64,000 bases of DNA from Flavobacterium sp. YJ01 (GTDB lineage Bacteria > Bacteroidota > Bacteroidia > Flavobacteriales > Flavobacteriaceae). Of this stretch, positions 1 through 64,000 are shown piece after piece; position 1 is the stretch's first letter; every line of letters starts with the position of its first letter. Location of the stretch: positions 3,534,001-3,598,000 of the forward strand of contig NZ_CP119757.1 in the NCBI RefSeq assembly GCF_029320955.1, given 5' to 3'. The notes beneath the pieces were generated by a model. That model ran no database searches. It was given only the letters and a program-made list of their open reading frames with translations, and was not told the DNA's origin. The position numbers were made by a program, and so were the translations under genes.

Positions 1-1
1 T

Positions 2-2104
2 GCTGGTAAAACAACAACAACTGAGCGTATTCTTTTTTATACTGGAAAATCACACAAAATTGGTGAGGTACACGATGGTGCTGCAACAATGGACTGGATG
101 GCGCAAGAGCAAGAAAGAGGTATTACAATTACTTCTGCTGCTACAACTTGTACTTGGAATTTTCCAACAGAGCAAGGTAAAGTTCTTCCAGAATCATTGC
201 CTTACCACTTTAATATTATTGATACTCCTGGACACGTTGACTTTACTGTAGAGGTAAATCGTTCTTTGCGTGTACTTGATGGTTTGGTTTTCTTGTTTAG
301 TGCTGTTGATGGTGTTGAACCACAGTCAGAAACTAACTGGAGACTTGCTGATCAATATAGAGTTCCTCGTATGGGATTCGTAAACAAAATGGACCGTCAA
401 GGTGCTAACTTTTTAGCTGTATGCGGACAGGTTAAAGATATGTTGAAATCGAATGCGGTTGCAATTACTTTGCCTATTGGTGATGAGGCTGATTTTAAAG
501 GTATTGTTGACTTAGTGAAAAATCAAGCTATTGTATGGCATGATGAAACTCAAGGAGCTACTTTTGATATCGTTGATATCCCTGCTGATATGGTTGATGA
601 TGTAAAACACTACCGTTCTATCCTTATCGAAGAGATTGCAACTTATGATGAGAATCTTTTAGATAAATACATGGAAGATGAAAACTCTATTACAGAGGAC
701 GAAATCAACAATGCATTAAGAGCTGCAACTATCGATATGGCAATCATTCCTATGCTTGCTGGTTCTTCTTTCAAAAACAAAGGAGTTCAATTTATGTTAG
801 ATGCTGTTTGTAAGTATTTGCCATCTCCATTAGATAAAGAAGGTATTGAAGGAATTCACCCTGATGATGCTGAATTATTAGAAGAAGATCAAACTAAAAT
901 CTTACGTCGACCAGATGTAAAAGAGCCGTTTGCTGCTTTAGCATTTAAAATTGCTACTGACCCATTCGTAGGTCGTTTAGCTTTCTTCCGTGCTTATTCT
1001 GGACGTTTAGATGCTGGTTCTTATGTTTTAAATACTCGTTCTGGTAACAAAGAGAGAATTTCTCGTATCTACCAAATGCACGCTAACAAACAAAATCCAA
1101 TTGAATTTATTGAGGCTGGAGATATTGGAGCTGCTGTAGGATTTAAAGATATTAAAACTGGAGATACTTTGTGTGATGAAAAGAATCCAATTATTTTGGA
1201 GTCTATGAAATTCCCTGAGCCGGTAATTGGTATCGCAATCGAGCCTAAAACTAAAGCTGACGTTGATAAAATGGGTATGGCTTTAGCTAAATTAGCTGAG
1301 GAGGATCCAACATTTACTGTTAGAACTGATGAGGCTTCTGGTCAAACTATTATTTCTGGTATGGGTGAGCTTCACTTGGATATCTTAGTTGATCGTATGA
1401 AACGTGAGTTTAAAGTAGAGGTTAATCAAGGTGAGCCTCAAGTTGAATATAAAGAAGCGTTTACAAGATCTGCTCAACATAGAGAAACTTACAAAAAACA
1501 ATCTGGAGGTCGTGGTAAATTCGGTGATATCGTATTTAGAATCGAGCCTGCTGATGAAGTTGATGGTAAAGTTCCTGTGGGATTACAGTTTGTGAATGAA
1601 GTAAAAGGTGGTAACGTTCCTAAAGAATATATCCCTGCTGTTGAAAAAGGTTTCCGTGAGGCTATGAAAACAGGTCCATTAGCTGGATATGCTGTTGATA
1701 GTTTAAAGGTAACTTTGTTAGACGGATCTTTCCACCCTGTGGATTCTGATGCTCTTTCTTTTGAATTAGCTGCTAGAATGGGTTATAAAGAGTCTGGACG
1801 TGCTGCTGGAGCTGTTATTCTTGAACCAATCATGAAAATCGAAGTTATTACTCCTGAAGAAAACATGGGTGATATCGTAGGTGACTTGAACCGTCGTAGA
1901 GGTCAGGTTAATGATATGGGTGACAGAAATGGTGCTAAAACAATCAAAGCTGATGTGCCTTTATCAGAAATGTTTGGTTATGTTACTACATTAAGAACAT
2001 TGTCTTCTGGTAGAGCAACTTCAACAATGGAGTTTTCTCACTATGCAGAAACACCTTCTAATATTTCAGAAGAGGTAATCAAAAAAGCAAAAGGTAACGC
2101 TTAA
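2..2104 (+). CDS. fusA: Elongation factor G, 5' end cut by window edge
   Basis: EF-G is the ribosomal translocase GTPase. The reading frame is already open at base 2 and begins in the P-loop ([15 protein letters not shown]), so only roughly 20 N-terminal residues are missing. The G2 region ([11 protein letters not shown]), G3 (DTPGHVDF) and G4 (NKMD) motifs follow in order, and then domains II to V. The C-terminal part contains the domain IV/V signatures [16 protein letters not shown] and [17 protein letters not shown]. The gene ends 10 bases before rpsJ, the usual str-operon neighbour in Bacteroidota. The internal ATG at 89 is not the start, because the P-loop lies upstream of it. Confidence 0.98.
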
Positions 2105-2114
2105 TTTTAAGAAA

Positions 2115-2420
2115 ATGAGTCAAAAAATCAGAATAAAACTAAAATCTTACGATCACATGTTGGTGGATAAATCTGCTGAAAAGATCGTAAAAACAGTAAA
2201 AACTACTGGAGCAGTTGTGACAGGTCCAATTCCTTTACCAACTCACAAAAAACTTTTCACTGTATTGCGTTCTCCGCACGTTAACAAAAAAGCGAGAGAG
2301 CAATTTGAAGTAATGTCATACAAGAGATTGATTGATATTTATTCATCTTCATCTAAAACTATTGACGCTTTAATGAAACTTGAATTGCCAAGTGGAGTTG
2401 AAGTTGAGATTAAAGTATAA
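2115..2420 (+). CDS. rpsJ: 30S ribosomal protein S10
   Basis: 101 aa, the normal length for S10, which sits in the 30S head and doubles as the NusE antitermination factor. Recognisable parts are the N-terminal [14 protein letters not shown] and the loop segment [23 protein letters not shown]. It follows fusA by 10 bases and is followed by an intrinsic terminator. S10 is therefore transcribed with the str operon and not with the S10 operon that traditionally carries its name. The start codon is preceded by A-rich sequence rather than a Shine-Dalgarno site. Confidence 0.98.
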
Positions 2421-2440
2421 TTTTATTATATTTTTTATAT

Positions 2441-2473
2441 AAAAAGCGAGTCAGAAATGTCTCGCTTTTTTTT
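2441..2473 (+). terminator. Intrinsic terminator after rpsJ
   Basis: A perfect inverted repeat, AAAAAGCGAG and CTCGCTTTTT, is separated by a 10-base loop and runs into a T tract. It lies 20 bases past the rpsJ stop codon and should end the fusA-rpsJ transcript. Confidence 0.85.
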
Positions 2474-2724
2474 GTTTTTGACAAGGTTGTTTTGGTGGTG
2501 ATAATGTTGAGATTTTTAGAGTTTAAGTTAGCTATGGATTTATGTAAATTCCTTTGTTTTAAGGCGGTGACGATGTTTTTTGTTGTGTTTTTATTAATTA
2601 AATGTTAAGTGTAAATAGTTTAAAACTTTTAAAAATGGCTTTAAAAATTAAGGTGAATTAATTTGTTTTTGATAGCTGTTTGGAGCTTGGATTTTGATAA
2701 TGAGCGATTTAATTTTTATAACTG
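2474..2724. other. Non-coding spacer between str and S10 operons
   Basis: This 250-base AT-rich stretch lies between the rpsJ terminator and the rplC promoter. I see no credible reading frame, tRNA or repeat in it. Confidence 0.6.
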
Positions 2725-2756
2725 TTTGGTTTATTCAATTTTAATATCTACTTTTG
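2725..2756 (+). promoter_or_regulatory. Promoter of the S10-spc-alpha ribosomal operon
   Basis: A TTTG at 2725-2728 and a TACTTTTG box at 2749-2756 are separated by 20 bases. This matches the Bacteroidetes primary-sigma consensus (TTG, 17-23 nt, TAnnTTTG). Transcription should begin about 2760, about 65 bases before rplC. Confidence 0.8.
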
Positions 2757-2760
2757 CACT

Positions 2761-2798
2761 CCCTGTTTGGAAATTTCTGTTATTTTCAAATTGAAGGG
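2761..2798 (+). promoter_or_regulatory. Hairpin at 5' end of the rplC leader
   Basis: TTTGGAAA (2766-2773) pairs with TTTTCAAA (2783-2790), seven Watson-Crick pairs and one G-U. It is flanked by CCCT/AGGG (2761-2764 and 2795-2798). The structure would sit at the very 5' end of the mRNA. It could stabilise the transcript or serve ribosomal-protein feedback. The function is inferred only. Confidence 0.45.
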
Positions 2799-2825
2799 AA
2801 TTTTAGTAATTAATAATTAATATTT

Positions 2826-3443
2826 ATGTCTGGGTTAATTGGTAAAAAAATCGGCATGACTAGCATTTTCGACGAAAACGGGAAAAATATTCCTTGTACA
2901 GTAATCGAAGCTGGGCCGTGTGTTGTTACCCAAGTCAGAACCAACGAGGTTGACGGGTATGAAGCGTTGCAACTTGGTTTCGATGACAAAAACGAGAAAC
3001 ATTCTACTAAAGCGGCTTTAGGTCACTTTAAAAAAGCTGGAACTGTTGCTAAGAAAAAAGTCGTTGAATTTCAAGATTTTGCAACTGAACAAAAATTAGG
3101 AGATCTTATTGATGTTTCTATTTTTGAAGAAGGAGAATTTGTGGATGTACAAGGTGTATCTAAAGGTAAAGGTTTCCAAGGTGTTGTTAAGCGTCACGGT
3201 TTTGGTGGTGTCGGACAAGCTACTCATGGTCAGCACAACCGTTTAAGAGCGCCAGGTTCTGTAGGAGCTTCTTCTTATCCATCTAGAGTATTCAAAGGAA
3301 TGCGTATGGCTGGAAGAATGGGAGGAGAAAATGTAAAAGTTCAAAACCTTAGAGTTTTAAAAGTAGTTGCTGAAAAGAATCTACTTGTTGTTAAAGGATG
3401 TGTTCCTGGTCACAAAAACTCTTACGTAATCATTCAGAAGTAA
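2826..3443 (+). CDS. rplC: 50S ribosomal protein L3
   Basis: 205 aa. L3 is an early 50S assembly protein with a long extension reaching the peptidyl-transferase centre. It begins [18 protein letters not shown], typical of the family, and contains the central [15 protein letters not shown] and [13 protein letters not shown] segments of that extension. It is the first gene of the operon, behind its own promoter and leader hairpin. Its TAA stop overlaps the ATG of rplD (TAATG), indicating translational coupling. Confidence 0.98.
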
Positions 3444-4072
3444 TGGAAGTAAAAGTATTAGATTTCAACGGAAAAGATACTGGTAGAAAAGTTCAACTTT
3501 CTGATTCAGTATTCGCAATTGAGCCAAACAATCACGCTGTATATCTTGATGTTAAGCAATATCTTGCTAATCAAAGACAAGGTACTCACAAAGCTAAAGA
3601 AAGAGCTGAAGTGACTGGAAGTACACGTAAGATTAAAAAACAAAAAGGAACTGGTACTGCTCGTGCAGGAAGTGTTAAGAATCCTTTGTTTAAAGGTGGA
3701 GGAACAGTTTTCGGACCAAGACCAAGAAGTTATTCATTTAAATTGAATAAAAACTTGAAGAGATTGGCTAGAAAATCAGCTTTCTCAATTAAAGCAAAAG
3801 AGTCAAACATTGTGGTTCTTGAAGACTTTAATTTTGAAGTGCCAAACACTAAAAATTTCATTAACGTTTTGAAAGCTTTAGGGTTAGAAAATAAAAAATC
3901 TCTATTCGTGTTGGGTGAGTCAAATAAAAATGTATATTTGTCGTCACGCAATTTAAAGGCTTCTAATGTCGTAACTAGCTCAGAATTAAGCACTTACGCA
4001 ATATTAAACGCTAATAATTTAGTGCTTTTGGAAGGTTCTTTAGAGTTAATTGAAGAAAATTTAAGTAAATAA
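3443..4072 (+). CDS. rplD: 50S ribosomal protein L4
   Basis: 209 aa from the ATG at 3443, which shares one base with the rplC stop codon. That start gives the canonical L4 N-terminus ([19 protein letters not shown]); a longer in-frame start at 3398 would overlap rplC by 46 bases and is rejected. The loop that lines the exit tunnel is visible ([20 protein letters not shown], then [13 protein letters not shown]). In enterobacteria L4 is the autogenous repressor of this operon. Whether that holds here is unknown, but a leader hairpin is present upstream of rplC. Confidence 0.97.
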
Positions 4073-4079
4073 TAGGAAT

Positions 4080-4370
4080 ATGAGTATCATTATCAGACCT
4101 ATAGTAACGGAAAAAGTAACCAAAGAAAGTGAAGTTCTAAACCGCTTCGGATTCGTTGTTGACAAAAAAGCAAACAAAGTTGAAATTAAGAAAGCTGTTG
4201 AGGCTGCTTATGGAGTAACTATTGTTTCTGTTAACACAATGAATGTGAGACCAGATAGATCTACTAAATACACTAAAAGTGGTTTAATAAGTGGAAAGAC
4301 AAATGCTTACAAAAAAGCAATTGTACAAGTACAAGAAGGAGAAACAATTGATTTTTACAACAATATCTAA
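4080..4370 (+). CDS. rplW: 50S ribosomal protein L23
   Basis: 96 aa, usual length. L23 lies at the tunnel exit and docks trigger factor and SRP. The N-terminus IIIRPIVTEKVTKESE and the later VNTMNVRPDRSTKYTKSG segment are typical. It lies 7 bases after rplD and 9 before rplB, in the standard L3-L4-L23-L2 order. Confidence 0.97.
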   Translation: MSIIIRPIVTEKVTKESEVLNRFGFVVDKKANKVEIKKAVEAAYGVTIVSVNTMNVRPDRSTKYTKSGLISGKTNAYKKAIVQVQEGETIDFYNNI

Positions 4371-4379
4371 GATAGAAAA

Positions 4380-5204
4380 ATGTCAGTAAGAAAATTAAAA
4401 CCTATTACCCCGGGTCAGCGATTTAGAGTTGTGAATGGTTATGACGCTATTACAACTGATAAGCCGGAACGCTCTTTGATAGCGCCGATAAAAAACTCTG
4501 GAGGTAGAAATAGTCAAGGAAAGATGACCATGCGTTATACGGGTGGTGGTCACAAGCAGAGATATCGTATTATTGATTTCAAAAGAACTAAAGATGGAAT
4601 TCCAGCTACAGTGAAATCAATCGAATACGATCCAAATCGTACTGCGTTTATCGCTTTATTGGCTTATGCTGATGGAGAGAAAACTTATATTATCGCACAA
4701 AATGGATTGAAAGTTGGTCAGAAATTAGTTTCTGGACCAGAGTCTCAACCAGAAATCGGTAATACATTACCTTTAAGCAGAATTCCTCTTGGAACTGTTA
4801 TATCTTGTATTGAGTTACGTCCAGGACAAGGAGCAGTTATTGCTCGTTCAGCTGGAACTTTTGCTCAGTTAATGGCAAGAGACGGGAAATATGCTACAAT
4901 TAAAATGCCATCTGGAGAAACAAGATTAATCTTGTTGACTTGTTCGGCTACAATTGGAGCTGTTTCAAACTCTGACCACCAATTAGTTGTATCTGGAAAA
5001 GCAGGTAGAACAAGATGGTTAGGAAGAAGACCTAGAACTAGACCAGTAGCGATGAACCCAGTTGATCACCCTATGGGAGGTGGTGAAGGACGTTCTTCTG
5101 GAGGGCACCCACGTTCAAGAAACGGATTGCCAGCTAAAGGTTACAGAACTCGTTCTAAGAAAAACCCGAGTAACAAGTATATCGTAGAACGTAGAAAGAA
5201 ATAA
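4380..5204 (+). CDS. rplB: 50S ribosomal protein L2
   Basis: 274 aa, normal length. L2 binds domain IV of 23S rRNA and supports peptidyl transfer. The conserved C-terminal region [20 protein letters not shown] carries the histidine-rich loop near the active site, and the N-terminal KSGGRN-like element appears as [20 protein letters not shown]. It is followed 6 bases later by rpsS. Confidence 0.98.
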
Positions 5205-5210
5205 TAAGAT

Positions 5211-5489
5211 ATGGCACGTTCATTAAAAAAAGGACCTTTCGTTCATTATAAATTAGACAAGAAAGTTCAAGAAAACGTAGAAAGTGGTAAAAATGCAGTT
5301 GTAAAGACTTGGTCTAGAGCTTCAATGATTACTCCAGATTTCGTTGGACAAACTATCGCAGTTCATAACGGACGTCAATTTGTACCAGTTTACGTAACAG
5401 AAAACATGGTAGGTCACAAATTAGGAGAATTTTCGCCAACTAGATCTTTTAGAGGTCATGCTGGAGCAAAAAATAAAGGTAAAAAATAA
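5211..5489 (+). CDS. rpsS: 30S ribosomal protein S19
   Basis: 92 aa. S19 sits in the 30S head with S13. The N-terminus [15 protein letters not shown] and the C-terminal [17 protein letters not shown] are diagnostic. It lies between rplB and rplV with short spacers. Confidence 0.98.
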
Positions 5490-5497
5490 AAGAAGCA

Positions 5498-5911
5498 ATG
5501 GGAGTTCGTAAAAGAGAAACAGCAGATGCGAGAAAAGAGGCTAATAAGTCTATCGCTTTCGCAAAATTGAATAACTGCCCTACTTCACCTAGAAAAATGC
5601 GCTTAGTAGCGGACTTGGTAAGAGGTCAGAAGGTAGAAAGAGCACTTAACATTTTAAGATTCAGTTCTAAAGAAGCTTCAAGAAAATTAGAAAAACTATT
5701 ATTATCTGCAATCAACAACTGGGAGCAAAAAAATAGTGAAGGTAATTTAGAAGAAGCTGGATTATTTGTTAAAGAGATCAGAGTAGATGGTGGAATGATG
5801 TTAAAAAGACTTCGTCCAGCTCCACAAGGTCGTGCACACAGAATAAGAAAACGTTCTAACCACGTAACAATCGTGCTTGGAGCTATCAATAACACACAAA
5901 GCAATTCTTAA
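5498..5911 (+). CDS. rplV: 50S ribosomal protein L22
   Basis: 137 aa. L22 contributes a beta-hairpin to the exit tunnel. The N-terminal helix region ([21 protein letters not shown]) and the hairpin segment ([22 protein letters not shown]) are clear. It is slightly longer than the 110-aa E. coli protein because of N- and C-terminal extensions. It is followed 5 bases later by rpsC. Confidence 0.97.
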
Positions 5912-5916
5912 GCAGC

Positions 5917-6675
5917 ATGGGACAAAAGACAAATCCAATTGGAAATAGACTTGGTATCATCAGAGGATGGGACTCAAACTGGTATGGTGGAAATGATTAC
6001 GGTGATAAATTAGCCGAAGATCACAAAATCAGAAAGTATATCCACGCTCGTTTATCAAAAGCTAGTGTATCTAAAGTAATCATCGAGAGAACTTTGAAAC
6101 TTGTAACCGTTACTATCACTACTGCTAGACCTGGTATCATTATCGGAAAAGGTGGGCAAGAGGTAGACAAGTTAAAAGAAGAACTTAAGAAAGTTACTGA
6201 CAAAGAGGTTCAAATCAACATCTTTGAAATTAAAAGACCTGAGTTAGATGCTTATCTTGTGGCGACAAGCATCGCTCGTCAAATCGAAAGCCGTATTTCT
6301 TACAGACGTGCAATCAAAATGGCTATTGCTGCTTCTATGCGTATGAACGCTGAAGGTATCAAAGTTTTGATTTCTGGTCGTTTGAATGGTGCTGAGATGG
6401 CGCGTTCGGAAGGTTTCAAAGAAGGTAGAATTCCTCTATCAACTTTCAGAGCTGATATTGATTATGCTTTGGCTGAAGCTCACACTACTTACGGTAGAAT
6501 GGGTATCAAAGTATGGATCATGAAAGGTGAAGTTTACGGTAAGAGAGAGCTTTCTCCACTTGCTGGGATGGACAAAAAACAATCTGGTACAGGTGGTGGT
6601 AAAGGTGGAGATGCTCCTAGAGGCAAATCTAACTTTAACAAAGGCGGTAAACCAGATGCTCGTAAAAGAAAGTAA
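5917..6675 (+). CDS. rpsC: 30S ribosomal protein S3
   Basis: 252 aa. S3 forms the mRNA entry channel and helicase site with S4 and S5. It begins [20 protein letters not shown]. The KH domain has the motif [18 protein letters not shown], followed by the C-terminal [24 protein letters not shown] glycine- and lysine-rich tail ([19 protein letters not shown]) extends the family core and is probably disordered. Confidence 0.98.
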
Positions 6676-6694
6676 ATTTTTAAACTAAAGAAAA

Positions 6695-7120
6695 ATGTTA
6701 CAGCCTAAAAGAACAAAATACCGTAAGGTACAAAAAGGTAAAATGAAAGGTAACTCTCAAAGAGGGCATGAACTTTCAAATGGAATGTTTGGAATTAAAT
6801 CTGTACATGAAGATGGAATGTTCTTGACTTCTCGTCAAATCGAAGCTGCGCGTATCGCTGCAACTCGTTATATGAAGAGAGAGGGACAATTATGGATTAA
6901 AATTTTCCCAGACAAACCTATCACTAAGAAGCCTCTTGAAGTACGTATGGGTAAAGGTAAAGGAGCAGTTGAGTATTGGGCTGCTGTTGTTAAACCAGGA
7001 AGAATTATGTTTGAAGTTGGAGGGGTTCCATTGTCAGTTGCAAAAGAGGCTTTACGTCTTGCAGCTCAAAAACTTCCAGTAAAAACTAAGTTCGTCGTTG
7101 CTAGAGATTTCGAAGCATAA
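6695..7120 (+). CDS. rplP: 50S ribosomal protein L16
   Basis: 141 aa, standard. L16 binds near the A and P sites of the 50[20 protein letters not shown] opens the protein and [20 protein letters not shown] is the typical core. It lies 19 bases after rpsC and 12 before rpmC. Confidence 0.98.
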
Positions 7121-7132
7121 TTTATATTTATT

Positions 7133-7324
7133 ATGAAACAATCAGAAATAAAAGATCTTTCTGCAGCGGAGTTGCAAGAAAAGCTTAGTCAAACTAAGAA
7201 AGTATATGCTGACCTAAAAATGGCTCACGCAATCTCTCCAATTGCTAACCCACTTCAAATTAGAAGCGTTAGAAGAACAGTTGCAAGATTAGCTACAGAG
7301 TTAACTAAAAGAGAGTTACAATAA
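7133..7324 (+). CDS. rpmC: 50S ribosomal protein L29
   Basis: 63 aa, a two-helix protein at the tunnel exit beside L23. The opening KQSEIKDLSAAELQEKL and the central LKMAHAISPIANPLQIRSVRR fit the family, and its place between L16 and S17 confirms it. Confidence 0.95.
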   Translation: MKQSEIKDLSAAELQEKLSQTKKVYADLKMAHAISPIANPLQIRSVRRTVARLATELTKRELQ

Positions 7325-7341
7325 TTGTATTCTGCTGAAAG

Positions 7342-7602
7342 ATGGAAGAAAAAAGAAATTTAAGAAAAGAAAGAATAGGTGTTGTTACTTCAAATAAAAT
7401 GGATAAGTCTATTGTTATTGCTGAAGTAAGAAAAGTAAAACACCCATTATACGGTAAGTTCGTGTTGAAAACAAAGAAATATGTTGCACACGACGAAACA
7501 AACGACTGTAACATTGGAGATACTGTAAGAATTAGCGAAACGCGTCCTTTAAGTAAAACAAAATGTTGGAGATTAGTTGAAATCTTAGAAAGAGCTAAAT
7601 AA
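7342..7602 (+). CDS. rpsQ: 30S ribosomal protein S17
   Basis: 86 aa, an OB-fold primary 16S-binding protein. [20 protein letters not shown] and [16 protein letters not shown] are characteristic, as is the [19 protein letters not shown] end. It is separated from rplN by only 2 bases. Confidence 0.97.
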
Positions 7603-7604
7603 TT

Positions 7605-7973
7605 ATGGTACAACAAGAATCAAGACTAAAAGTAGCAGATAACACGGGAGCTAAAGAAGTTTTAACTATTCGTGTTTTAGGAGGTACTAAAAGAAGATAT
7701 GCCTCTGTTGGTGACAAAATTGTAGTTTCTATCAAAGATGCAACTCCAAACGGAAACGTAAAAAAAGGAGCTGTTTCAACTGCAGTTGTTGTACGTACTA
7801 AAAAAGAAGTGAGAAGAGCTGATGGTTCTTATATCCGTTTCGATGATAATGCATGTGTTCTTTTGAACGCTGCAGGGGAAATGAGAGGAACTCGTGTTTT
7901 TGGTCCGGTAGCAAGAGAACTTCGTGAAAAACAATTCATGAAAATTGTATCATTAGCACCAGAAGTGCTTTAA
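7605..7973 (+). CDS. rplN: 50S ribosomal protein L14
   Basis: 122 aa, exact family length. L14 forms intersubunit bridges with 16S rRNA. The start [18 protein letters not shown] and the C-terminal [20 protein letters not shown] are near-invariant. The gene begins the segment equivalent to the spc operon, but no promoter separates it from rpsQ. Confidence 0.98.
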
Positions 7974-7985
7974 TTCGTTTTTAAG

Positions 7986-8300
7986 ATGATAAAGCTAAAA
8001 ATAAAATCAGGAGATATCGTAAGAGTTATTGCTGGAGACCATAAAGGTGCTGAAGGTAAAGTTTTACGTGTTTACCGTGAGAAAAATAAAGCGATAGTTG
8101 AAGGTGTAAACATGGTTTCAAAACATACAAAACCAAGTGCTAAGAACCCTCAAGGTGGTATCGTTAAGAAAGAGGCTTCTATTCAAATTTCTAACATTTC
8201 TCTAATTGATCCTAAAACTAAGGAAACAACTAGAGTAGGTATTAGAGTAGAAGGAGATAAGAAAGTAAGATTTTCAAAAAAATCTAATCAAGTACTATAG
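7986..8300 (+). CDS. rplX: 50S ribosomal protein L24
   Basis: 104 aa, KOW-domain protein that starts 50S assembly. [25 protein letters not shown] is the KOW motif and [20 protein letters not shown] follows. It ends 2 bases before rplE. Confidence 0.97.
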
Positions 8301-8302
8301 TA

Positions 8303-8854
8303 ATGGCATATACACCTAGACTAAAAGAAGAATATAAGAGTAGAGTAATCTCTGCTCTTAAAGAAGAGTTCGGATATACAAACGTAATGCAAGTTCCTAA
8401 ACTTGAAAAAATCGTTTTGAGCCGTGGAGTTGGTGCAGCTGTATCTGATAAAAAACTTATTGACTATGCTGTTGATGAGTTAACAAAGATCACTGGACAA
8501 AAAGCAGTTTCTACAATCTCTAAGAAAGACGTTGCGTCTTTCAAATTGAGAAAAGGAATGCCTATTGGAGCAAAAGTTACTTTACGTGGAGAAAGAATGT
8601 ATGAGTTTTTAGATAGACTTATTACTTCTGCTTTACCACGTGTTAGAGATTTTGGTGGTATTAAAGCTACTGGATTCGACGGAAGAGGTAACTACAATCT
8701 TGGAGTTTTAGAGCAAATCATTTTTCCAGAAATTGATATTGACAAAGTAAATAAAATTTCAGGAATGGATATTACTTTTGTTACTACTGCAAAAACAGAC
8801 AAGGAAGCGAAGTCATTATTGGCTGAATTAGGATTACCTTTTAAAAAGAATTAA
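8303..8854 (+). CDS. rplE: 50S ribosomal protein L5
   Basis: 183 aa. L5 binds 5S rRNA and contacts the P-site tRNA. Typical segments are [46 protein letters not shown] and [17 protein letters not shown]. It is followed 3 bases later by rpsN. Confidence 0.98.
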
Positions 8855-8857
8855 GAC

Positions 8858-9127
8858 ATGGCTAAAGAATCAATGAAAGCCCGTGAGGTGAAAAGAGAGA
8901 AAACGGTAGCTAAGTATGCTGAAAAAAGAAAAGCTTTGTTAGAAGCTGGAGATTATGAAGGCTTACAAAGATTACCTAAAAATGCTTCACCAGTTCGTTT
9001 GCACAATCGTTGTAAATTAACAGGTAGACCTAGAGGTTATATCCGTCAGTTTGGTATTTCACGTGTAACTTTCCGTGAGATGGCTAATAATGGATTAATT
9101 CCAGGAGTTAAAAAGGCTTCTTGGTAA
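8858..9127 (+). CDS. rpsN: 30S ribosomal protein S14, zinc-free form
   Basis: 89 aa, the longer form without a zinc ribbon. Only one cysteine ([11 protein letters not shown]) is present, so the CxxC-CxxC zinc site of the short S14 is absent. The C-terminal [23 protein letters not shown] is diagnostic. It is followed by a 105-base gap holding a second promoter and a hairpin, the largest interruption in this half of the cluster. Confidence 0.97.
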
Positions 9128-9151
9128 TCTCGCAATAAGTTATTACTTTTG
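9121..9151 (+). promoter_or_regulatory. Internal promoter upstream of rpsH
   Basis: TTG at 9121-9123, at the end of rpsN, is followed after 20 bases by a TACTTTTG box at 9144-9151. The match to the Bacteroidetes consensus is as good as that of the main operon promoter, and the -7 box is identical. It would supply extra transcription of rpsH onwards, including secY and rpoA. Confidence 0.65.
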
Positions 9152-9184
9152 CAAACCAAAAAATAATTTTTAATTGATTAAAGG

Positions 9185-9208
9185 TTCGGGAAACGAGTGT
9201 TTCCCGAA
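9185..9208 (+). promoter_or_regulatory. Perfect hairpin in the rpsH leader
   Basis: TTCGGGAAAC (9185-9194) and GTTTCCCGAA (9199-9208) form a perfect 10-bp stem around the loop GAGT. There is no T tract after it, so it is not a terminator. It lies about 30 bases into the transcript predicted from the internal promoter and 25 bases before the rpsH ATG. A role in translational control of S8 is plausible but inferred. Confidence 0.6.
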
Positions 9209-9232
9209 AACCATAATCGCAATCAAATACAT

Positions 9233-9631
9233 ATGTATACAGATCCTATTGCAGATTATTTGACTAGAGTTCGTAACGCTGTGGCTGCAAACCACAAAGT
9301 TGTTGAAATTCCAGCATCTAATCTAAAGAAAGAGATAACTAAGATCTTATTTGATCAAGGTTACATCTTAAGTTACAAATTTGAGCAGAATACTGTACAA
9401 GGTTCTATCAAAATTGCTTTGAAGTATGATAAAGATACTAAAGAGCCTGTAATTAAAGATATCCAAAGAATTAGTAAACCTGGTTTACGTAAGTACGCAG
9501 GTGCTGCCAAATTACCTAGAATCCTTAACGGATTAGGAATTGCTATTGTTTCTACATCAAAAGGTTTGATGACTGGAAAGCAAGCTAAGCAATTAAATGT
9601 AGGTGGTGAAGTAATTTGTTACGTATACTAA
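9233..9631 (+). CDS. rpsH: 30S ribosomal protein S8
   Basis: 132 aa from the ATG at 9233, giving MYTDPIADYLTRVRNA, the normal S8 N-terminus. An upstream in-frame start at 9197 lies in the hairpin loop and adds non-conserved residues, so it is rejected. S8 is a primary 16S-binding protein and the spc-operon repressor in E. coli. The C-terminal ISTSKGLMT-type motif appears as VSTSKGLMTGKQAKQLNVGGEV. The presence of a dedicated promoter and leader hairpin makes feedback at this point possible. Confidence 0.97.
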   Translation: MYTDPIADYLTRVRNAVAANHKVVEIPASNLKKEITKILFDQGYILSYKFEQNTVQGSIKIALKYDKDTKEPVIKDIQRISKPGLRKYAGAAKLPRILNGLGIAIVSTSKGLMTGKQAKQLNVGGEVICYVY

Positions 9632-9649
9632 TTTTAAACACTAGATAAG

Positions 9650-10192
9650 ATGTCAAGAATAGGTAAAAGCCCAATTGTAATCCCTGCTGGTGTAACTGTT
9701 GAAGTTAAAGACGGTATTATTACAGTAAAAGGAAAAAAAGGTCAACTAGTTCAGGAGTTTTCGGACGTAAATGTAACTGTTGAAGGCGATCAAGTTTTAG
9801 TAGAAAGATCGTCTGATCATAAAGACCATAGAGCAAAACACGGATTATACAGATCATTAGTTAATAACATGATTGTTGGTGTATCTGAAGGTTTTACTAA
9901 AGAACTAGAATTAGTTGGAGTTGGTTATAGAGCTTCAAACCAAGGTCAAAAATTAGATTTAGCTCTTGGATATTCTCACAATATTGTTTTAGAAATTGCT
10001 CCAGAAGTATCTTTAGAAACAATATCTGAAAAAGGTAAGAACCCTATCGTAAAATTAACATCATTTGATAAACAACTTTTAGGTCAAGTTGCTGCGAAAA
10101 TCAGAGGTTTCCGTAAGCCAGAGCCTTACAAAGGAAAAGGTGTTAAATTTGTGGGTGAAGTATTAAGAAGAAAAGCAGGTAAATCAGCTTAA
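9650..10192 (+). CDS. rplF: 50S ribosomal protein L6
   Basis: 180 aa, two repeated domains. [19 protein letters not shown] opens it and the C-terminal [21 protein letters not shown] is the rRNA-binding signature. It lies 18 bases downstream of rpsH. Confidence 0.98.
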
Positions 10193-10203
10193 AAGATAAG
10201 ATT

Positions 10204-10554
10204 ATGTCATTAACAAAATCTGAAAGAAGACAGAGAATTAAATTCAGAATTAGAAAATCGGTTAGTGGTTCAGCTGCAAGACCTAGACTTTCTGTTTTTA
10301 GAAGTAATAAAGAAATTTACGCTCAAATTATTGATGATGTAAATGGAGTTACTATATTAGCTGCATCTTCAAGAGAAAAAGAAATAGGAAAAGGTACTAA
10401 CGTTGAAATCGCTGCTGCTGTTGGAAAATTAGTTGCAGAGAAAGCGTTAAAAGCTGGGATTGATACCATCACTTTCGACAGAGGTGGATATTTATATCAC
10501 GGTCGTATTAAATCATTAGCAGAAGGCGCAAGAGCCGCTGGACTTAAATTCTAA
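10204..10554 (+). CDS. rplR: 50S ribosomal protein L18
   Basis: 116 aa. L18 binds 5S rRNA with L5. [20 protein letters not shown] and [20 protein letters not shown] are typical. It is followed 6 bases later by rpsE. Confidence 0.98.
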
Positions 10555-10560
10555 TATATT

Positions 10561-11082
10561 ATGTCTAAATACAAAAATGTAGAATTGGTAAAACCTAGTG
10601 GTCTTGAACTTAAAGATCGTCTAGTTAGTGTGAATCGTGTTACTAAAGTTACAAAAGGAGGTAGAGCTTTCGGTTTTTCTGCTATTGTAGTTGTAGGTGA
10701 TGAAAATGGAGTAGTAGGTCATGGATTAGGAAAATCTAAAGACGTTTCTGAAGCAATTGCGAAAGCAGTAGAAGATGCTAAGAAAAACTTAGTTAGAATT
10801 CCTTTGAATGGACAATCTGTTCCTCACGAACAAAAAGGTAAATTTGGTGGTGCACGTGTATTCTTAATTCCAGCATCTCATGGTACTGGAGTTATTGCTG
10901 GTGGAGCTGTTCGTTCAGTTCTTGAGTCGGTAGGTATTCACGATGTATTGTCTAAATCTCAAGGATCATCAAATCCACATAACGTAGTAAAAGCGACTTT
11001 TGATGCTTTATTACAAATGAGAAGCGCTCATACTGTTGCAAAACAAAGAGGTGTTTCTTTAGAGAAAGTTTTTAAAGGTTAA
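10561..11082 (+). CDS. rpsE: 30S ribosomal protein S5
   Basis: 173 aa. S5 is part of the mRNA entry channel and decoding-fidelity network. The double-stranded RNA-binding-like N-terminal domain includes [23 protein letters not shown], and the C-terminal domain has [19 protein letters not shown]. Confidence 0.98.
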
Positions 11083-11092
11083 TTAGGAAATT

Positions 11093-11275
11093 ATGGCTAA
11101 ATTATTAGTAAAACAAGTAAGAAGCAAAATCAACTGCCCTCTTTCTCAAAAGAGAGGTTTGGAAGCTTTAGGTCTACGTAAAATTGGACAAGTTGTGGAG
11201 CATGAGTCAAATCCTGCTATCCTTGGGATGATAAACAAAGTTAAACACTTAGTTTCTGTTGAAGAAGCTAAATAA
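11093..11275 (+). CDS. rpmD: 50S ribosomal protein L30
   Basis: 60 aa, small single-domain protein. [23 protein letters not shown] is the conserved opening. Its position between S5 and L15 is the normal one. Confidence 0.96.
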
Positions 11276-11286
11276 CAAATACTGTT

Positions 11287-11739
11287 ATGAATTTAAGTAA
11301 CTTACAACCTGCTGAGGGATCTACACACAATCAAAATAAAAGATTAGGTAGAGGAGAAGGTTCTGGAAAAGGTGGTACCGCTGCACGTGGACACAAAGGA
11401 GCAAAATCTCGTTCTGGTTATTCTAAAAAGATTGGTTTTGAAGGAGGGCAAATGCCGCTTCAAAGACGTGTACCTAAGTTTGGTTTCAAAAACATCAATC
11501 GTAAAGAATACGAAGGTGTTAATTTAGATACTCTTCAATTATTAGTTGATAACGGTGTAATTACTGATTCTGTTTCTATGACAGATTTCGTAGCAAATCG
11601 TCTAGCTTCTAAAAATGAAATCGTTAAGATTTTAGGTAGAGGAGAATTGAAAGCAAAATTAAAAGTAACTGCCCACAAATTTACTGCTACTGCAAAAGCT
11701 GCTATTGAAGCTGCTGGTGGAGAAGCTGTAACTATATAA
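11287..11739 (+). CDS. rplO: 50S ribosomal protein L15
   Basis: 150 aa. L15 is a late-assembly protein with an extended basic N-terminus (RLGRGEGSGKGGTAARGHKG and EGGQMPLQRRVPKFGF) that threads into 23S rRNA. It ends 13 bases before secY. Confidence 0.97.
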   Translation: MNLSNLQPAEGSTHNQNKRLGRGEGSGKGGTAARGHKGAKSRSGYSKKIGFEGGQMPLQRRVPKFGFKNINRKEYEGVNLDTLQLLVDNGVITDSVSMTDFVANRLASKNEIVKILGRGELKAKLKVTAHKFTATAKAAIEAAGGEAVTI

Positions 11740-11752
11740 CTTATCTATTAAG

Positions 11753-13099
11753 ATGAAGAAATTTATTGAATCAATAAGTAATGTTTGGAAAATCGAAGAA
11801 CTAAAAAATCGTATCTTAATTACATTAGGATTGCTTTTAGTATATCGTTTTGGAGCACACGTTACGCTTCCTGGAATTGACGCAACGCAATTGACTGGTT
11901 TAGCGGGACAAACTAAAAATGGTCTAGGATCTATTCTAGACATGTTCACCGGGGGTGCTTTCTCTAAGGCTTCAGTTTTTGCCTTAGGTATCATGCCTTA
12001 TATTTCTGCGTCTATTGTTGTTCAGTTGATGGGAATTGCGATTCCATATTTACAAAAACTTCAAAATGATGGAGAAAGTGGTAGAAAAAAGATTAATCAA
12101 ATCACTCGTTGGTTGACAATCGCTATCACATTGGTTCAAGGTCCAACTTATATCTATAATTTATACAGAACATTGCCTAGTAATGCATTTTTGCTAGGCT
12201 TTAATTCACCTGAATTTTTGTTCTCATCTGTTATAATCTTAGTTACAGGTACAATTTTTGCTATGTGGCTTGGAGAAAAAATTACAGATAAAGGGATTGG
12301 AAATGGTATTTCATTGTTAATTATGGTTGGTATTTTAGCTCGTTTACCGCAAGCTTTTATTCAAGAGTTTACAACTCGTGTTACCAATAACAATGGAGGT
12401 CCAATGTTATTAGTTATTGAAATTATTGTGTGGCTATTAGTGATTATTTCTTGTGTATTGCTTACAATGGCAGTACGTAGAATTCCAGTTCAGTACGCTC
12501 GTCGTACAACTACTGGAGATTATGAGCAAGATTTAGCAGGTGGTAATAGACAATGGATTCCTCTTAAGCTTAATGCTTCTGGAGTTATGCCAATCATTTT
12601 TGCTCAGGCAATTATGTTTATCCCTGCGGCTGTAGCTGGGCTGTCTAAATCAGATACATCACAATCAATTGTTGGTGCATTTAGTAATATGTTTGGTTTC
12701 TGGTATAATTTTGTTTTTGCAACTTTAATTATTGTATTTACATTCTTTTATACTGCAATCACTGTACCTACTAACAAAATGGCTGATGATTTAAAGAGAA
12801 GCGGTGGTTTTATTCCTGGGGTTCGTCCTGGTGCTGAAACTTCTGATTTCCTTGATAAAGTGATGTCTTTAATAACTTTCCCAGGATCTTTATTCCTTGC
12901 TTTGATTGCTGTGTTCCCAGCTATTGTTGTAAGTATTATGGATGTACAACAATCTTGGGCAATGTTTTTTGGAGGTACCTCATTAATAATTATGGTTGGA
13001 GTTGCAATAGATACTATTCAACAAATCAATTCATACTTGTTAAACAAACATTATGATGGTTTAATGAAGACTGGTAAAAATAGAAAAGCGGTAGCTTAA
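11753..13099 (+). CDS. secY: Protein translocase channel SecY
   Basis: 448 aa. This integral inner-membrane pore of the Sec translocon works with SecE, SecG and SecA. It has about ten hydrophobic segments, a plug region after the first segment ([14 protein letters not shown]), and the family motif [15 protein letters not shown]. The cytoplasmic loop [20 protein letters not shown] precedes [16 protein letters not shown]. It sits between rplO and infA, as is usual. No adk or map gene intervenes here, unlike many Proteobacteria and Firmicutes. Confidence 0.97.
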
Positions 13100-13106
13100 T
13101 ATATTT

Positions 13107-13322
13107 ATGGCAAAACAATCAGCAATAGAACAAGACGGATCAATTATTGAAGCATTGTCAAATGCAATGTTCCGTGTAGAGTTAGAAAATGGACATATCG
13201 TAATTGCTCATATTTCTGGAAAGATGCGTATGCATTACATCAAATTATTACCTGGTGATAAGGTGAAACTAGAAATGAGTCCTTATGATTTGTCAAAAGC
13301 AAGAATTACTTATCGATATTAA
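13107..13322 (+). CDS. infA: Translation initiation factor IF-1
   Basis: 71 aa, single OB-fold protein binding the 30S A site during initiation. [41 protein letters not shown] is the near-invariant core (read here in parts: [28 protein letters not shown]). It lies 7 bases after secY and 12 before rpmJ. Confidence 0.97.
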
Positions 13323-13334
13323 AGGATATTCAAT

Positions 13335-13451
13335 ATGAAAGTTAGAGCATCAGTAAAAAAGAGAAGTGCCGAGTGCATTATCGTGCGTAGAAAAGGGAGA
13401 CTGTACGTAATAAACAAAAAGAATCCTAGATTTAAACAAAGACAAGGATAA
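13335..13451 (+). CDS. rpmJ: 50S ribosomal protein L36, zinc-free variant
   Basis: 38 aa, too short for most gene-length cut-offs, but unmistakable: it starts [20 protein letters not shown] and ends [12 protein letters not shown]. The usual L36 zinc site (Cys11, Cys14, Cys27, His33 or nearby) is reduced to Cys14. Position 11 is Ser, 27 is Asn and 33 is Phe, so it should not bind zinc. It lies between infA and rpsM, its normal place, and stops 2 bases before the rpsM ATG. Confidence 0.96.
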
Positions 13452-13453
13452 TT

Positions 13454-13828
13454 ATGGCAAGAATAGCAGGGGTAGATATCCCAAAAAACAAAAGAGGTGT
13501 TATCGCACTTACTTATATCTTCGGATTAGGTAGAAGTAGAGCTATTGAGATTTTAGAGAAAGCTCAAGTTAGCCAAGATAAAAAAGTTCAAGATTGGAAT
13601 GATGACGAGATCGGAGCAATTCGTGAGGCAGTTTCATTTTACAAAATTGAAGGAGAATTACGTTCTGAAATTTCTTTAAACATTAAACGTTTAATGGATA
13701 TTGGATGTTACAGAGGTATTCGTCATAGATCTGGTCTTCCATTAAGAGGACAAAGAACTAAAAACAACTCAAGAACAAGAAAAGGTAAAAGAAAAACTGT
13801 TGCTAACAAGAAAAAAGCAACTAAATAA
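13454..13828 (+). CDS. rpsM: 30S ribosomal protein S13
   Basis: 124 aa. S13 forms head bridges with the 50S and P-site t[29 protein letters not shown] and the C-terminal [21 protein letters not shown] are diagnostic. It begins the alpha-operon part of the cluster. Confidence 0.98.
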
Positions 13829-13836
13829 TAAGTAAT

Positions 13837-14220
13837 ATGGCTAAAGCAACTGCAAAAAAACGTAAAGTTATCGTTGAATCAACGGGTGAGGCTCATATTT
13901 CTGCCACTTTTAATAACATTATTATTTCTTTGACTAATAAGAAAGGTGAAGTTATCTCTTGGTCTTCAGCTGGTAAAATGGGTTTCAGAGGTTCTAAAAA
14001 GAACACTCCTTATGCAGCTCAAATGGCAGCAGAAGATTGCGCTAAAGTAGCACTTGAGGCAGGACTTAAAAAAGTGAAAGTTTATGTAAAAGGACCAGGT
14101 AACGGACGTGAGTCTGCTATCCGTTCTATTCATAACGGTGGAATTGAAGTTACTGAGATTATCGACGTTACTCCAATGCCGCACAACGGATGTCGTCCTC
14201 CAAAAAGACGTAGAGTTTAA
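13837..14220 (+). CDS. rpsK: 30S ribosomal protein S11
   Basis: 127 aa. S11 lines the mRNA exit region of the platform. [23 protein letters not shown] and the end [17 protein letters not shown] are typical. It is followed by a 92-base gap containing a long-range inverted repeat before rpsD. Confidence 0.98.
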
Positions 14221-14243
14221 TTTTTTATTTTTATAGTATAAAC

Positions 14244-14297
14244 AAGGTAGAACATAGATTATCGAAGGATTAGACCTGAATTCATAATTTCTACCTT
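14244..14297 (+). promoter_or_regulatory. Candidate structured leader before rpsD
   Basis: AAGGTAGAA (14244-14252) is perfectly complementary to TTCTACCTT (14289-14297) and encloses a 36-base loop with a possible inner GG/CC pairing. A run of eight T residues follows four bases later, just before the rpsD ATG at 14313. This arrangement could be an attenuator or an S4 binding site. S4 autoregulates its operon in other bacteria, but nothing in the sequence proves it here. Confidence 0.45.
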
Positions 14298-14312
14298 AAA
14301 ATTTTTTTTAAA

Positions 14313-14918
14313 ATGGCAAGATATACTGGTCCTAAAACCAAAATCGCTCGTAAATTTGGCGAGGCAATCTTCGGAGATGATAAATCTTTCGAAAAAAGAA
14401 ATTACCCACCTGGACAACACGGGATGGCTAAAAAAAGAGGAAAAAAATCTGAGTATGCTGTTCAGTTAATGGAAAAGCAAAAAGCTAAATATTCTTACGG
14501 AATTTTAGAAAAACAATTCAGAAATTTATTCGAAAAAGCATCAGCGACTAAAGGAGTAACTGGTGAAGTTTTATTACAATTATGCGAAGCAAGATTAGAT
14601 AATGTTGTTTTTAGAATGGGAATTGCTCCATCTAGAAGAGGTGCGCGTCAAATCGTTTCTCACAGACACATTACTGTAAATGGAGAGGTTGTTAATATTC
14701 CTTCTTACCACCTTAAGCCTGGTGATAAAGTTGCAGTTCGTGAAAAATCTAAATCTTTAGAAGCTATCGAACGTTCTTTATCAAATTCAAGTCATGTTTA
14801 TGAATGGATTACTTGGAACAATGATCTTAAAGAAGGAACTTTTGTTTCTGTTCCTGCAAGACTTCAAATTCCAGAAAACATTAAAGAACAATTAATCGTA
14901 GAGTTGTACAACAAATAA
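14313..14918 (+). CDS. rpsD: 30S ribosomal protein S4
   Basis: 201 aa. S4 is a primary 16S-binding protein and translational repressor in many bacteria. [21 protein letters not shown] opens it. The central S4 domain contains [30 protein letters not shown] (read in parts: [34 protein letters not shown]). The N-terminal zinc cysteines of some S4 proteins are absent. It lies 22 bases before rpoA. Confidence 0.98.
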
Positions 14919-14939
14919 TAATTGACTTAGTCGAAATTT

Positions 14940-15932
14940 ATGGCAATATTTAATTTTCAAAAGCCCGATAAAGTTATCATGATCGATTCAACCGATTTTG
15001 AAGGTAAATTCGAATTTAGACCTTTAGAACCTGGTTATGGATTGACAGTTGGTAATGCACTTAGAAGAGTTTTGCTTTCAGCATTAGAAGGTTATGCAAT
15101 TACATCTGTTCGTATCGAAGGTGTAGATCATGAGTTTTCTACTATTTCAGGTGTTGTTGAAGATGTTACCGAAATTATCCTTAATCTAAAACAAGTACGT
15201 TTCAAACGTCAAATTGAAGATATCGATAATGAATCAGTTACTATTTCTGTTTCAGGTAAAGATCAATTAACAGCAGGTGATTTTCAGAAATTTATTTCAG
15301 GTTTCCAAGTTCTGAACCCAGACCTTGTTATCTGTAACTTAGATTCTAAAATCAAATTGAATTTCGATTTAACTATCGAAAAAGGTAGAGGATACGTGCC
15401 TGCTGAAGAGAACAAAAAACAGAATGCTGCAATTGGAACGATTTTTACAGATTCTATTTTTACTCCGGTAAAAAATGTAAAATATGCAATCGAAAACTTC
15501 CGTGTAGAGCAGAAAACAGATTACGAAAAATTAGTTTTTGAAATTAAAACTGATGGATCGATTAATCCAAAAGATGCTCTTACTGAGGCTGCTAAAGTTT
15601 TAATTCACCATTTCATGTTGTTTTCTGATGAAAGAATTACACTTGAGGCTGACGAAATTGCACAAACAGAATCGTATGATGAAGAGTCATTGCATATGAG
15701 ACAATTGCTTAAAACTAAGCTTGTTGATATGGATCTATCTGTAAGAGCATTAAATTGCTTGAAAGCGGCTGAAGTTGATACACTTGGTGATTTAGTATCG
15801 TTCAATAAAAATGACTTAATGAAGTTCCGTAACTTCGGTAAAAAATCTTTAACTGAGCTTGATGAGCTTGTTGCAGTTAAGAATTTAACTTTCGGAATGG
15901 ATTTAGCTAAATACAAATTAGATAAAGAATAA
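14940..15932 (+). CDS. rpoA: RNA polymerase subunit alpha
   Basis: 330 aa, standard. The N-terminal domain starts polymerase assembly ([22 protein letters not shown]). A linker rich in acidic residues leads to the C-terminal domain that contacts UP elements and activators ([27 protein letters not shown], read as [14 protein letters not shown] and [16 protein letters not shown]). It lies between rpsD and rplQ. Confidence 0.98.
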
Positions 15933-15936
15933 TTTA

Positions 15937-15978
15937 CTTCATATTTTGCTCTCCATAGTGGATTGTAGCAAGATGAAG
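15937..15978 (+). promoter_or_regulatory. Nested hairpin in the rpoA-rplQ gap
   Basis: Three nested complementary segments stack in order: CTTCAT (15937) with ATGAAG (15973), TTGCT (15946) with AGCAA (15967), and TCCA (15952) with TGGA (15959) around a TAG loop. Together they give 15 pairs with small internal loops in a 62-base gap. It is not followed by a T tract, so it is not a terminator. It may be an L17 control element or an mRNA-processing site. Confidence 0.5.
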
Positions 15979-15994
15979 ATAAAAAAAACACGTC

Positions 15995-16486
15995 ATGAGA
16001 CACGGAAAAAAATTCAACCACTTAAGCAGACAGACTGGACATAGAAAAGCTATGTTGGCTAATATGGCTTGTTCTCTTATTGAGCACAAACGTATTAATA
16101 CTACTGTTGCTAAAGCTAAAGCGCTTAAACAATTTGTTGAGCCTTTAATCACAAAATCAAAAGAGGATACGACTCACAATCGTCGTATTGTTTTTGCTTA
16201 CTTGCGCAGTAAATATGCAGTAACTGATTTGTTCAGAGATGTAGCTGCTAAAGTTGGAGACCGTCCAGGAGGATACACTCGTATCATTAAAGTTGGAAAT
16301 CGTTTGGGAGATAATGCTGATATGGCAATGATCGAACTTGTTGACTTCAATGAACTTTACAACGGAGGTAAAAAAGAAGTTAAAAAAGCTAAAAGCCGTC
16401 GTGGTGGTAAAGCTAAAAAAGCTGAAACTGCTGCTCCAGAAGCTCCTGCTGCTGAAACAGAAACGACTACTGAAGCTTCTGAATAA
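15995..16486 (+). CDS. rplQ: 50S ribosomal protein L17
   Basis: 163 aa. L17 lies at the tunnel exit. The core [20 protein letters not shown] and [20 protein letters not shown] is clear. From about residue 130 there is a lysine- and then alanine/glutamate-rich tail ([20 protein letters not shown]) that exceeds the E. coli length and is probably disordered. It is the last gene of the ribosomal cluster and is followed by a strong terminator. Confidence 0.97.
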
Positions 16487-16513
16487 TTATGAGAGTAATC
16501 ATTCTATAATATT

Positions 16514-16550
16514 AAAGGATAAACTAATTTTTAGTTTATCCTTTTTTTTT
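16514..16550 (+). terminator. Intrinsic terminator ending the ribosomal cluster
   Basis: A perfect 14-bp inverted repeat (AAAGGATAAACTAA with TTAGTTTATCCTTT) around a 3-base loop runs into a T tract. It lies 28 bases after the rplQ stop codon. Confidence 0.92.
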
Positions 16551-16628
16551 GATTTTTTTAAACCTAGAGAAATGTAACTTATTTAAAATGATAGGTTTTA
16601 TTTTTACGAATGAAAGTTTTAAAAAATC

Positions 16629-16659
16629 TTGGAAGAGCTTCTATAAAGAAGTAAATTTG
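16629..16659 (+). promoter_or_regulatory. carA promoter
   Basis: TTG at 16629-16631 and TAAATTTG at 16652-16659 are 20 bases apart, an exact fit to the Bacteroidetes consensus. The predicted leader is about 70 bases. Confidence 0.75.
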
Positions 16660-16734
16660 CAAAATATCTAATTACATTTAAAAACCACTGTTTTGGTTTT
16701 TACACTTGATAAAAAAAACAATACAAATTAAATA

Positions 16735-17844
16735 ATGAAATACACAACAAGAAAAAGCGCCATTTTATTACTTAGTGATGGAACAATTTTTCACGGAAAA
16801 TCTATCGGAATTAGCGGTAAAACTTTTGGTGAAGTTTGTTTTAATACCGGAATGACAGGTTATCAGGAAATTTTTACTGATCCTTCTTACTTCGGCCAAA
16901 TTATGGTGGCTACAAATACACATATCGGAAATTATGGTGTTAATGAGTTAGAAGTAGAATCTGATAGTATTAAAATAGCTGGTTTGGTTTGTAAAAACTT
17001 CAGTTTTAATTATTCTAGGGTAAATGCTTCTGAAAGTTTGGAGGATTATTTTGCTAAACAAAATTTAATCTGTATTTCTGATGTAGATACTCGTGCGCTT
17101 GTAAGTTACATTCGTGATAATGGTGCAATGAATGCTGTGATTTGTACAGATGGTACTTCAATAGAAGATTTGAAAAAAGAATTGGCAAATGTTCCAAATA
17201 TGGAAGGTCTGGAGTTAGCTTCTAAAGTTTCAACTGCTGAGCCATATTTTTTCGGTGATGAAAATGCTACTTATAAAATTTCTGCTTTAGATCTTGGGAT
17301 TAAAAAGAATATCTTAAGAAATCTGGCTAAAAGAGATTGCTACATTAAAGTTTATCCTTATAACTCAACATACAAAGATATGTCTGAGTTTAATCCTGAT
17401 GGTTATTTCTTGTCAAATGGACCTGGAGATCCAGATCCTTTGTTTGGAGCTATCCAAGTTGCTAAAGAAATATTAGCAGACAATAAGCCACTTTTCGGAA
17501 TTTGTTTAGGGCATCAAGTTATTGGTTTGGCAAATGGTGTTGAGACTTATAAAATGTTTAATGGGCATCGAGGAATTAATCATCCTGTAAAAAACATTAT
17601 TACTGGTAAAGGAGAGATAACTTCTCAAAACCATGGGTTTGCTGTTAAGAAAGAACAGTTGGATAATCATCCAGAATTGGAAATTACTCATGTGCATTTA
17701 AATGACGGTACTGTAGCCGGAATGAGAATGAAGAATAAAAATTGTTTCTCAGTTCAATATCACCCAGAAGCAAGTCCAGGACCACACGATTCTTCATATT
17801 TGTTTGATCAATTTGTTGAGAACATTAAAACTGCTAAAGTCTAA
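16735..17844 (+). CDS. carA: Carbamoyl-phosphate synthase small subunit
   Basis: 369 aa. It is the glutaminase subunit that supplies ammonia to CarB for carbamoyl phosphate, feeding arginine and pyrimidine synthesis. The N-terminal CarA domain includes FNTGMTGYQEIFTDPSYFGQ. The class I glutamine amidotransferase domain has the nucleophile Cys257 (GICLGHQ) and the His343/Glu345 pair (QYHPEASPGP). It has its own promoter. carB is not adjacent, so the two subunits are encoded separately, which is common in Bacteroidota. No frameshift or truncation is seen. Confidence 0.97.
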   Translation: MKYTTRKSAILLLSDGTIFHGKSIGISGKTFGEVCFNTGMTGYQEIFTDPSYFGQIMVATNTHIGNYGVNELEVESDSIKIAGLVCKNFSFNYSRVNASESLEDYFAKQNLICISDVDTRALVSYIRDNGAMNAVICTDGTSIEDLKKELANVPNMEGLELASKVSTAEPYFFGDENATYKISALDLGIKKNILRNLAKRDCYIKVYPYNSTYKDMSEFNPDGYFLSNGPGDPDPLFGAIQVAKEILADNKPLFGICLGHQVIGLANGVETYKMFNGHRGINHPVKNIITGKGEITSQNHGFAVKKEQLDNHPELEITHVHLNDGTVAGMRMKNKNCFSVQYHPEASPGPHDSSYLFDQFVENIKTAKV

Positions 17845-17943
17845 AACGATGTAGTTAATAAATAAAGGTGTTTAATATCTAAAATGCGTTTATAGTATTG
17901 AATATTTTTATAATTTCGAAAAAAAAATATAATTTATTAATAA

Positions 17944-19248
<1,305 letters not shown>

Positions 19249-19269
19249 TCATAAGAGTTATATTAAGAC

Positions 19270-19303
19270 AAACCATTCATTTTTTAATGAATGGTTTTTT
19301 TTT
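19270..19303 (+). terminator. Intrinsic terminator after eno
   Basis: AAACCATTCATT and AATGAATGGTTT form a perfect 12-bp stem with a TTTT loop, followed by a T tract. Confidence 0.92.
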
Positions 19304-19357
19304 GGAGTTTTAACAAATTCATAGCAGTATTCTTTTTTTAATTAGTCTTAAATTCAT

Positions 19358-19365
19358 TAGATTTG
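19358..19365 (+). promoter_or_regulatory. gltA promoter -7 box
   Basis: TAGATTTG fits the TAnnTTTG box. No clear TTG lies 20 bases upstream, so support is moderate. The box overlaps the alternative TTG start at 19363, which argues for the later ATG as the gltA start. Confidence 0.5.
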
Positions 19366-19401
19366 GTAAATTATTATTTAAAGAATTATTTCCAAGATAT
19401 T

Positions 19402-20679
19402 ATGTCAAAAATAGCTACATTAGAAATAGATGGTAAAAAGATTGAACTTCCGGTAATCACAGGAAGCGAAAACGAATCAGCTATCGATATTAACAAATTA
19501 CGTGATTTAACTGGTGTTATTACAATTGATCCAGGTTACAAAAACTCAGGATCTTGTACAAGTGAAATCACTTTCCTAGATGGAGAAGAAGGAATTTTAC
19601 GTTACAGAGGATATTCAATCGAAGATTTAGCTGAAAAAGCTAGTTTTTTAGAGGTTTCATATCTTTTGATTTTTGGAGAATTGCCAACTGCTGCACAATT
19701 AGAAGATTTTGAGAATAATATTAGAAAACATTCTTTGGTAAACGAAGAAATGAAAAATATTATCGACGGTTTTCCAAAAACAGCTCATCCAATGGGAGTT
19801 TTATCTGCTTTAACAAGTGCTTTAACGGCATTTAATCCAAAAGCTGTAAATGTTGATAACGAAAAAGAAATGTACGAAGCTATTTGTAAAACAATGGCTA
19901 AATTTCTTGTAATCGCTACATGGACTTACAGAAAGTCTATGGGTTATCCTTTAAATTATTATGATAATACAAAAGGATATGTAGAAAGCTTCATGCAATT
20001 AATGTTTAAATTGCCTACAGGACCTTACTCTGCAAATCCAGTAATTGTAAACGCTTTAGATAAATTATTTATTCTTCATGCAGATCACGAACAAAACTGT
20101 TCTACTTCTACAGTGAGAATGGTTGGTTCTTCTCATGCAGGTTTATTTGCTTCTGTTTCTGCAGGTGTTTCTGCATTATGGGGACCACTTCACGGTGGAG
20201 CTAACCAAGCGGTACTTGAAATGCTTGAAGAAATTAATAAAGACGGTGGAGATACAGATAAATTCTTAGCGAAAGCGAAAGATAAAAATGATCCATTCCG
20301 TTTAATGGGATTTGGTCACAGAGTTTACAAAAACTTTGATCCAAGAGCTAAAATCATTAAAAAAGCAGCTACAGAAGTATTAGAAACTTTAGGTGTTGAA
20401 GATCCGATTTTAGATATCGCAAGAAAATTAGAAAAAGCAGCTCTTGAGGATGAATATTTCAAATCAAGAAACTTGTATCCAAACGTTGATTTCTATTCTG
20501 GAATTATCTATAGAGCTTTAGGAATTCCAACTGATATGTTTACAGTAATGTTTGCTATCGGAAGATTACCAGGTTGGATTGCGCAATGGAAAGAAATGCG
20601 TGAAAACAAAGAACCAATCGGAAGACCAAGACAAATTTACACTGGACATCCTTTAAGAGAGTTCAAGTCTAATAAATAA
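19402..20679 (+). CDS. gltA: Citrate synthase
   Basis: 425 aa from ATG 19402 (MSKIATLEIDGKKIELPV), the usual length of hexameric type II citrate synthase. It condenses acetyl-CoA with oxaloacetate at the entry of the TCA cycle. Typical segments are GDEGILRYRGY-like DGEEGILRYRGYSIEDLA, HADHEQNCSTSTVRMVGSS, the catalytic LWGPLHGGANQAVLEML, and FGHRVYKNFDPRA. A start at 19363 (TTG) lies inside the promoter box and is rejected. It is a single-gene unit with its own terminator. Confidence 0.96.
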   Translation: MSKIATLEIDGKKIELPVITGSENESAIDINKLRDLTGVITIDPGYKNSGSCTSEITFLDGEEGILRYRGYSIEDLAEKASFLEVSYLLIFGELPTAAQLEDFENNIRKHSLVNEEMKNIIDGFPKTAHPMGVLSALTSALTAFNPKAVNVDNEKEMYEAICKTMAKFLVIATWTYRKSMGYPLNYYDNTKGYVESFMQLMFKLPTGPYSANPVIVNALDKLFILHADHEQNCSTSTVRMVGSSHAGLFASVSAGVSALWGPLHGGANQAVLEMLEEINKDGGDTDKFLAKAKDKNDPFRLMGFGHRVYKNFDPRAKIIKKAATEVLETLGVEDPILDIARKLEKAALEDEYFKSRNLYPNVDFYSGIIYRALGIPTDMFTVMFAIGRLPGWIAQWKEMRENKEPIGRPRQIYTGHPLREFKSNK

Positions 20680-20685
20680 AAAACG

Positions 20686-20717
20686 AAAGCTTCACTTAAC
20701 TGTGAAGCTTTTTTTAT
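20686..20717 (+). terminator. Intrinsic terminator after gltA
   Basis: AAAGCTTCAC and GTGAAGCTTT form a 10-bp stem with a 6-base loop and a T tract. The next gene's -7 box begins within the T tract. Confidence 0.88.
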
Positions 20718-20722
20718 ATTTG
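20715..20722 (+). promoter_or_regulatory. -7 box of the hydrolase pair
   Basis: TATATTTG matches TAnnTTTG and lies 19 bases before the ATG at 20742. The expected upstream TTG would fall in the gltA terminator stem and is not evident. Confidence 0.5.
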
Positions 20723-20741
20723 CTCAAAATATAATAGAGTT

Positions 20742-21656
20742 ATGTTGCAATTAAATGTAAAGAACGAAACATCGAGACTTCGTGCGGTTGTTTTGGGTTC
20801 TGCTGTTCATAATGGGCCTACTCCGACTTTAGAGGAAGCTTATGATCCTAAATCATTGGAACATATTAAGGCAGGAACTTATCCTGTAGAAAAAGATATG
20901 GTTGTTGAAATGGATGCTTTTAATGCTGTTTTTCAAAAATATAATGTAACAGTTTATCGTCCGGAAATGATCGAAAACTACAATCAGATTTTTGCTAGAG
21001 ATATAGGTTTTGTAATTGATGATGTTTTTGTAAAATCCAATATTCTTCCAGATAGAGAACGTGAATTAGATGCTATTCAATACGTAATTGATAAAATTGA
21101 TCCCAAAAAAGTAGTTCGCCCTCCCGAAGAAGTTCATATTGAAGGAGGAGATGTGATGCTTTGGAATGATCATATTTTTATTGGGACTTACAAAGGAAGC
21201 GACTATAAAGATTATATTACTGCAAGAACAAATATGCATGGTGTAAATTATATCAAGTCATTGTTTCCAAATAAAATTGTAAAAGAGTTTGATTTGGTAA
21301 AATCAAAACTTGAAGCCAGAGATAATGCTTTGCATTTAGATTGCTGTTTTCAACCAGTTGGAAAAGATAAAGGAATTATTTATAAAAGAGGTTTTCGAGA
21401 AGAAGCAGATTATCTTTATTTGGTAAAACTTTTTGGAAAAGAAAATTTATTTCATATCGAAAGAAATGAAATGTATAATATGTTTTCAAACGTGTTTTCA
21501 ATTGATGAAAATGTTGTTGTTTCTGAGAAGAATTTTACGAGATTAAATAACTGGCTTCGTGAAAAAGGTTTCGTTGTTGAAGAAATTCCATATGCAGAAA
21601 TTGCAAAACAAGAGGGTTTGTTAAGATGTTCTACCTTGCCATTAATTAGAGACTAA
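20742..21656 (+). CDS. Amidinotransferase-superfamily hydrolase (DDAH/arginine deiminase-like)
   Basis: 304 aa. It belongs to the guanidine-modifying superfamily that includes dimethylarginine dimethylaminohydrolase, arginine deiminase and amidinotransferases. The catalytic set is visible: ARDIGFVID near residue 85, EGGD (Glu134, Asp137), His198 in LHLDCCF and a C-terminal nucleophile Cys296 in LRCSTLPLIRD. The substrate cannot be read from sequence; methylarginine, arginine or another guanidino compound are all possible. It lies 60 bases upstream of the related ctlX gene, suggesting a joint role in arginine or citrulline metabolism. It ends with a single stop and no apparent damage. Confidence 0.85.
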   Translation: MLQLNVKNETSRLRAVVLGSAVHNGPTPTLEEAYDPKSLEHIKAGTYPVEKDMVVEMDAFNAVFQKYNVTVYRPEMIENYNQIFARDIGFVIDDVFVKSNILPDRERELDAIQYVIDKIDPKKVVRPPEEVHIEGGDVMLWNDHIFIGTYKGSDYKDYITARTNMHGVNYIKSLFPNKIVKEFDLVKSKLEARDNALHLDCCFQPVGKDKGIIYKRGFREEADYLYLVKLFGKENLFHIERNEMYNMFSNVFSIDENVVVSEKNFTRLNNWLREKGFVVEEIPYAEIAKQEGLLRCSTLPLIRD

Positions 21657-21716
21657 AATAGTTATTGAGTTTTAAGTTTTTTAAAAACCTGAAACTTGAA
21701 TCAAAAAACATATAAA

Positions 21717-22652
21717 ATGAAACAAACAACTAATGCTATCGTAATGATTCGTCCAGTTGCATTCAGAATGAATGAACAGACAGCGGTAAATAATTATTAT
21801 CAAAAAGTATTAGACGGGCTTTTGCCAAGTACGGTTAATGCTAAGGCACAACAGGAATTTGACACTTTTGTAGAAAAATTAAGAGCAGTTGGTGTAGATG
21901 TTACAGTTGTGGATGATAATTTGGAAACTGATACTCCAGATAGTATTTTTCCAAACAATTGGGTTTCTTTTCATGAAAATGGGGATGTAGCTCTTTATCC
22001 CATGTTTGCAGAAAATCGTCGCCAAGAACGTCGCGAAGATATTTTGGATACTTTGGAAGAAAAAGGATTTGAAATTACCAATATAATGGATTATACTTCT
22101 GCAGAAGAAGATGGTATTTTCTTGGAAGGAACAGGAAGTTTATTACTGGATCGTGCAAATGGAAAAGCGTATTGCGCATTATCACCAAGAGCAGATGAAG
22201 AATTGTTTATAGAATTCTGCGAAGATTTTGATTATGCGCCAGTTATTTTTGAAGCATTTCAAACTGTTGATGGAGAAAGAAAACTGATTTATCATACGAA
22301 TGTGATGATGTGTCTGGGTGAAACTTTTGCTGTTATTTGTGCAGATTCTATTGATGATAAGAAAGAGCGCAAAATGGTTTTGGATAATCTCAAACAAGAC
22401 GGAAAAGAAATTATCTTAATTACCGAAGATCAAGTGAACAATTTTGCTGGAAATATGTTAGAAGTTCGTGGAACAAATGATAAAAGATATATTGTAATGA
22501 GTGCTTCTGCTCATCAAAGTTTAACTCCAAAACAAATTACGCAGTTAGAAAATCATGCTGAAATTTTAAGTTCTAGTTTAGATACGATTGAAGCTTGCGG
22601 CGGTGGAAGTGCGAGATGCATGATGGCCGAAGTATTCTTGCCGAGAAGTTAA
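21717..22652 (+). CDS. ctlX: Citrulline utilization hydrolase CtlX type (amidinotransferase superfamily)
   Basis: 311 aa from the ATG at 21717, giving MKQTTNAIVMIRPVAFRMN, the normal opening. A TTG 21 bases upstream is rejected. Catalytic elements are PDSIFPNNW (residues 75-82), LEGTGS (Glu137), His193 in IYHTNVMM and Cys301 in GGGSARCMMAEV. CtlX-family proteins are assigned to citrulline use in Bacteroidota (established family annotation); the exact reaction is not settled from sequence. Only distant similarity to the upstream hydrolase is visible (same catalytic order), so the pair is paralogous at the superfamily level rather than a recent duplication. Confidence 0.85.
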   Translation: MKQTTNAIVMIRPVAFRMNEQTAVNNYYQKVLDGLLPSTVNAKAQQEFDTFVEKLRAVGVDVTVVDDNLETDTPDSIFPNNWVSFHENGDVALYPMFAENRRQERREDILDTLEEKGFEITNIMDYTSAEEDGIFLEGTGSLLLDRANGKAYCALSPRADEELFIEFCEDFDYAPVIFEAFQTVDGERKLIYHTNVMMCLGETFAVICADSIDDKKERKMVLDNLKQDGKEIILITEDQVNNFAGNMLEVRGTNDKRYIVMSASAHQSLTPKQITQLENHAEILSSSLDTIEACGGGSARCMMAEVFLPRS

Positions 22653-22667
22653 AAGAAAAGATTTAAT

Positions 22668-22716
22668 AAAATAAAAGGGATAAAATCATATTAAGATTTT
22701 ATCCCTTTTATTTTTT
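22668..22716. terminator. Bidirectional terminator between ctlX and the MarC gene
   Basis: A perfect 20-bp inverted repeat occupies 22668-22687 and 22695-22714 with a 7-base loop. The left arm begins with an A-rich run and the right arm ends in a T-rich run, so it can terminate both convergent transcripts. It lies 15 bases past the ctlX stop and 16 bases past the end of the minus-strand gene. Confidence 0.92.
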
Positions 22717-22729
22717 AATATTCGTCTAG

Positions 22730-23356
22730 TTAAAAATTTCCTTTGATAATATTTACAAGAGCACTTACGATATATTGAATTCCGATAGAAATAACTATAA
22801 AACCAACAATTCTAGAAATAGCAACAATACCAGAGGCACCTAAAATTCTAGCCAAATAATGAGCGCTTTTTAAAATAGCAAAAATCGCAACTGCAATAGC
22901 AAGAATTGCTAATGAAGAAATTATGATTTCGTTCAATTCATGATGTTCCTGATAAAAAGCAATCAAAAGAGACATTGATCCAGGGCCAGCCAACATCGGA
23001 ATTGCTAAAGGTGTAAGGGCAATATCATTTCGTTGCTGTGCCTCATTTTCAATTTTCTTATTGATTCCTCGTTTTTTATTGAATTTTCCAGAAAGTAAAG
23101 AAAACCCAGAATTTACAATTACAATTCCGCCGGCAATTCTCAAAGCGTCAATGCTAATTCCAAAAAAAGTCAATACATATTGTCCAATAAAATAAGACAC
23201 CAATAAAATAATAAAAACATTAATAGCTGTCCAAAGAGAAATTCTAGATCTTTCTTTTTGTGAATCGTGTTGTGTTAATCCAACGAAAATAGGGACGGTT
23301 CCAATTGGGTTTAGTACAGAAAATAAAGCAGCAAATAAGTAAATAAATAATTCCAT
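22730..23356 (-). CDS. MarC family integral membrane protein
   Basis: 208 aa with about six hydrophobic segments. The opening FIYLFAALFSVLNPIGTVPIFVGLT carries the family NPIG motif, and TPLAIPMLAGPGSMSLLIAFY carries the PLAIPxxAGPG motif. MarC/UPF0056 proteins are inner-membrane proteins of uncertain substrate; the old name (multiple antibiotic resistance) is misleading. It is the only real minus-strand gene in the window. Its product function is not assigned. Confidence 0.9.
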   Translation of the reverse strand: MELFIYLFAALFSVLNPIGTVPIFVGLTQHDSQKERSRISLWTAINVFIILLVSYFIGQYVLTFFGISIDALRIAGGIVIVNSGFSLLSGKFNKKRGINKKIENEAQQRNDIALTPLAIPMLAGPGSMSLLIAFYQEHHELNEIIISSLAILAIAVAIFAILKSAHYLARILGASGIVAISRIVGFIVISIGIQYIVSALVNIIKGNF

Positions 23357-23483
23357 AGAGTTTGGGTTAGTAAAGTAAAAGTAGTTAATTTTTGATGTTT
23401 TTAAACGAAATAATGTTAGGATAATGTTTTTGAATGTTATGGATTATGAATCAAACAGATAGCATAAAATGGTACTTTTTGAT

Positions 23484-23491
23484 TACTTTTG
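23484..23491 (+). promoter_or_regulatory. -7 box of the CoA-binding protein gene
   Basis: TACTTTTG, the same octamer as at the ribosomal promoters, lies 17 bases before the ATG at 23509. No TTG is found at the expected distance upstream. Confidence 0.55.
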
Positions 23492-23508
23492 CAGTCTAAA
23501 TAAAAAAA

Positions 23509-23874
23509 ATGAAAAGTAAAAAAACATTAGTTATTGGAGCATCTACAAATCCAGAGCGTTATTCTTATAGAGCTGTAAATATGTTGGTTGGGAAAGGGCA
23601 TTCTGTTTTGGCTATAGGTCAAAAAGCGGGAGAGGTTGCTGGAGTAAAAATTCAGACTAAAGCAATTCCAGTTAAAAATATTGATACAATTACTTTATAT
23701 CTTAATCCTGTTCGTCAGAGAGATTATTATAATTACATCATTGAAGCACAGCCTAAAAGAGTAATTTTTAATCCAGGTACAGAAAATCCAGAATTATATC
23801 AGTTGCTAGAATTAAACGATATTCAGGTTGAAGTTGCTTGTACTTTGGTTTTACTGGCTACAAGTCAATATTAA
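23509..23874 (+). CDS. CoA-binding domain protein (CoA_binding_2, YccU-like)
   Basis: 121 aa, a single Rossmann-like domain. It opens KKTLVIGASTNPERYSYRAVNMLVGKGHSV, read as VIGASTNPERYSYRA, then VNMLVGKGHSV, which is the nucleotide or CoA-binding fold. TLYLNPVRQRDYYNYI and VIFNPGTENPEL are typical of the stand-alone CoA_binding_2 family. The physiological role of these small proteins is poorly known. It stands alone between a divergent MarC gene and recR. Confidence 0.85.
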   Translation: MKSKKTLVIGASTNPERYSYRAVNMLVGKGHSVLAIGQKAGEVAGVKIQTKAIPVKNIDTITLYLNPVRQRDYYNYIIEAQPKRVIFNPGTENPELYQLLELNDIQVEVACTLVLLATSQY

Positions 23875-24000
23875 GAAGCAGAAAAACATAGTGAAATTTA
23901 TATAATTGACAGTTTGTAATTCTGTTTTTAAGAATAAATCGGGAATAGTAATAAGCATTGAAATTAATTGCCATCATGCGGGCTAAACCATTAAAAGTAT

Positions 24001-24008
24001 TACTTTTG
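24001..24008 (+). promoter_or_regulatory. recR promoter -7 box, near-leaderless transcript
   Basis: TACTTTTG ends only 5 bases before the recR ATG at 24014. With the usual distance from this box, transcription would begin at or within two bases of the start codon. Confidence 0.55.
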
Positions 24009-24013
24009 TCGTC

Positions 24014-24634
24014 ATGGAATTTTCATCAAAATTAATTGAAAAAGCAGTTAACGAAATGTCTCAATTGCCTGGTATAGGCAAACGTACAGCACTTCGTTTG
24101 GTTCTCCATTTGTTAAAACAGCCAAAAGAACAAACTTCTTTTCTGTCTCAGGCGTTAATTAATATGCGTGAGGATATTAAGTTTTGCGAAAACTGCCATA
24201 ATATTTCAGACACTAAAATTTGTGAAATATGTGCCAATACGGGACGAAACCATGAAACGATCTGTATAGTTGAGGATATTCGAGATGTAATGGCAATTGA
24301 AAATACAGGTCAATATAAAGGTATTTATCATGTTCTAGGCGGTAAAATTTCGCCTATCGAAGGTGTAGGACCAAATCAATTAAATATTTCAAGTTTAGTA
24401 GATAAAGTTAAATCTGGAAAAGTGGTTGAAATTATTTTTGCGCTAAGCTCTACGATGGAGGGCGATACAACCAATTTTTATATCTATAAACAAATTACAG
24501 ATTATGAAGTTATTATCTCAACAATTGCAAGAGGAATATCTGTTGGTGACGAACTTGAATATGCAGATGAAATTACTCTAGGGAGAAGTATTCTTCATCG
24601 GGTTCCTTTTGAAAAAACGTTTAAAAATAATTAA
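24014..24634 (+). CDS. recR: Recombination mediator RecR
   Basis: 206 aa. RecR acts with RecO and RecF to load RecA on gapped DNA. The helix-hairpin-helix [20 protein letters not shown] is at residues 15-34. The C4 zinc finger is complete (Cys58, Cys61, Cys70, Cys73). The Toprim domain follows with [14 protein letters not shown] and [16 protein letters not shown]. The start is fixed by the conserved distance to the helix-hairpin-helix. It has its own promoter box, so it is not co-transcribed with the preceding gene. Confidence 0.96.
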
Positions 24635-24682
24635 CTAAACCCCAAATAAAATTTAGGTTTTTCTAAGCAATTCGAGAAAAAC

Positions 24683-24690
24683 TATATTTG
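24683..24690 (+). promoter_or_regulatory. Promoter -7 box of the first polysaccharide operon
   Basis: TATATTTG fits TAnnTTTG and lies 16 bases before the ATG at 24707. The -33 element is not distinct. Confidence 0.6.
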
Positions 24691-24706
24691 CTATAAAATT
24701 TGACTG

Positions 24707-25498
24707 ATGACAAAAAACAGCTTTTATTTATTGTTATTAATTTCGGTATTGTTTACTTCATGTATACCGATGAAAGATCTGGTTTATCTTCAAGACAAAA
24801 ATACTTCGAGTGAGCAAAACAAAATTGCTTCGGTAGAAAATAAACCCTACAGAGTACAAGTTAGTGATGTTATAAGTATTGATATAAAAGCAATAGATCC
24901 CAAGCTGGTTTCTATTTTTAATAAAACAAATGTAGAAGTTGAAACAGGAAAATCAGACTCGTCTTTGTATTTTGACGGATTTACAGTTGATGATCATGGA
25001 AATATTAGAGTGCCAATTTTAGGAGAGATAAATGTTATCGGTTATACACTCGAAGAAATTAGGGTAATAATTGAAAAAAAATTACTTGAGGAATATTTTA
25101 AAACAGATGCAAATATTTTTGTAACCGTAAAATTAGCTGGTTTTAGTTATACAATCAATGGAGAGGTTGGAAGTACAGGAACAAAAACGTTATATAAAGA
25201 TAAAGTGACAATTTTAGAAGCTATTGCAAATTCGGGAGATATTACAATTGTTGGTAATAGAAAAGAAGTAACTATAATCCGTCAGACTCCAACTGGGGTT
25301 CAAATGCATGATATTGATCTAACCGATCGCAATGTGATGAAATCTCCCTATTATTATCTACAGCCGAACGATTATATTTATGTAAAGCCATTGAAACAGA
25401 AAACTTGGGGAACAGGTCAAACGGGAATCCAGTCAATAGGAACAATCATAACATTGTTGTCTTTAGCAACAACTGTTTACCTTATTATTAGAAATTAA
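24707..25498 (+). CDS. Polysaccharide export lipoprotein (Wza/OPX family)
   Basis: 263 aa. A lipoprotein signal peptide ends in FTSC with Cys19 as the lipidation site, so the protein should be attached to a periplasm-facing membrane, probably the outer membrane. A Poly_export domain (YRVQVSDVISIDIKAIDP onwards) and one SLBB domain (SYTINGEVGSTGTKTLYKDKV, read as SYTINGEVGS) follow. A C-terminal hydrophobic helix (GTIITLLSLATTVYLIIRN) may span the membrane. It is directly followed by a Wzc-type kinase, the standard OPX/PCP pair. It is smaller than E. coli Wza (about 380 aa). Confidence 0.93.
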   Translation: MTKNSFYLLLLISVLFTSCIPMKDLVYLQDKNTSSEQNKIASVENKPYRVQVSDVISIDIKAIDPKLVSIFNKTNVEVETGKSDSSLYFDGFTVDDHGNIRVPILGEINVIGYTLEEIRVIIEKKLLEEYFKTDANIFVTVKLAGFSYTINGEVGSTGTKTLYKDKVTILEAIANSGDITIVGNRKEVTIIRQTPTGVQMHDIDLTDRNVMKSPYYYLQPNDYIYVKPLKQKTWGTGQTGIQSIGTIITLLSLATTVYLIIRN

Positions 25499-25511
25499 AA
25501 AGATTTGAAAA

Positions 25512-27959
25512 ATGTTAGATATTAAAGATTTTTCCATTTTTGAAAATCATGCCAATTTTGATTTCAAAGGTCTTTTATTGAAGATTGTTAGTTATTGGAA
25601 ATGGTTTCTAATAAGTTTGATTATTGCATTTACAATTGCTTATCAAATAAACATTCGTAAAGAAAAAATTTACGCAATGGAAACTATGGTTTCTATTAAA
25701 GAAGAAAGTAATCCTTTCTTTACCTCTAATACAAGTCTGGTTTTTAATTGGGGAGGCGTATCGGATCAAGTTAATGGAATTTCGACAATTCTTAAATCTA
25801 GATCTCATAATGAATTGGTTGTAAGTAAACTGCAGTTTTATATTGATTACTTAGAACAAGGAAAATACAATTTTATTGACTCTTACGGGGCGGTTCCTTT
25901 TTATGTTGATATTGATAAATCGAAAGGACAAATTGCTGGTACATTAATAAAGATTACATTTTTAAGTGAAAATCAGTATAAAATTAGCATTCCTTTTGAA
26001 GGTGATTCAGTGTCACTGATAACATACAGTACTAATACATATAGCAATACTTCTGTTCAGGCTGGAGATTTTTCTAAAACCTATAAAGTCGGAGATCAAG
26101 TTAATTTGCCTTTTTTAAATTGGAAGCTGCAAATAACAGATAATCCTGGTTTTTATAAAGGAAAAGAATATTACGTTAGATTTAATAATTTTGACGGAAC
26201 CGTTGCAAGCTACAGAGGAATCGGTGTAGATGGAGATAAAAATGGAGGATCAATTTTAACTCTGTCAATGCAAGGAGGTAATAAAGCAAGGATGGTTGAT
26301 TATTTAAATTCTACCGTAAAAATGCTTATTAAAAAGCAACTTGATGGCAAAAACCAATTTGCAACAAATACTATTAGGTTTATAGATAGTACTTTGGTTG
26401 CAATGGAATCCCAATTAAAGCAAACAGGAAATGAGCTGAAAACATTTCAAAAAGATAAGAATATTTATCAAATCGAAGATGGAGGAGCTAGAGTTTCTGA
26501 TAAAATAATGACTTTTGATGTTGAAAAAGATCAAATTACTCGAAAAATAGCATACTACAATTCATTAAAATCCTATTTAAACAGTAGTACCGATTATTCA
26601 AGACTTCCAGCGCCTTCTGTGGCAGGAATTGAAGATCCAAATATCATATCAAATGTTTCAAAATTAATAGCACTTTCTACACAAAGATCTGAAATGGCCT
26701 ATGCTGTAAAAAGTGAAAAAATATTTAAGGATTTTGACAATCAAATGGTAGCCATAAAAAATGTGCTTCAAGAAAATATTGCTTCAGCGAAAGTTTCCTT
26801 GATCTCTGATTTGTCAATGGTTAATGCCAAGATTGGTCAGGCTGAAAGTACAGTAAAGAAACTTCCTGAAGAACAGCAGGAGTTGTTAAAAATCAAGCGT
26901 AAATATGATTTAAATGATAATATTTACACCGAATTTCTTCAAAAAAGAAATGAAGCAGAGATTGTAAAAGCCTCTAATTTGTCTGATATTCATTTTATAG
27001 ATCCGGCAAAAGATATTGGTGGAGGATTAATTGGTCCTAAAACTTCAGCAAATTATATTCTGGCTTTATTTTTAGGAATATTAATTCCTTTATTGTTCGT
27101 TTTTGGAATTTTCTTTATAAATAATTCCATTCAAAATACTGAGGATATTAGCAAATTAACTCAAATACCACTACTTGGTGTAATTGGTGTTAATAAAAGC
27201 GATATTAGTTTAGCTGTATTTGATAAGCCAAAGTCCGCATTATCAGAGGCTTTTCGTGGAATTCGTTCTTCATTGCAGTTTTTGTATAAAAAACAACAAG
27301 TTAACGGTTCAAAAACTTTAATGATTACTTCATCAATAAGTGGAGAAGGAAAAACATTTTGTTCTATAAATATTGCAACTGTTTTTGCTTTAAGCGAAAA
27401 GAAAACAGTAATTGTTGGTTTAGATTTAAGAAAACCAAGATTGGCAGATGAATTTCAGTTAACTTCTTCTTTGGGCGTTGTTAATTATCTTATAAGACAA
27501 AACAGCTTGGAAGAAATTACAAATTCGACTATAGTTCCAAATTTAGATGTCATTCTTTCTGGACCAATTCCGCCAAATCCTTCAGAGCTTATTTTAGGAG
27601 AATCAATGAAAGAGTTAATTGATGAATTGAAGAAAAAATATGATTATATAATTTTGGATACGCCTCCTGTTGGTTTGGTTGCAGATTCTCTAGAATTAGT
27701 TCAGTTTGCAGATGTTACACTATACATTGTTAGACAAAATTATACTAAGAAAGAAATGATTACGTTGTTAAACACCAGAATGAAACGTGGAGAGTTAAGC
27801 AATGTTAGTATTGTTTTAAACGGCTATGAAAACAAGGCGAAATATGGCGGAGGTTATGGCTATGGCTACGGATATGGGGCTTATGCAAATGGTTATCATG
27901 ATGAAGAAAGCAAACGTGGCTTTTGGAAAACACTCTTAAATAGATTTAAAAAACACTAA
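25512..27959 (+). CDS. wzc: Polysaccharide co-polymerase with tyrosine autokinase (Wzc type)
   Basis: 815 aa. An N-terminal Wzz domain is held between membrane helices at about 29-46 and 512-536, with a periplasmic coiled-coil region around residues 290-470. The cytoplasmic bacterial tyrosine-kinase domain has Walker A SSISGEGKT (607-615), Walker A' VIVGLDLRKPR (633-643) and Walker B YIILDTPPV (712-720). The C-terminus carries seven tyrosines between 778 and 795 in a Gly-Tyr repeat, the expected autophosphorylation cluster. It controls chain length and export together with the upstream lipoprotein. Fusion of both domains in one chain is the Gram-negative arrangement. Confidence 0.95.
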   Translation: MLDIKDFSIFENHANFDFKGLLLKIVSYWKWFLISLIIAFTIAYQINIRKEKIYAMETMVSIKEESNPFFTSNTSLVFNWGGVSDQVNGISTILKSRSHNELVVSKLQFYIDYLEQGKYNFIDSYGAVPFYVDIDKSKGQIAGTLIKITFLSENQYKISIPFEGDSVSLITYSTNTYSNTSVQAGDFSKTYKVGDQVNLPFLNWKLQITDNPGFYKGKEYYVRFNNFDGTVASYRGIGVDGDKNGGSILTLSMQGGNKARMVDYLNSTVKMLIKKQLDGKNQFATNTIRFIDSTLVAMESQLKQTGNELKTFQKDKNIYQIEDGGARVSDKIMTFDVEKDQITRKIAYYNSLKSYLNSSTDYSRLPAPSVAGIEDPNIISNVSKLIALSTQRSEMAYAVKSEKIFKDFDNQMVAIKNVLQENIASAKVSLISDLSMVNAKIGQAESTVKKLPEEQQELLKIKRKYDLNDNIYTEFLQKRNEAEIVKASNLSDIHFIDPAKDIGGGLIGPKTSANYILALFLGILIPLLFVFGIFFINNSIQNTEDISKLTQIPLLGVIGVNKSDISLAVFDKPKSALSEAFRGIRSSLQFLYKKQQVNGSKTLMITSSISGEGKTFCSINIATVFALSEKKTVIVGLDLRKPRLADEFQLTSSLGVVNYLIRQNSLEEITNSTIVPNLDVILSGPIPPNPSELILGESMKELIDELKKKYDYIILDTPPVGLVADSLELVQFADVTLYIVRQNYTKKEMITLLNTRMKRGELSNVSIVLNGYENKAKYGGGYGYGYGYGAYANGYHDEESKRGFWKTLLNRFKKH

Positions 27960-27969
27960 TCTTTGATAA

Positions 27970-28953
27970 ATGGAAAACGTGACGAAAAGAACAATTTTAA
28001 TAACCGGAGGTGCTGGTTTTATCGGTTCAAATTTAACGGAGTATTTTTTAGGATTAGGTTATAAAGTGGTTTGTTTAGACAATTTTTCTACTGGACACCG
28101 CCGTAATTTGAAAGATTTCCTAGATAATCCAAATTTTAAATTAATTGAGGGTGATATTCGAAATCTTAACGATTGTTTTTTAGCAGTTGAAGGAGCAGAT
28201 TTTGTTTTACATCAGGCGGCTTTGGGTTCGGTTCCTAGATCAATAAAAGATCCCATTACAACAAATGATGTTAATGTTTCCGGATTTTTAAATATGCTAA
28301 CGGCAGCTCGCGATGCTAAAGTTAAGCGTTTTGTTTATGCGGCAAGTTCATCAACTTATGGAGATTCGCAAGGATTGCCTAAAGTGGAAGAAGTTATCGG
28401 AAAACCATTATCTCCCTATGCAATTACTAAATATGTAAACGAATTGTATGCTGAAATTTTTAGTAAAACGTACGGATTAGAAACTATTGGACTTCGTTAT
28501 TTTAATGTTTTCGGAAGAAAGCAAGATCCTAATGGAGCATACGCAGCGGTTATTCCGAAATTTGTGAAGCAGTTTATGAGTTATGAAAGTCCAGTGATTA
28601 ATGGAGATGGAAATTATTCTCGTGATTTTACTTATATCGATAATGTAATTCAGATGAATGAATTGGCAATCACTTCTCAAAATCCAGAAGCAATTAATAC
28701 AGTTTATAATACTGCATTTGGTGATAGAAATACATTAAATGACTTAGTGAAATATTTAAAACAATACTTATCTGAATTTGATTCGAAAATAAATGATGTG
28801 CAAGTTGTTTATGGAGAGAATAGAGCAGGCGATATTCCTCATTCGTTAGCAAGTATAGAAAAAGCAAAGAAAATGCTGGGTTATAATCCGAAATACTCTT
28901 TGCAAGAAGGCTTGAAAGAAGCAGTTGGATGGTATTGGAATAATTTAAAATAA
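27970..28953 (+). CDS. UDP-N-acetylglucosamine C4-epimerase (WbpP/TviC-like SDR)
   Basis: 327 aa extended [13 protein letters not shown] is the NAD-binding motif and YAITK (YxxxK) the catalytic pair. [30 protein letters not shown] and [15 protein letters not shown] closely resemble WbpP and TviC, which interconvert UDP-GlcNAc and UDP-GalNAc or their uronic acids. The gene is paired functionally with the UDP-HexNAc dehydrogenase at 31197, as tviB and tviC are in Vi antigen synthesis. It is 10 bases after the Wzc gene. Confidence 0.9.
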
Positions 28954-28981
28954 ATTAAAGATCAAGATAATAATAGATCAA

Positions 28982-30373
28982 ATGAAAATTACAAAAATTT
29001 GCTGCATAGGCGCAGGATATGTTGGTGGTCCTACAATGGCAGTTATTGCTCAAAAATGTCCAGATATTCAAGTTACAGTTGTTGATTTAAATGAACAAAG
29101 AATTGCAGATTGGAATGATCCAAATCCAGAAAATATTCCAATTTACGAGCCAGGTCTTTCAGAAATAGTTTCGCAAGCGAGAGGACGCAATTTGTTTTTT
29201 TCTACAGATGTTGACAAAGCGATAGATGAAGCACAAATGATATTTATTTCGGTAAATACGCCAACTAAGACTTACGGAAAAGGAAAAGGAATGGCAGCCG
29301 ATTTAAAATATATTGAATTATGCGCGAGACAAATTGCACGAGTTGCAAAACAAAATAAAATTGTAGTAGAAAAATCGACTTTGCCAGTTCGAACAGCAGA
29401 AGCGATTAAGAGCATATTAGATAACACTGGAAATGGAGTTCAATTTCAGATTTTATCAAACCCAGAATTTTTGGCAGAAGGTACAGCTGTAACAGATCTG
29501 TTAAACCCAGATAGAATTTTGATTGGTGGCGATACAACTCCAGAAGGTGAAGAAGCTATAAATGCATTGGTTGATGTTTATTCTAATTGGGTAAGCAAAA
29601 ATCGAATTTTAACAACAAATGTTTGGTCTTCAGAATTATCAAAACTTACCGCAAATGCTTTTCTGGCACAACGTATTTCATCAATAAATGCAATGTCAGA
29701 ATTATGTGAAAAAACAGGAGCAAATGTTTCTGAAGTAGCAAAAGCAATTGGTATGGACAGCAGAATTGGATCTAAATTTCTAAAAGCATCAGTTGGTTTT
29801 GGTGGATCTTGCTTTCAAAAAGATATTTTGAATTTAGTTTACATCGCAAAATCATACGGATTAAATGAAGTAGCAGATTATTGGGAACAAGTTATTATTA
29901 TGAATGATCATCAGAAAAGAAGATTTTCTAATAAAATTGTTCAAACATTATATAATACAGTTGCAGATAAAAAAATCGCATTTCTTGGTTGGGCTTTCAA
30001 AAAAGATACCAACGATACAAGAGAATCTGCGGCTATTTATGTTGCAGACGATTTAATAAACGAGCAAGCTAAAATTTCGGTTTACGATCCAAAAGTGGCA
30101 AGAAATAAAATGATTAGTGATTTGGATTATTTGGAAACAAGAACTAGCCAAGAAAATTCATCTTACTTAGAAGCGTTAGATAATGCTTATGATGCTTGTA
30201 AAGACGCACATGCTGTTGCTGTTTTAACAGAATGGGATGAATTTACAACTTACGATTGGCAAAAAATTTACGATTCGATGCATAAACCGGCTTTTGTTTT
30301 TGATGGAAGAAATATTCTGGATGCAAAACAATTAGAATCAATTGGTTTTATTTACCAAGGAATAGGCTCTTAA
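28982..30373 (+). CDS. ugd: UDP-glucose 6-dehydrogenase, eukaryote-like long form
   Basis: 463 aa. It oxidises UDP-glucose to UDP-glucuronate. The opening [23 protein letters not shown] is the Rossmann motif and is of the type seen in animal and plant UGDH. The catalytic cysteine lies in [16 protein letters not shown], and the C-terminal domain contains [16 protein letters not shown]. It differs strongly from the dehydrogenase at 31197, which is of the UDP-HexNAc type. It supplies an acidic sugar precursor for the polysaccharide. Confidence 0.92.
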
Positions 30374-30385
30374 TTTAAGTTTGTA

Positions 30386-30435
30386 GTGAAGTAAAGTTGG
30401 TGTGAAAATGTGAAGTAGTAAGTTAATTTTACTTC
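30386..30435 (+). promoter_or_regulatory. Repeated GTGAAGTA and competing hairpins before upxY
   Basis: GTGAAGTA occurs at 30386-30393 and 30410-30417, 24 bases apart. TTTACTTC at 30428-30435 can pair with GAAGTAAA (30388-30395) or, more weakly, with GAAGTA of the second copy. The pairings are mutually exclusive and end 15 bases before the upxY ATG. A control role is speculative. Confidence 0.3.
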
Positions 30436-30450
30436 GTTATAAATATAAAA

Positions 30451-30915
30451 ATGAATTGGTACGTAGTTTATACAAAACCGAAATGGGAAAAAAAAGTTGC
30501 TGATAAACTCCAACAATTAGGAATAAAGTGTTATTGTCCTTTAGTTACTCAGGTTAAACAATGGTCAGACAGGAAGAAGAAAATAGAAGTGCCACTTTTT
30601 AATTCTTATGTTTTTGTTCAAATAGCAGATACAGAAAGAAGTTCGGTTTTTCAAGTTGCGGGAGTAATTCGATATTTGTTTTGGTTGGGCAAACCAGCTA
30701 TTGTAAAAGATGAAGAGATTAACATTATAAAAACGAATCTTGAATCTCCGAATATTAGTGATGTTTCAGTTTCAACTTTACAAGTCGGGGACAAAATCAA
30801 ATTAGAATCGGGAGCATTTAGTAATCAAAGTGCAATCGTGCAAGAAGTATCTAATAATTATTATACTCTTGTATTAGAAACTTTAGGCTGTGTTTTGAAA
30901 ATAAAATATAAATAA
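30451..30915 (+). CDS. upxY: UpxY-family transcription antiterminator (NusG/RfaH paralogue)
   Basis: 154 aa. The NusG N-terminal domain is recognisable: MNWYVVYTKPKWEKKVADKL, CYCPLVTQVKQWSDRKKKIEVPLFNSYVFVQI, read as WSDRKKKIEVPLFNSYVFV. A C-terminal KOW-like part begins LQVGDKIKLESGAFSNQSAIV. In Bacteroides each capsule locus begins with a UpxY that lets polymerase read through the long operon by acting on its leader. Here it is the last gene of the first operon and sits just before the terminator, promoter and structured leader of a 26-kb operon, a natural target. Confidence 0.93.
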   Translation: MNWYVVYTKPKWEKKVADKLQQLGIKCYCPLVTQVKQWSDRKKKIEVPLFNSYVFVQIADTERSSVFQVAGVIRYLFWLGKPAIVKDEEINIIKTNLESPNISDVSVSTLQVGDKIKLESGAFSNQSAIVQEVSNNYYTLVLETLGCVLKIKYK

Positions 30916-30937
30916 CCTCGTTATTTAATAGGAAAAT

Positions 30938-30982
30938 GGCAGAAGAGAGAGTCTTTTTAGATTTTTTTCTTCTGTTTTTTTT
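30938..30982 (+). terminator. Intrinsic terminator after upxY
   Basis: CAGAAGA (30940-30946) pairs with TCTTCTG (30968-30974), extended by two G-U pairs, and is followed by a run of T residues. It separates the first polysaccharide operon from the next promoter. Confidence 0.75.
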
Positions 30983-31060
30983 ATAAAGTAATTATTTACA
31001 GCCTGATTAATAAGGTGTTGTGCATGAGTGTGTTTTTATTAACAATTTGTTTTTGATGAT

Positions 31061-31105
31061 TACGGGAAACCGTATTGAATAAGTTGACTTATTGTACTAT
31101 ATTTG
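31061..31105 (+). promoter_or_regulatory. Promoter of the long polysaccharide operon, with upstream palindrome
   Basis: TTG at 31075-31077 and TATATTTG at 31098-31105 are exactly 20 bases apart, a full consensus match. Immediately upstream, TACGG-GAAA-CCGTA (31061-31074) is a perfect 5-bp inverted repeat that abuts the -33 TTG and could be an operator. Transcription should start about 31110. Confidence 0.75.
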
Positions 31106-31111
31106 CCGAAA

Positions 31112-31196
31112 ATGATTAATTTAGGTAGCTGAGACCAAACAATGGGACTCGGAACGGCGAAGCCGTGAGTTTTAATGACCTAAATAAATTAGAAAA
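31112..31196 (+). ncRNA. Structured leader RNA with ops-like GGTAGC
   Basis: The 85-base leader between the promoter and the first gene has a long-range stem ATTTAGGT (31119-31126) with ACCTAAAT (31178-31185). Inside it is a hairpin ACTC-(GGA)-ACGGC-GAA-GCCGT-GAGT (31147-31170). GGTAGC at 31124-31129 equals the core of the enterobacterial ops site recognised by RfaH, and upxY lies just upstream. The segment 31140-31170 is GC-rich in a very AT-rich setting, suggesting selection for structure. Antiterminator loading is the favoured role; an unrecognised riboswitch is the alternative. Confidence 0.6.
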
Positions 31197-32486
31197 ATGG
31201 AATTAGAAAAAAATGTAAAAATTGCGGTTATTGGTTTAGGCTATGTTGGTTTGCCTTTAGCCCGATTATTTGCTACAAAATATTCAGTAGTTGGCTTTGA
31301 TATAAATGAATCAAGAGTCAATTCTTTAAAATCTGGAACAGATACTACTTTAGAGGTTGAAGACGAAGTTTTACAGCAAGTTTTGGTTACAGATCTTAAT
31401 AAAAAAACAGGACTTTACTGTACTACTTCATTAAACGATATTGAGAATTGTAATTACTATATAGTGACAGTTCCTACTCCAGTTGATAGAAATAATAGAC
31501 CAGATTTAACTCCTTTATATAAATCGAGTGAGACAGTTGGGAAGGTATTAAAAAAAGGAGATATTGTCATTTATGAGTCAACTGTATATCCTGGAGTTAC
31601 AGAGGAGCAATGTGTTCCTGTTTTAGAAAGAGTTTCTGGCTTAAAGTTCAACGAAGATTTCTTTGCGGGATATTCTCCAGAAAGAATAAATCCGGGAGAC
31701 AAAGAACATACGGTTGAAAAAATATTAAAAGTTACATCTGGTTCAACTCCTGAAATTGGAGTAAAAGTGGATGCGTTGTATAAAGCAGTTATTACGGCTG
31801 GAACACATTTAGCGCCAACAATAAAAGTTGCAGAAGCGGCAAAAGTTATTGAGAATTCGCAACGAGATATTAATATTGCATTTGTTAATGAATTAGCCAA
31901 AATATTCAACTTAATGAATATTGATACGCAAGAAGTTTTAGAAGCGGCATCTACAAAGTGGAATTTCTTACCTTTTAAACCAGGTCTTGTAGGTGGACAC
32001 TGTATAGGAGTAGATCCTTATTATCTGGCACAAAGAGCACAAGAGTTTGGATATCATCCTGAAATAATTTTAGCAGGAAGACGTTTAAATGATAGCATGG
32101 GAGAATATGTAGCTTCACAGATTGTGAAACTAATGATCAAAAAAGGAATTTCTGTTAACGGAGCAAATTTGTTAATGCTTGGGATTACTTTTAAAGAAAA
32201 CTGTCCAGATGTTAGAAACACTAAGATTGTTGATGTAATAAAAGCATTGAAAGATTACGGAATCGCCGTTACTATTTTTGATCCTCTCGCCAATGTTGAA
32301 GAAGTAAAAAGAGAGTACAAATTAGAAACAATAAATAATTTGCCTGCTGAAAAATTTGATGCTTTAGTATTAGGAGTTGCCCATTCGGAATTTCTTGATA
32401 TTAATTTTTCAAGTTTGCAAAAAGATAAAAGTTTAATTTATGATGTAAAAGGAGTTTTAGGGTCTTTGGCTGATAATAGGCTTTAG
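31197..32486 (+). CDS. UDP-N-acetylhexosamine C6-dehydrogenase (TviB/WbpA-like)
   Basis: 429 aa nucleotide-sugar dehydrogenase. IAVIGLGYVGLPLARLFATKY is the NAD motif (read as GLGYVGLPLA). YESTVYPGVTEE and FFAGYSPERINPGDKEHT are typical of the TviB/VipA branch acting on UDP-GlcNAc or UDP-GalNAc. The catalytic Cys lies in GLVGGHCIGVDPYYLA and the C-terminal domain has GITFKENCPDVRNTKI. It is the first gene of the long operon. With the C4-epimerase at 27970 it would make UDP-GalNAcA. Confidence 0.93.
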   Translation: MELEKNVKIAVIGLGYVGLPLARLFATKYSVVGFDINESRVNSLKSGTDTTLEVEDEVLQQVLVTDLNKKTGLYCTTSLNDIENCNYYIVTVPTPVDRNNRPDLTPLYKSSETVGKVLKKGDIVIYESTVYPGVTEEQCVPVLERVSGLKFNEDFFAGYSPERINPGDKEHTVEKILKVTSGSTPEIGVKVDALYKAVITAGTHLAPTIKVAEAAKVIENSQRDINIAFVNELAKIFNLMNIDTQEVLEAASTKWNFLPFKPGLVGGHCIGVDPYYLAQRAQEFGYHPEIILAGRRLNDSMGEYVASQIVKLMIKKGISVNGANLLMLGITFKENCPDVRNTKIVDVIKALKDYGIAVTIFDPLANVEEVKREYKLETINNLPAEKFDALVLGVAHSEFLDINFSSLQKDKSLIYDVKGVLGSLADNRL

Positions 32487-32516
32487 ATTAAAATTTCTTT
32501 TTTTTATATAAGATAT

Positions 32517-33524
32517 ATGATTTCAGATACAACTATTACGCATGTAATTCTTACGGGAGGAGTTGGGAGCCGATTATGGCCACTCTCCAGAAAAAGTCGA
32601 CCAAAACAATATCTAGAAATATTTGAGGGAAAATCATTATTTGAAATGACAGTTGAAAGAAATAGTCATTTAGCAAGTAAAGTAATGGTTGTGGGGAATG
32701 TCGATAATCATCAATTAAGTGGGAAAGTAATGGATAAAACGGGTACTTCTTATATCAATATTATTGAAGCTACACCTAGAAATACAGCTGCAGCTATTGC
32801 TTTTGCAGCATTTGCATCGGAACCAGATGATGTATTAATTATTACTCCATCAGACCATATTATTGATCAAATGGAAAATTATAATCAAGCTATTTCTGAA
32901 GCTATTTCGAAAGCAAATGATGGTTTTATTGTGACTTTTGGTGTAATACCTACAAAACCTGAAACGGGTTATGGATATATAGAAGCAGAAGGAGATAATG
33001 TTATTTCATTTCGCGAAAAACCAAATGAAACAACTGCAAAAGAGTTTATCTCAAAAGGAAATTTTCTTTGGAATAGTGGAATGTTTTGCTTTAAAGCAAG
33101 CGTACTTTTAGAAGAATTGAAGAAATTCCAACCAGATGTTTATGAAAAATCAAAAACGGTTTGGGAAGAAAGTAAAAATGGGTTTTTAGATTTAGATTTA
33201 TCAATGGAAATTCCATCAATCAGTATAGATTATGCTGTAATGGAAAGAAGTAAAAAAATCAAGGTTGTGCCAGCTTCTTTTTCATGGTCTGATTTAGGAT
33301 CTTTCGAATCTGTTTATGATTATCTAAATTCAAAAGGACATTCTACAGATGCAAATGGTAATATGGTTATCGGTTGTGATAAACATACTACTTTCTTAGG
33401 ATTAAAAAATACAATTTTTGTTTATACTGAAACTGCTAATTTAATTTTGCAAAAAGAAAATTCGCAAGATGTTAAAGATATTTATAGTGAATTAGAAAAG
33501 CAAAATTCTGAATTACTTAATTAG
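32517..33524 (+). CDS. manC: Mannose-1-phosphate guanylyltransferase
   Basis: 335 aa. It makes GDP-mannose from mannose-1-phosphate and GTP. GGVGSRLWPLS is the nucleotide-binding motif, ITPSDHII the metal site and FREKPNETTAKEFISKGNFLWNSG (read as FREKPNE, FLWNSGMF) the sugar-binding region. Its length fits the transferase domain alone, without the fused phosphomannose isomerase of the 470-aa bifunctional form. It supplies GDP-mannose or its derivatives; no gmd or fcl gene is in the window. Confidence 0.93.
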   Translation: MISDTTITHVILTGGVGSRLWPLSRKSRPKQYLEIFEGKSLFEMTVERNSHLASKVMVVGNVDNHQLSGKVMDKTGTSYINIIEATPRNTAAAIAFAAFASEPDDVLIITPSDHIIDQMENYNQAISEAISKANDGFIVTFGVIPTKPETGYGYIEAEGDNVISFREKPNETTAKEFISKGNFLWNSGMFCFKASVLLEELKKFQPDVYEKSKTVWEESKNGFLDLDLSMEIPSISIDYAVMERSKKIKVVPASFSWSDLGSFESVYDYLNSKGHSTDANGNMVIGCDKHTTFLGLKNTIFVYTETANLILQKENSQDVKDIYSELEKQNSELLN

Positions 33525-33536
33525 GAAAAATTAAAA

Positions 33537-34583
33537 ATGAAAAAAATACTTATAACTGGTGGCGCGGGATTTATCGGTTCGCATGTAGTTAGACTATTTG
33601 TAAATAAATATCCTGAATATCAGATTTTTAATTTAGATGCTTTGACTTATGCTGGGAATTTAGAAAATATAAAAGATATTGAAAACAATACAAATTATAG
33701 TTTCGTAAAAGGAGATATTGTAGATGAAAAGTTTATTAATGAACTTTTTGCCCTACATAATTTTGATGGAGTTTTGCATCTAGCTGCAGAATCACATGTT
33801 GACCGTTCTATTGAAGATCCTTTGGCATTTGTAAAAACAAATGTTATTGGTACAATAAATTTATTAAATGCTGCCAAGAATCAATGGAAAGGTAATTTTG
33901 AAGGTAAAAGATTCTATCACATTAGTACAGATGAAGTTTATGGCTCATTAGGCTCTGAAGGACTTTTTACCGAAAAAACTTCTTACGATCCGAATTCTCC
34001 TTATTCTGCTTCAAAAGCTAGTTCAGATCACTTTGTTAGAGCTTACGGAGAAACTTATGGTCTGCCTTATGTTTTGACCAACTGTTCGAATAATTATGGA
34101 TCCTACCATTTTCCTGAAAAATTAATTCCACTTTTCATTAATAATATAATAAATAATAAGCCATTGCCAGTTTATGGAGATGGAAATTATACTCGTGATT
34201 GGTTATTTGTTGAAGATCATGCAATTGCTATTGATTTAGTTTTTCATGAAGGGAAAAATCAAGAAACTTATAATATTGGAGGATTTAATGAGTGGAAAAA
34301 TATTGATTTGGTAAGATTACTTTGTAAGGTAATGGATCAAAAATTAGGAAGGGATAATGGAGCTTCTGAAAAATTAATTACTTACGTTAAAGATAGACCA
34401 GGTCATGATTTGCGCTATGCAATTGATGCATCCAAGATTAATAAAGAGTTAGGTTGGAAACCATCAGTTACTTTTGAAGAAGGATTGGAGAAGACTATAA
34501 ATTGGTATTTGAATAGTCAAGAATGGCTTCAAAATGTAACATCAGGGGCTTATAAAGATTATTATCAGAAACAATATTCATAA
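33537..34583 (+). CDS. rfbB: dTDP-glucose 4,6-dehydratase
   Basis: 348 aa. This is the second step of dTDP-L-rhamnose synthesis. [11 protein letters not shown] binds NAD, STDEVYG holds the catalytic Thr-Asp-Glu, and YSASKASSDHFVRAY the YxxxK pair. ESHVDRSIEDP and NCSNNYGSYHFPEKLIP are near-invariant. It is separated by about 18 kb from rfbC, rfbD and rfbA at 52875-55161 in the same operon, an unusual split. Confidence 0.96.
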   Translation: MKKILITGGAGFIGSHVVRLFVNKYPEYQIFNLDALTYAGNLENIKDIENNTNYSFVKGDIVDEKFINELFALHNFDGVLHLAAESHVDRSIEDPLAFVKTNVIGTINLLNAAKNQWKGNFEGKRFYHISTDEVYGSLGSEGLFTEKTSYDPNSPYSASKASSDHFVRAYGETYGLPYVLTNCSNNYGSYHFPEKLIPLFINNIINNKPLPVYGDGNYTRDWLFVEDHAIAIDLVFHEGKNQETYNIGGFNEWKNIDLVRLLCKVMDQKLGRDNGASEKLITYVKDRPGHDLRYAIDASKINKELGWKPSVTFEEGLEKTINWYLNSQEWLQNVTSGAYKDYYQKQYS

Positions 34584-34623
34584 TTTATAACAGCAGTTTT
34601 TTTAAAGAAAATTTAAATATAAG

Positions 34624-37059
34624 ATGAAGAAAATCACTTACGTTCTTACTTTGTTTTTTATACTTGTAATGACAATAAACGTTCATTCTCAAGATATTCT
34701 TAAGTCAAAAGATTTGAGTTCTATTAATGTTGACTATCTATCCGATGACGACCTAGCAAAAATAAGCGCTCAGCTTAAAAGTAATAATACAACTATTGAT
34801 CAAGTAGAGCCTATTGCTCTTTCAAGAGGGATGAGTTCAACAGAGTTTAATAAGCTCAAAACTAAACTTACTGAATACCAGAAAAAGAATTTAAAAGAAT
34901 CTAAAAAAGACATTTCTTTAAAAAAAGATGATAATGATTCTAAGTCTGGAAGAAAACAAGAAAAAATAATAAATGAAAAAGTTAAAGATTCTGTGAATTC
35001 TTTGATTTTCGGCTCAGAACTATTTGATAATCCAACTTTAAATTTTGAACCAGATTTAAAATTAGCAACCCCAATGAATTATGTTTTGGGACCAGGTGAT
35101 GAGCTACAAGTTAGTGTATTTGGTGTTCAGGAATATAATGCTAGTATACCCGTAAGTGTTGAGGGGAAAATAAGTATTGACTATGTTGGGCAGATAGCAG
35201 TATCTGGAATGTCTATAGAAGCAGCATCACAAAAAATAAAAGCAGCTATTGCAAGAGTTTATAGCACAGTTCGTTCAGGACAATCGCAAGTAAGTGTAAG
35301 TTTAAGCCAAATTAGAACAATCAAAGTTACAATTGTTGGTGGTAAGCAACCTGGAAACTATTCAATTTCATCATTAGCGACAGTTTATAATGCTTTGCAT
35401 TTAGCAGGAGGACCCGGGAAAAACGGCAGTTATAGAAATATAGAATTAATAAGAAACAATAAAGTTTACAGAAATATAGATATTTATCGATTTTTAGTAA
35501 AGGGCGATCAATCTGATAACGTTAGTTTAAAGGAGAATGATGTGATTCGAATTCCAGCATATACTCAGCGAGTTACTGTTGAAGGAGAAGTAAAAAGACC
35601 AGGAATCTTTGAAATGAAAAAAGGGGAAAAATTCTCAGATTTGTTGAATTTTGCATCTGGATTTAATGAGTTTGCATACACTGCCTCAGTAAATGTTTTA
35701 CAAAAAACAGGGAAAGAATTTAAAGTTCACGATATAAACGAAAGTGACTATAATTCTTATCAACCTCAATCTGGTGATGTGTTCCGAATAACCAAAATAT
35801 TAAATCGTTTTGAGAATAGAATAAAAATTGAAGGAGCAGTTTTTAGACCAGATTACTATTCATTTACAGAAGGAATGAGAATTTCTGATCTTATTACTAG
35901 AGCGGAAGGTTTGAAAGAAGACGCTTATAGCAAAAGAGCAAGAATCATACGCTTAAAAACCGATTTAACCACAGAAATTGTTAATGTAGATTTAGGTGCA
36001 GCTCTTTCAGGAGATTTAAATGCTGATATTGAATTAAAAAGAGAAGATATTGTTACTGTTTATTCAATTTTAGATTTTAGAGAAGAGTACAAAATAACCA
36101 TTGATGGAGAAATTAAAAATCCTGGAGAGTATGAATATTTTGAAAATTTGACACTAAATGATTTGGTGGTTCAGGTTGGAGGACTAACTGGTTCTGCATC
36201 AAAAAGGGTTGAAATTGCAAGAATGGTCAAATCAGATGCAATAGATGATACTGATCCTAAACGTATAGAATTAATTGAGCTAGAAATTACGGCTGATAAT
36301 AATGAACAGATTAAAAATTTTGTTTTGAAGCCTTTCGATGTAATTAATATTCGTCGAATGGCAGTTTATGAAAAACCACAAATGGTTACTGTAAGTGGAG
36401 CTGTAGGATACCCTGGGAAATATGTTTTGGCTAATAAGAAAGAGACTGTCTATAATATTGTAATGAGAGCAGGTGGTTTAACTTCAATTGCAAATCTTGA
36501 TGGAATGAAAATCAAAAGACCAATTAAAGAGGAACAAATTGAAACATTAGAAAGAGTTGACTTAAATATTTCTAAAAATGATACTTTAAAAGGTAAACTG
36601 GCTAAAAAACTCAAAGAAGACCTGAAATTTGCGACAATACCTGTAAATTGGGAAAAAATTGTAAAAGATAAGAATCACTTTTCCAATGTTACTTTATTTC
36701 CAGGTGATGAAATTGAGGTAGCAGTTTATAATGAGGGAGTTAAGGTGACAGGAAATGTTCTGTTAACTTCAGAAATTCCATATAGAAGTGGTAAAGGTTT
36801 TAAATATTATATAAATGCTGTTGGAGGTGTAGACAGTAAAGGATGGAAGAAAAAAGCCTATATAATTTATCCAAATGGAAAAGCAGATGTTACTACCTCA
36901 TTTTTATTTTTCAAATCCTATCCTAAAGTAATGCCAGATTCTCAAATTGTTGTCCCGGAGAAACCTGAAAGGAAAAAAATGACTGCAGGAGAATGGGTTG
37001 GTATCGGAAGTGTTGTTTCTAGTTTAGCACTGTTAATTATTACTGCTTTCAATAAATAA
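34624..37059 (+). CDS. Large SLBB-domain polysaccharide export protein
   Basis: 811 aa. A cleavable signal peptide (about residues 1-22, ending VHSQD) is followed by a Poly_export domain beginning YVLGPGDELQVSVFGVQEY near residue 154. Several SLBB-like repeats follow (VTIVGGKQPGNYSI, VTVEGEVKRPGIFEMKKGE, ITIDGEIKNPGEYEYFE, VTVSGAVGYPGKYVLANKK, VKVTGNVLL). A C-terminal hydrophobic helix ends the protein. It is far larger than the lipoprotein at 24707 and resembles capsule exporters of Bacteroidota. It is the second OPX of the locus and is paired with the chain-length protein that follows 3 bases later. Confidence 0.93.
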   Translation: MKKITYVLTLFFILVMTINVHSQDILKSKDLSSINVDYLSDDDLAKISAQLKSNNTTIDQVEPIALSRGMSSTEFNKLKTKLTEYQKKNLKESKKDISLKKDDNDSKSGRKQEKIINEKVKDSVNSLIFGSELFDNPTLNFEPDLKLATPMNYVLGPGDELQVSVFGVQEYNASIPVSVEGKISIDYVGQIAVSGMSIEAASQKIKAAIARVYSTVRSGQSQVSVSLSQIRTIKVTIVGGKQPGNYSISSLATVYNALHLAGGPGKNGSYRNIELIRNNKVYRNIDIYRFLVKGDQSDNVSLKENDVIRIPAYTQRVTVEGEVKRPGIFEMKKGEKFSDLLNFASGFNEFAYTASVNVLQKTGKEFKVHDINESDYNSYQPQSGDVFRITKILNRFENRIKIEGAVFRPDYYSFTEGMRISDLITRAEGLKEDAYSKRARIIRLKTDLTTEIVNVDLGAALSGDLNADIELKREDIVTVYSILDFREEYKITIDGEIKNPGEYEYFENLTLNDLVVQVGGLTGSASKRVEIARMVKSDAIDDTDPKRIELIELEITADNNEQIKNFVLKPFDVINIRRMAVYEKPQMVTVSGAVGYPGKYVLANKKETVYNIVMRAGGLTSIANLDGMKIKRPIKEEQIETLERVDLNISKNDTLKGKLAKKLKEDLKFATIPVNWEKIVKDKNHFSNVTLFPGDEIEVAVYNEGVKVTGNVLLTSEIPYRSGKGFKYYINAVGGVDSKGWKKKAYIIYPNGKADVTTSFLFFKSYPKVMPDSQIVVPEKPERKKMTAGEWVGIGSVVSSLALLIITAFNK

Positions 37060-37062
37060 TTT

Positions 37063-38133
37063 ATGGATAATAAGTCAATAAACAATGATGAGATATCATT
37101 AAAAGAATTATTACAAAAAGGGAAAGAATGGTGGAATTATATGATTTTGCAATGGAAAATCATTGTATTGGCAGGATTGATAGGAGCTACTTTAGGAGTA
37201 ACCTATTCGATTCTTAAAAAACCAATTTATGTAGCTACTTTATCTTTTGCTTTAGAAGATGAAAAAAGTGGAGGAGGTTTAGGGGGAGCATTAGGATTGG
37301 CAAGCTCATTTGGTATAGATTTAGGAGGAGGTGGGGGAAGTGTTTTTACTGGTTCTAACCTAACTGAATTGTTCAAATCAAGATCAATGGTTGAAAAAAC
37401 ACTATTATCACCTGTTGTAGTTGAGGGAAAAACAATTTCGTTAGCAGAGATGTTCATTCAAAATAATGGATGGAGAGAAAAATGGAATAAAAAAGCAGAA
37501 TTTTCAAATCTAAATTTTTTACCAAATTCTAATAGAAAATTATTTACAAGAGTTCAGGATAGTATCATGGGTAAACTATATGAGTCTATTTCAAAAGGAG
37601 GCTTGTCCGTTGCTCAAAAAGATAAAAAAATATCAATTATTACTATTGATGTTGCTTCAAAAAGTGAACTTTTTGCTAAATATTTTTGTGAAGCTTTAGC
37701 GAAAGAAGTTTCTGATTTTTATGTTGATACTAAAAGTAAAAAGGCAAGAATGAATATGTCTATTTTGCAACGTCAGACAGATTCTATCCGTGGAGAATTA
37801 AATGGAGCCATTACTGGGGTTGCACTTGCCAATGATAATACATTTAATTTAAATCCAGCTCTAAATGTTCGGCGCGCTCCTTCTGCTAGAAGACAGGTTG
37901 ATGTTCAGGCCAATACAGCAATATTAACAGAATTAGTAAAACAATCAGAACTAGCTAAAGTTACTTTGCGTAAAGAAACACCATTAATTCAAGTTATTGA
38001 CAGACCTATTTTACCATTGCATAAAGAACAGTTGGGTAAAATAAAAGGTTTAGTCATAGGTGGATTTTTAGCAGTTTTTTTTACTGCTTTTTGGTTGGTA
38101 GTAAGAAGAATATTAAAGAAAGTAGGCTATTAA
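37063..38133 (+). CDS. Chain-length determinant (Wzz) protein without kinase domain
   Basis: 356 aa. The first membrane helix is at about 32-50 (MILQWKIIVLAGLIGATLG, residues 28-46) and the last near the C-terminus (GLVIGGFLAVFFTAFWLVV). A periplasmic Wzz region with a glycine-rich segment (GGGLGGALGLASSFGIDLGG) lies between them. No Walker motifs are present, unlike the 815-aa Wzc at 25512. It likely sets chain length or opens export with the large SLBB protein upstream. Confidence 0.9.
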   Translation: MDNKSINNDEISLKELLQKGKEWWNYMILQWKIIVLAGLIGATLGVTYSILKKPIYVATLSFALEDEKSGGGLGGALGLASSFGIDLGGGGGSVFTGSNLTELFKSRSMVEKTLLSPVVVEGKTISLAEMFIQNNGWREKWNKKAEFSNLNFLPNSNRKLFTRVQDSIMGKLYESISKGGLSVAQKDKKISIITIDVASKSELFAKYFCEALAKEVSDFYVDTKSKKARMNMSILQRQTDSIRGELNGAITGVALANDNTFNLNPALNVRRAPSARRQVDVQANTAILTELVKQSELAKVTLRKETPLIQVIDRPILPLHKEQLGKIKGLVIGGFLAVFFTAFWLVVRRILKKVGY

Positions 38134-38157
38134 GAAACTAATTAAAAGACAATATAT

Positions 38158-39180
38158 ATGTTTAAAGATAAAATTTTATTAATAACAGGAGGTACCGGTT
38201 CTTTTGGAAACGCTATGTTAAAAGGTTTTTTGAATTCAGATTTGAAAGAAATTAGGATTTTTTCGCGTGATGAAAAAAAACAAGAAGATATGCGGATTCA
38301 TTACAAGAATGACAAGCTAAATTTTGTCATTGGTGATATTAGAGACTTTAATAGTATCAATGCAGCTATGAATGGAGTAAATTTTGTTTTCCATGCTGCA
38401 GCATTAAAACAAGTACCTTCTTGTGAATTTTATCCAATGCAGGCAGTTCAAACTAATATAATTGGAGCTGAAAATGTGTTAGAAGCAGCAGCTCGAAATA
38501 ATGTTGAGAGAGTAGTGGTACTAAGTACGGACAAGGCAGTTTATCCTATTAACGCTATGGGAATTTCCAAGGCTTTTATGGAAAAATTGGCGGTTTCTAA
38601 AGCAAGAGATTTAAGAGTTAAAAATATAGATGCAATATATACAGCAACCCGTTATGGTAATGTAATGTGTTCTCGAGGCTCAATAATACCTTTATTTGTG
38701 AAACAAATAAAAGAAGGCAAACCGTTAACGATTACAAATCCAAAAATGACAAGATTTATGATGTCGTTGAACGATTCTGTAGATTTAGTTATGTTTGCTT
38801 TTTTGAAGGGAAATCCAGGAGATATTTTTGTACAAAAATCACCAGCTTCAACAATTGAAGATTTAGCTCAGGCTTTGAAAGAATTATTTAATGCAAACAA
38901 TGAGATTAAAATTATAGGAGAACGCCATTCCGAAAAAATGTATGAGACTTTATGTGCCAAAGAAGAAATGGCAAAAGCTGAGGATTTAGGGAATTTTTAT
39001 AGGATTCCTGCAGATTTCAGAGATTTGAATTATACAAAGTATGTGCAAGAAGATGGACCAAAGTTAGTCAGTACAGAATATAACTCAGATAATACAACAA
39101 GACTAAGTGTAGAAGAACTGAAGAAATTGCTTCTTACACTAGATTATGTTCAAGATGAATTAGCCTCTCACAATCAATAA
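38158..39180 (+). CDS. UDP-GlcNAc 4,6-dehydratase, inverting (CapE/FnlA-like)
   Basis: 340 aa SDR. GGTGSFGNAML is the NAD motif. MGISK (Met134, Lys138) replaces the usual YxxxK, as in the CapE/FnlA and WbpM families. NPKMTRFMMSLNDSVDLV and the C-terminal FYRIPADFRDLNY are typical of CapE/FnlA, which make UDP-4-keto-6-deoxy-L-HexNAc for L-FucNAc-type sugars. No CapF or CapG partner is seen next to it. Instead an aminotransferase follows 10 bases later, which suggests a 4-amino sugar. Confidence 0.9.
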   Translation: MFKDKILLITGGTGSFGNAMLKGFLNSDLKEIRIFSRDEKKQEDMRIHYKNDKLNFVIGDIRDFNSINAAMNGVNFVFHAAALKQVPSCEFYPMQAVQTNIIGAENVLEAAARNNVERVVVLSTDKAVYPINAMGISKAFMEKLAVSKARDLRVKNIDAIYTATRYGNVMCSRGSIIPLFVKQIKEGKPLTITNPKMTRFMMSLNDSVDLVMFAFLKGNPGDIFVQKSPASTIEDLAQALKELFNANNEIKIIGERHSEKMYETLCAKEEMAKAEDLGNFYRIPADFRDLNYTKYVQEDGPKLVSTEYNSDNTTRLSVEELKKLLLTLDYVQDELASHNQ

Positions 39181-39190
39181 TTTTATATTT

Positions 39191-40279
39191 ATGCTACCAT
39201 TAGTAAAGACAAGTATACCAGATCGTGAAATTTTAATGCCGAGACTTGAAGAAGTTTTATATAGCGGTTATGTAGCTCAGGGGGATGTAGTAGAGGAATT
39301 TGAAAGAAAGTTTGAAGAATATATTGGAGGAGGTAACACACTTTCATTAAATTCAGGAACAGCAGCATTGCATATAGCTTTGATTTTAGCAGGAGTACAA
39401 GAGGGAGACGAAGTAATAAGTACTGCTTTAACAGCTGAACCAACCAATGTGGCGATAAAAATGGTAGGAGCCAAAGTAAGATGGGCAGACGTAGATTATA
39501 GTACTGGAAATATTTCTGCAGATTCAATTGAAAAAGTAATCAGCTCAAAAACAAAGGCAATTATTGTAGTCGACTACGCGGGAATTCCTGTTGATGTAAA
39601 ACGAATTCAAGAGTTGTCTGAAAAATATAAAATTCCTGTAATAGAAGATGCAGCTCATGCTCTTGGGGCAAAATACAATAACAAAAAAACAGGAAATCAT
39701 TTTCCGTTTACAGTATATTCGTTTCAGGCAATAAAGCATTTGACCACAATTGATGGTGGAGCACTTCAAATTTTGGATAATGATTTATATGAGCAAGGAA
39801 AAATAATAAGATGGTTTGGGCTTGATAAAAAACTAACCCGTATGGATAATAATATCACTTTTCAGGGATATAAATACCATATGAATAATGTAAATGCGAC
39901 TATCGGAATTATTCAATTGGAGAATATAGAGAAGTTAGTTCAAAAATACATTGATAATGGAAAATTTTTTGACGAGCATTTAAAAGATGTAAAGGGAGTT
40001 GAGTTAGTTAAATATTACCCAAACTCTGAGCCGTCTTATTGGTTATACACCTTAAAAGTTGAAAATCGAAATGGATTTATAAAAATGTTGGCAGAAAACG
40101 GTATCATGGCGTCTGAACTTCATAAACGAAATGATTTACATACTTACTTAAATGATTACCCAACAGAATTACCAAATCTAGATTTGTTCTACAGTAAAAT
40201 GGTACACATTCCTTGTGGTTGGTGGGTTACAGAAGAAGATAGAAACAAAATAATTAAATTGGTAAAGGGTGGCTGGTAA
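39191..40279 (+). CDS. DegT/DnrJ/EryC1/StrS aminotransferase, sugar type
   Basis: 362 aa PLP enzyme. LNSGTAALHIAL holds the phosphate site, Asp153 (IPVIEDAAHALGA) contacts the PLP ring, and Lys182 in SFQAIKHLTTIDGG is the Schiff-base lysine. It probably aminates the 4-keto sugar made by the neighbouring CapE-like dehydratase, although the exact substrate is not readable. Its stop codon is immediately followed by the relic of an acyltransferase gene. A second, defective-looking family member begins at 40582. Confidence 0.92.
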   Translation: MLPLVKTSIPDREILMPRLEEVLYSGYVAQGDVVEEFERKFEEYIGGGNTLSLNSGTAALHIALILAGVQEGDEVISTALTAEPTNVAIKMVGAKVRWADVDYSTGNISADSIEKVISSKTKAIIVVDYAGIPVDVKRIQELSEKYKIPVIEDAAHALGAKYNNKKTGNHFPFTVYSFQAIKHLTTIDGGALQILDNDLYEQGKIIRWFGLDKKLTRMDNNITFQGYKYHMNNVNATIGIIQLENIEKLVQKYIDNGKFFDEHLKDVKGVELVKYYPNSEPSYWLYTLKVENRNGFIKMLAENGIMASELHKRNDLHTYLNDYPTELPNLDLFYSKMVHIPCGWWVTEEDRNKIIKLVKGGW

Positions 40280-40580
40280 TGTAAAAGGTTTGAAATTTTA
40301 TGGCCCAATTGATGGTTTAAGATTTTTGTTTTTTGATAGTTTTTTTATTTCATGCTAAAGTTCCAGGTTTTTTGATAATCGTTTTTTAAAACATTTAGGT
40401 TCTTTGTCTTATGGGTTATATATTTATCATTGGCCAATTATTATTGTGCTAGGTAAGTTATTTAATAATTTTATAACAATAAGTTTAATAGGACTATTTT
40501 TAACCTATATCGTGTCTTTTGTATCATTTAACAACCTTGAAAAATACTTTATTAATTTAAAACATAAATTCAATTATTAA
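40278..40580 (+). pseudogene. Relic of an acyltransferase-3 (OafA-like) gene
   Basis: The gap between two DegT genes contains the two ends of an acyltransferase-3 gene in one frame. The first is GLKFYGPIDGLRFLFF (about 40287-40334), the conserved opening of the family. The second is FFDNRFLKHLGSLSYGLYIYHW (about 40368-40433) and onward to the stop at 40578, the conserved C-terminal membrane part ending near NNLEKYF. A stop lies between them at 40356 and most of the roughly 350-residue protein has been deleted. FHAKVPGFLI can also be read in another frame, suggesting a frameshift. Acyltransferases of this family O-acetylate surface sugars, so the lineage appears to have lost one decoration. 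Confidence 0.8.
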
Positions 40581-40581
40581 A

Positions 40582-41652
40582 ATGATTCCGATTTACAAAC
40601 CTTACATGCCTGAGAATATTACAGCAGAAATAAATGAAATACTTTATTCTGGACAATTAGGTTATGGAAAGCATGGGAAAATTTTTGAACACAAACTGCA
40701 AAATTTTATAGGCTGTGATTATATACTTTCAGTAAGTTCTTACAATATTGCAATGTTAATTGTATTGTCAACTTTAGGATTAAAAGAAAATGATGAAGTA
40801 ATAGCAAGTCCTGTAAGTTGTTTAGCATCTAATCAACCTTTTGCAGTTAAAGGATTAAAGGTTATATGGGCTGATATAAATCCTGAAACAGGTAGTTTGT
40901 GTCCTGATGATGTTAGGTCAAAAATAACAAAAAAAACAAAAGCTATTTTTCATAATCATTTTTGTGGTTATTTGGGAGATATAGATGCAATTAATTCAAT
41001 TGGTAAGGAGTTTGGTATACCTGTGGTTGATGATGGTATTGAAGCTTTTGCTTCTCAGTACAAAAGCAATAAATTGGGAAATGTGGGAACAGATGTTACT
41101 GTTTTCTCTTTTCAAACGGTTAGATTACCTAATACAATTGACGGAGGTGCAATTATTTTTAAAGACAAAGAACTTTATGAAAAAGCTTTATTAATACGAG
41201 ATTATGGTATTGATAGAAAAAAATTTAGAACAGTTGATGGAGAAATAAATCCTGCTTGCGATATTAAATTAGAAGGTTATGCAGGTTTGATGAGTGAATT
41301 AAATTCTTTCATTGGTACAAAACAGATGGAAGATATTGAAAGATTATTGACTTTGCAGAAAAATAATGCTGAAACTTGGAATAAAAAAATAGCACACTTT
41401 GAAACAATTCATTCATTGAAATTAACAGGAGATACAATACCGAATTATTGGGTTTATGGTACTTTATGTAAAAATAGACCTGAGGCTATTGAAAATTTCA
41501 AAAAAAATGGTTTTTATGCAACAGGTGTTCATATAAACAATAATCTTTACTCTATTTTTCAAGATAAAAACTCTTTAAAAGGAGTTAACCAATTTATGGA
41601 TCAATTTGTTGCAATTCCAAGCGGATGGTGGTTAAATAATAGTGATATATGA
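40582..41652 (+). CDS. DegT-family protein lacking the PLP lysine
   Basis: 356 aa, full length, homologous to DegT/StrS aminotransferases (MIPIYKPYMPENITAEINEILYSG, read as IPIYKPYMP and ILYSGQLGYGKHG). The key segment reads SFQTVRLPNTIDGG, where Arg181 stands at the Schiff-base lysine position (compare SFQAIK in the gene at 39191). The SGTxAL phosphate motif is also lost (SSYNIAML, residues 52-59), while Asp150/Asp151 remains. It cannot form the normal internal aldimine. It could be a non-catalytic partner, a PLP or PMP enzyme of altered chemistry, or decaying. Its frame is intact and overlaps the following acetyltransferase gene by four bases. Confidence 0.85.
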   Translation: MIPIYKPYMPENITAEINEILYSGQLGYGKHGKIFEHKLQNFIGCDYILSVSSYNIAMLIVLSTLGLKENDEVIASPVSCLASNQPFAVKGLKVIWADINPETGSLCPDDVRSKITKKTKAIFHNHFCGYLGDIDAINSIGKEFGIPVVDDGIEAFASQYKSNKLGNVGTDVTVFSFQTVRLPNTIDGGAIIFKDKELYEKALLIRDYGIDRKKFRTVDGEINPACDIKLEGYAGLMSELNSFIGTKQMEDIERLLTLQKNNAETWNKKIAHFETIHSLKLTGDTIPNYWVYGTLCKNRPEAIENFKKNGFYATGVHINNNLYSIFQDKNSLKGVNQFMDQFVAIPSGWWLNNSDI

Positions 41653-42146
41653 AATTTAATTTTTGTACACAATCTCAATTAACTGAGCAAAATTTAAAAA
41701 GTATCGTTAATTTAAAGAAAAAGCATTGGGATTATTCTGAGGAAGAGCATAGAAGATGGATTGACAACAATATTAACATCGAAGATTTCCATGTCTTGAT
41801 GTTTCAAAATGAGACTCTTGTTGGTTATCTAAATTTAATTAATACAGAGGTAATTTTGAATAATGAGACACATTTTTTTTTAGGAATTGGAAATGTATGC
41901 TCTTTAGAAAAAGGATTAGGTTATGGCAAAGAACTACTAGTTGGGATGCAAAAGCACTTAGTTCAAAATAATTTAAAGGGAATTTTGTTCTGCAAAGACA
42001 ATTTGGTTGATTTTTATAACAAATTTGGATGGAAATTAGTTTCTAAAAATAAAATCGTTTCTGAAAATTTGAAAAATGTGAATGTAATGTTGTACAATAT
42101 TGATGACGATATTGAATGTGTTGATTACAAAGGAAGAAATTTTTAA
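41649..42146 (+). CDS. GNAT-family N-acetyltransferase
   Basis: 165 aa. The start ATGA overlaps the stop of the preceding gene, implying coupled translation. The acetyl-CoA motif A is recognisable as LEKGLGYGKELLVGMQKHL (residues about 91-109), and NLVDFYNKFGWKLVSKNK is the usual end of the fold. In polysaccharide loci such enzymes acetylate amino sugars made by a DegT aminotransferase, which fits this context. The actual acceptor is unknown. Confidence 0.8.
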   Translation: MKFNFCTQSQLTEQNLKSIVNLKKKHWDYSEEEHRRWIDNNINIEDFHVLMFQNETLVGYLNLINTEVILNNETHFFLGIGNVCSLEKGLGYGKELLVGMQKHLVQNNLKGILFCKDNLVDFYNKFGWKLVSKNKIVSENLKNVNVMLYNIDDDIECVDYKGRNF

Positions 42147-42363
42147 TAGACTTTTTTAAGATTGCTATTATACTTTGATTTAAGTAGTTTTTTAAAAAAA
42201 ACTCTCTCGCCAATGATCAAATTTTAGATTAAAAAAATATTTTCAAATCTATTTGTATGTTAAACTTTTATATGTTTTATGACTCACTTTTTTTATCAAA
42301 TTATTTTGTTTCTCGATTTATAAATGTCGTGACTTTTAATTACATACAGATTAATTTTTTAAC

Positions 42364-43851
42364 ATGAGTACAGTTAATAAAAACATAGCAGCGAATTATA
42401 TAGGTAAATTATGGAGCTTTGCCTCCATTTTTATTTTTATTAGAGTTTATATAGAAATTCTTGGAATCCAATCGTATGCGATTATAAATTTTTATGCTGT
42501 TATTTTAGGTCTTTTGGCTTTTGCTGATTCTGGTTTGACAGTAACACTTAATAGAGAACTAGCTAAAGAAAACACAGTTGAAAATAAAGCAAATTTATTA
42601 TTTACTTTTCAGAGAATTTATTTAGGAATATGTACCTCAGTAGTGCTATTGATTTTGCTGTTTTCGGATTATATTGGACACAATTTTTTAAAATCAAACC
42701 TTTACACGCCAATTGAAGTTTCTAACTTGGTTAAATTAATTGGTATAGGTATTGGATTGCAGTTATTTTCGACCCTATATGAGGGTGGTCTGATGGGATT
42801 ACAAAAGCAAGTTTTAGTTAATAAAATAAATATAATTTGGAGTCTGTTTAGATCTGGGATTGTTATTTTTCCACTATTGTTGCTTCCTTCTCTGAAGGTT
42901 TATTTTATATGGCAAATTGTTTGTAATTTGGTTTTGCTAATTGTTTTTAGAGCAAATCTCTGGAATGAATTAAAAACAGATTCTAAAACTGTTTTTTCTA
43001 AAGAGTTGCTTAATAATATTTGGAAATTTGCATTAGGAATGATGGGAATTGCTTTTATATCAGCAATTAATATTCAAATTGATAAATTGGTAACTAGTAA
43101 AATTTTGGATTTAAAGTCTTTTGGTTATTATTCGTTAGCGACTACTATATCACAAATACCATTATTAGTAGCAACTCCTATTATTGTTGCAATATTTCCT
43201 GTTTTTTCTAAGTTAGTTTCTACTAAAAACATTACTGAGAAAACGGCTTATTTTCATAAGTTTGCCTCTATAATTACTATGATTTCTGCTCCAATTGTAG
43301 CATGTGTCTTTTTGTATTCTATCCCCTTAGTTACTTTATGGACTGGTGATGTGATAATTGCAAATGCAGTTGATACTACAGTTAAAATTTTGGTTATTGG
43401 AGGTTTTTTTTTATGTCTACAATTAATTCCCTATTATATATCACTAGCAAATGGGCATACAAGGACAAATATTATACTTGGTTTTTTGGGATTGTTTGTT
43501 ATTATTCCTTTAATAATTTTTAGTGTTGATAAATACGGAATGGTTGGAGCAAGTTTTCCTTGGATTCTTGTAAATTTCATTTCTCTGGCAATCATGAGTA
43601 CTGTTATAATTCATAAGTTTTTACCAAATCAATTTTTAAAATGGTTATTCTATGATGTGCTTATTCCAACCTTTATTACAATAGTTACCGTAACAGTAAT
43701 TTATTTTTTAACTAATCATTTAGTTGGTAGATACTGGTTTGTTATTGAGATGTGTTTAATTGTAAGCATATCACTAATTTTAAATGTTGTAGTTTATAAT
43801 AAAATTAACCATAAGGAAAAATTAATAAGTTTTAGTTCTCAAATAAAATAA
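42364..43851 (+). CDS. wzx: Oligosaccharide flippase (Wzx)
   Basis: 495 aa, with some 12-14 hydrophobic segments spread over the whole chain. The opening NKNIAANYIGKLWSFASIFIFIRVYIEILG (read as NIAANYIGKLWSF) and the motif FADSGLTVTLNRELAKE are typical of Wzx/PST flippases, which turn undecaprenyl-linked repeat units to the periplasmic face. A 217-base AT-rich gap precedes it, without a good promoter match. It is followed two bases later by a glycosyltransferase. Confidence 0.9.
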   Translation: MSTVNKNIAANYIGKLWSFASIFIFIRVYIEILGIQSYAIINFYAVILGLLAFADSGLTVTLNRELAKENTVENKANLLFTFQRIYLGICTSVVLLILLFSDYIGHNFLKSNLYTPIEVSNLVKLIGIGIGLQLFSTLYEGGLMGLQKQVLVNKINIIWSLFRSGIVIFPLLLLPSLKVYFIWQIVCNLVLLIVFRANLWNELKTDSKTVFSKELLNNIWKFALGMMGIAFISAINIQIDKLVTSKILDLKSFGYYSLATTISQIPLLVATPIIVAIFPVFSKLVSTKNITEKTAYFHKFASIITMISAPIVACVFLYSIPLVTLWTGDVIIANAVDTTVKILVIGGFFLCLQLIPYYISLANGHTRTNIILGFLGLFVIIPLIIFSVDKYGMVGASFPWILVNFISLAIMSTVIIHKFLPNQFLKWLFYDVLIPTFITIVTVTVIYFLTNHLVGRYWFVIEMCLIVSISLILNVVVYNKINHKEKLISFSSQIK

Positions 43852-43853
43852 TA

Positions 43854-45017
43854 ATGGCTAATCCATCAGCAGCTTTGCTATCTATAGTAATAGCTACAAA
43901 AAACAGAGAGTTTTATTGTATAGAAACTATCAAATCAATTTTATCGTTTAAATCTGATTTGATTCAAATAGCTATTTCTGATAATAGTGATACAAGACAA
44001 GTAGAAGTTTTTGTAGATTCTTTAAATGATAAAAATATAGTATATTCTTATAATAATTCAGCTATAAGTTCAATAGATAACTTTAATTATGCTATGGATT
44101 TAGCTACTGGTGAATATGTTATTTTACTAGGAGATGATGATTCTGTACATCCAAAAATTATTGAATTGGTTCAATGGGCGAAAGAGAATGATATTGAATC
44201 TATTTGCAGTAAAGATACATTTACTTTCTTGTGGCCTGGAGCACATCCGGAATTTCCAGAAGGGTTACTTAAAATTCCTAAAATTCAAAATTCCTATAGC
44301 TTAGCTGAACCCAAAAAAGAATTGATTAAACTATTAAAGAACGGTTTAGTTAATTATTTTTTTTATAACGTACCTAAATCATATCATGGCGTTATAAAAA
44401 AAAGCGCAATGGATGAGATAAAAAAAATAACGGGTAATTATTATGGAGCCTTAAGTCCAGATATATTTTCTGTAGTGAGTTTATCATTAATTGTGAAAAA
44501 CCATTGTGTCTTAAATTATCCAATTACTATTGCCGGGGTATGTCCTGCAAGTACTACTTCCGCTCAAATTGTAGGTAGTCATTGTGGCTCATTAGATGAA
44601 ATGCCTCATCTTAAAAATCGAAAAGATAACTATATATGGGACAGTTTAGTTCCAAAAATTTATAGCGTTTCTACAACATGGGGTGATAGCGGATTAAACG
44701 CTTTGACATCAAATAAAAGAGTTGATTTAAAAAAATATTTCAATTATTATCCTCTTATTGCTCAGACGATTATGATGAATAGGAAATATATTCTTAAATT
44801 TTCAATTACAAAAACTGAAGAATTCAGAATTGAAAGAAAAGCTAACTTTTTTGTATTTTGGTTTTTAGTTATCTATTATTCCTTTTTATTAATCGTTGAA
44901 AAATTAATAAAAACTCTTGGAAGTAAATTTAAAAAAGAAAATTCTCAGTATACCAATATAAATGGATTTGGAGATGTTTATGAAAAAATTGATTTAATAC
45001 CTTTTTACAATAAATAA
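43854..45017 (+). CDS. Glycosyltransferase family 2
   Basis: 387 aa. The GT-A fold opens LLSIVIATKNREFYCIETIKSIL (read as LSIVIATKNREFY). Asp94-Asp95-Asp96 in LLGDDDSVHP is the metal and nucleotide-sugar binding motif. A hydrophobic segment near residue 330 (FFVFWFLVIYYSFLLIVEKL) may anchor it to the inner membrane. Donor and acceptor are not predictable. It is separated from the polymerase gene by 168 bases without recognisable genes. Confidence 0.88.
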   Translation: MANPSAALLSIVIATKNREFYCIETIKSILSFKSDLIQIAISDNSDTRQVEVFVDSLNDKNIVYSYNNSAISSIDNFNYAMDLATGEYVILLGDDDSVHPKIIELVQWAKENDIESICSKDTFTFLWPGAHPEFPEGLLKIPKIQNSYSLAEPKKELIKLLKNGLVNYFFYNVPKSYHGVIKKSAMDEIKKITGNYYGALSPDIFSVVSLSLIVKNHCVLNYPITIAGVCPASTTSAQIVGSHCGSLDEMPHLKNRKDNYIWDSLVPKIYSVSTTWGDSGLNALTSNKRVDLKKYFNYYPLIAQTIMMNRKYILKFSITKTEEFRIERKANFFVFWFLVIYYSFLLIVEKLIKTLGSKFKKENSQYTNINGFGDVYEKIDLIPFYNK

Positions 45018-45185
45018 GTTTTAAAATCTGTTAATGATGTTTTTTTTTTATTTTTTATACCTAAATTAAGTTTATTAATATTTTTTTTAGATCTGGATGT
45101 AATAGTAAATACCAAAAATAATTGATTTTTATACTTATTCTAATAATTAATTTATAGTATTTCTTTAGAACTTCAACATTCAAAT

Positions 45186-46286
45186 ATGATTCCAAACGAA
45201 CTGTATACTCCTGTCTACTATTCTTTACTATTAGTATTTTCATTATTATTTACTTTGCCATTGTTGGAGATAGTAAACTTCAATAACTATCCTAAAATTA
45301 TTGGAAAATATGGTGTAGTTGTGTTTTTAATGATAACTATTTTGTTTATTGGATTTAGAGATCCTTATGATCAAGAGATATATTTTGGAGATACTATCAG
45401 GTATACAGAGTATTATAATGATTTTACATTTCTTGATCAATTTAAAGATATAGGTTATTATTATTATATGTTTTTGTGTAATAAAATTATGGGATTAAAT
45501 GTTGTTCAATTTTATCTCATGACAGCTTTTTTATATGTATTCTTACAATATTTAGCAGTTAGAAATGTTTTAGAGTCTAATGTTTTTTTTCAGTTTGTTG
45601 TTCTATTAAGTAGTATGTCATTTTGGAATTACGGTGTAAACGGAATAAGAACAGGTCTTGCAAGCTCTTTTTTTTTATATGCATTTACAGCAAAAAATAA
45701 GTTTTTAAAGTTTACCTTTTTTGCTTTGAGTATAATTATGCATAAATCTTTTTTATTACCATTGCTTGCTTACTTCGTAGCATATTTATTTGGAAGTGTT
45801 AAGGGGTACATAAAATGGTGGATAGCCAGTGTTTTTATATCATTACTTATAGGACAAAAGATATTAGATTTTATAAATTCAAATTTGTCTTTTATGTCAA
45901 GTGACAATTCTGATGATAGGATTTCTCAATATATGTCAGAAACAAGTAATGATGGAGGAGTCTTTAGGATTGACTTTATAATTTATAGTGCTATTCCTAT
46001 AGTGTTAGGTTATTATTATATTTTTAAAAAAGAATTTAATAGTAAATTTTATGAAATCTTGTTTAAAACTTATCTAATAACAAACAGTATCTGGGTATTA
46101 TTAATTTATGCCAATTTCACTAACAGATTTGCATATTTATCTTGGATATTAATGCCTTTTTTGTTAATATATCCAGTTATTAAAGACAGCAATTTAATTA
46201 AAAAACAAAATATATTTATATTTTTTTTAATCTTTTGCAATTTGTTATTTACCATTTTAATGTTTATTAAAACTTTCTTTTTATAA
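45186..46286 (+). CDS. EpsG-family polysaccharide polymerase (Wzy role)
   Basis: 366 aa, about ten hydrophobic segments. FIGFRDPYDQEIYFGDTIRYTEYY (read as FIGFRDPYD, DTIRYTEYY) and the conserved GIRTGLASSFFLYA are typical of the EpsG family, which carries out Wzy-type polymerisation of repeat units. It lies in the Wzx-dependent part of the locus. Its stop overlaps the next ATG by one base (TAATG). Confidence 0.87.
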   Translation: MIPNELYTPVYYSLLLVFSLLFTLPLLEIVNFNNYPKIIGKYGVVVFLMITILFIGFRDPYDQEIYFGDTIRYTEYYNDFTFLDQFKDIGYYYYMFLCNKIMGLNVVQFYLMTAFLYVFLQYLAVRNVLESNVFFQFVVLLSSMSFWNYGVNGIRTGLASSFFLYAFTAKNKFLKFTFFALSIIMHKSFLLPLLAYFVAYLFGSVKGYIKWWIASVFISLLIGQKILDFINSNLSFMSSDNSDDRISQYMSETSNDGGVFRIDFIIYSAIPIVLGYYYIFKKEFNSKFYEILFKTYLITNSIWVLLIYANFTNRFAYLSWILMPFLLIYPVIKDSNLIKKQNIFIFFLIFCNLLFTILMFIKTFFL

Positions 46287-47170
46287 TGTTAATATCTGTC
46301 TTCACTCCAACTTATAATAGGTCTAATTTACTTCCTGATTTATACCAAAGTCTTTTGAGACAAACTTCTAGAAATTTTGAATGGTTGATAGTTGACGATG
46401 GTTCAACAGACGATACCTCAATAATTGTTCAAAATTTTATTAAAGAAAATATTCTTAAAATAAATTATATAAAAGTAAATAATGGAGGGAAGCATAGGGC
46501 TATAAATATTGGAGCAGATAACTCTATAGGAGAATATATTTTTATTGTTGATAGTGATGACATTTTAGAGTACAATGCAATTGAAATTGGAGAGAAATAT
46601 TTAACTGCAATTGATTCTAATTTAGCTGGTGTGGTTTTTAGATTGAAGTATAAAGATGGCAGTTTAGTTGGAGAAAAACTACCATTTGAAGAAAAAATTA
46701 CTTCTTATTTTGATGTTAGATATAATTTAGGATATAATGTAGATTTTAAAGAGTTTACAAGAACTGAAATTTTGCGAAATTATAAATACCCTGATTATGA
46801 AAATGAAAAATTCTGTTCTGAAGCATTAGTTTGGAATAGAATATCAGAAGATTATGATTTTTTATTTGTAGATAAAGCCATATATATATGTGAATATCTA
46901 CAAGAGGGCTTGTCAGCAAATATAATTTTGAACAGACGCAAGAGTAGTAGCTATGCTATGGATGTATATGCTGAGCTATACAACAATAAAAAAGTCCCTT
47001 TAAAAACGAAATTGAAATCGCTAATTAATTTCTGGAGATTTGGATGGTACAATAATAAAAGCTTTAAAAGTAAATGGAAGCTTTTACAATATAATATTTT
47101 ACCGCTGATGCTTTATCCAGTAGGTTGTTTAATGATTTTAAAGGATGAATTAGAAATGAAAAATAAATAA
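46286..47170 (+). CDS. Glycosyltransferase family 2
   Basis: 294 aa. LISVFTPTYNRSNLLPDLYQSL opens a GT-A domain (read as ISVFTPTYNRSNLLP). LIVDDGSTDDT binds nucleotide and VDSDD (Asp89-Asp92) is the metal motif. The NNGGKHRAINIGAD segment is typical of the family. It overlaps its neighbours by one base on both sides, so it is translated in a tightly coupled series. Confidence 0.9.
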   Translation: MLISVFTPTYNRSNLLPDLYQSLLRQTSRNFEWLIVDDGSTDDTSIIVQNFIKENILKINYIKVNNGGKHRAINIGADNSIGEYIFIVDSDDILEYNAIEIGEKYLTAIDSNLAGVVFRLKYKDGSLVGEKLPFEEKITSYFDVRYNLGYNVDFKEFTRTEILRNYKYPDYENEKFCSEALVWNRISEDYDFLFVDKAIYICEYLQEGLSANIILNRRKSSSYAMDVYAELYNNKKVPLKTKLKSLINFWRFGWYNNKSFKSKWKLLQYNILPLMLYPVGCLMILKDELEMKNK

Positions 47171-48276
47171 TGAAAATTACTATTTTATTCTTAGGAAAAG
47201 TAGGCGCAGGACCTAGATACACACTTGAAATGGCTAAAGCTTTAAGTGAAAAACCTAATATTGAATTACAAATTATATTATCAAGTCTAATAGATAATCA
47301 TGATGATTGGCTTAAAATAGAGAAAAAAGGAAATGTCAAAATCACATATTTTAATACTTACAAAAATAAAGTTGAATTTTTGTTTGCATTTATAAATTTA
47401 TTTAAATCGTATAAAATATCTAGATGTATAAAAAAATTCAATCCAATCGTTCTCTATATTCCTATGATTAGCCTTTTAAATCCAGGAGTGCTACTTTTTT
47501 TAAGAAAAATTAATATTTATTACACTTTACATGATCCTATTGAGCATGTTGGCGAAGCTAATTTTTTTGTAGAATTAATAAGAAAATTTGAAATTAAAAA
47601 AGCGAAGAAAATAATATTATTAAATGTTTTCTTTAAAAGATATGTTTGTGATTTTTACAAGAAGCAAGAGGAAGATATAATGTATGTTCCACATGCTGCT
47701 TTTTTTTCAAATGAAGAAGTTACTTCAAATAATTGTTTCTTAGATAAAATTCTATTCGTTGGTAGAATCGAAGAGTATAAGGGAATTGGCCTTCTTTTAG
47801 ACGCCTTCTCTGAAGCTATAAAATTACGTCCGAATTTGAAGCTTACGATTGCAGGTAGAGGTGAGCTTAGTCCTTATTTAGATAAAATTTCTAAGTTATC
47901 GGATAATATTGAAATTATTAATAGATGGTTAAAAGATGAAGAAGTAGAACAGTTGATAAAAAATCATGACTTTGTTATTTTACCATATATTGATGCTAGT
48001 CAATCTGGTGTTGTGCCTGTGGTATTTGCAAATAAGAGAACTGTTATTGCTACCAATAAGGGCGCATTAGCTGAGCAAATTCCTAATGGACTGGGATTTG
48101 TTGTAGAACCTAACCATTTAGATATTTCAAAGAAAATCTGTGAAATTTATGATGATGGTTTTTCTAACTTAGCTTTTATGAATGAAAAAGCTTATCAATA
48201 CGCCATTAAAAATTTGACATGGCAATCATCTGCTGAAACATTGATAAGCCATTTTAATAATGAATATTACAGATAA
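47170..48276 (+). CDS. Glycosyltransferase family 4
   Basis: 368 aa, GT-B fold. The N-terminal part opens KITILFLGKVGAGPRYTLEMAKAL, with GAGPRYTLE taking the place of the usual glycine loop. The C-terminal nucleotide-sugar domain has ILFVGRIEEYKGIGLLLDAF and LPYIDASQSGVVPVVFA. It probably uses a retaining mechanism, as GT4 enzymes do. Donor unknown. One-base overlaps with both neighbours. Confidence 0.88.
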   Translation: MKITILFLGKVGAGPRYTLEMAKALSEKPNIELQIILSSLIDNHDDWLKIEKKGNVKITYFNTYKNKVEFLFAFINLFKSYKISRCIKKFNPIVLYIPMISLLNPGVLLFLRKINIYYTLHDPIEHVGEANFFVELIRKFEIKKAKKIILLNVFFKRYVCDFYKKQEEDIMYVPHAAFFSNEEVTSNNCFLDKILFVGRIEEYKGIGLLLDAFSEAIKLRPNLKLTIAGRGELSPYLDKISKLSDNIEIINRWLKDEEVEQLIKNHDFVILPYIDASQSGVVPVVFANKRTVIATNKGALAEQIPNGLGFVVEPNHLDISKKICEIYDDGFSNLAFMNEKAYQYAIKNLTWQSSAETLISHFNNEYYR

Positions 48277-49442
48277 TGAATAAAATTCTTATTGTTATAA
48301 CAGATTATGGTAGTTTCAATAATTTTCTTGCAGAAATTGCTGTCCAGCTAAGTTTAAATAATGAAATCCATATTGTTTGTTCACCTTCGAACGTAATCAA
48401 TATTGTAGATAAATTTAATTATAATGATTATAATTTAACATTTCACTTTATTGATATTCCTAGGTCTACGTCAATTGCAAAGTTAATTAAGGCCGGACTT
48501 AAGATAAATGAGTTAATAAGAAAAAATAAAATTAATTTTGTCTATGCACATTTTACTACAGGAATATTTCCAGTAGTGCTACTGAAGAGCAAACACGTAG
48601 AGTACTGGGGAACTTTTCATGGATTAGGAATGAATGCAAGCGCTGGATTAAGAAAAGTTATGTTTGGTATTGTTGAAATGTTTTGTTTTTTAAGGCTTGA
48701 TAGAATATTTCTTATAAACAATAAAGATTACAATTTGGTATCTAATATTTTTAAAAATAAAACTTATAAATATCAATCGTATGGAGTAGGATGTGATATA
48801 GATAAATTTGATAGTAATAAATTTCAATTAATAGATAAGAAAAACATAATAGAGGAACTAAAAATAGAAAATAAGTTTGTAATTACTTTTACAGGTAGAT
48901 TTGTAGAATTCAAAGGTTTTGATTTAGTGTATCGCAGTTTCGTGAAATTAAATGATAGATATCCAGGTAAATTTTCATTATTATTAATTGGTGGAAAAGA
49001 TCCAATACATTCATCAGGTCTTACAGCAGAAGAAGAGACATTTGTAAAAAATAACAAAAATATTATTAATGTTGGGTATACTTCAGAAGTAGAGAAATAT
49101 TTAAAAGTTTCTGATGTTTTTTTATTTCCAAGTAAAAAAGAAGGACTACCAGTTTGTATTGTTGAAGCCCTTTCTATGGGTGTTCCAGTTGTAACATTGG
49201 ACGAAAGGGGAAATGCTGATGTAGTAAAAGATAACTATAATGGATACTTAATCAAATCAATTTCAAAAGACAATGATATTAATGAAATTGTAGCAAAAAT
49301 TGAATATTTATACAAGGATAATAATACTCTTAAACTTTTGTCTTCAAATTGCTTGATTGATAGAGAGAAATATTCGAGATCATTTTTTGTTCATGAGCAG
49401 ATAAGCCTTATCAATGATTACAGAAGAAAAAAAATAGTTTAA
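48276..49442 (+). CDS. Glycosyltransferase family 4
   Basis: 388 aa, GT-B fold. The acceptor domain includes YWGTFHGLGMNASAGLRKV. The donor domain carries ITFTGRFVEFKGFDLVYRSF and the EX7E motif in KKEGLPVCIVEALSMGVPVV, typical of GT4. It lies between another GT4 gene and a sugar-nucleotide reductase. Its specificity is not readable. Confidence 0.9.
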   Translation: MNKILIVITDYGSFNNFLAEIAVQLSLNNEIHIVCSPSNVINIVDKFNYNDYNLTFHFIDIPRSTSIAKLIKAGLKINELIRKNKINFVYAHFTTGIFPVVLLKSKHVEYWGTFHGLGMNASAGLRKVMFGIVEMFCFLRLDRIFLINNKDYNLVSNIFKNKTYKYQSYGVGCDIDKFDSNKFQLIDKKNIIEELKIENKFVITFTGRFVEFKGFDLVYRSFVKLNDRYPGKFSLLLIGGKDPIHSSGLTAEEETFVKNNKNIINVGYTSEVEKYLKVSDVFLFPSKKEGLPVCIVEALSMGVPVVTLDERGNADVVKDNYNGYLIKSISKDNDINEIVAKIEYLYKDNNTLKLLSSNCLIDREKYSRSFFVHEQISLINDYRRKKIV

Positions 49443-49447
49443 TTTTA

Positions 49448-50350
49448 ATGAATAAAATATTAATTACAGGTAAATCCGGGTTTGTTGCTACAAATCTTTC
49501 TAGGTACTTAAACGAAAATGGTCATAATGTTGATTCTATTTCTTTAAGAGACTCAGATTGGAAATTGAATTCTGAAGCTAAAGCTATTATTCATTTAGCG
49601 GGTAAAGCTCATGATACAAAAAACACAAGTGATGCTTCTGAATATTTTAGAATAAATTCAGATCTTACTAAAGATTTGTTTGAATCCTTTTTAGATAGTC
49701 CTATCCAAAATTTTATATACTTTAGTAGCGTTAAAGCTGTTGCAGATACCGTTACAGATGTTTTAAATGAAGAAATAAGCCCAAATCCTAGTACACCTTA
49801 CGGGCAATCTAAGTTAAAGGCTGAAGAATACATTTTGTCACGAGAAATTCCAAACGGAAAAAGAGTCTTTATAATAAGACCATGTATGATTCACGGCCCA
49901 GGAAACAAAGGAAATTTAAATTTACTATTTAATGTAGTAAAGAAGGGAATACCCTACCCTTTAGCATCTTTTCATAATGAAAGATCATTTTTGGGTATTG
50001 ATAATCTTAATTTTTTAATTAAAGCAATTCTTGATAATAAAGAAATACCTTCTGGAGTCTATAATTTTTCTGATGATGAATTTTTATCTACAAATGATGT
50101 TGTAAAGACAATATCTTCAGTCTTAAACAAAAAAAATAAATTGGTTCGTGTTCCTAAAGTTATTATTAATAATATAGCTAAAGTTGGCGACGTTGTTAAA
50201 CTGCCTTTGAATTCAGAAACAATTCAAAAGCTAACTGAAAATTATCGAGTTTCAAACGAAAAAATAAAATTAGCGATCGGCATAGAAAAACTTCCCAATA
50301 CAGCATTTCAAGGATTAGAAAAAACTATAAAAAGCTTTATCGAAAAATAA
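49448..50350 (+). CDS. SDR-family 4-keto-sugar reductase or epimerase (WbpV/WreQ-like)
   Basis: 300 aa SDR. ILITGKSGFVATNLSRYL is a slightly altered GxxGxxG motif, and YGQSK (Tyr118, Lys122) is the catalytic pair. Its place directly before a WecA/WbpL-like transferase, in a locus with a WbpM-like dehydratase at 55246, matches the wbpV-wbpL-wbpM set. In that set WbpV reduces UDP-4-keto-6-deoxy-GlcNAc to UDP-QuiNAc or FucNAc (family knowledge). The reaction here is inferred from context. Confidence 0.78.
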   Translation: MNKILITGKSGFVATNLSRYLNENGHNVDSISLRDSDWKLNSEAKAIIHLAGKAHDTKNTSDASEYFRINSDLTKDLFESFLDSPIQNFIYFSSVKAVADTVTDVLNEEISPNPSTPYGQSKLKAEEYILSREIPNGKRVFIIRPCMIHGPGNKGNLNLLFNVVKKGIPYPLASFHNERSFLGIDNLNFLIKAILDNKEIPSGVYNFSDDEFLSTNDVVKTISSVLNKKNKLVRVPKVIINNIAKVGDVVKLPLNSETIQKLTENYRVSNEKIKLAIGIEKLPNTAFQGLEKTIKSFIEK

Positions 50351-51316
50351 ATGGAATATACAATTTTAGGAATTATTTTAATGATTATCATGTTACTTTA
50401 TTTTAAAGTAGCTGATCATTTTAATATAATTGACAAACCCAATCAAAGGAGTTCGCACACAGACATAACGTTAAGAGGAGGGGGAATTATTTTCTGGTTT
50501 TCAGCTTTGCTTTATTTTGTACAGCATATCCAAACAAATTATTTTTTCTTTACAGGAATAACATTAGTGAGTTTGGTTAGTTTTTGGGACGATATTCAAA
50601 GTCTATCTAATAAAATTAGAATTTCAATTCATTTTCTTTCAATTACCCTGGTTTTTTTCGATTTGGGATTATTCACTTTATTTCCAATTTGGGGTATCAC
50701 ACTGGCTTATATTTTAGCAATTGGTCTAATAAATGCCTATAATTTCATGGATGGAATTAATGGTATTACAGGAGTTTATACTTTAGTAGTTATGGGATCT
50801 CTATTGTATGTAAATACAAAAGTTCAGCTTTTTGCGGATAGTGGTTTTATAAAGTATGCGATGATGGCTAGCCTAATATTTTTGTTTTTTAATTATAGAA
50901 AAAAGGCAAAATGTTTTGCGGGAGATGTTGGGAGTATTGCCATAGCATTTTGGGTGATTTATCTAATTTTAAAACTAATTCTTGTAACAGAATCGCTGAT
51001 TTGGCTTTTGTTTTTAGCCATATATGGTGTTGATGCAATATGTACTATTATGCATCGATTATATTTAAAACAAAATATATTTGAGGCACATCGTCTGCAT
51101 TTTTATCAAATTTTAAGTAATGAATATAAAATACAACACAGATTAGTATCATTACTTTATGGATTGGTTCAAATTATAATTTCATTTCTAGTGGTAAATC
51201 TTTATCAGAAAGTTGATGATGCAATTATCTTTTTAATTATAATTCTTCCTTTGCTTGTTGTTTATTCATTAAAATTTTATTTGTTAAATAAAAATAATTT
51301 AAGATTAAACGTATGA
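50351..51316 (+). CDS. Undecaprenyl-phosphate sugar-1-phosphate transferase (WecA/WbpL family)
   Basis: 321 aa, about ten membrane segments. NAYNFMDGINGITG carries the aspartate motif, CFAGDVGSIAIAF the next catalytic loop and FEAHRLHFYQIL the His-rich cytoplasmic loop that binds the nucleotide sugar. It starts the lipid-linked repeat unit by placing a HexNAc-1-phosphate on undecaprenyl phosphate. It is one base downstream of the reductase gene and overlaps the next gene by four bases. It is the only initiating transferase found in the window. Confidence 0.93.
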   Translation: MEYTILGIILMIIMLLYFKVADHFNIIDKPNQRSSHTDITLRGGGIIFWFSALLYFVQHIQTNYFFFTGITLVSLVSFWDDIQSLSNKIRISIHFLSITLVFFDLGLFTLFPIWGITLAYILAIGLINAYNFMDGINGITGVYTLVVMGSLLYVNTKVQLFADSGFIKYAMMASLIFLFFNYRKKAKCFAGDVGSIAIAFWVIYLILKLILVTESLIWLLFLAIYGVDAICTIMHRLYLKQNIFEAHRLHFYQILSNEYKIQHRLVSLLYGLVQIIISFLVVNLYQKVDDAIIFLIIILPLLVVYSLKFYLLNKNNLRLNV

Positions 51317-51741
51317 AACCACGAGTAATTCAAGGAGGAAATTTTTCTGATCATAGGGGAAGCATCTCGTTTGTAAATGATTTTAATTTTTCTGATGTCG
51401 AAAGATTTTATATTATAAGCAACTCCAAAGAAAATCCTTTGCGCGCATGGCAAGGACATAAATTAGATGCTAAAAATTTTTATTGTCTTACAGGATCTTT
51501 TAAAGTCCATTTTATAAAAATTGATAATTGGGAAAATCCTTCAAAAGATTTAATCATTGAGACGATTTTAGTTTCAGAATTTGATAGTAAAATTGTTCAC
51601 ATTCCTGCAGGTTATGCTAATGCTATAGAATCTTTAGAAGAGAACGCAAAATTAATATCATTTTCTACATTACCATTAACAAATGTAAGCGAGGATGATG
51701 TGCGTTATCCAGCAGATTATTGGTCAATTCCTAATGAGTAA
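51313..51741 (+). CDS. RmlC-like / WxcM-like cupin sugar isomerase
   Basis: 142 aa single cupin. FSDHRGSISFVNDFNF, RFYIISNSKENPLRAWQGHKLDAK (read as RFYIISNS, LRAWQGHK) and VHIPAGYANAIESLEE are the cupin strands typical of the RmlC/WxcM group. Such proteins epimerise or isomerise dTDP- or UDP-4-keto sugars before amination. The following aminotransferase gene overlaps it by eight bases, a common pairing. It is distinct from the true RmlC at 52875. Confidence 0.75.
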   Translation: MKPRVIQGGNFSDHRGSISFVNDFNFSDVERFYIISNSKENPLRAWQGHKLDAKNFYCLTGSFKVHFIKIDNWENPSKDLIIETILVSEFDSKIVHIPAGYANAIESLEENAKLISFSTLPLTNVSEDDVRYPADYWSIPNE

Positions 51742-52861
51742 TAAGAGAATTTATTTGTCGTTATCTCAAGAAAGCGGTTTTGAACAAAAATATATTCAAA
51801 AGGCTTTTAAATCAAACTGGATTACTTCTGGAGGACCAAATGTAGATGAATTTGAAAATGAGCTTCAAGATTATTTTGGAAAAAAAGCATTTGTTACGGC
51901 ATTAAATTCTGGAACATCAGCGATACACTTAGCGTTAATTTTGTTAGGAGTGGAGAGTGGAGATGAAGTAATCTGTCAGAGCATGACATTTTCGGCATCA
52001 GCAAATCCTATTTTGTATCAAAATGCTATTCCAGTATTTGTTGATAGTGAGTCTGAAACATGGAATATTTGTCCAGAAAATTTAGAAATTGCCATAAAAG
52101 ATCGAATAAAAAAAGGAAAAAAACCGAAAGCTATTATCGCAGTTCATTTGTATGGTACACCTTATAAAGTAGATGAAGTTCATTCTATTGCTGAGCAGTA
52201 TGGTATTCCAGTAATTGAAGATAGTGCAGAAGCATTTGGCAGCACTTACAAAGGAAAGAAATGTGGTAAATTTGGTGATTTTGGAATCCTTTCTTTTAAT
52301 GGAAATAAAATTATTACAACTTCAAGCGGAGGAGCATTAATAGTTAATTCAAAAGAGGAAAAAAATAAAGCAATTTTTTACGCTACTCAATCGAAAGATA
52401 AGGCGGTACATTATCAGCATAGTGAATTGGGATACAATTATAGAATGAGCAATATTTGCGCAGGAATAGGTCTCGGACAGCTGAAAATATTAGAACACAA
52501 TATTCTGTCTAGAAGAAATAATCACTTGTTTTATAAAGAAGTTTTTAAAGGCATCATTGACGTAGAACTTTTTGACAATCTTAATGAGGATTTTTTTTCA
52601 AATTATTGGCTTAATACAATATTGTTAAAAACAAAAGAACAAAGAGAAAATTTCAGAATTGCTTTTGAAGAAGCAAATATAGAAAGTCGTCCTTTATGGA
52701 AACCAATGCATTTACAGCCACTTTTTGAAAAATACCCTTACTACGGTAATAATATAGCAGAAAAGTTATTTGAAAGAGGATTGTGCTTGCCATCAGGATC
52801 AAATTTAACACAGCAAGATAAAATTAGAATAGAAGAGGTTATATTTAATTTCTTTAACTGA
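51734..52861 (+). CDS. DegT/DnrJ/EryC1/StrS aminotransferase (PglE/WlbE-like)
   Basis: 375 aa from the ATG at 51734, which overlaps the previous stop. The longer start at 51695 adds non-conserved residues and is rejected. FKSNWITSGGPNVDEFENEL opens the family core (read as NWITSGGPNVDEFE). ALNSGTSAIHLAL is the PLP phosphate site, Asp163 (VIEDSAEAFGS) contacts the PLP ring and Lys192 in SFNGNKIITTSSGG is the Schiff-base lysine. It probably makes a 4-amino-4,6-dideoxy-HexNAc from the product of the WbpM/PglF-like dehydratase. Confidence 0.9.
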   Translation: MSNKRIYLSLSQESGFEQKYIQKAFKSNWITSGGPNVDEFENELQDYFGKKAFVTALNSGTSAIHLALILLGVESGDEVICQSMTFSASANPILYQNAIPVFVDSESETWNICPENLEIAIKDRIKKGKKPKAIIAVHLYGTPYKVDEVHSIAEQYGIPVIEDSAEAFGSTYKGKKCGKFGDFGILSFNGNKIITTSSGGALIVNSKEEKNKAIFYATQSKDKAVHYQHSELGYNYRMSNICAGIGLGQLKILEHNILSRRNNHLFYKEVFKGIIDVELFDNLNEDFFSNYWLNTILLKTKEQRENFRIAFEEANIESRPLWKPMHLQPLFEKYPYYGNNIAEKLFERGLCLPSGSNLTQQDKIRIEEVIFNFFN

Positions 52862-52874
52862 ACAACATTAAAAA

Positions 52875-53423
52875 ATGAAAATTGAAAAAACATTTATAAA
52901 AGATTTAGTGATTGTAGAACCTACAGTTTTTGGAGATGAAAGAGGCTATTTTTTTGAATGTTACAGTAAAACAAAATTTGAAAATTTAGAAATTAATATT
53001 GATTTTGTTCAGGATAATCAATCCTTTTCTAAAAAAGGAACTTTAAGGGGGTTACATTATCAAAACCCTCCTTTTGCTCAAACAAAATTAGTTCGAGTTT
53101 TAGAAGGTGAAATTATTGATGTTGCAGTAGATCTACGAAAAGATTCTCCTACGTATGGGAAAGCATTTAGCATTTTGCTATCAGCAGAAAATAAAAAACA
53201 ATTATTAGTTCCTCAAGGTTTCGCTCATGGTTTTTCAGTAATAAGTGAAACGGCTTCAGTAATGTATAAATGTGATCAATTTTATAATAAAGCTTCAGAA
53301 GGTGGAATTAAATATGATGATCCATCTTTAAATATTGATTGGGGAATGAATTTAGAAGAAGCAATAGTTTCTGAGAAAGATCAGATTCTTCCTTTTATAG
53401 ATAATTGTAACAGTTTATTTTAA
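52875..53423 (+). CDS. rfbC: dTDP-4-dehydrorhamnose 3,5-epimerase
   Basis: 182 aa cupin. FGDERGYFFECYSKTKFE, FVQDNQSFSKKGTLRGLHYQNPP (read as VQDNQSFS, GTLRGLHYQ) and VPQGFAHGFSVISE are near-invariant in RmlC. His and Asp catalytic residues lie in RGLHYQ and VDLRKDSPTYG. Third step of dTDP-L-rhamnose synthesis. Its stop overlaps the ATG of rfbD by one base. Confidence 0.96.
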   Translation: MKIEKTFIKDLVIVEPTVFGDERGYFFECYSKTKFENLEINIDFVQDNQSFSKKGTLRGLHYQNPPFAQTKLVRVLEGEIIDVAVDLRKDSPTYGKAFSILLSAENKKQLLVPQGFAHGFSVISETASVMYKCDQFYNKASEGGIKYDDPSLNIDWGMNLEEAIVSEKDQILPFIDNCNSLF

Positions 53424-54268
53424 TGAAAAAAATTTTAGTAACCGGCGCAACAGGACAAGTAGGAACCGAACTTTCTGTTTTAGCACCTAAGTATCCTCAA
53501 TACGAATGGATATTTGCCGATCGTACGAAAGCAACATTAGATAATTTAGAATTACTTCAAACTCAAATAGAAGCAATTAATCCAGATATTGTATTTAATT
53601 GTGGAGCTTACACTGCAGTTGACAAAGCTGAATCGGAAAAAGAATTGGCATTTACTATAAATCAAGCTGCGGTAGCATTAATTGCAAAATATACAGTAGA
53701 AAAGAATGCAAGATTAATTCATATTTCGACAGATTACGTTTTCGATGGCTCTTCTTCGATTGCTTTAAGCGAAGAGTCAAAAACTAACCCCATAAATGTT
53801 TACGGAGAAAGTAAGTTAGCTGGCGAAATTGCTTGTTTAAAAGAAAATCCAGAATCAATTATTATTAGAACTTCTTGGGTTTACAGTAAGTTCGGAAATA
53901 ATTTCGTGAAAACAATGCAAAGGTTAATGCAAGAAAGAGACAAAATTAATGTGGTAAATGATCAAATAGGATCACCTACCTACGCTGCCGATTTAGCACA
54001 AGCAATGATTGATATAATAGAATCGCCAAAATGGATTTCAGGAATTTATAATTATTCAAACGAAGGAGAAATTAGCTGGTACGAATTTGCGTTAAGTGTA
54101 AAAGAATTTGGTGGTTACAATTGTAAAGTAGGAGGAATTCCAACATTATCTTATCCAACACCTGCAAAACGCCCAAATTTTTCATTGTTGGATAAAACTA
54201 AAATAAAATCAGTTTATAATCTAGAAATCCCAAATTACAAAAAGAGTTTAAGGAAAATATTTGTTTAA
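53423..54268 (+). CDS. rfbD: dTDP-4-dehydrorhamnose reductase
   Basis: 281 aa [16 protein letters not shown] binds [27 protein letters not shown] and ISTDYVFDG are typical, as is YGESK (YxxxK). Last step of dTDP-L-rhamnose synthesis. It is eight bases before rfbA. Confidence 0.95.
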
Positions 54269-54276
54269 AAAATTTT

Positions 54277-55161
54277 ATGAAAGGAATTATATTAGCTGGA
54301 GGTTCTGGTACAAGATTGCATCCGCTAACGTTAGCGGTAAGTAAACAATTAATGCCAGTTTATGATAAGCCAATGATCTATTATCCTTTGTCGACTTTGA
54401 TGATGGCGGGAATTAATGAGATTTTAATCATTTCAACTCCTCATGATTTACCCCATTTCAAAAAACTTTTAGGAGATGGAAATACAATTGGTTGTAAATT
54501 TAGTTATGCTGAGCAACCAGATCCTAATGGATTAGCGCAAGCTTTTGTAATTGGTGAAGAATTTATTGGAAAAGATGATGTTGCATTAATATTAGGAGAT
54601 AATATCTTTTTTGGATCAAATATGCAGGAGCTCCTTAAGTCGAATACAAAACCAAATGGAGGAGTTGTCTTTGCTTATCATGTTTCAGATCCTGAAAGAT
54701 ACGGAGTGGTTGAATTTGATGAAAATTTAAAAGCAATTTCAATAGAAGAAAAACCAAAAGAACCAAAGTCAAATTATGCAGTTCCGGGATTGTATTTCTA
54801 TGATAATTCAGTTGTTGAAATTGCAAAAAATATTAAGCCAAGTGCTAGAGGCGAATATGAAATTACTGATGTAAATAAGGTTTATCTTGAAAAAGGGAAA
54901 TTAAAAGTTGGTATATTAAGTAGAGGTACCGCTTGGTTAGATACTGGAACTTTTAATAGTTTGATGCAAGCAGGACAATTTGTTCAGGTTTTAGAAGAAA
55001 GACAAGGATTAAAAGTGGGTTGTATTGAAGAAATTGCATGGAGACAAGGCTTCATTGATGATGCCCGACTTGAAGAGTTGGCACAACCTTTACTCAAATC
55101 TGGCTATGGCACATACTTGATAGAATTTTTAAAACAAAAGAAAAAAGGTGTTAAAATTTAA
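54277..55161 (+). CDS. rfbA: Glucose-1-phosphate thymidylyltransferase
   Basis: 294 aa. First step of dTDP-L-rhamnose synthesis. [17 protein letters not shown] is the nucleotide-binding loop, [10 protein letters not shown] the metal site, and [22 protein letters not shown] (read as [15 protein letters not shown]) the sugar site. Its place after rfbC and rfbD, away from rfbB, is unusual. Confidence 0.96.
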
Positions 55162-55199
55162 TTTCAACCTATAAGTAATGGTTTAAAACCTTTAATTTG

Positions 55200-55207
55200 T
55201 ATTTTTG
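55200..55207 (+). promoter_or_regulatory. Possible promoter -7 box before the PglF-like gene
   Basis: TATTTTTG fits TAnnTTTG and lies 38 bases before the TTG start at 55246. The upstream TTG element is not clear. If real it would start a short unit of the dehydratase gene. Confidence 0.4.
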
Positions 55208-55245
55208 TATAAAGTTCAAATTTTACTGACTTAAATATAGCTCAA

Positions 55246-57213
55246 TTGAATACAGACAAACCAAATAATATAACGTCATTGTTATATAAAACTTTTTCGC
55301 CACGAAATCTTAGGGCAAACATCAATAATTTGAGTTATTTGCCTAGGTGGATTATCATTGCTATTGATGTAATGGTTTTGTTTTTTTCGTTTTCTTTTAC
55401 TTATTTGCTTTTTGAAGGTACTGCAATAGGTTATATTATAACTTCCCATGACTTTTATTTTGTTGGAAGTTTAATTCTGGTCAACATATTTTTCTTTTGG
55501 CTTTTTAGAACTTATTCTGGAATTATTAGGCATTCTTCTTATATAGATGCCATAAAACTGTTGTTTTCTCAAATGTCAGTTTTGGTTTTTTTCTTGTTTA
55601 TCAATTTAGTTTTTGAATTATATACTGGTCATAAAGCCTTTTTGAACACAGCACTTTTCATTAATTTAGTTTTATCTTTTTGCGGGTTATTTTTATACCG
55701 TGTGATCGTAAAACAGACATTTGAAATGTACTTTTCAGAAAAAGCTACCACTAAATTGGTTAGAACTGTAATTTATGGTACAGATGCAAATGCAATCTCG
55801 GTTGCAAATGCATTAAAATTTGAAACTCCTTCTCGATTTAAAATTGTAGGTTTTGTAGATAAAAACAATCAGAATGCATCTAAGCGTATGCTGGATCTTC
55901 CAATTTTAATCTTAAGAAAAAAACTTCCTGCTCTTATGCGATCTGTTGCGGCAGAAGGAGTTATCATAGCAGATAAAAGTTTAACTAAAGACGAGCAATT
56001 AATAATCGTTGATCAATGTCTTGAATTCAACTATAGAGTTTACACAGTACCATTGATTTCGGATTGGGAAAACCAAAAAGAAATTTCTCAAAAAGTAAAA
56101 AATATCCAAATTGAAGATTTACTAGAGAGAAAACCTATAGTTTTAGATAGTAAATCAATTTCTAAACAATTAAAGGACAAAACAATTTTAATTACTGGAG
56201 CTGCGGGTTCAATTGGTAGCGAAATTGTGAGACAGGTTTTGAACTTTAGTCCTAAAAAAGTTATTGTTGTGGATCATGCTGAAACCCCTTTGCATAATTT
56301 ATGCTTAGAGACACAAGGCATGAACGTAAACACCAAAATTGTAGCTGTTATTGCTGATGTTAGAAGCAAAAAAGCATTAGAAAAAGTCTTTAAAAGTTAC
56401 ACGCCACACGTTGTTTTCCACGCGGCTGCTTACAAACATGTACCTCTTATGGAAGAGAATCCTTCTCAGGCAATTCAAACCAACATAAAAGGAACTAAAA
56501 ATCTAGCTGATTTAGCCTGCAAGTATAACGTGAAGAAATTCGTAATGGTTTCTACAGATAAAGCAGTGAATCCTAGTAATGTAATGGGAGCCAGTAAAAG
56601 AATCGCTGAAAAATATGTTCAGTCATTATTCTTAAAGAATCAAAAAGAAAATGTGGAAGGCGGTACAAAATTTATCACAACTCGTTTTGGAAACGTTTTA
56701 GGTTCTAACGGATCTGTTGTTCCATTGTTCACAAAACAAATTGCAGAGGGAGGTCCAGTGACTATTACACATCAAGATATTATTCGTTATTTCATGACAA
56801 TTCCAGAAGCTTGTCAATTAGTATTAGAAGCTGGAGCGATGGGTAATGGTGGTGAAATCTATATCTTCGATATGGGTAAACCAGTTCGAATTATTGATTT
56901 AGCTAAGAAAATGATTAAACTAGCAGGTTTTATTCCTGATAAAGAAATAAAAATTAAGATTGTTGGTTTAAGACCTGGAGAGAAACTTTATGAAGAATTA
57001 TTAAATGATACTTCTAAAACACTTCCAACATATCATAACAAAATCATGATTGCACAAGAAATTCAAGATGAGTATGAAAATCTGCATATTGATGTTGATG
57101 AACTTATCGGAATTGCAGATTTTTATGAAAATGATGATATTGTAGCTAAAATGAAAAAGATCGTTCCTGAATTTAAAAGTATGAATTCTACGTTTGAGGT
57201 TTTAGATAAATAA
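55246..57213 (+). CDS. Membrane UDP-GlcNAc 4,6-dehydratase (PglF/WbpM/CapD family)
   Basis: 655 aa. Four N-terminal membrane helices (about residues 33-55, 73-92, 105-125 and 132-152) are followed by a CoA-binding-like Rossmann region and then the SDR domain. That domain has GAAGSIGSEIVRQ and MGASK in STDKAVNPSNVMGASKR, where Met takes the Tyr position as in WbpM. RFGNVLGSNGSVVPLF is diagnostic. It makes UDP-4-keto-6-deoxy-GlcNAc for the aminotransferase at 51734 or the reductase at 49448. The start is TTG at 55246; no ATG precedes the first helix in this frame. A hairpin terminator follows. Confidence 0.92.
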   Translation: MNTDKPNNITSLLYKTFSPRNLRANINNLSYLPRWIIIAIDVMVLFFSFSFTYLLFEGTAIGYIITSHDFYFVGSLILVNIFFFWLFRTYSGIIRHSSYIDAIKLLFSQMSVLVFFLFINLVFELYTGHKAFLNTALFINLVLSFCGLFLYRVIVKQTFEMYFSEKATTKLVRTVIYGTDANAISVANALKFETPSRFKIVGFVDKNNQNASKRMLDLPILILRKKLPALMRSVAAEGVIIADKSLTKDEQLIIVDQCLEFNYRVYTVPLISDWENQKEISQKVKNIQIEDLLERKPIVLDSKSISKQLKDKTILITGAAGSIGSEIVRQVLNFSPKKVIVVDHAETPLHNLCLETQGMNVNTKIVAVIADVRSKKALEKVFKSYTPHVVFHAAAYKHVPLMEENPSQAIQTNIKGTKNLADLACKYNVKKFVMVSTDKAVNPSNVMGASKRIAEKYVQSLFLKNQKENVEGGTKFITTRFGNVLGSNGSVVPLFTKQIAEGGPVTITHQDIIRYFMTIPEACQLVLEAGAMGNGGEIYIFDMGKPVRIIDLAKKMIKLAGFIPDKEIKIKIVGLRPGEKLYEELLNDTSKTLPTYHNKIMIAQEIQDEYENLHIDVDELIGIADFYENDDIVAKMKKIVPEFKSMNSTFEVLDK

Positions 57214-57243
57214 TCTCATTTAATAATATATTTACAATACAAT

Positions 57244-57280
57244 CAAAAGGTGTTTTTTATAAAAACACCTTTTGGCATTT
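57244..57280 (+). terminator. Hairpin terminator after the PglF-like gene
   Basis: CAAAAGGTGTTTTT and AAAAACACCTTTTG form a perfect 14-bp stem with a 3-base loop. The following tract (GCATTTTT) is only partly T-rich, so termination may be incomplete. Confidence 0.75.
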
Positions 57281-57353
57281 TTAAACAAATTCTAAAATGT
57301 TAAAAATCCTGTTAATTTTTGATTTTTTAAAATAACATTTTTCCCTATCTCAA

Positions 57354-58223
57354 ATGAACAATTACGCTGATAAGACAAATGAATGGCTGTTTGAAATAAC
57401 CCCTAAGAATCGGTTTTTCTCACTAAATTTTAAAGAGATTTGGCAATACAGAGATTTGTTACTTCTTTTTGTAAAAAGAGATATTATAACTGTTTATAAG
57501 CAAACGGTACTTGGACCTCTTTGGTACTTAATTCAGCCTTTATTTACTTCCATAACCTTTACTATTATTTTTAATAATGTTGCAGGAATTAAAACGGGAT
57601 CCATTCCTCCATTCTTATTTAATCTAGGAAGTATAATGGTATGGAATTACTTTACTTCTTGCTTGACTGGAACGTCGGATACTTTTAAATCTAATGCGGC
57701 AATTTTTGGGAAAGTCTATTTTCCTAGAATTATTACTCCTTTGTCCATTGTAATTTCGAACTTAATCAAATTTGGAATCCAATTTGGCATATTTGTTATC
57801 TTTTACATTTTTTATTTTTTTAATGGCGCAAAATTAACTTTGAATGGTTCATTATTTTTCTTTCCAGTATTAATTGTTGTAATGGGAATTTTAGGTCTTG
57901 GTTTAGGAATGTTGATTTCATCAATGGTAACTAAATATAGAGATTTAAATAATTTAGTTGGTTTCGGAATACAGTTGCTTATGTATGTATCTGCTGTAAT
58001 GTACCCAATGGAATTGATTAAACAAAAGTTGCCAAAATTTGGTTGGATAGTGCAATATAATCCGTTGGCTTATGTGATAGAAACTTCTCGTTATATGCTT
58101 TTAGATATTGGAAGCATATCATCTTTAGGTTTAGTATACACGACCGTTGTTACATTAGGCATTTTTTTTGTAGGATTACTGGTTTTTAATAGAACAGAAA
58201 AAAGCTTTATTGATACTGTGTAA
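57354..58223 (+). CDS. wzm: ABC-2 type polysaccharide exporter permease (Wzm)
   Basis: 289 aa with about six membrane segments. The N-terminal LLLLFVKRDIITVYKQTVLGPLWYLIQP (read as FVKRDIITVYKQTVLGPLWY) is the typical Wzm entry. It forms the inner-membrane channel of an ABC exporter with the Wzt ATPase that starts at the base after its stop. Its coexistence with a Wzx/Wzy system means the locus may feed two export routes. Confidence 0.93.
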   Translation: MNNYADKTNEWLFEITPKNRFFSLNFKEIWQYRDLLLLFVKRDIITVYKQTVLGPLWYLIQPLFTSITFTIIFNNVAGIKTGSIPPFLFNLGSIMVWNYFTSCLTGTSDTFKSNAAIFGKVYFPRIITPLSIVISNLIKFGIQFGIFVIFYIFYFFNGAKLTLNGSLFFFPVLIVVMGILGLGLGMLISSMVTKYRDLNNLVGFGIQLLMYVSAVMYPMELIKQKLPKFGWIVQYNPLAYVIETSRYMLLDIGSISSLGLVYTTVVTLGIFFVGLLVFNRTEKSFIDTV

Positions 58224-59510
58224 ATGAAAGATATTATATTAAAAGCCGAGAATATTTCTAAGCAATATCGTTTAGGCCAGGTTGGTACAGGAACTTTAAA
58301 ACACGATTTAAATCGTTGGTGGCATAAAATTCTTAGAAAAGAGGATCCATATTTAAGATTAGGAGAAGTTAACAATCGTTCTACAAAAGGGACTTCAGAT
58401 TATGTTTGGGCTTTGCAGGATATTAATTTTGAAGTAGAAAGAGGAGAAGTTTTAGGTATTATTGGAAAAAATGGCGCAGGAAAATCTACGTTGTTAAAAA
58501 TTCTTTCGAAAGTTACAGCTCCGACAACTGGAAGTATTAAATCTCGTGGCCGGATTGCTTCTTTACTGGAGGTTGGTACAGGATTTAATGGTGAAATGAC
58601 TGGAAGAGAAAACATATTCCTGAACGGTGCTATTTTAGGAATGACAAAAAAAGAGATTACTTCGAAACTGGACGAAATAATTGAATTTTCTGGTTGTGAA
58701 CGCTATATTGATACTCCTGTAAAAAGATATAGTTCTGGAATGACAGTTCGTTTAGCTTTTGCAGTTGCAGCTTTTTTAGAGCCTGAAATTTTAGTTATTG
58801 ATGAGGTTTTGGCAGTTGGAGATGCAGAATTTCAAAAGAAGGCTATTGGTAAAATGCGGGATATTTCTAAAGGAGAAGGGAGAACAGTTCTTTTTGTAAG
58901 CCATAATATGGTAGCTGTAAAAAATCTTTGTACAAGAGGTATTGTTATGGAATATGGAAAAGTTGCGTACGAAGGTGAAATAGATGAAGCAGTTGATTAT
59001 TATCTATATTCAGAAGATATTGAAAGAGAGTCACATTTTATTGAAAATGGGCATTTTAACTTTTCTAAACATTTAGCTAAAAAAAATGGAAATATAGGAA
59101 TTATTTCAGTGGAGATTTTTTGTAATGGAAAATTGACTAATACGGTTTTAACGGGATCAAAAGTTGAATTTAAATTTAAATACAAACTAAAGGAAAAATT
59201 TATAGAACCAGTTCTTGGCGTGGTGATTAAAGATTTAGATGATGTTGAGATTATTGGTTTAAATAATAGAAATACAGGCGATAAAATTGGAAATGATAAA
59301 AATGAAGGAGAAATTATTTTGTCATTTCCTGTTTTTAGGTTAATTAAATCAAAAAAGTATAAAGTTGATCTTTATTTTGGAGATCAAGAGGATAATAGAG
59401 ATACTATTATTGATGCCTTTTATTTTAATGTTTTGCAAAGTTTGAATGAAACTAAGCTAATACAGGAAAGGTTAAATTATTTTTATGATTCAGAAATTAA
59501 ATTTTATTAA
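58224..59510 (+). CDS. wzt: ABC exporter ATPase with C-terminal carbohydrate-binding domain (Wzt)
   Basis: 428 aa. Walker A GKNGAGKST at 81-89, signature YSSGM at 169-173, Walker B ILVIDE at 189-194 and H-loop His227. After residue about 270 a C-terminal Wzt_C beta-sandwich region follows, so the ATPase domain is extended beyond the roughly 250 aa of simple O-antigen ABC ATPases. Such domains recognise the modified non-reducing end of the polysaccharide (known from E. coli O8/O9a). A methyltransferase gene follows 2 bases later. Confidence 0.93.
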   Translation: MKDIILKAENISKQYRLGQVGTGTLKHDLNRWWHKILRKEDPYLRLGEVNNRSTKGTSDYVWALQDINFEVERGEVLGIIGKNGAGKSTLLKILSKVTAPTTGSIKSRGRIASLLEVGTGFNGEMTGRENIFLNGAILGMTKKEITSKLDEIIEFSGCERYIDTPVKRYSSGMTVRLAFAVAAFLEPEILVIDEVLAVGDAEFQKKAIGKMRDISKGEGRTVLFVSHNMVAVKNLCTRGIVMEYGKVAYEGEIDEAVDYYLYSEDIERESHFIENGHFNFSKHLAKKNGNIGIISVEIFCNGKLTNTVLTGSKVEFKFKYKLKEKFIEPVLGVVIKDLDDVEIIGLNNRNTGDKIGNDKNEGEIILSFPVFRLIKSKKYKVDLYFGDQEDNRDTIIDAFYFNVLQSLNETKLIQERLNYFYDSEIKFY

Positions 59511-59512
59511 AG

Positions 59513-60277
59513 ATGAGTGATATAAAATATGTACATGAAGAAGTAGTACATAACTACAAGGCTGCCAGTGAAATTATTCCTTTTTTGATAAAATTATTGG
59601 AGCCTAAAAGTGTAATTGATGTAGGTTGTGGGATAGGAACTTGGTTAAAGGTATTTAAAGATAATGGCGTTGAAAATATTCTTGGTGTAGATGGTGATTA
59701 CGTAGACAGAAAATTATTGAAAATTGAAAAGGAAAATTTTGTTGATTTTAATCTTGAGACGCTGTTTGTAAGTAAAGAAAAATATGACTTGGCTATTTCC
59801 TTAGAAGTCGCAGAACATTTATCTTATTTCTCCGCAGATGTCTTTGTTGAGACACTAATCGGGTTAAGTGATATAATAGTATTTTCTGCAGCGATACCAA
59901 ACCAGGGAGGACAAAACCATGTAAATGAGCAGGAACCTAAATACTGGATTGAAAAATTCGAAAAAAAAGGTTTTAAATTGTATGATATTTTGAGACCTAT
60001 TTTTTGGGAAAATGAAAATGTTGATCCATGGTACAAACAAAATGTTTTCATATTTTCAAACAAAAGTTCTTTAGATGAAAAATTAAGCTCCTTTCAAAGT
60101 TTTAGAGGGACTTATCTGGTTCATCCCTATATATTTAATAGTTACTCTGAGAATTTTATATATTATAAAAATCAGTTTGATAAAATTAACTTAGGGAAAA
60201 AAAATGTTAAATATTATTTTCAGATACTTTATAAATCATTAAAAAATAAATTTGCGAAAATTATTTATGATAGTTAA
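59513..60277 (+). CDS. SAM-dependent methyltransferase, probable sugar cap
   Basis: 254 aa class I methyltransferase. SVIDVGCGIGTWLKVFKDNGV is motif I (read as VIDVGCGIGTW), and LAISLEVAEHLSYFSAD is the motif II/III region. A variable C-terminal part follows. Its position directly after Wzt with its carbohydrate-binding domain suggests it may methylate the terminal sugar as the export and chain-length signal, as terminal methylation does in O8/O9a-type antigens. That role is inferred; O-methylation of an internal sugar is also possible. Confidence 0.75.
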   Translation: MSDIKYVHEEVVHNYKAASEIIPFLIKLLEPKSVIDVGCGIGTWLKVFKDNGVENILGVDGDYVDRKLLKIEKENFVDFNLETLFVSKEKYDLAISLEVAEHLSYFSADVFVETLIGLSDIIVFSAAIPNQGGQNHVNEQEPKYWIEKFEKKGFKLYDILRPIFWENENVDPWYKQNVFIFSNKSSLDEKLSSFQSFRGTYLVHPYIFNSYSENFIYYKNQFDKINLGKKNVKYYFQILYKSLKNKFAKIIYDS

Positions 60278-61301
60278 TAAAACTCCAAAAATAACTGTTA
60301 TAATGCCTGTCTACAATTGTGAACTTTATATTGCGGATGCAGTAGACAGTATTTTAAATCAAACCTACAATGATTTTGAGCTTTTAATAATTGATGATGC
60401 CTCGACAGATTCTACAGTATCTATAATTAAAAATTTTAATGATGAAAGAATCCAATTAATAGAAAAGCCAAAAAATTCTGGTTATACAAATAGTTTAAAT
60501 TTTGGTTTACAGCTTGCAAAAGGGGAATATATTGCCAGAATGGATGGTGATGATATTAGTTTACCAGAGAGATTCGAAAAACAAATCAATTTTTTAAATT
60601 CTAATAAAAATATTATTGTTTGTGGTTCTTTATTAAATATAATTGGTACTAATCATATACAGCCTTTACCAGAAAATCATGAAGACATAAAAATAGCATT
60701 TTTGAAAGGTAATGCGATGGTACATCCTTCTGTTATGTTTCGAAATGTTAATGACAATAATTTTTCAATTCTGTATGATACAGCAAAAGAACCCGCTGAA
60801 GATTTTGATTTATGGGTTAGATTATTATCAATAGGGGAATTGCATAATTTACAAGAAGTTTTACTTAATTATAGAGTTCATGACGCACAGGTTTCTCACA
60901 AAAGAGAAATACAGCAAATGGAATCTGCAATGGAATCAAGGATAAATATGTTAGCATATTTAAATTGTAATATTGATTTAAGGGAACGAAATTTATTGAA
61001 AAAAATATTGCACCATAAAAGTTGGTTTACATTTTTAGAGTTAAAAGAATTTTTAGTGCTAAAGAATAAATTGATATTAGCCAATGATAATGCGTTTTTT
61101 AAAAAAGAAGAATTTTTAAAATATTTATTAGAAATTGAAAATAAAATGTTGAAAAAATATTTTTTGAAAAGAGCCAACTACTCGCCTATAATTTATTTCC
61201 AATATATTAGTTGTAAATTAGGTAAACAATTTCAAAAATTACCAGATTTAAACCAATTGAAATTATTTGTCAAATCAATGACCTTTTATAAAGTAAAATG
61301 A
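60267..61301 (+). CDS. Glycosyltransferase family 2
   Basis: 344 aa from the ATG at 60267, which overlaps the methyltransferase by 11 bases. A TTG 15 bases upstream is an alternative start with no added conserved residue. ITVIMPVYNCELYIADAVDSIL opens the GT-A domain (read as TVIMPVYNCELYI), and MDGDD (Asp93, Asp95, Asp96) is the metal motif. AEDFDLWVRL is typical of the acceptor end. Specificity unknown. Confidence 0.9.
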   Translation: MIVNKTPKITVIMPVYNCELYIADAVDSILNQTYNDFELLIIDDASTDSTVSIIKNFNDERIQLIEKPKNSGYTNSLNFGLQLAKGEYIARMDGDDISLPERFEKQINFLNSNKNIIVCGSLLNIIGTNHIQPLPENHEDIKIAFLKGNAMVHPSVMFRNVNDNNFSILYDTAKEPAEDFDLWVRLLSIGELHNLQEVLLNYRVHDAQVSHKREIQQMESAMESRINMLAYLNCNIDLRERNLLKKILHHKSWFTFLELKEFLVLKNKLILANDNAFFKKEEFLKYLLEIENKMLKKYFLKRANYSPIIYFQYISCKLGKQFQKLPDLNQLKLFVKSMTFYKVK

Positions 61302-62185
61302 TTATATCATTAGTTTCAATAATAGTCCCTTGTTATAATCAAGCTCAGTATCTTGAAGAAGCTTTACAATCAATATTTGACCAAACTTATGAAAATTGGG
61401 AATGTATTATCGTTAATGATGGTAGTTTAGATAATACTGAAGAAATAGTAAAGAAATGGATTATAAAAGATTCTCGTTTTAAATACTTTTATAAAGAAAA
61501 TGGAGGATTGAGCAGTGCTCGAAATCTAGGTTTGGAAAATGCAAAAGGAGAATATATTCAATTTTTGGATTCAGATGATTATATAGCCAAAACGAAATTA
61601 CAATTATCGATCGCAGAATTGCAACATGAAGACAAAAACATTGTAATTTCAAATTTTAAAATGTTCTCTCAAAGTATTAGTGATTTGGGAGAGTCATCCT
61701 GTGATTTGAAATTAGAGTATTTTAATTTTAAAAATATATTGTTTGGATGGGATTATGATTTTAATATTCCCATACATTGCGGTTTTTTTCAAAAAAGCTT
61801 TTTTGATGATTTTAGATTTCCAGAAGCATTAAAAGCTAAAGAGGATTGGGTAATGTGGTTGAGCTTTTTTAAAAAGCAGCACAACGTCTATTTTTTAAAC
61901 TCTTCTTTAGCATACTATAGACTTCATGAAAATAATATGACAAAAGATGTAAAGCATATGGAAACGAATTCGTTGAAGGTCTTGTCATATTTAAAAGAGA
62001 TTGTTCCAAAAGGTGATTTTATAGATTATTTATTTTTTATTTTGGAAAAAAGACAAGAAAAAATAAACGCACTCGATTTAAAAATTTATAAAATGCAAAA
62101 CTCAAATGGTTATAAATTTTTAGAAAAACTTAAAAAGATGAGTATTGTAAGTTTCCTTTATAATAAAATTAAAAGTCATAATTGA
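61298..62185 (+). CDS. Glycosyltransferase family 2
   Basis: 295 aa, overlapping the preceding gene by four bases. VSIIVPCYNQAQYLEEALQSI opens the domain (read as SIIVPCYNQAQYLEEA). VNDGSLDNTEEIV and LDSDD (Asp91, Asp93, Asp94) are the nucleotide and metal motifs. KENGGLSSARNLGLENAKGEY is typical of the family (read as GGLSSARNLGLE). Donor not predictable. Confidence 0.9.
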   Translation: MIISLVSIIVPCYNQAQYLEEALQSIFDQTYENWECIIVNDGSLDNTEEIVKKWIIKDSRFKYFYKENGGLSSARNLGLENAKGEYIQFLDSDDYIAKTKLQLSIAELQHEDKNIVISNFKMFSQSISDLGESSCDLKLEYFNFKNILFGWDYDFNIPIHCGFFQKSFFDDFRFPEALKAKEDWVMWLSFFKKQHNVYFLNSSLAYYRLHENNMTKDVKHMETNSLKVLSYLKEIVPKGDFIDYLFFILEKRQEKINALDLKIYKMQNSNGYKFLEKLKKMSIVSFLYNKIKSHN

Positions 62186-62297
62186 CGAAAAATCTGGATC
62201 TACTTAAATAGTATCTGAATCTAATTTTATTTAAATTTCTTATAATTTAAATTTAAAGATACAGGATAGAATGAGATTCTATAATAATTTATTTTAA

Positions 62298-63200
62298 ATG
62301 ATTGCAATAGTAATTCCATACTATAGAATAAGTTTTTTTGAAGAAACACTTGAATCATTAGCCAATCAGGTAGACAAACGATTCAAAGTATATATTGGTA
62401 ATGATGCGAGTCCAGATGATCCTTCTAATTTATTATTAAAATATAATGACCATTTTAATTTTGAGTATTATAAATTTGATGAAAATCTGGGTAGAATTTC
62501 ACTAACAAAACAATGGGAACGTTGCATTGGACTAATAGAAGATGAAGAATGGATTATGGTTTTGGGAGATGATGATGTTTTAGCAGACAATGTCGTTAAA
62601 GACTTTTATGCTAATTTAGAAAAGATTAATGAAAATGGAATTAATGTAGTACGTTTTGCAACAAAAGAAATAAACGAAAAAGAAAATTCTATTTCTCAGC
62701 TTTATAAACATCCAGAATTCGAGAATCCCTTGGATTTTTTAATTAGAAAATTAAAATGGCAGACAAGAAGTTCACTTTCTGAATATATCTTTAGAAAAGA
62801 AGCATTTTTAAAATATAAATTCCACTCTTATCCTTCTGCATTCTATAGTGACGATAAAGCATGGATAGATTTTTCTGAGGATAAACCCATTTTTACAATT
62901 AATACATCAGCAATTAGTATTCGTATTTCAGATCAAAGCATTTCTGGGAAAGCTAAGATTTCAGACCAGTTAAAAGCTGAGTACTTATATGTTAAAGGTT
63001 TTTACGAAAATAAATTAGCATATTTTTCATTAAAAGATAAGCTTTATATTTTAAAAAGAATGGAATATTTTATCTATTCTAAATATGAAACAGGCAGGAT
63101 GTCAAAATTAATTTTATACATTAATTATTGGAAAAGTTTTAATGTGTTTGAACTGCTGAAATACCACAAAAGACTTATCAATAGATTTTTTAATAAGTGA
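62298..63200 (+). CDS. Glycosyltransferase family 2
   Basis: 300 aa. IAIVIPYYRISFFEETLESL opens a GT-A domain. IGNDASPDDP and LGDDDVLAD (Asp91-93) give the nucleotide and metal motifs. A 112-base gap without recognised features separates it from the upstream gene. It is less similar to the two preceding GT2 proteins than they are to each other. Confidence 0.85.
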   Translation: MIAIVIPYYRISFFEETLESLANQVDKRFKVYIGNDASPDDPSNLLLKYNDHFNFEYYKFDENLGRISLTKQWERCIGLIEDEEWIMVLGDDDVLADNVVKDFYANLEKINENGINVVRFATKEINEKENSISQLYKHPEFENPLDFLIRKLKWQTRSSLSEYIFRKEAFLKYKFHSYPSAFYSDDKAWIDFSEDKPIFTINTSAISIRISDQSISGKAKISDQLKAEYLYVKGFYENKLAYFSLKDKLYILKRMEYFIYSKYETGRMSKLILYINYWKSFNVFELLKYHKRLINRFFNK

Positions 63201-63210
63201 TTATTTGTTT

Positions 63211-64000
63211 ATGAAAAAGATACTTTTTATTATTCACGAAGCTTCAGAAACAGGAGCTCCTTTAGTGATTTTAAATTTATTGGAGTCATCTTATTCAAAC
63301 CAATATGAGTGTTTTGTTTTGAGTTTATATGGAGGAAAAATCGAAAATGAACTAAGAAAAAAAGCAAAAGTTTCAATATTAAATAAAAAGATAAAAAAGA
63401 GTGTTTTCAATAAAATTAGCAATAAGATGTTTAATTTTGAAAATGAGTTTTTAAAAAAAGCGAAGGATGGTTTTTTTGATTTAGTATATGTTAATAGCTT
63501 GGCTTGTTTTAGTAGATTGCCCAATTTAGATTTTCTGAGCAACAATAAAACTATACTTAATGTACATGAAGGGCCGGTTTTGACTGAAAACCTTAACATT
63601 CACGATGCCATAGTTGAAAATATTCTTAAATTTTCTAGTTTGATTTTTGTGTCCGAATTTGCCAAAGAATCTTTTAATTCCAAATACAATATAGAAAAAA
63701 GTTCTCAGTATGTTATACCACCAGTAATTCGTAATTTAGAAGAAAAACAAACAGATTTTAAACATTTAGATGTAAGTGACAATTCCTTTATTGTGAGTTC
63801 TTCGGGATCATTAAATTACACCAAAGGTGTTGATTTATTCATACAAGTTGCTAAACTTGTTATTGAAAAAGCGAAAGAAAATAATCCTATTTATTTTGTG
63901 TGGATTGGAACAAATGGTAACAACGAAATAAGAAATCATTTTTTTAATGATATAAAAAAAATAGGTTTAGAAAATAAAGTAATAGTGATGTCTAATACTA
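63211..64000 (+). CDS. Glycosyltransferase family 4, cut by window end
   Basis: The frame from ATG 63211 stays open to the last base (263 codons). KKILFIIHEASETGAPLVILNLLES (read as IIHEASETGAPLVILNLL) is the GT-B N-terminal glycine loop. The C-terminal domain begins VSSSGSLNYTKGVDLFIQVAKLV, in which GxxxxxKG binds the donor phosphate. WIGTNGNNE is a further typical part. The catalytic C-terminus is beyond the window. Start codon lies 10 bases after the preceding stop. Confidence 0.85.
   Translation, partial: MKKILFIIHEASETGAPLVILNLLESSYSNQYECFVLSLYGGKIENELRKKAKVSILNKKIKKSVFNKISNKMFNFENEFLKKAKDGFFDLVYVNSLACFSRLPNLDFLSNNKTILNVHEGPVLTENLNIHDAIVENILKFSSLIFVSEFAKESFNSKYNIEKSSQYVIPPVIRNLEEKQTDFKHLDVSDNSFIVSSSGSLNYTKGVDLFIQVAKLVIEKAKENNPIYFVWIGTNGNNEIRNHFFNDIKKIGLENKVIVMSNT

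Follow-up and report, generated by a model that had tools for sequence, protein, structure and literature searches.

Leaders of capsule operons in Bacteroides that depend on UpxY were reportedly described by Chatzidaki-Livanis in 2009, and Saba et al. are said to have found in 2024 (Nat Commun 15:10862) that UpxY recognises the paused polymerase via the non-template DNA and the upstream duplex, with hairpins in the nascent RNA assisting. In the accessible passages of the published work, UpxY of Bacteroides fragilis prevents premature termination in leaders that lie 5' of upxY (PMC7819879), and the Bacteroides studies are cited together with a statement on contacts to the upstream duplex (PMC12632263, PMC12691694). 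For RfaH, the excerpts available state that G5 and T6 of the ops element are read in a non-template DNA hairpin (PMC5995543, PMC11001881), that the pocket for T6 is formed by H20, R23, Q24 and R73 (PMC5995543) and that the TG at positions 11-12 of ops12 (GGCGGTAGCGTG) is common to all validated E. coli RfaH targets (PMC5995543). LoaP from Bacillus velezensis is described, in the part of PMC12691694 that was accessible, as a specialised NusG paralogue for which an RNA hairpin in the leader is needed for antitermination, and the hairpins of NusA-stimulated pauses are placed 10-13 nt upstream in the accessible text of PMC12288461. In the literature searched (titles, abstracts and passages, with few subscription papers covered) we found no description of the element reported here, nor one of how UpxY finds its operons outside Bacteroides.

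The window, a stretch of 64,000 nt, stems from the 5.48-Mb, single-contig genome of Flavobacterium sp. YJ01 and contains an upxY gene, a leader and a polysaccharide operon with the following features:

30451..30915, + strand: upxY, NusG-family antitermination factor of 154 aa (Pfam NusG PF02357, E 1.7e-20)
30940..30982, + strand: hairpin CAGAAG..CTTCTG and eight T, just 3' of upxY and paired in the 281-nt fold; likely the intrinsic terminator of the upstream operon
31061..31074, + strand: palindrome TACGGGAAACCGTA, directly 5' of the -33 element, with at most 1-2 changes across the 30 genus leaders
31075..31105, + strand: TTG-N20-TATATTTG (TTG 31075-31077, TATATTTG 31098-31105), conserved in the 30 genus leaders and, by its consensus, a Bacteroidetes-type promoter
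31119..31126, + strand: 5' arm of the closing stem P1, overlapping GGTAGC; covariation only in Flavobacterium upxY leaders
31129..31136, + strand: 5' arm of hairpin P2, covarying with the 3' arm
31143..31152, + strand: 3' arm of P2 (31145-31152) with flanking bases, TGGGACTCGG; consensus start TGKGACT
31156..31167, + strand: putative ops-like core GGCGAAGCCGTG, near-invariant in the 30 genus leaders
31178..31185, + strand: 3' arm of P1; covariation only in Flavobacterium upxY leaders
31197..32486, + strand: first gene behind the leader, nucleotide-sugar dehydrogenase (Pfam UDPG_MGDP_dh domains)

The Pfam assignment bears out a reading of the DNA made from its sequence only (hereafter the sequence-only reading), in which the upstream gene had been taken as upxY, a NusG paralogue. 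RfaH proteins are the best solved relatives of this UpxY (E 1.4e-09), with RfaH residues H20, R23, Q24 and R73 aligning with K19, Q22, L23 and A70, of which K19 keeps the positive charge. Export, Wzz-like and nucleotide-sugar genes lie 5' of upxY (Pfam), and the hairpin with T-run at 30940-30982 was not among the sites reported by a simple terminator scan. A separate promoter 3' of upxY starts the next polysaccharide gene series, which comprises 26 kb according to the count of the sequence-only reading. The leader spans approximately 85 nt from a putative start near 31112 to the ATG at 31197, in agreement with the 85 bases given before. The promoter had been described as a full-consensus one; its E. 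coli-like TTGACT (31084-31089) is unconserved across the genus set, where TAGACT and TAGAGT, among others, take its place, and it is TTG-N20-TATATTTG that is conserved instead. The palindrome upstream of it is possibly an activator site: combined with TTGA, it has its only zero-mismatch match in its own genome at this position, and with two mismatches allowed 5 sites were found there versus 6 for the control. Elsewhere in the window, at 14257-14289, lies an S4-Flavobacteria ribosomal protein leader (Rfam RF03141).

A DNA search of 249 genomes of the genus gave a match in 70 at E up to 0.01 (in 40 at E below 1e-8), and the best 30 of these 70 matching genomes formed the genus leader set. Conserved across these 30 leaders are the promoter, the palindrome with few changes, P2 and GGCGAAGCCGTGA; in all 30 cases a UpxY ORF ends 238-260 nt 5' of the core and a GYVGLP-type dehydrogenase ORF is located 3' of the element. 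The conserved part of the leader itself is a bipartite element (31129-31167) consisting of the P2 hairpin, a short spacer and GGCGAAGCCGTG. P2 pairs 31129-31136 with 31145-31152, with one A-A mismatch in this genome, and the core contains a candidate mini-hairpin GGC-GAA-GCC (31156-31164) followed by a putative U|G pause signature at 31166/31167, the TG at core positions 11-12 (T31166 G31167) being found in 30/30 leaders. The pairs of P2 and the core are standard in 91.5% of cells across the 30 leaders, with none of 500 column shuffles matching the percentage paired, the cells changed on both sides or the covariation score, while for the other two of the five measures 43/500 and 164/500 shuffles do as well. 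The RNAalifold consensus of the genus leaders shows a small covariation term (-0.53). That the leader is structured, as had been claimed, is supported by the fold of bases 31110-31196, which is better than that of 200/200 shuffles (z -4.2). The internal hairpin drawn at 31147-31170 merges P2 (31129-31152), which had not been listed, with the mini-hairpin of the core at 31156-31164. Through the four outer ACTC/GAGT pairs of that drawing the 3' arm of P2 may pair with the sequence just past the core in a possible competing fold; one of these pairs forms in 11/30 genus leaders and the other three in 27-29/30.

We assign the ops-like core to GGCGAAGCCGTG at 31156-31167 and not to GGTAGC. In the sequence-only reading GGTAGC (31124-31129) was the ops core, masked by the closing stem, and strand exchange between the two served as the switch. 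The hexamer is present and its six bases are identical to part of ops; the closing stem 31119-31126/31178-31185 also exists, as a perfect 8-bp match in this genome, and covaries in related leaders, with the observed value reached in 0/200 permutations for 10 Flavobacterium upxY leaders. However, GGTAGC is kept in only 7/30 genus leaders (31124 is A in 11/30 and 31128 is T in 21/30), and the stem loses its support beyond Flavobacterium upxY leaders, the same test giving 15/200 for all 84 instances and 36/200 for the 74 that are not such leaders (the Flavobacterium records L115, L119, L127 and L135 being grouped with the 74 where qualifying); P1 was therefore rejected as a general feature of the element. 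Furthermore, all four named residues of the RfaH T6 pocket differ in this UpxY. GGTAGC is found in 1.4% of mononucleotide shuffles of the leader and 12 times in the window, both strands included, and its occurrence at 31124-31129 is best read as chance. We find an ops core at this position scarcely credible, and the proposed switch is not supported, GGTAGC being poorly conserved and the stem lacking support beyond Flavobacterium upxY leaders.

Beyond the genus, the element was followed from the motif side. A covariance model (R1) searched in 397 genomes of the family matched 8 of them, from 6 genera, at E up to 0.05; because the filters were strict and scoring was limited to 10 candidates per genome, this is an under-count. 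Since the distant matches share GKGACT, six bases and GGCGAAGCCRT, they led to the linear pattern GKGACT-N6-GGCGAAGCCRT. In 395 phylum genomes this pattern was found at 23 sites in 21 genomes compared to 13 for the reversed pattern; set against this control, the number of sites carries little weight by itself. Over the genome collection the pattern returned at least 119 stretches, all of which were used, with at least 120 instances; among the 120 matches listed, sorted by hand on their record titles, 88 belong to Bacteroidota and 32 lie elsewhere or are of uncertain placement (L122 and L151, of uncertain phylum, are counted outside Bacteroidota in the full 119-stretch tally). At least 35 of the 88 listed Bacteroidota instances are accompanied by a UpxY ORF, always on the same strand and in 32 cases within 1 kb, a figure that is a lower bound given that no stretch exceeds 8 kb and that some instances are close to the end of theirs. 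None of the 32 other listed matches has a UpxY ORF in its stretch, as judged by a profile from 17 motif-linked UpxY ORFs that may miss NusG paralogues of other phyla. Because UpxY has only 119 matches in 198 phylum genomes, the nearness of motif and UpxY is very unlikely to arise by chance. Two further properties separate the listed matches: 7/88 Bacteroidota instances versus 22/32 others lie inside an ORF of more than 100 aa, and T at position -1 of the motif, which was outside the search pattern, occurs in 96% of the 85 distinct Bacteroidota instances versus 25% of the 32 others. The T at core position 11 is part of the search pattern outside the genus set; G at position 12 is found in 59% of the 85 distinct Bacteroidota instances and in 44% of the chance set.

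Linkage to polysaccharide genes extends to instances distant from upxY. Among the matches listed, 56 have no UpxY within 1 kb and 44 of these have a following ORF; 11 of the 20 next genes tested are clearly polysaccharide genes (four Poly_export, three UDP-glucose/GDP-mannose dehydrogenases, two of epimerase or GDP-mannose dehydratase type, one UDP-galactopyranose mutase and one glycosyltransferase). The other nine comprise two Asn_synthase genes, one GFO_IDH_MocA gene and six of neither type or without family; genes of the Asn_synthase and GFO_IDH_MocA families often occur in polysaccharide clusters. The element is also carried by Bacteroidales MAG records (JAISCQ, JAISEJ, JAIRLS; L075, L102, L109, L124, L158 and L185), two of which have more than one copy; for the next genes of L075, L102, L109 and L158 no polysaccharide family was matched. 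In Pontibacter anaerobius (L141, around 6440-6512) two apparent copies stand in tandem just 5' of the UpxY gene. The bases around the element in L085, labelled as an Azovibrio restrictus MAG, resemble those of Bacteroidota instances, and our impression is that this record is possibly mis-binned.

The instances collected in this manner allow the pairing of P2 to be assessed. For the 85 distinct Bacteroidota instances, pairing of the 60 upstream bases with the 12-base arm gave a mean best energy of -8.86, compared to -7.04 (sd 0.21) with permuted arms, and the observed value was matched in 0/200 permutations; the 32 non-Bacteroidota or uncertain instances gave 6/200 in the same test. After removal of similar sequences (73 left) the values were -8.93 versus -7.07 (0/500), and the DNA 70-130 nt upstream of these 73 sequences gave a null result (418/500). 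Loops of P2 range from 1 to 50 nt under this simple pairing model, and the 3' arm starts with the consensus TGKGACT. P2 is very probably an evolved RNA hairpin. Covariation of the stems, which the sequence-only reading had proposed to check, is hence found for P2 and, within Flavobacterium upxY leaders, for the closing stem, but not for the latter beyond them.

The reverse view is given by the UpxY side, where a search with this UpxY yielded 119 matches in 110/198 phylum genomes; 112 of these matches were examined as loci (six that lie no more than 900 bases from a contig start and G751 were left out). Three patterns were set beforehand and counted within 1.5 kb on either side: the strict pattern occurs at 7/112 loci on the coding strand and at 0 on the other, GGCGNAGCCRT at 13/112 and 0, and GGCGNAGCC at 23/112 and 5. 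In 400-nt flanks, GAYT-N5-7-GGCGNAGC, a form loosened after inspection of the UpxY loci, occurs at 16/112 on the coding strand, with 0 on the other and 0 as reversed pattern, and GGCGNAGC alone at 27/112, with 5 on the other strand and 2 reversed. The 16 element-bearing loci comprise five from Flavobacterium, including the present one, and eleven from six other families, and P2 pairing at these 16 sites exceeds that of 500/500 permutations. The bipartite element is missing from the 400-nt flanks of the remaining 96/112 loci. Mapped on the UpxY tree, the core has a clustered but patchy distribution (16 changes versus a shuffled mean of 24.4; 0/500), and it appears that a subset of the UpxY family is served by the element. 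No shared element was found in the remaining UpxY loci; words enriched 3' of upxY, mainly in loci of family f18, look like coding sequence. The genome studied here encodes a second UpxY (L039, G000:C1:4601345-4601803; 54% identical), on whose strand the element is absent within the 1.5 kb examined, and this protein may use another signal.

That the 5' leader is structured and conserved in Flavobacterium, with P1, P2 and a core hairpin, would also fit a ligand-binding riboswitch or a ribosomal-protein-type leader unrelated to UpxY. The sequence-only reading had itself named a match to a known riboswitch family as an argument against its proposal, and no Rfam riboswitch family matched the leader: with Rfam 15 no family reached its gathering score there, the S4 leader being the sole match in the whole window, and at E up to 10 the region 30900-31260 gave five matches, all sub-threshold, of which RAGATH-28 (17.7 bits against a threshold of 45.3, E 0.63) and SCARNA7 overlap the leader. 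In 15 further element-bearing loci no family reached threshold at the element either, with only tRNA and the Bacteroid-trp leader found, both away from it; the latter (RF01692) lies at L095:7528-7647 in Leeuwenhoekiella aequorea. The terminator scan of the leader reported as its sole terminator-like site the core itself, in a number about as expected by chance, and no separate terminator was apparent 3' of the core. Together with the confinement of P1 to Flavobacterium upxY leaders and the same-strand linkage to UpxY across several families, this makes a leader of the riboswitch or ribosomal-protein type very improbable.

We consider it probable that the leader is instead a hairpin-assisted pause at which the neighbouring UpxY loads onto RNA polymerase in an RfaH/ops-like manner. 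The role as loading site for the adjacent UpxY, already suggested in the sequence-only reading, gains comparative support from the presence of UpxY at 30/30 genus leaders and the linkage in other families. During transcription, P2 would form in the nascent RNA where this emerges from the exit channel, and the polymerase would pause near U31166/G31167, with the non-template strand of the bubble presenting GGCGAAGCC, possibly folded into a GNA mini-hairpin. UpxY, produced from the gene just 5', would bind the paused complex via the exposed core, perhaps also reading the TGKGACT duplex just behind the bubble, and would then travel with the polymerase and counteract pausing and termination along the long polysaccharide operon. 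P2 ends 14 nt from the presumed pause base U31166 in this leader and 11-14 nt from it in 75/85 instances, close to the distance of 10-13 nt at which the accessible part of PMC12288461 places the hairpins of NusA-stimulated pauses; since 74% of permuted arms end at positions 9-12 as well, this spacing is weak evidence.

Comparison with RfaH and ops in E. coli reveals that the core agrees with ops12 at 8/12 positions (ungapped), with GGCG and CGTG shared, that the GGCG....CGTG core is able to form a small hairpin in both, and that the TG at core positions 11-12 is present here too; in both systems the factor is a NusG paralogue and the targets are polysaccharide operons. In contrast to ops, G5 and T6 of GGCGGTAGCGTG are absent, with AAGC in the middle of the core versus GTAG, and this UpxY retains not one of the four T6-pocket residues named above; the element further differs in its phylum, in the covarying RNA hairpin directly upstream and in the factor gene lying beside its target. 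UpxY would most likely load with a base specificity of its own.

Whether the core would be read as DNA or RNA bears on a second explanation, in which it is not non-template DNA but folded RNA, namely P2 together with the GGCGAAGCC hairpin in its RNA form, that recruits UpxY, in the way LoaP is recruited on the dfn leader. The core hairpin folds under both DNA and RNA parameters and the energies favour neither. The GGCGAAGCT cores of seven UpxY loci, in which C is replaced by T, keep a G-U pair in RNA and are predicted to be unfolded as DNA; they lean towards the core being read as RNA, and their existence weakens the DNA-hairpin reading. P2 must in any case form in RNA, with strong covariation and arms too far apart for one bubble, and the requirement of LoaP for an RNA hairpin in its leader (PMC12691694, accessible part) provides a precedent, this locus sharing with LoaP/dfn a specialised NusG paralogue and a leader RNA hairpin. 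On the other hand, the core is constant in sequence and displays no covariation, and it resembles an ops-type pause. The dfn leader, in the passages at hand, has a UNCG tetraloop hairpin and a NusA-dependent terminator, whereas here the leader has no UNCG loop, the loops of P2 vary in length, the loop of the core is GNA and no terminator was found. Recruitment by RNA alone is accordingly rated as unlikely, if clearly less so than a riboswitch, and UpxY loading at a hairpin-assisted, ops-like pause remains our preferred reading.

With regard to the UpxY capsule leaders of Bacteroides, a UpxY family factor and a polysaccharide operon are common to both, and the UpxY-family gene lies beside the leader here as well (30/30 genus loci and at least 35/88 listed Bacteroidota instances). 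The nascent RNA hairpin at the recognition site, reported in the Bacteroides work of Saba et al., is matched here by the covarying P2, whose part in pausing would be analogous. A comparable mechanism has thus reportedly been described for Bacteroides, and the Flavobacterium element would be a variant of it. The Bacteroides leader lies 5' of upxY according to the accessible part of PMC7819879, whereas the present one lies 3' of upxY and has its own promoter; the arrangement with the leader upstream of upxY does exist in element-bearing relatives such as L080, L105 and L141.

In more general terms, we tentatively propose, as an idea that could well prove wrong, that a pause hairpin of his type in the RNA and a mini-hairpin of ops type in the non-template DNA (d-GCGAAGC class) have been fused at near-fixed spacing, and that across several Bacteroidota branches they form a docking site for some members of the UpxY family. 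The element hints at a link between hairpin pauses and recruitment of the ops type; it offers an exact, testable target beside its factor in a culturable genus and could allow the UpxY regulon to be predicted from sequence. If the proposal of a fused docking site is true, Bacteroidota would have converged on, or would share ancestry with, ops-type recognition, and UpxY would also act in trans on polysaccharide operons that lack a upxY gene of their own.
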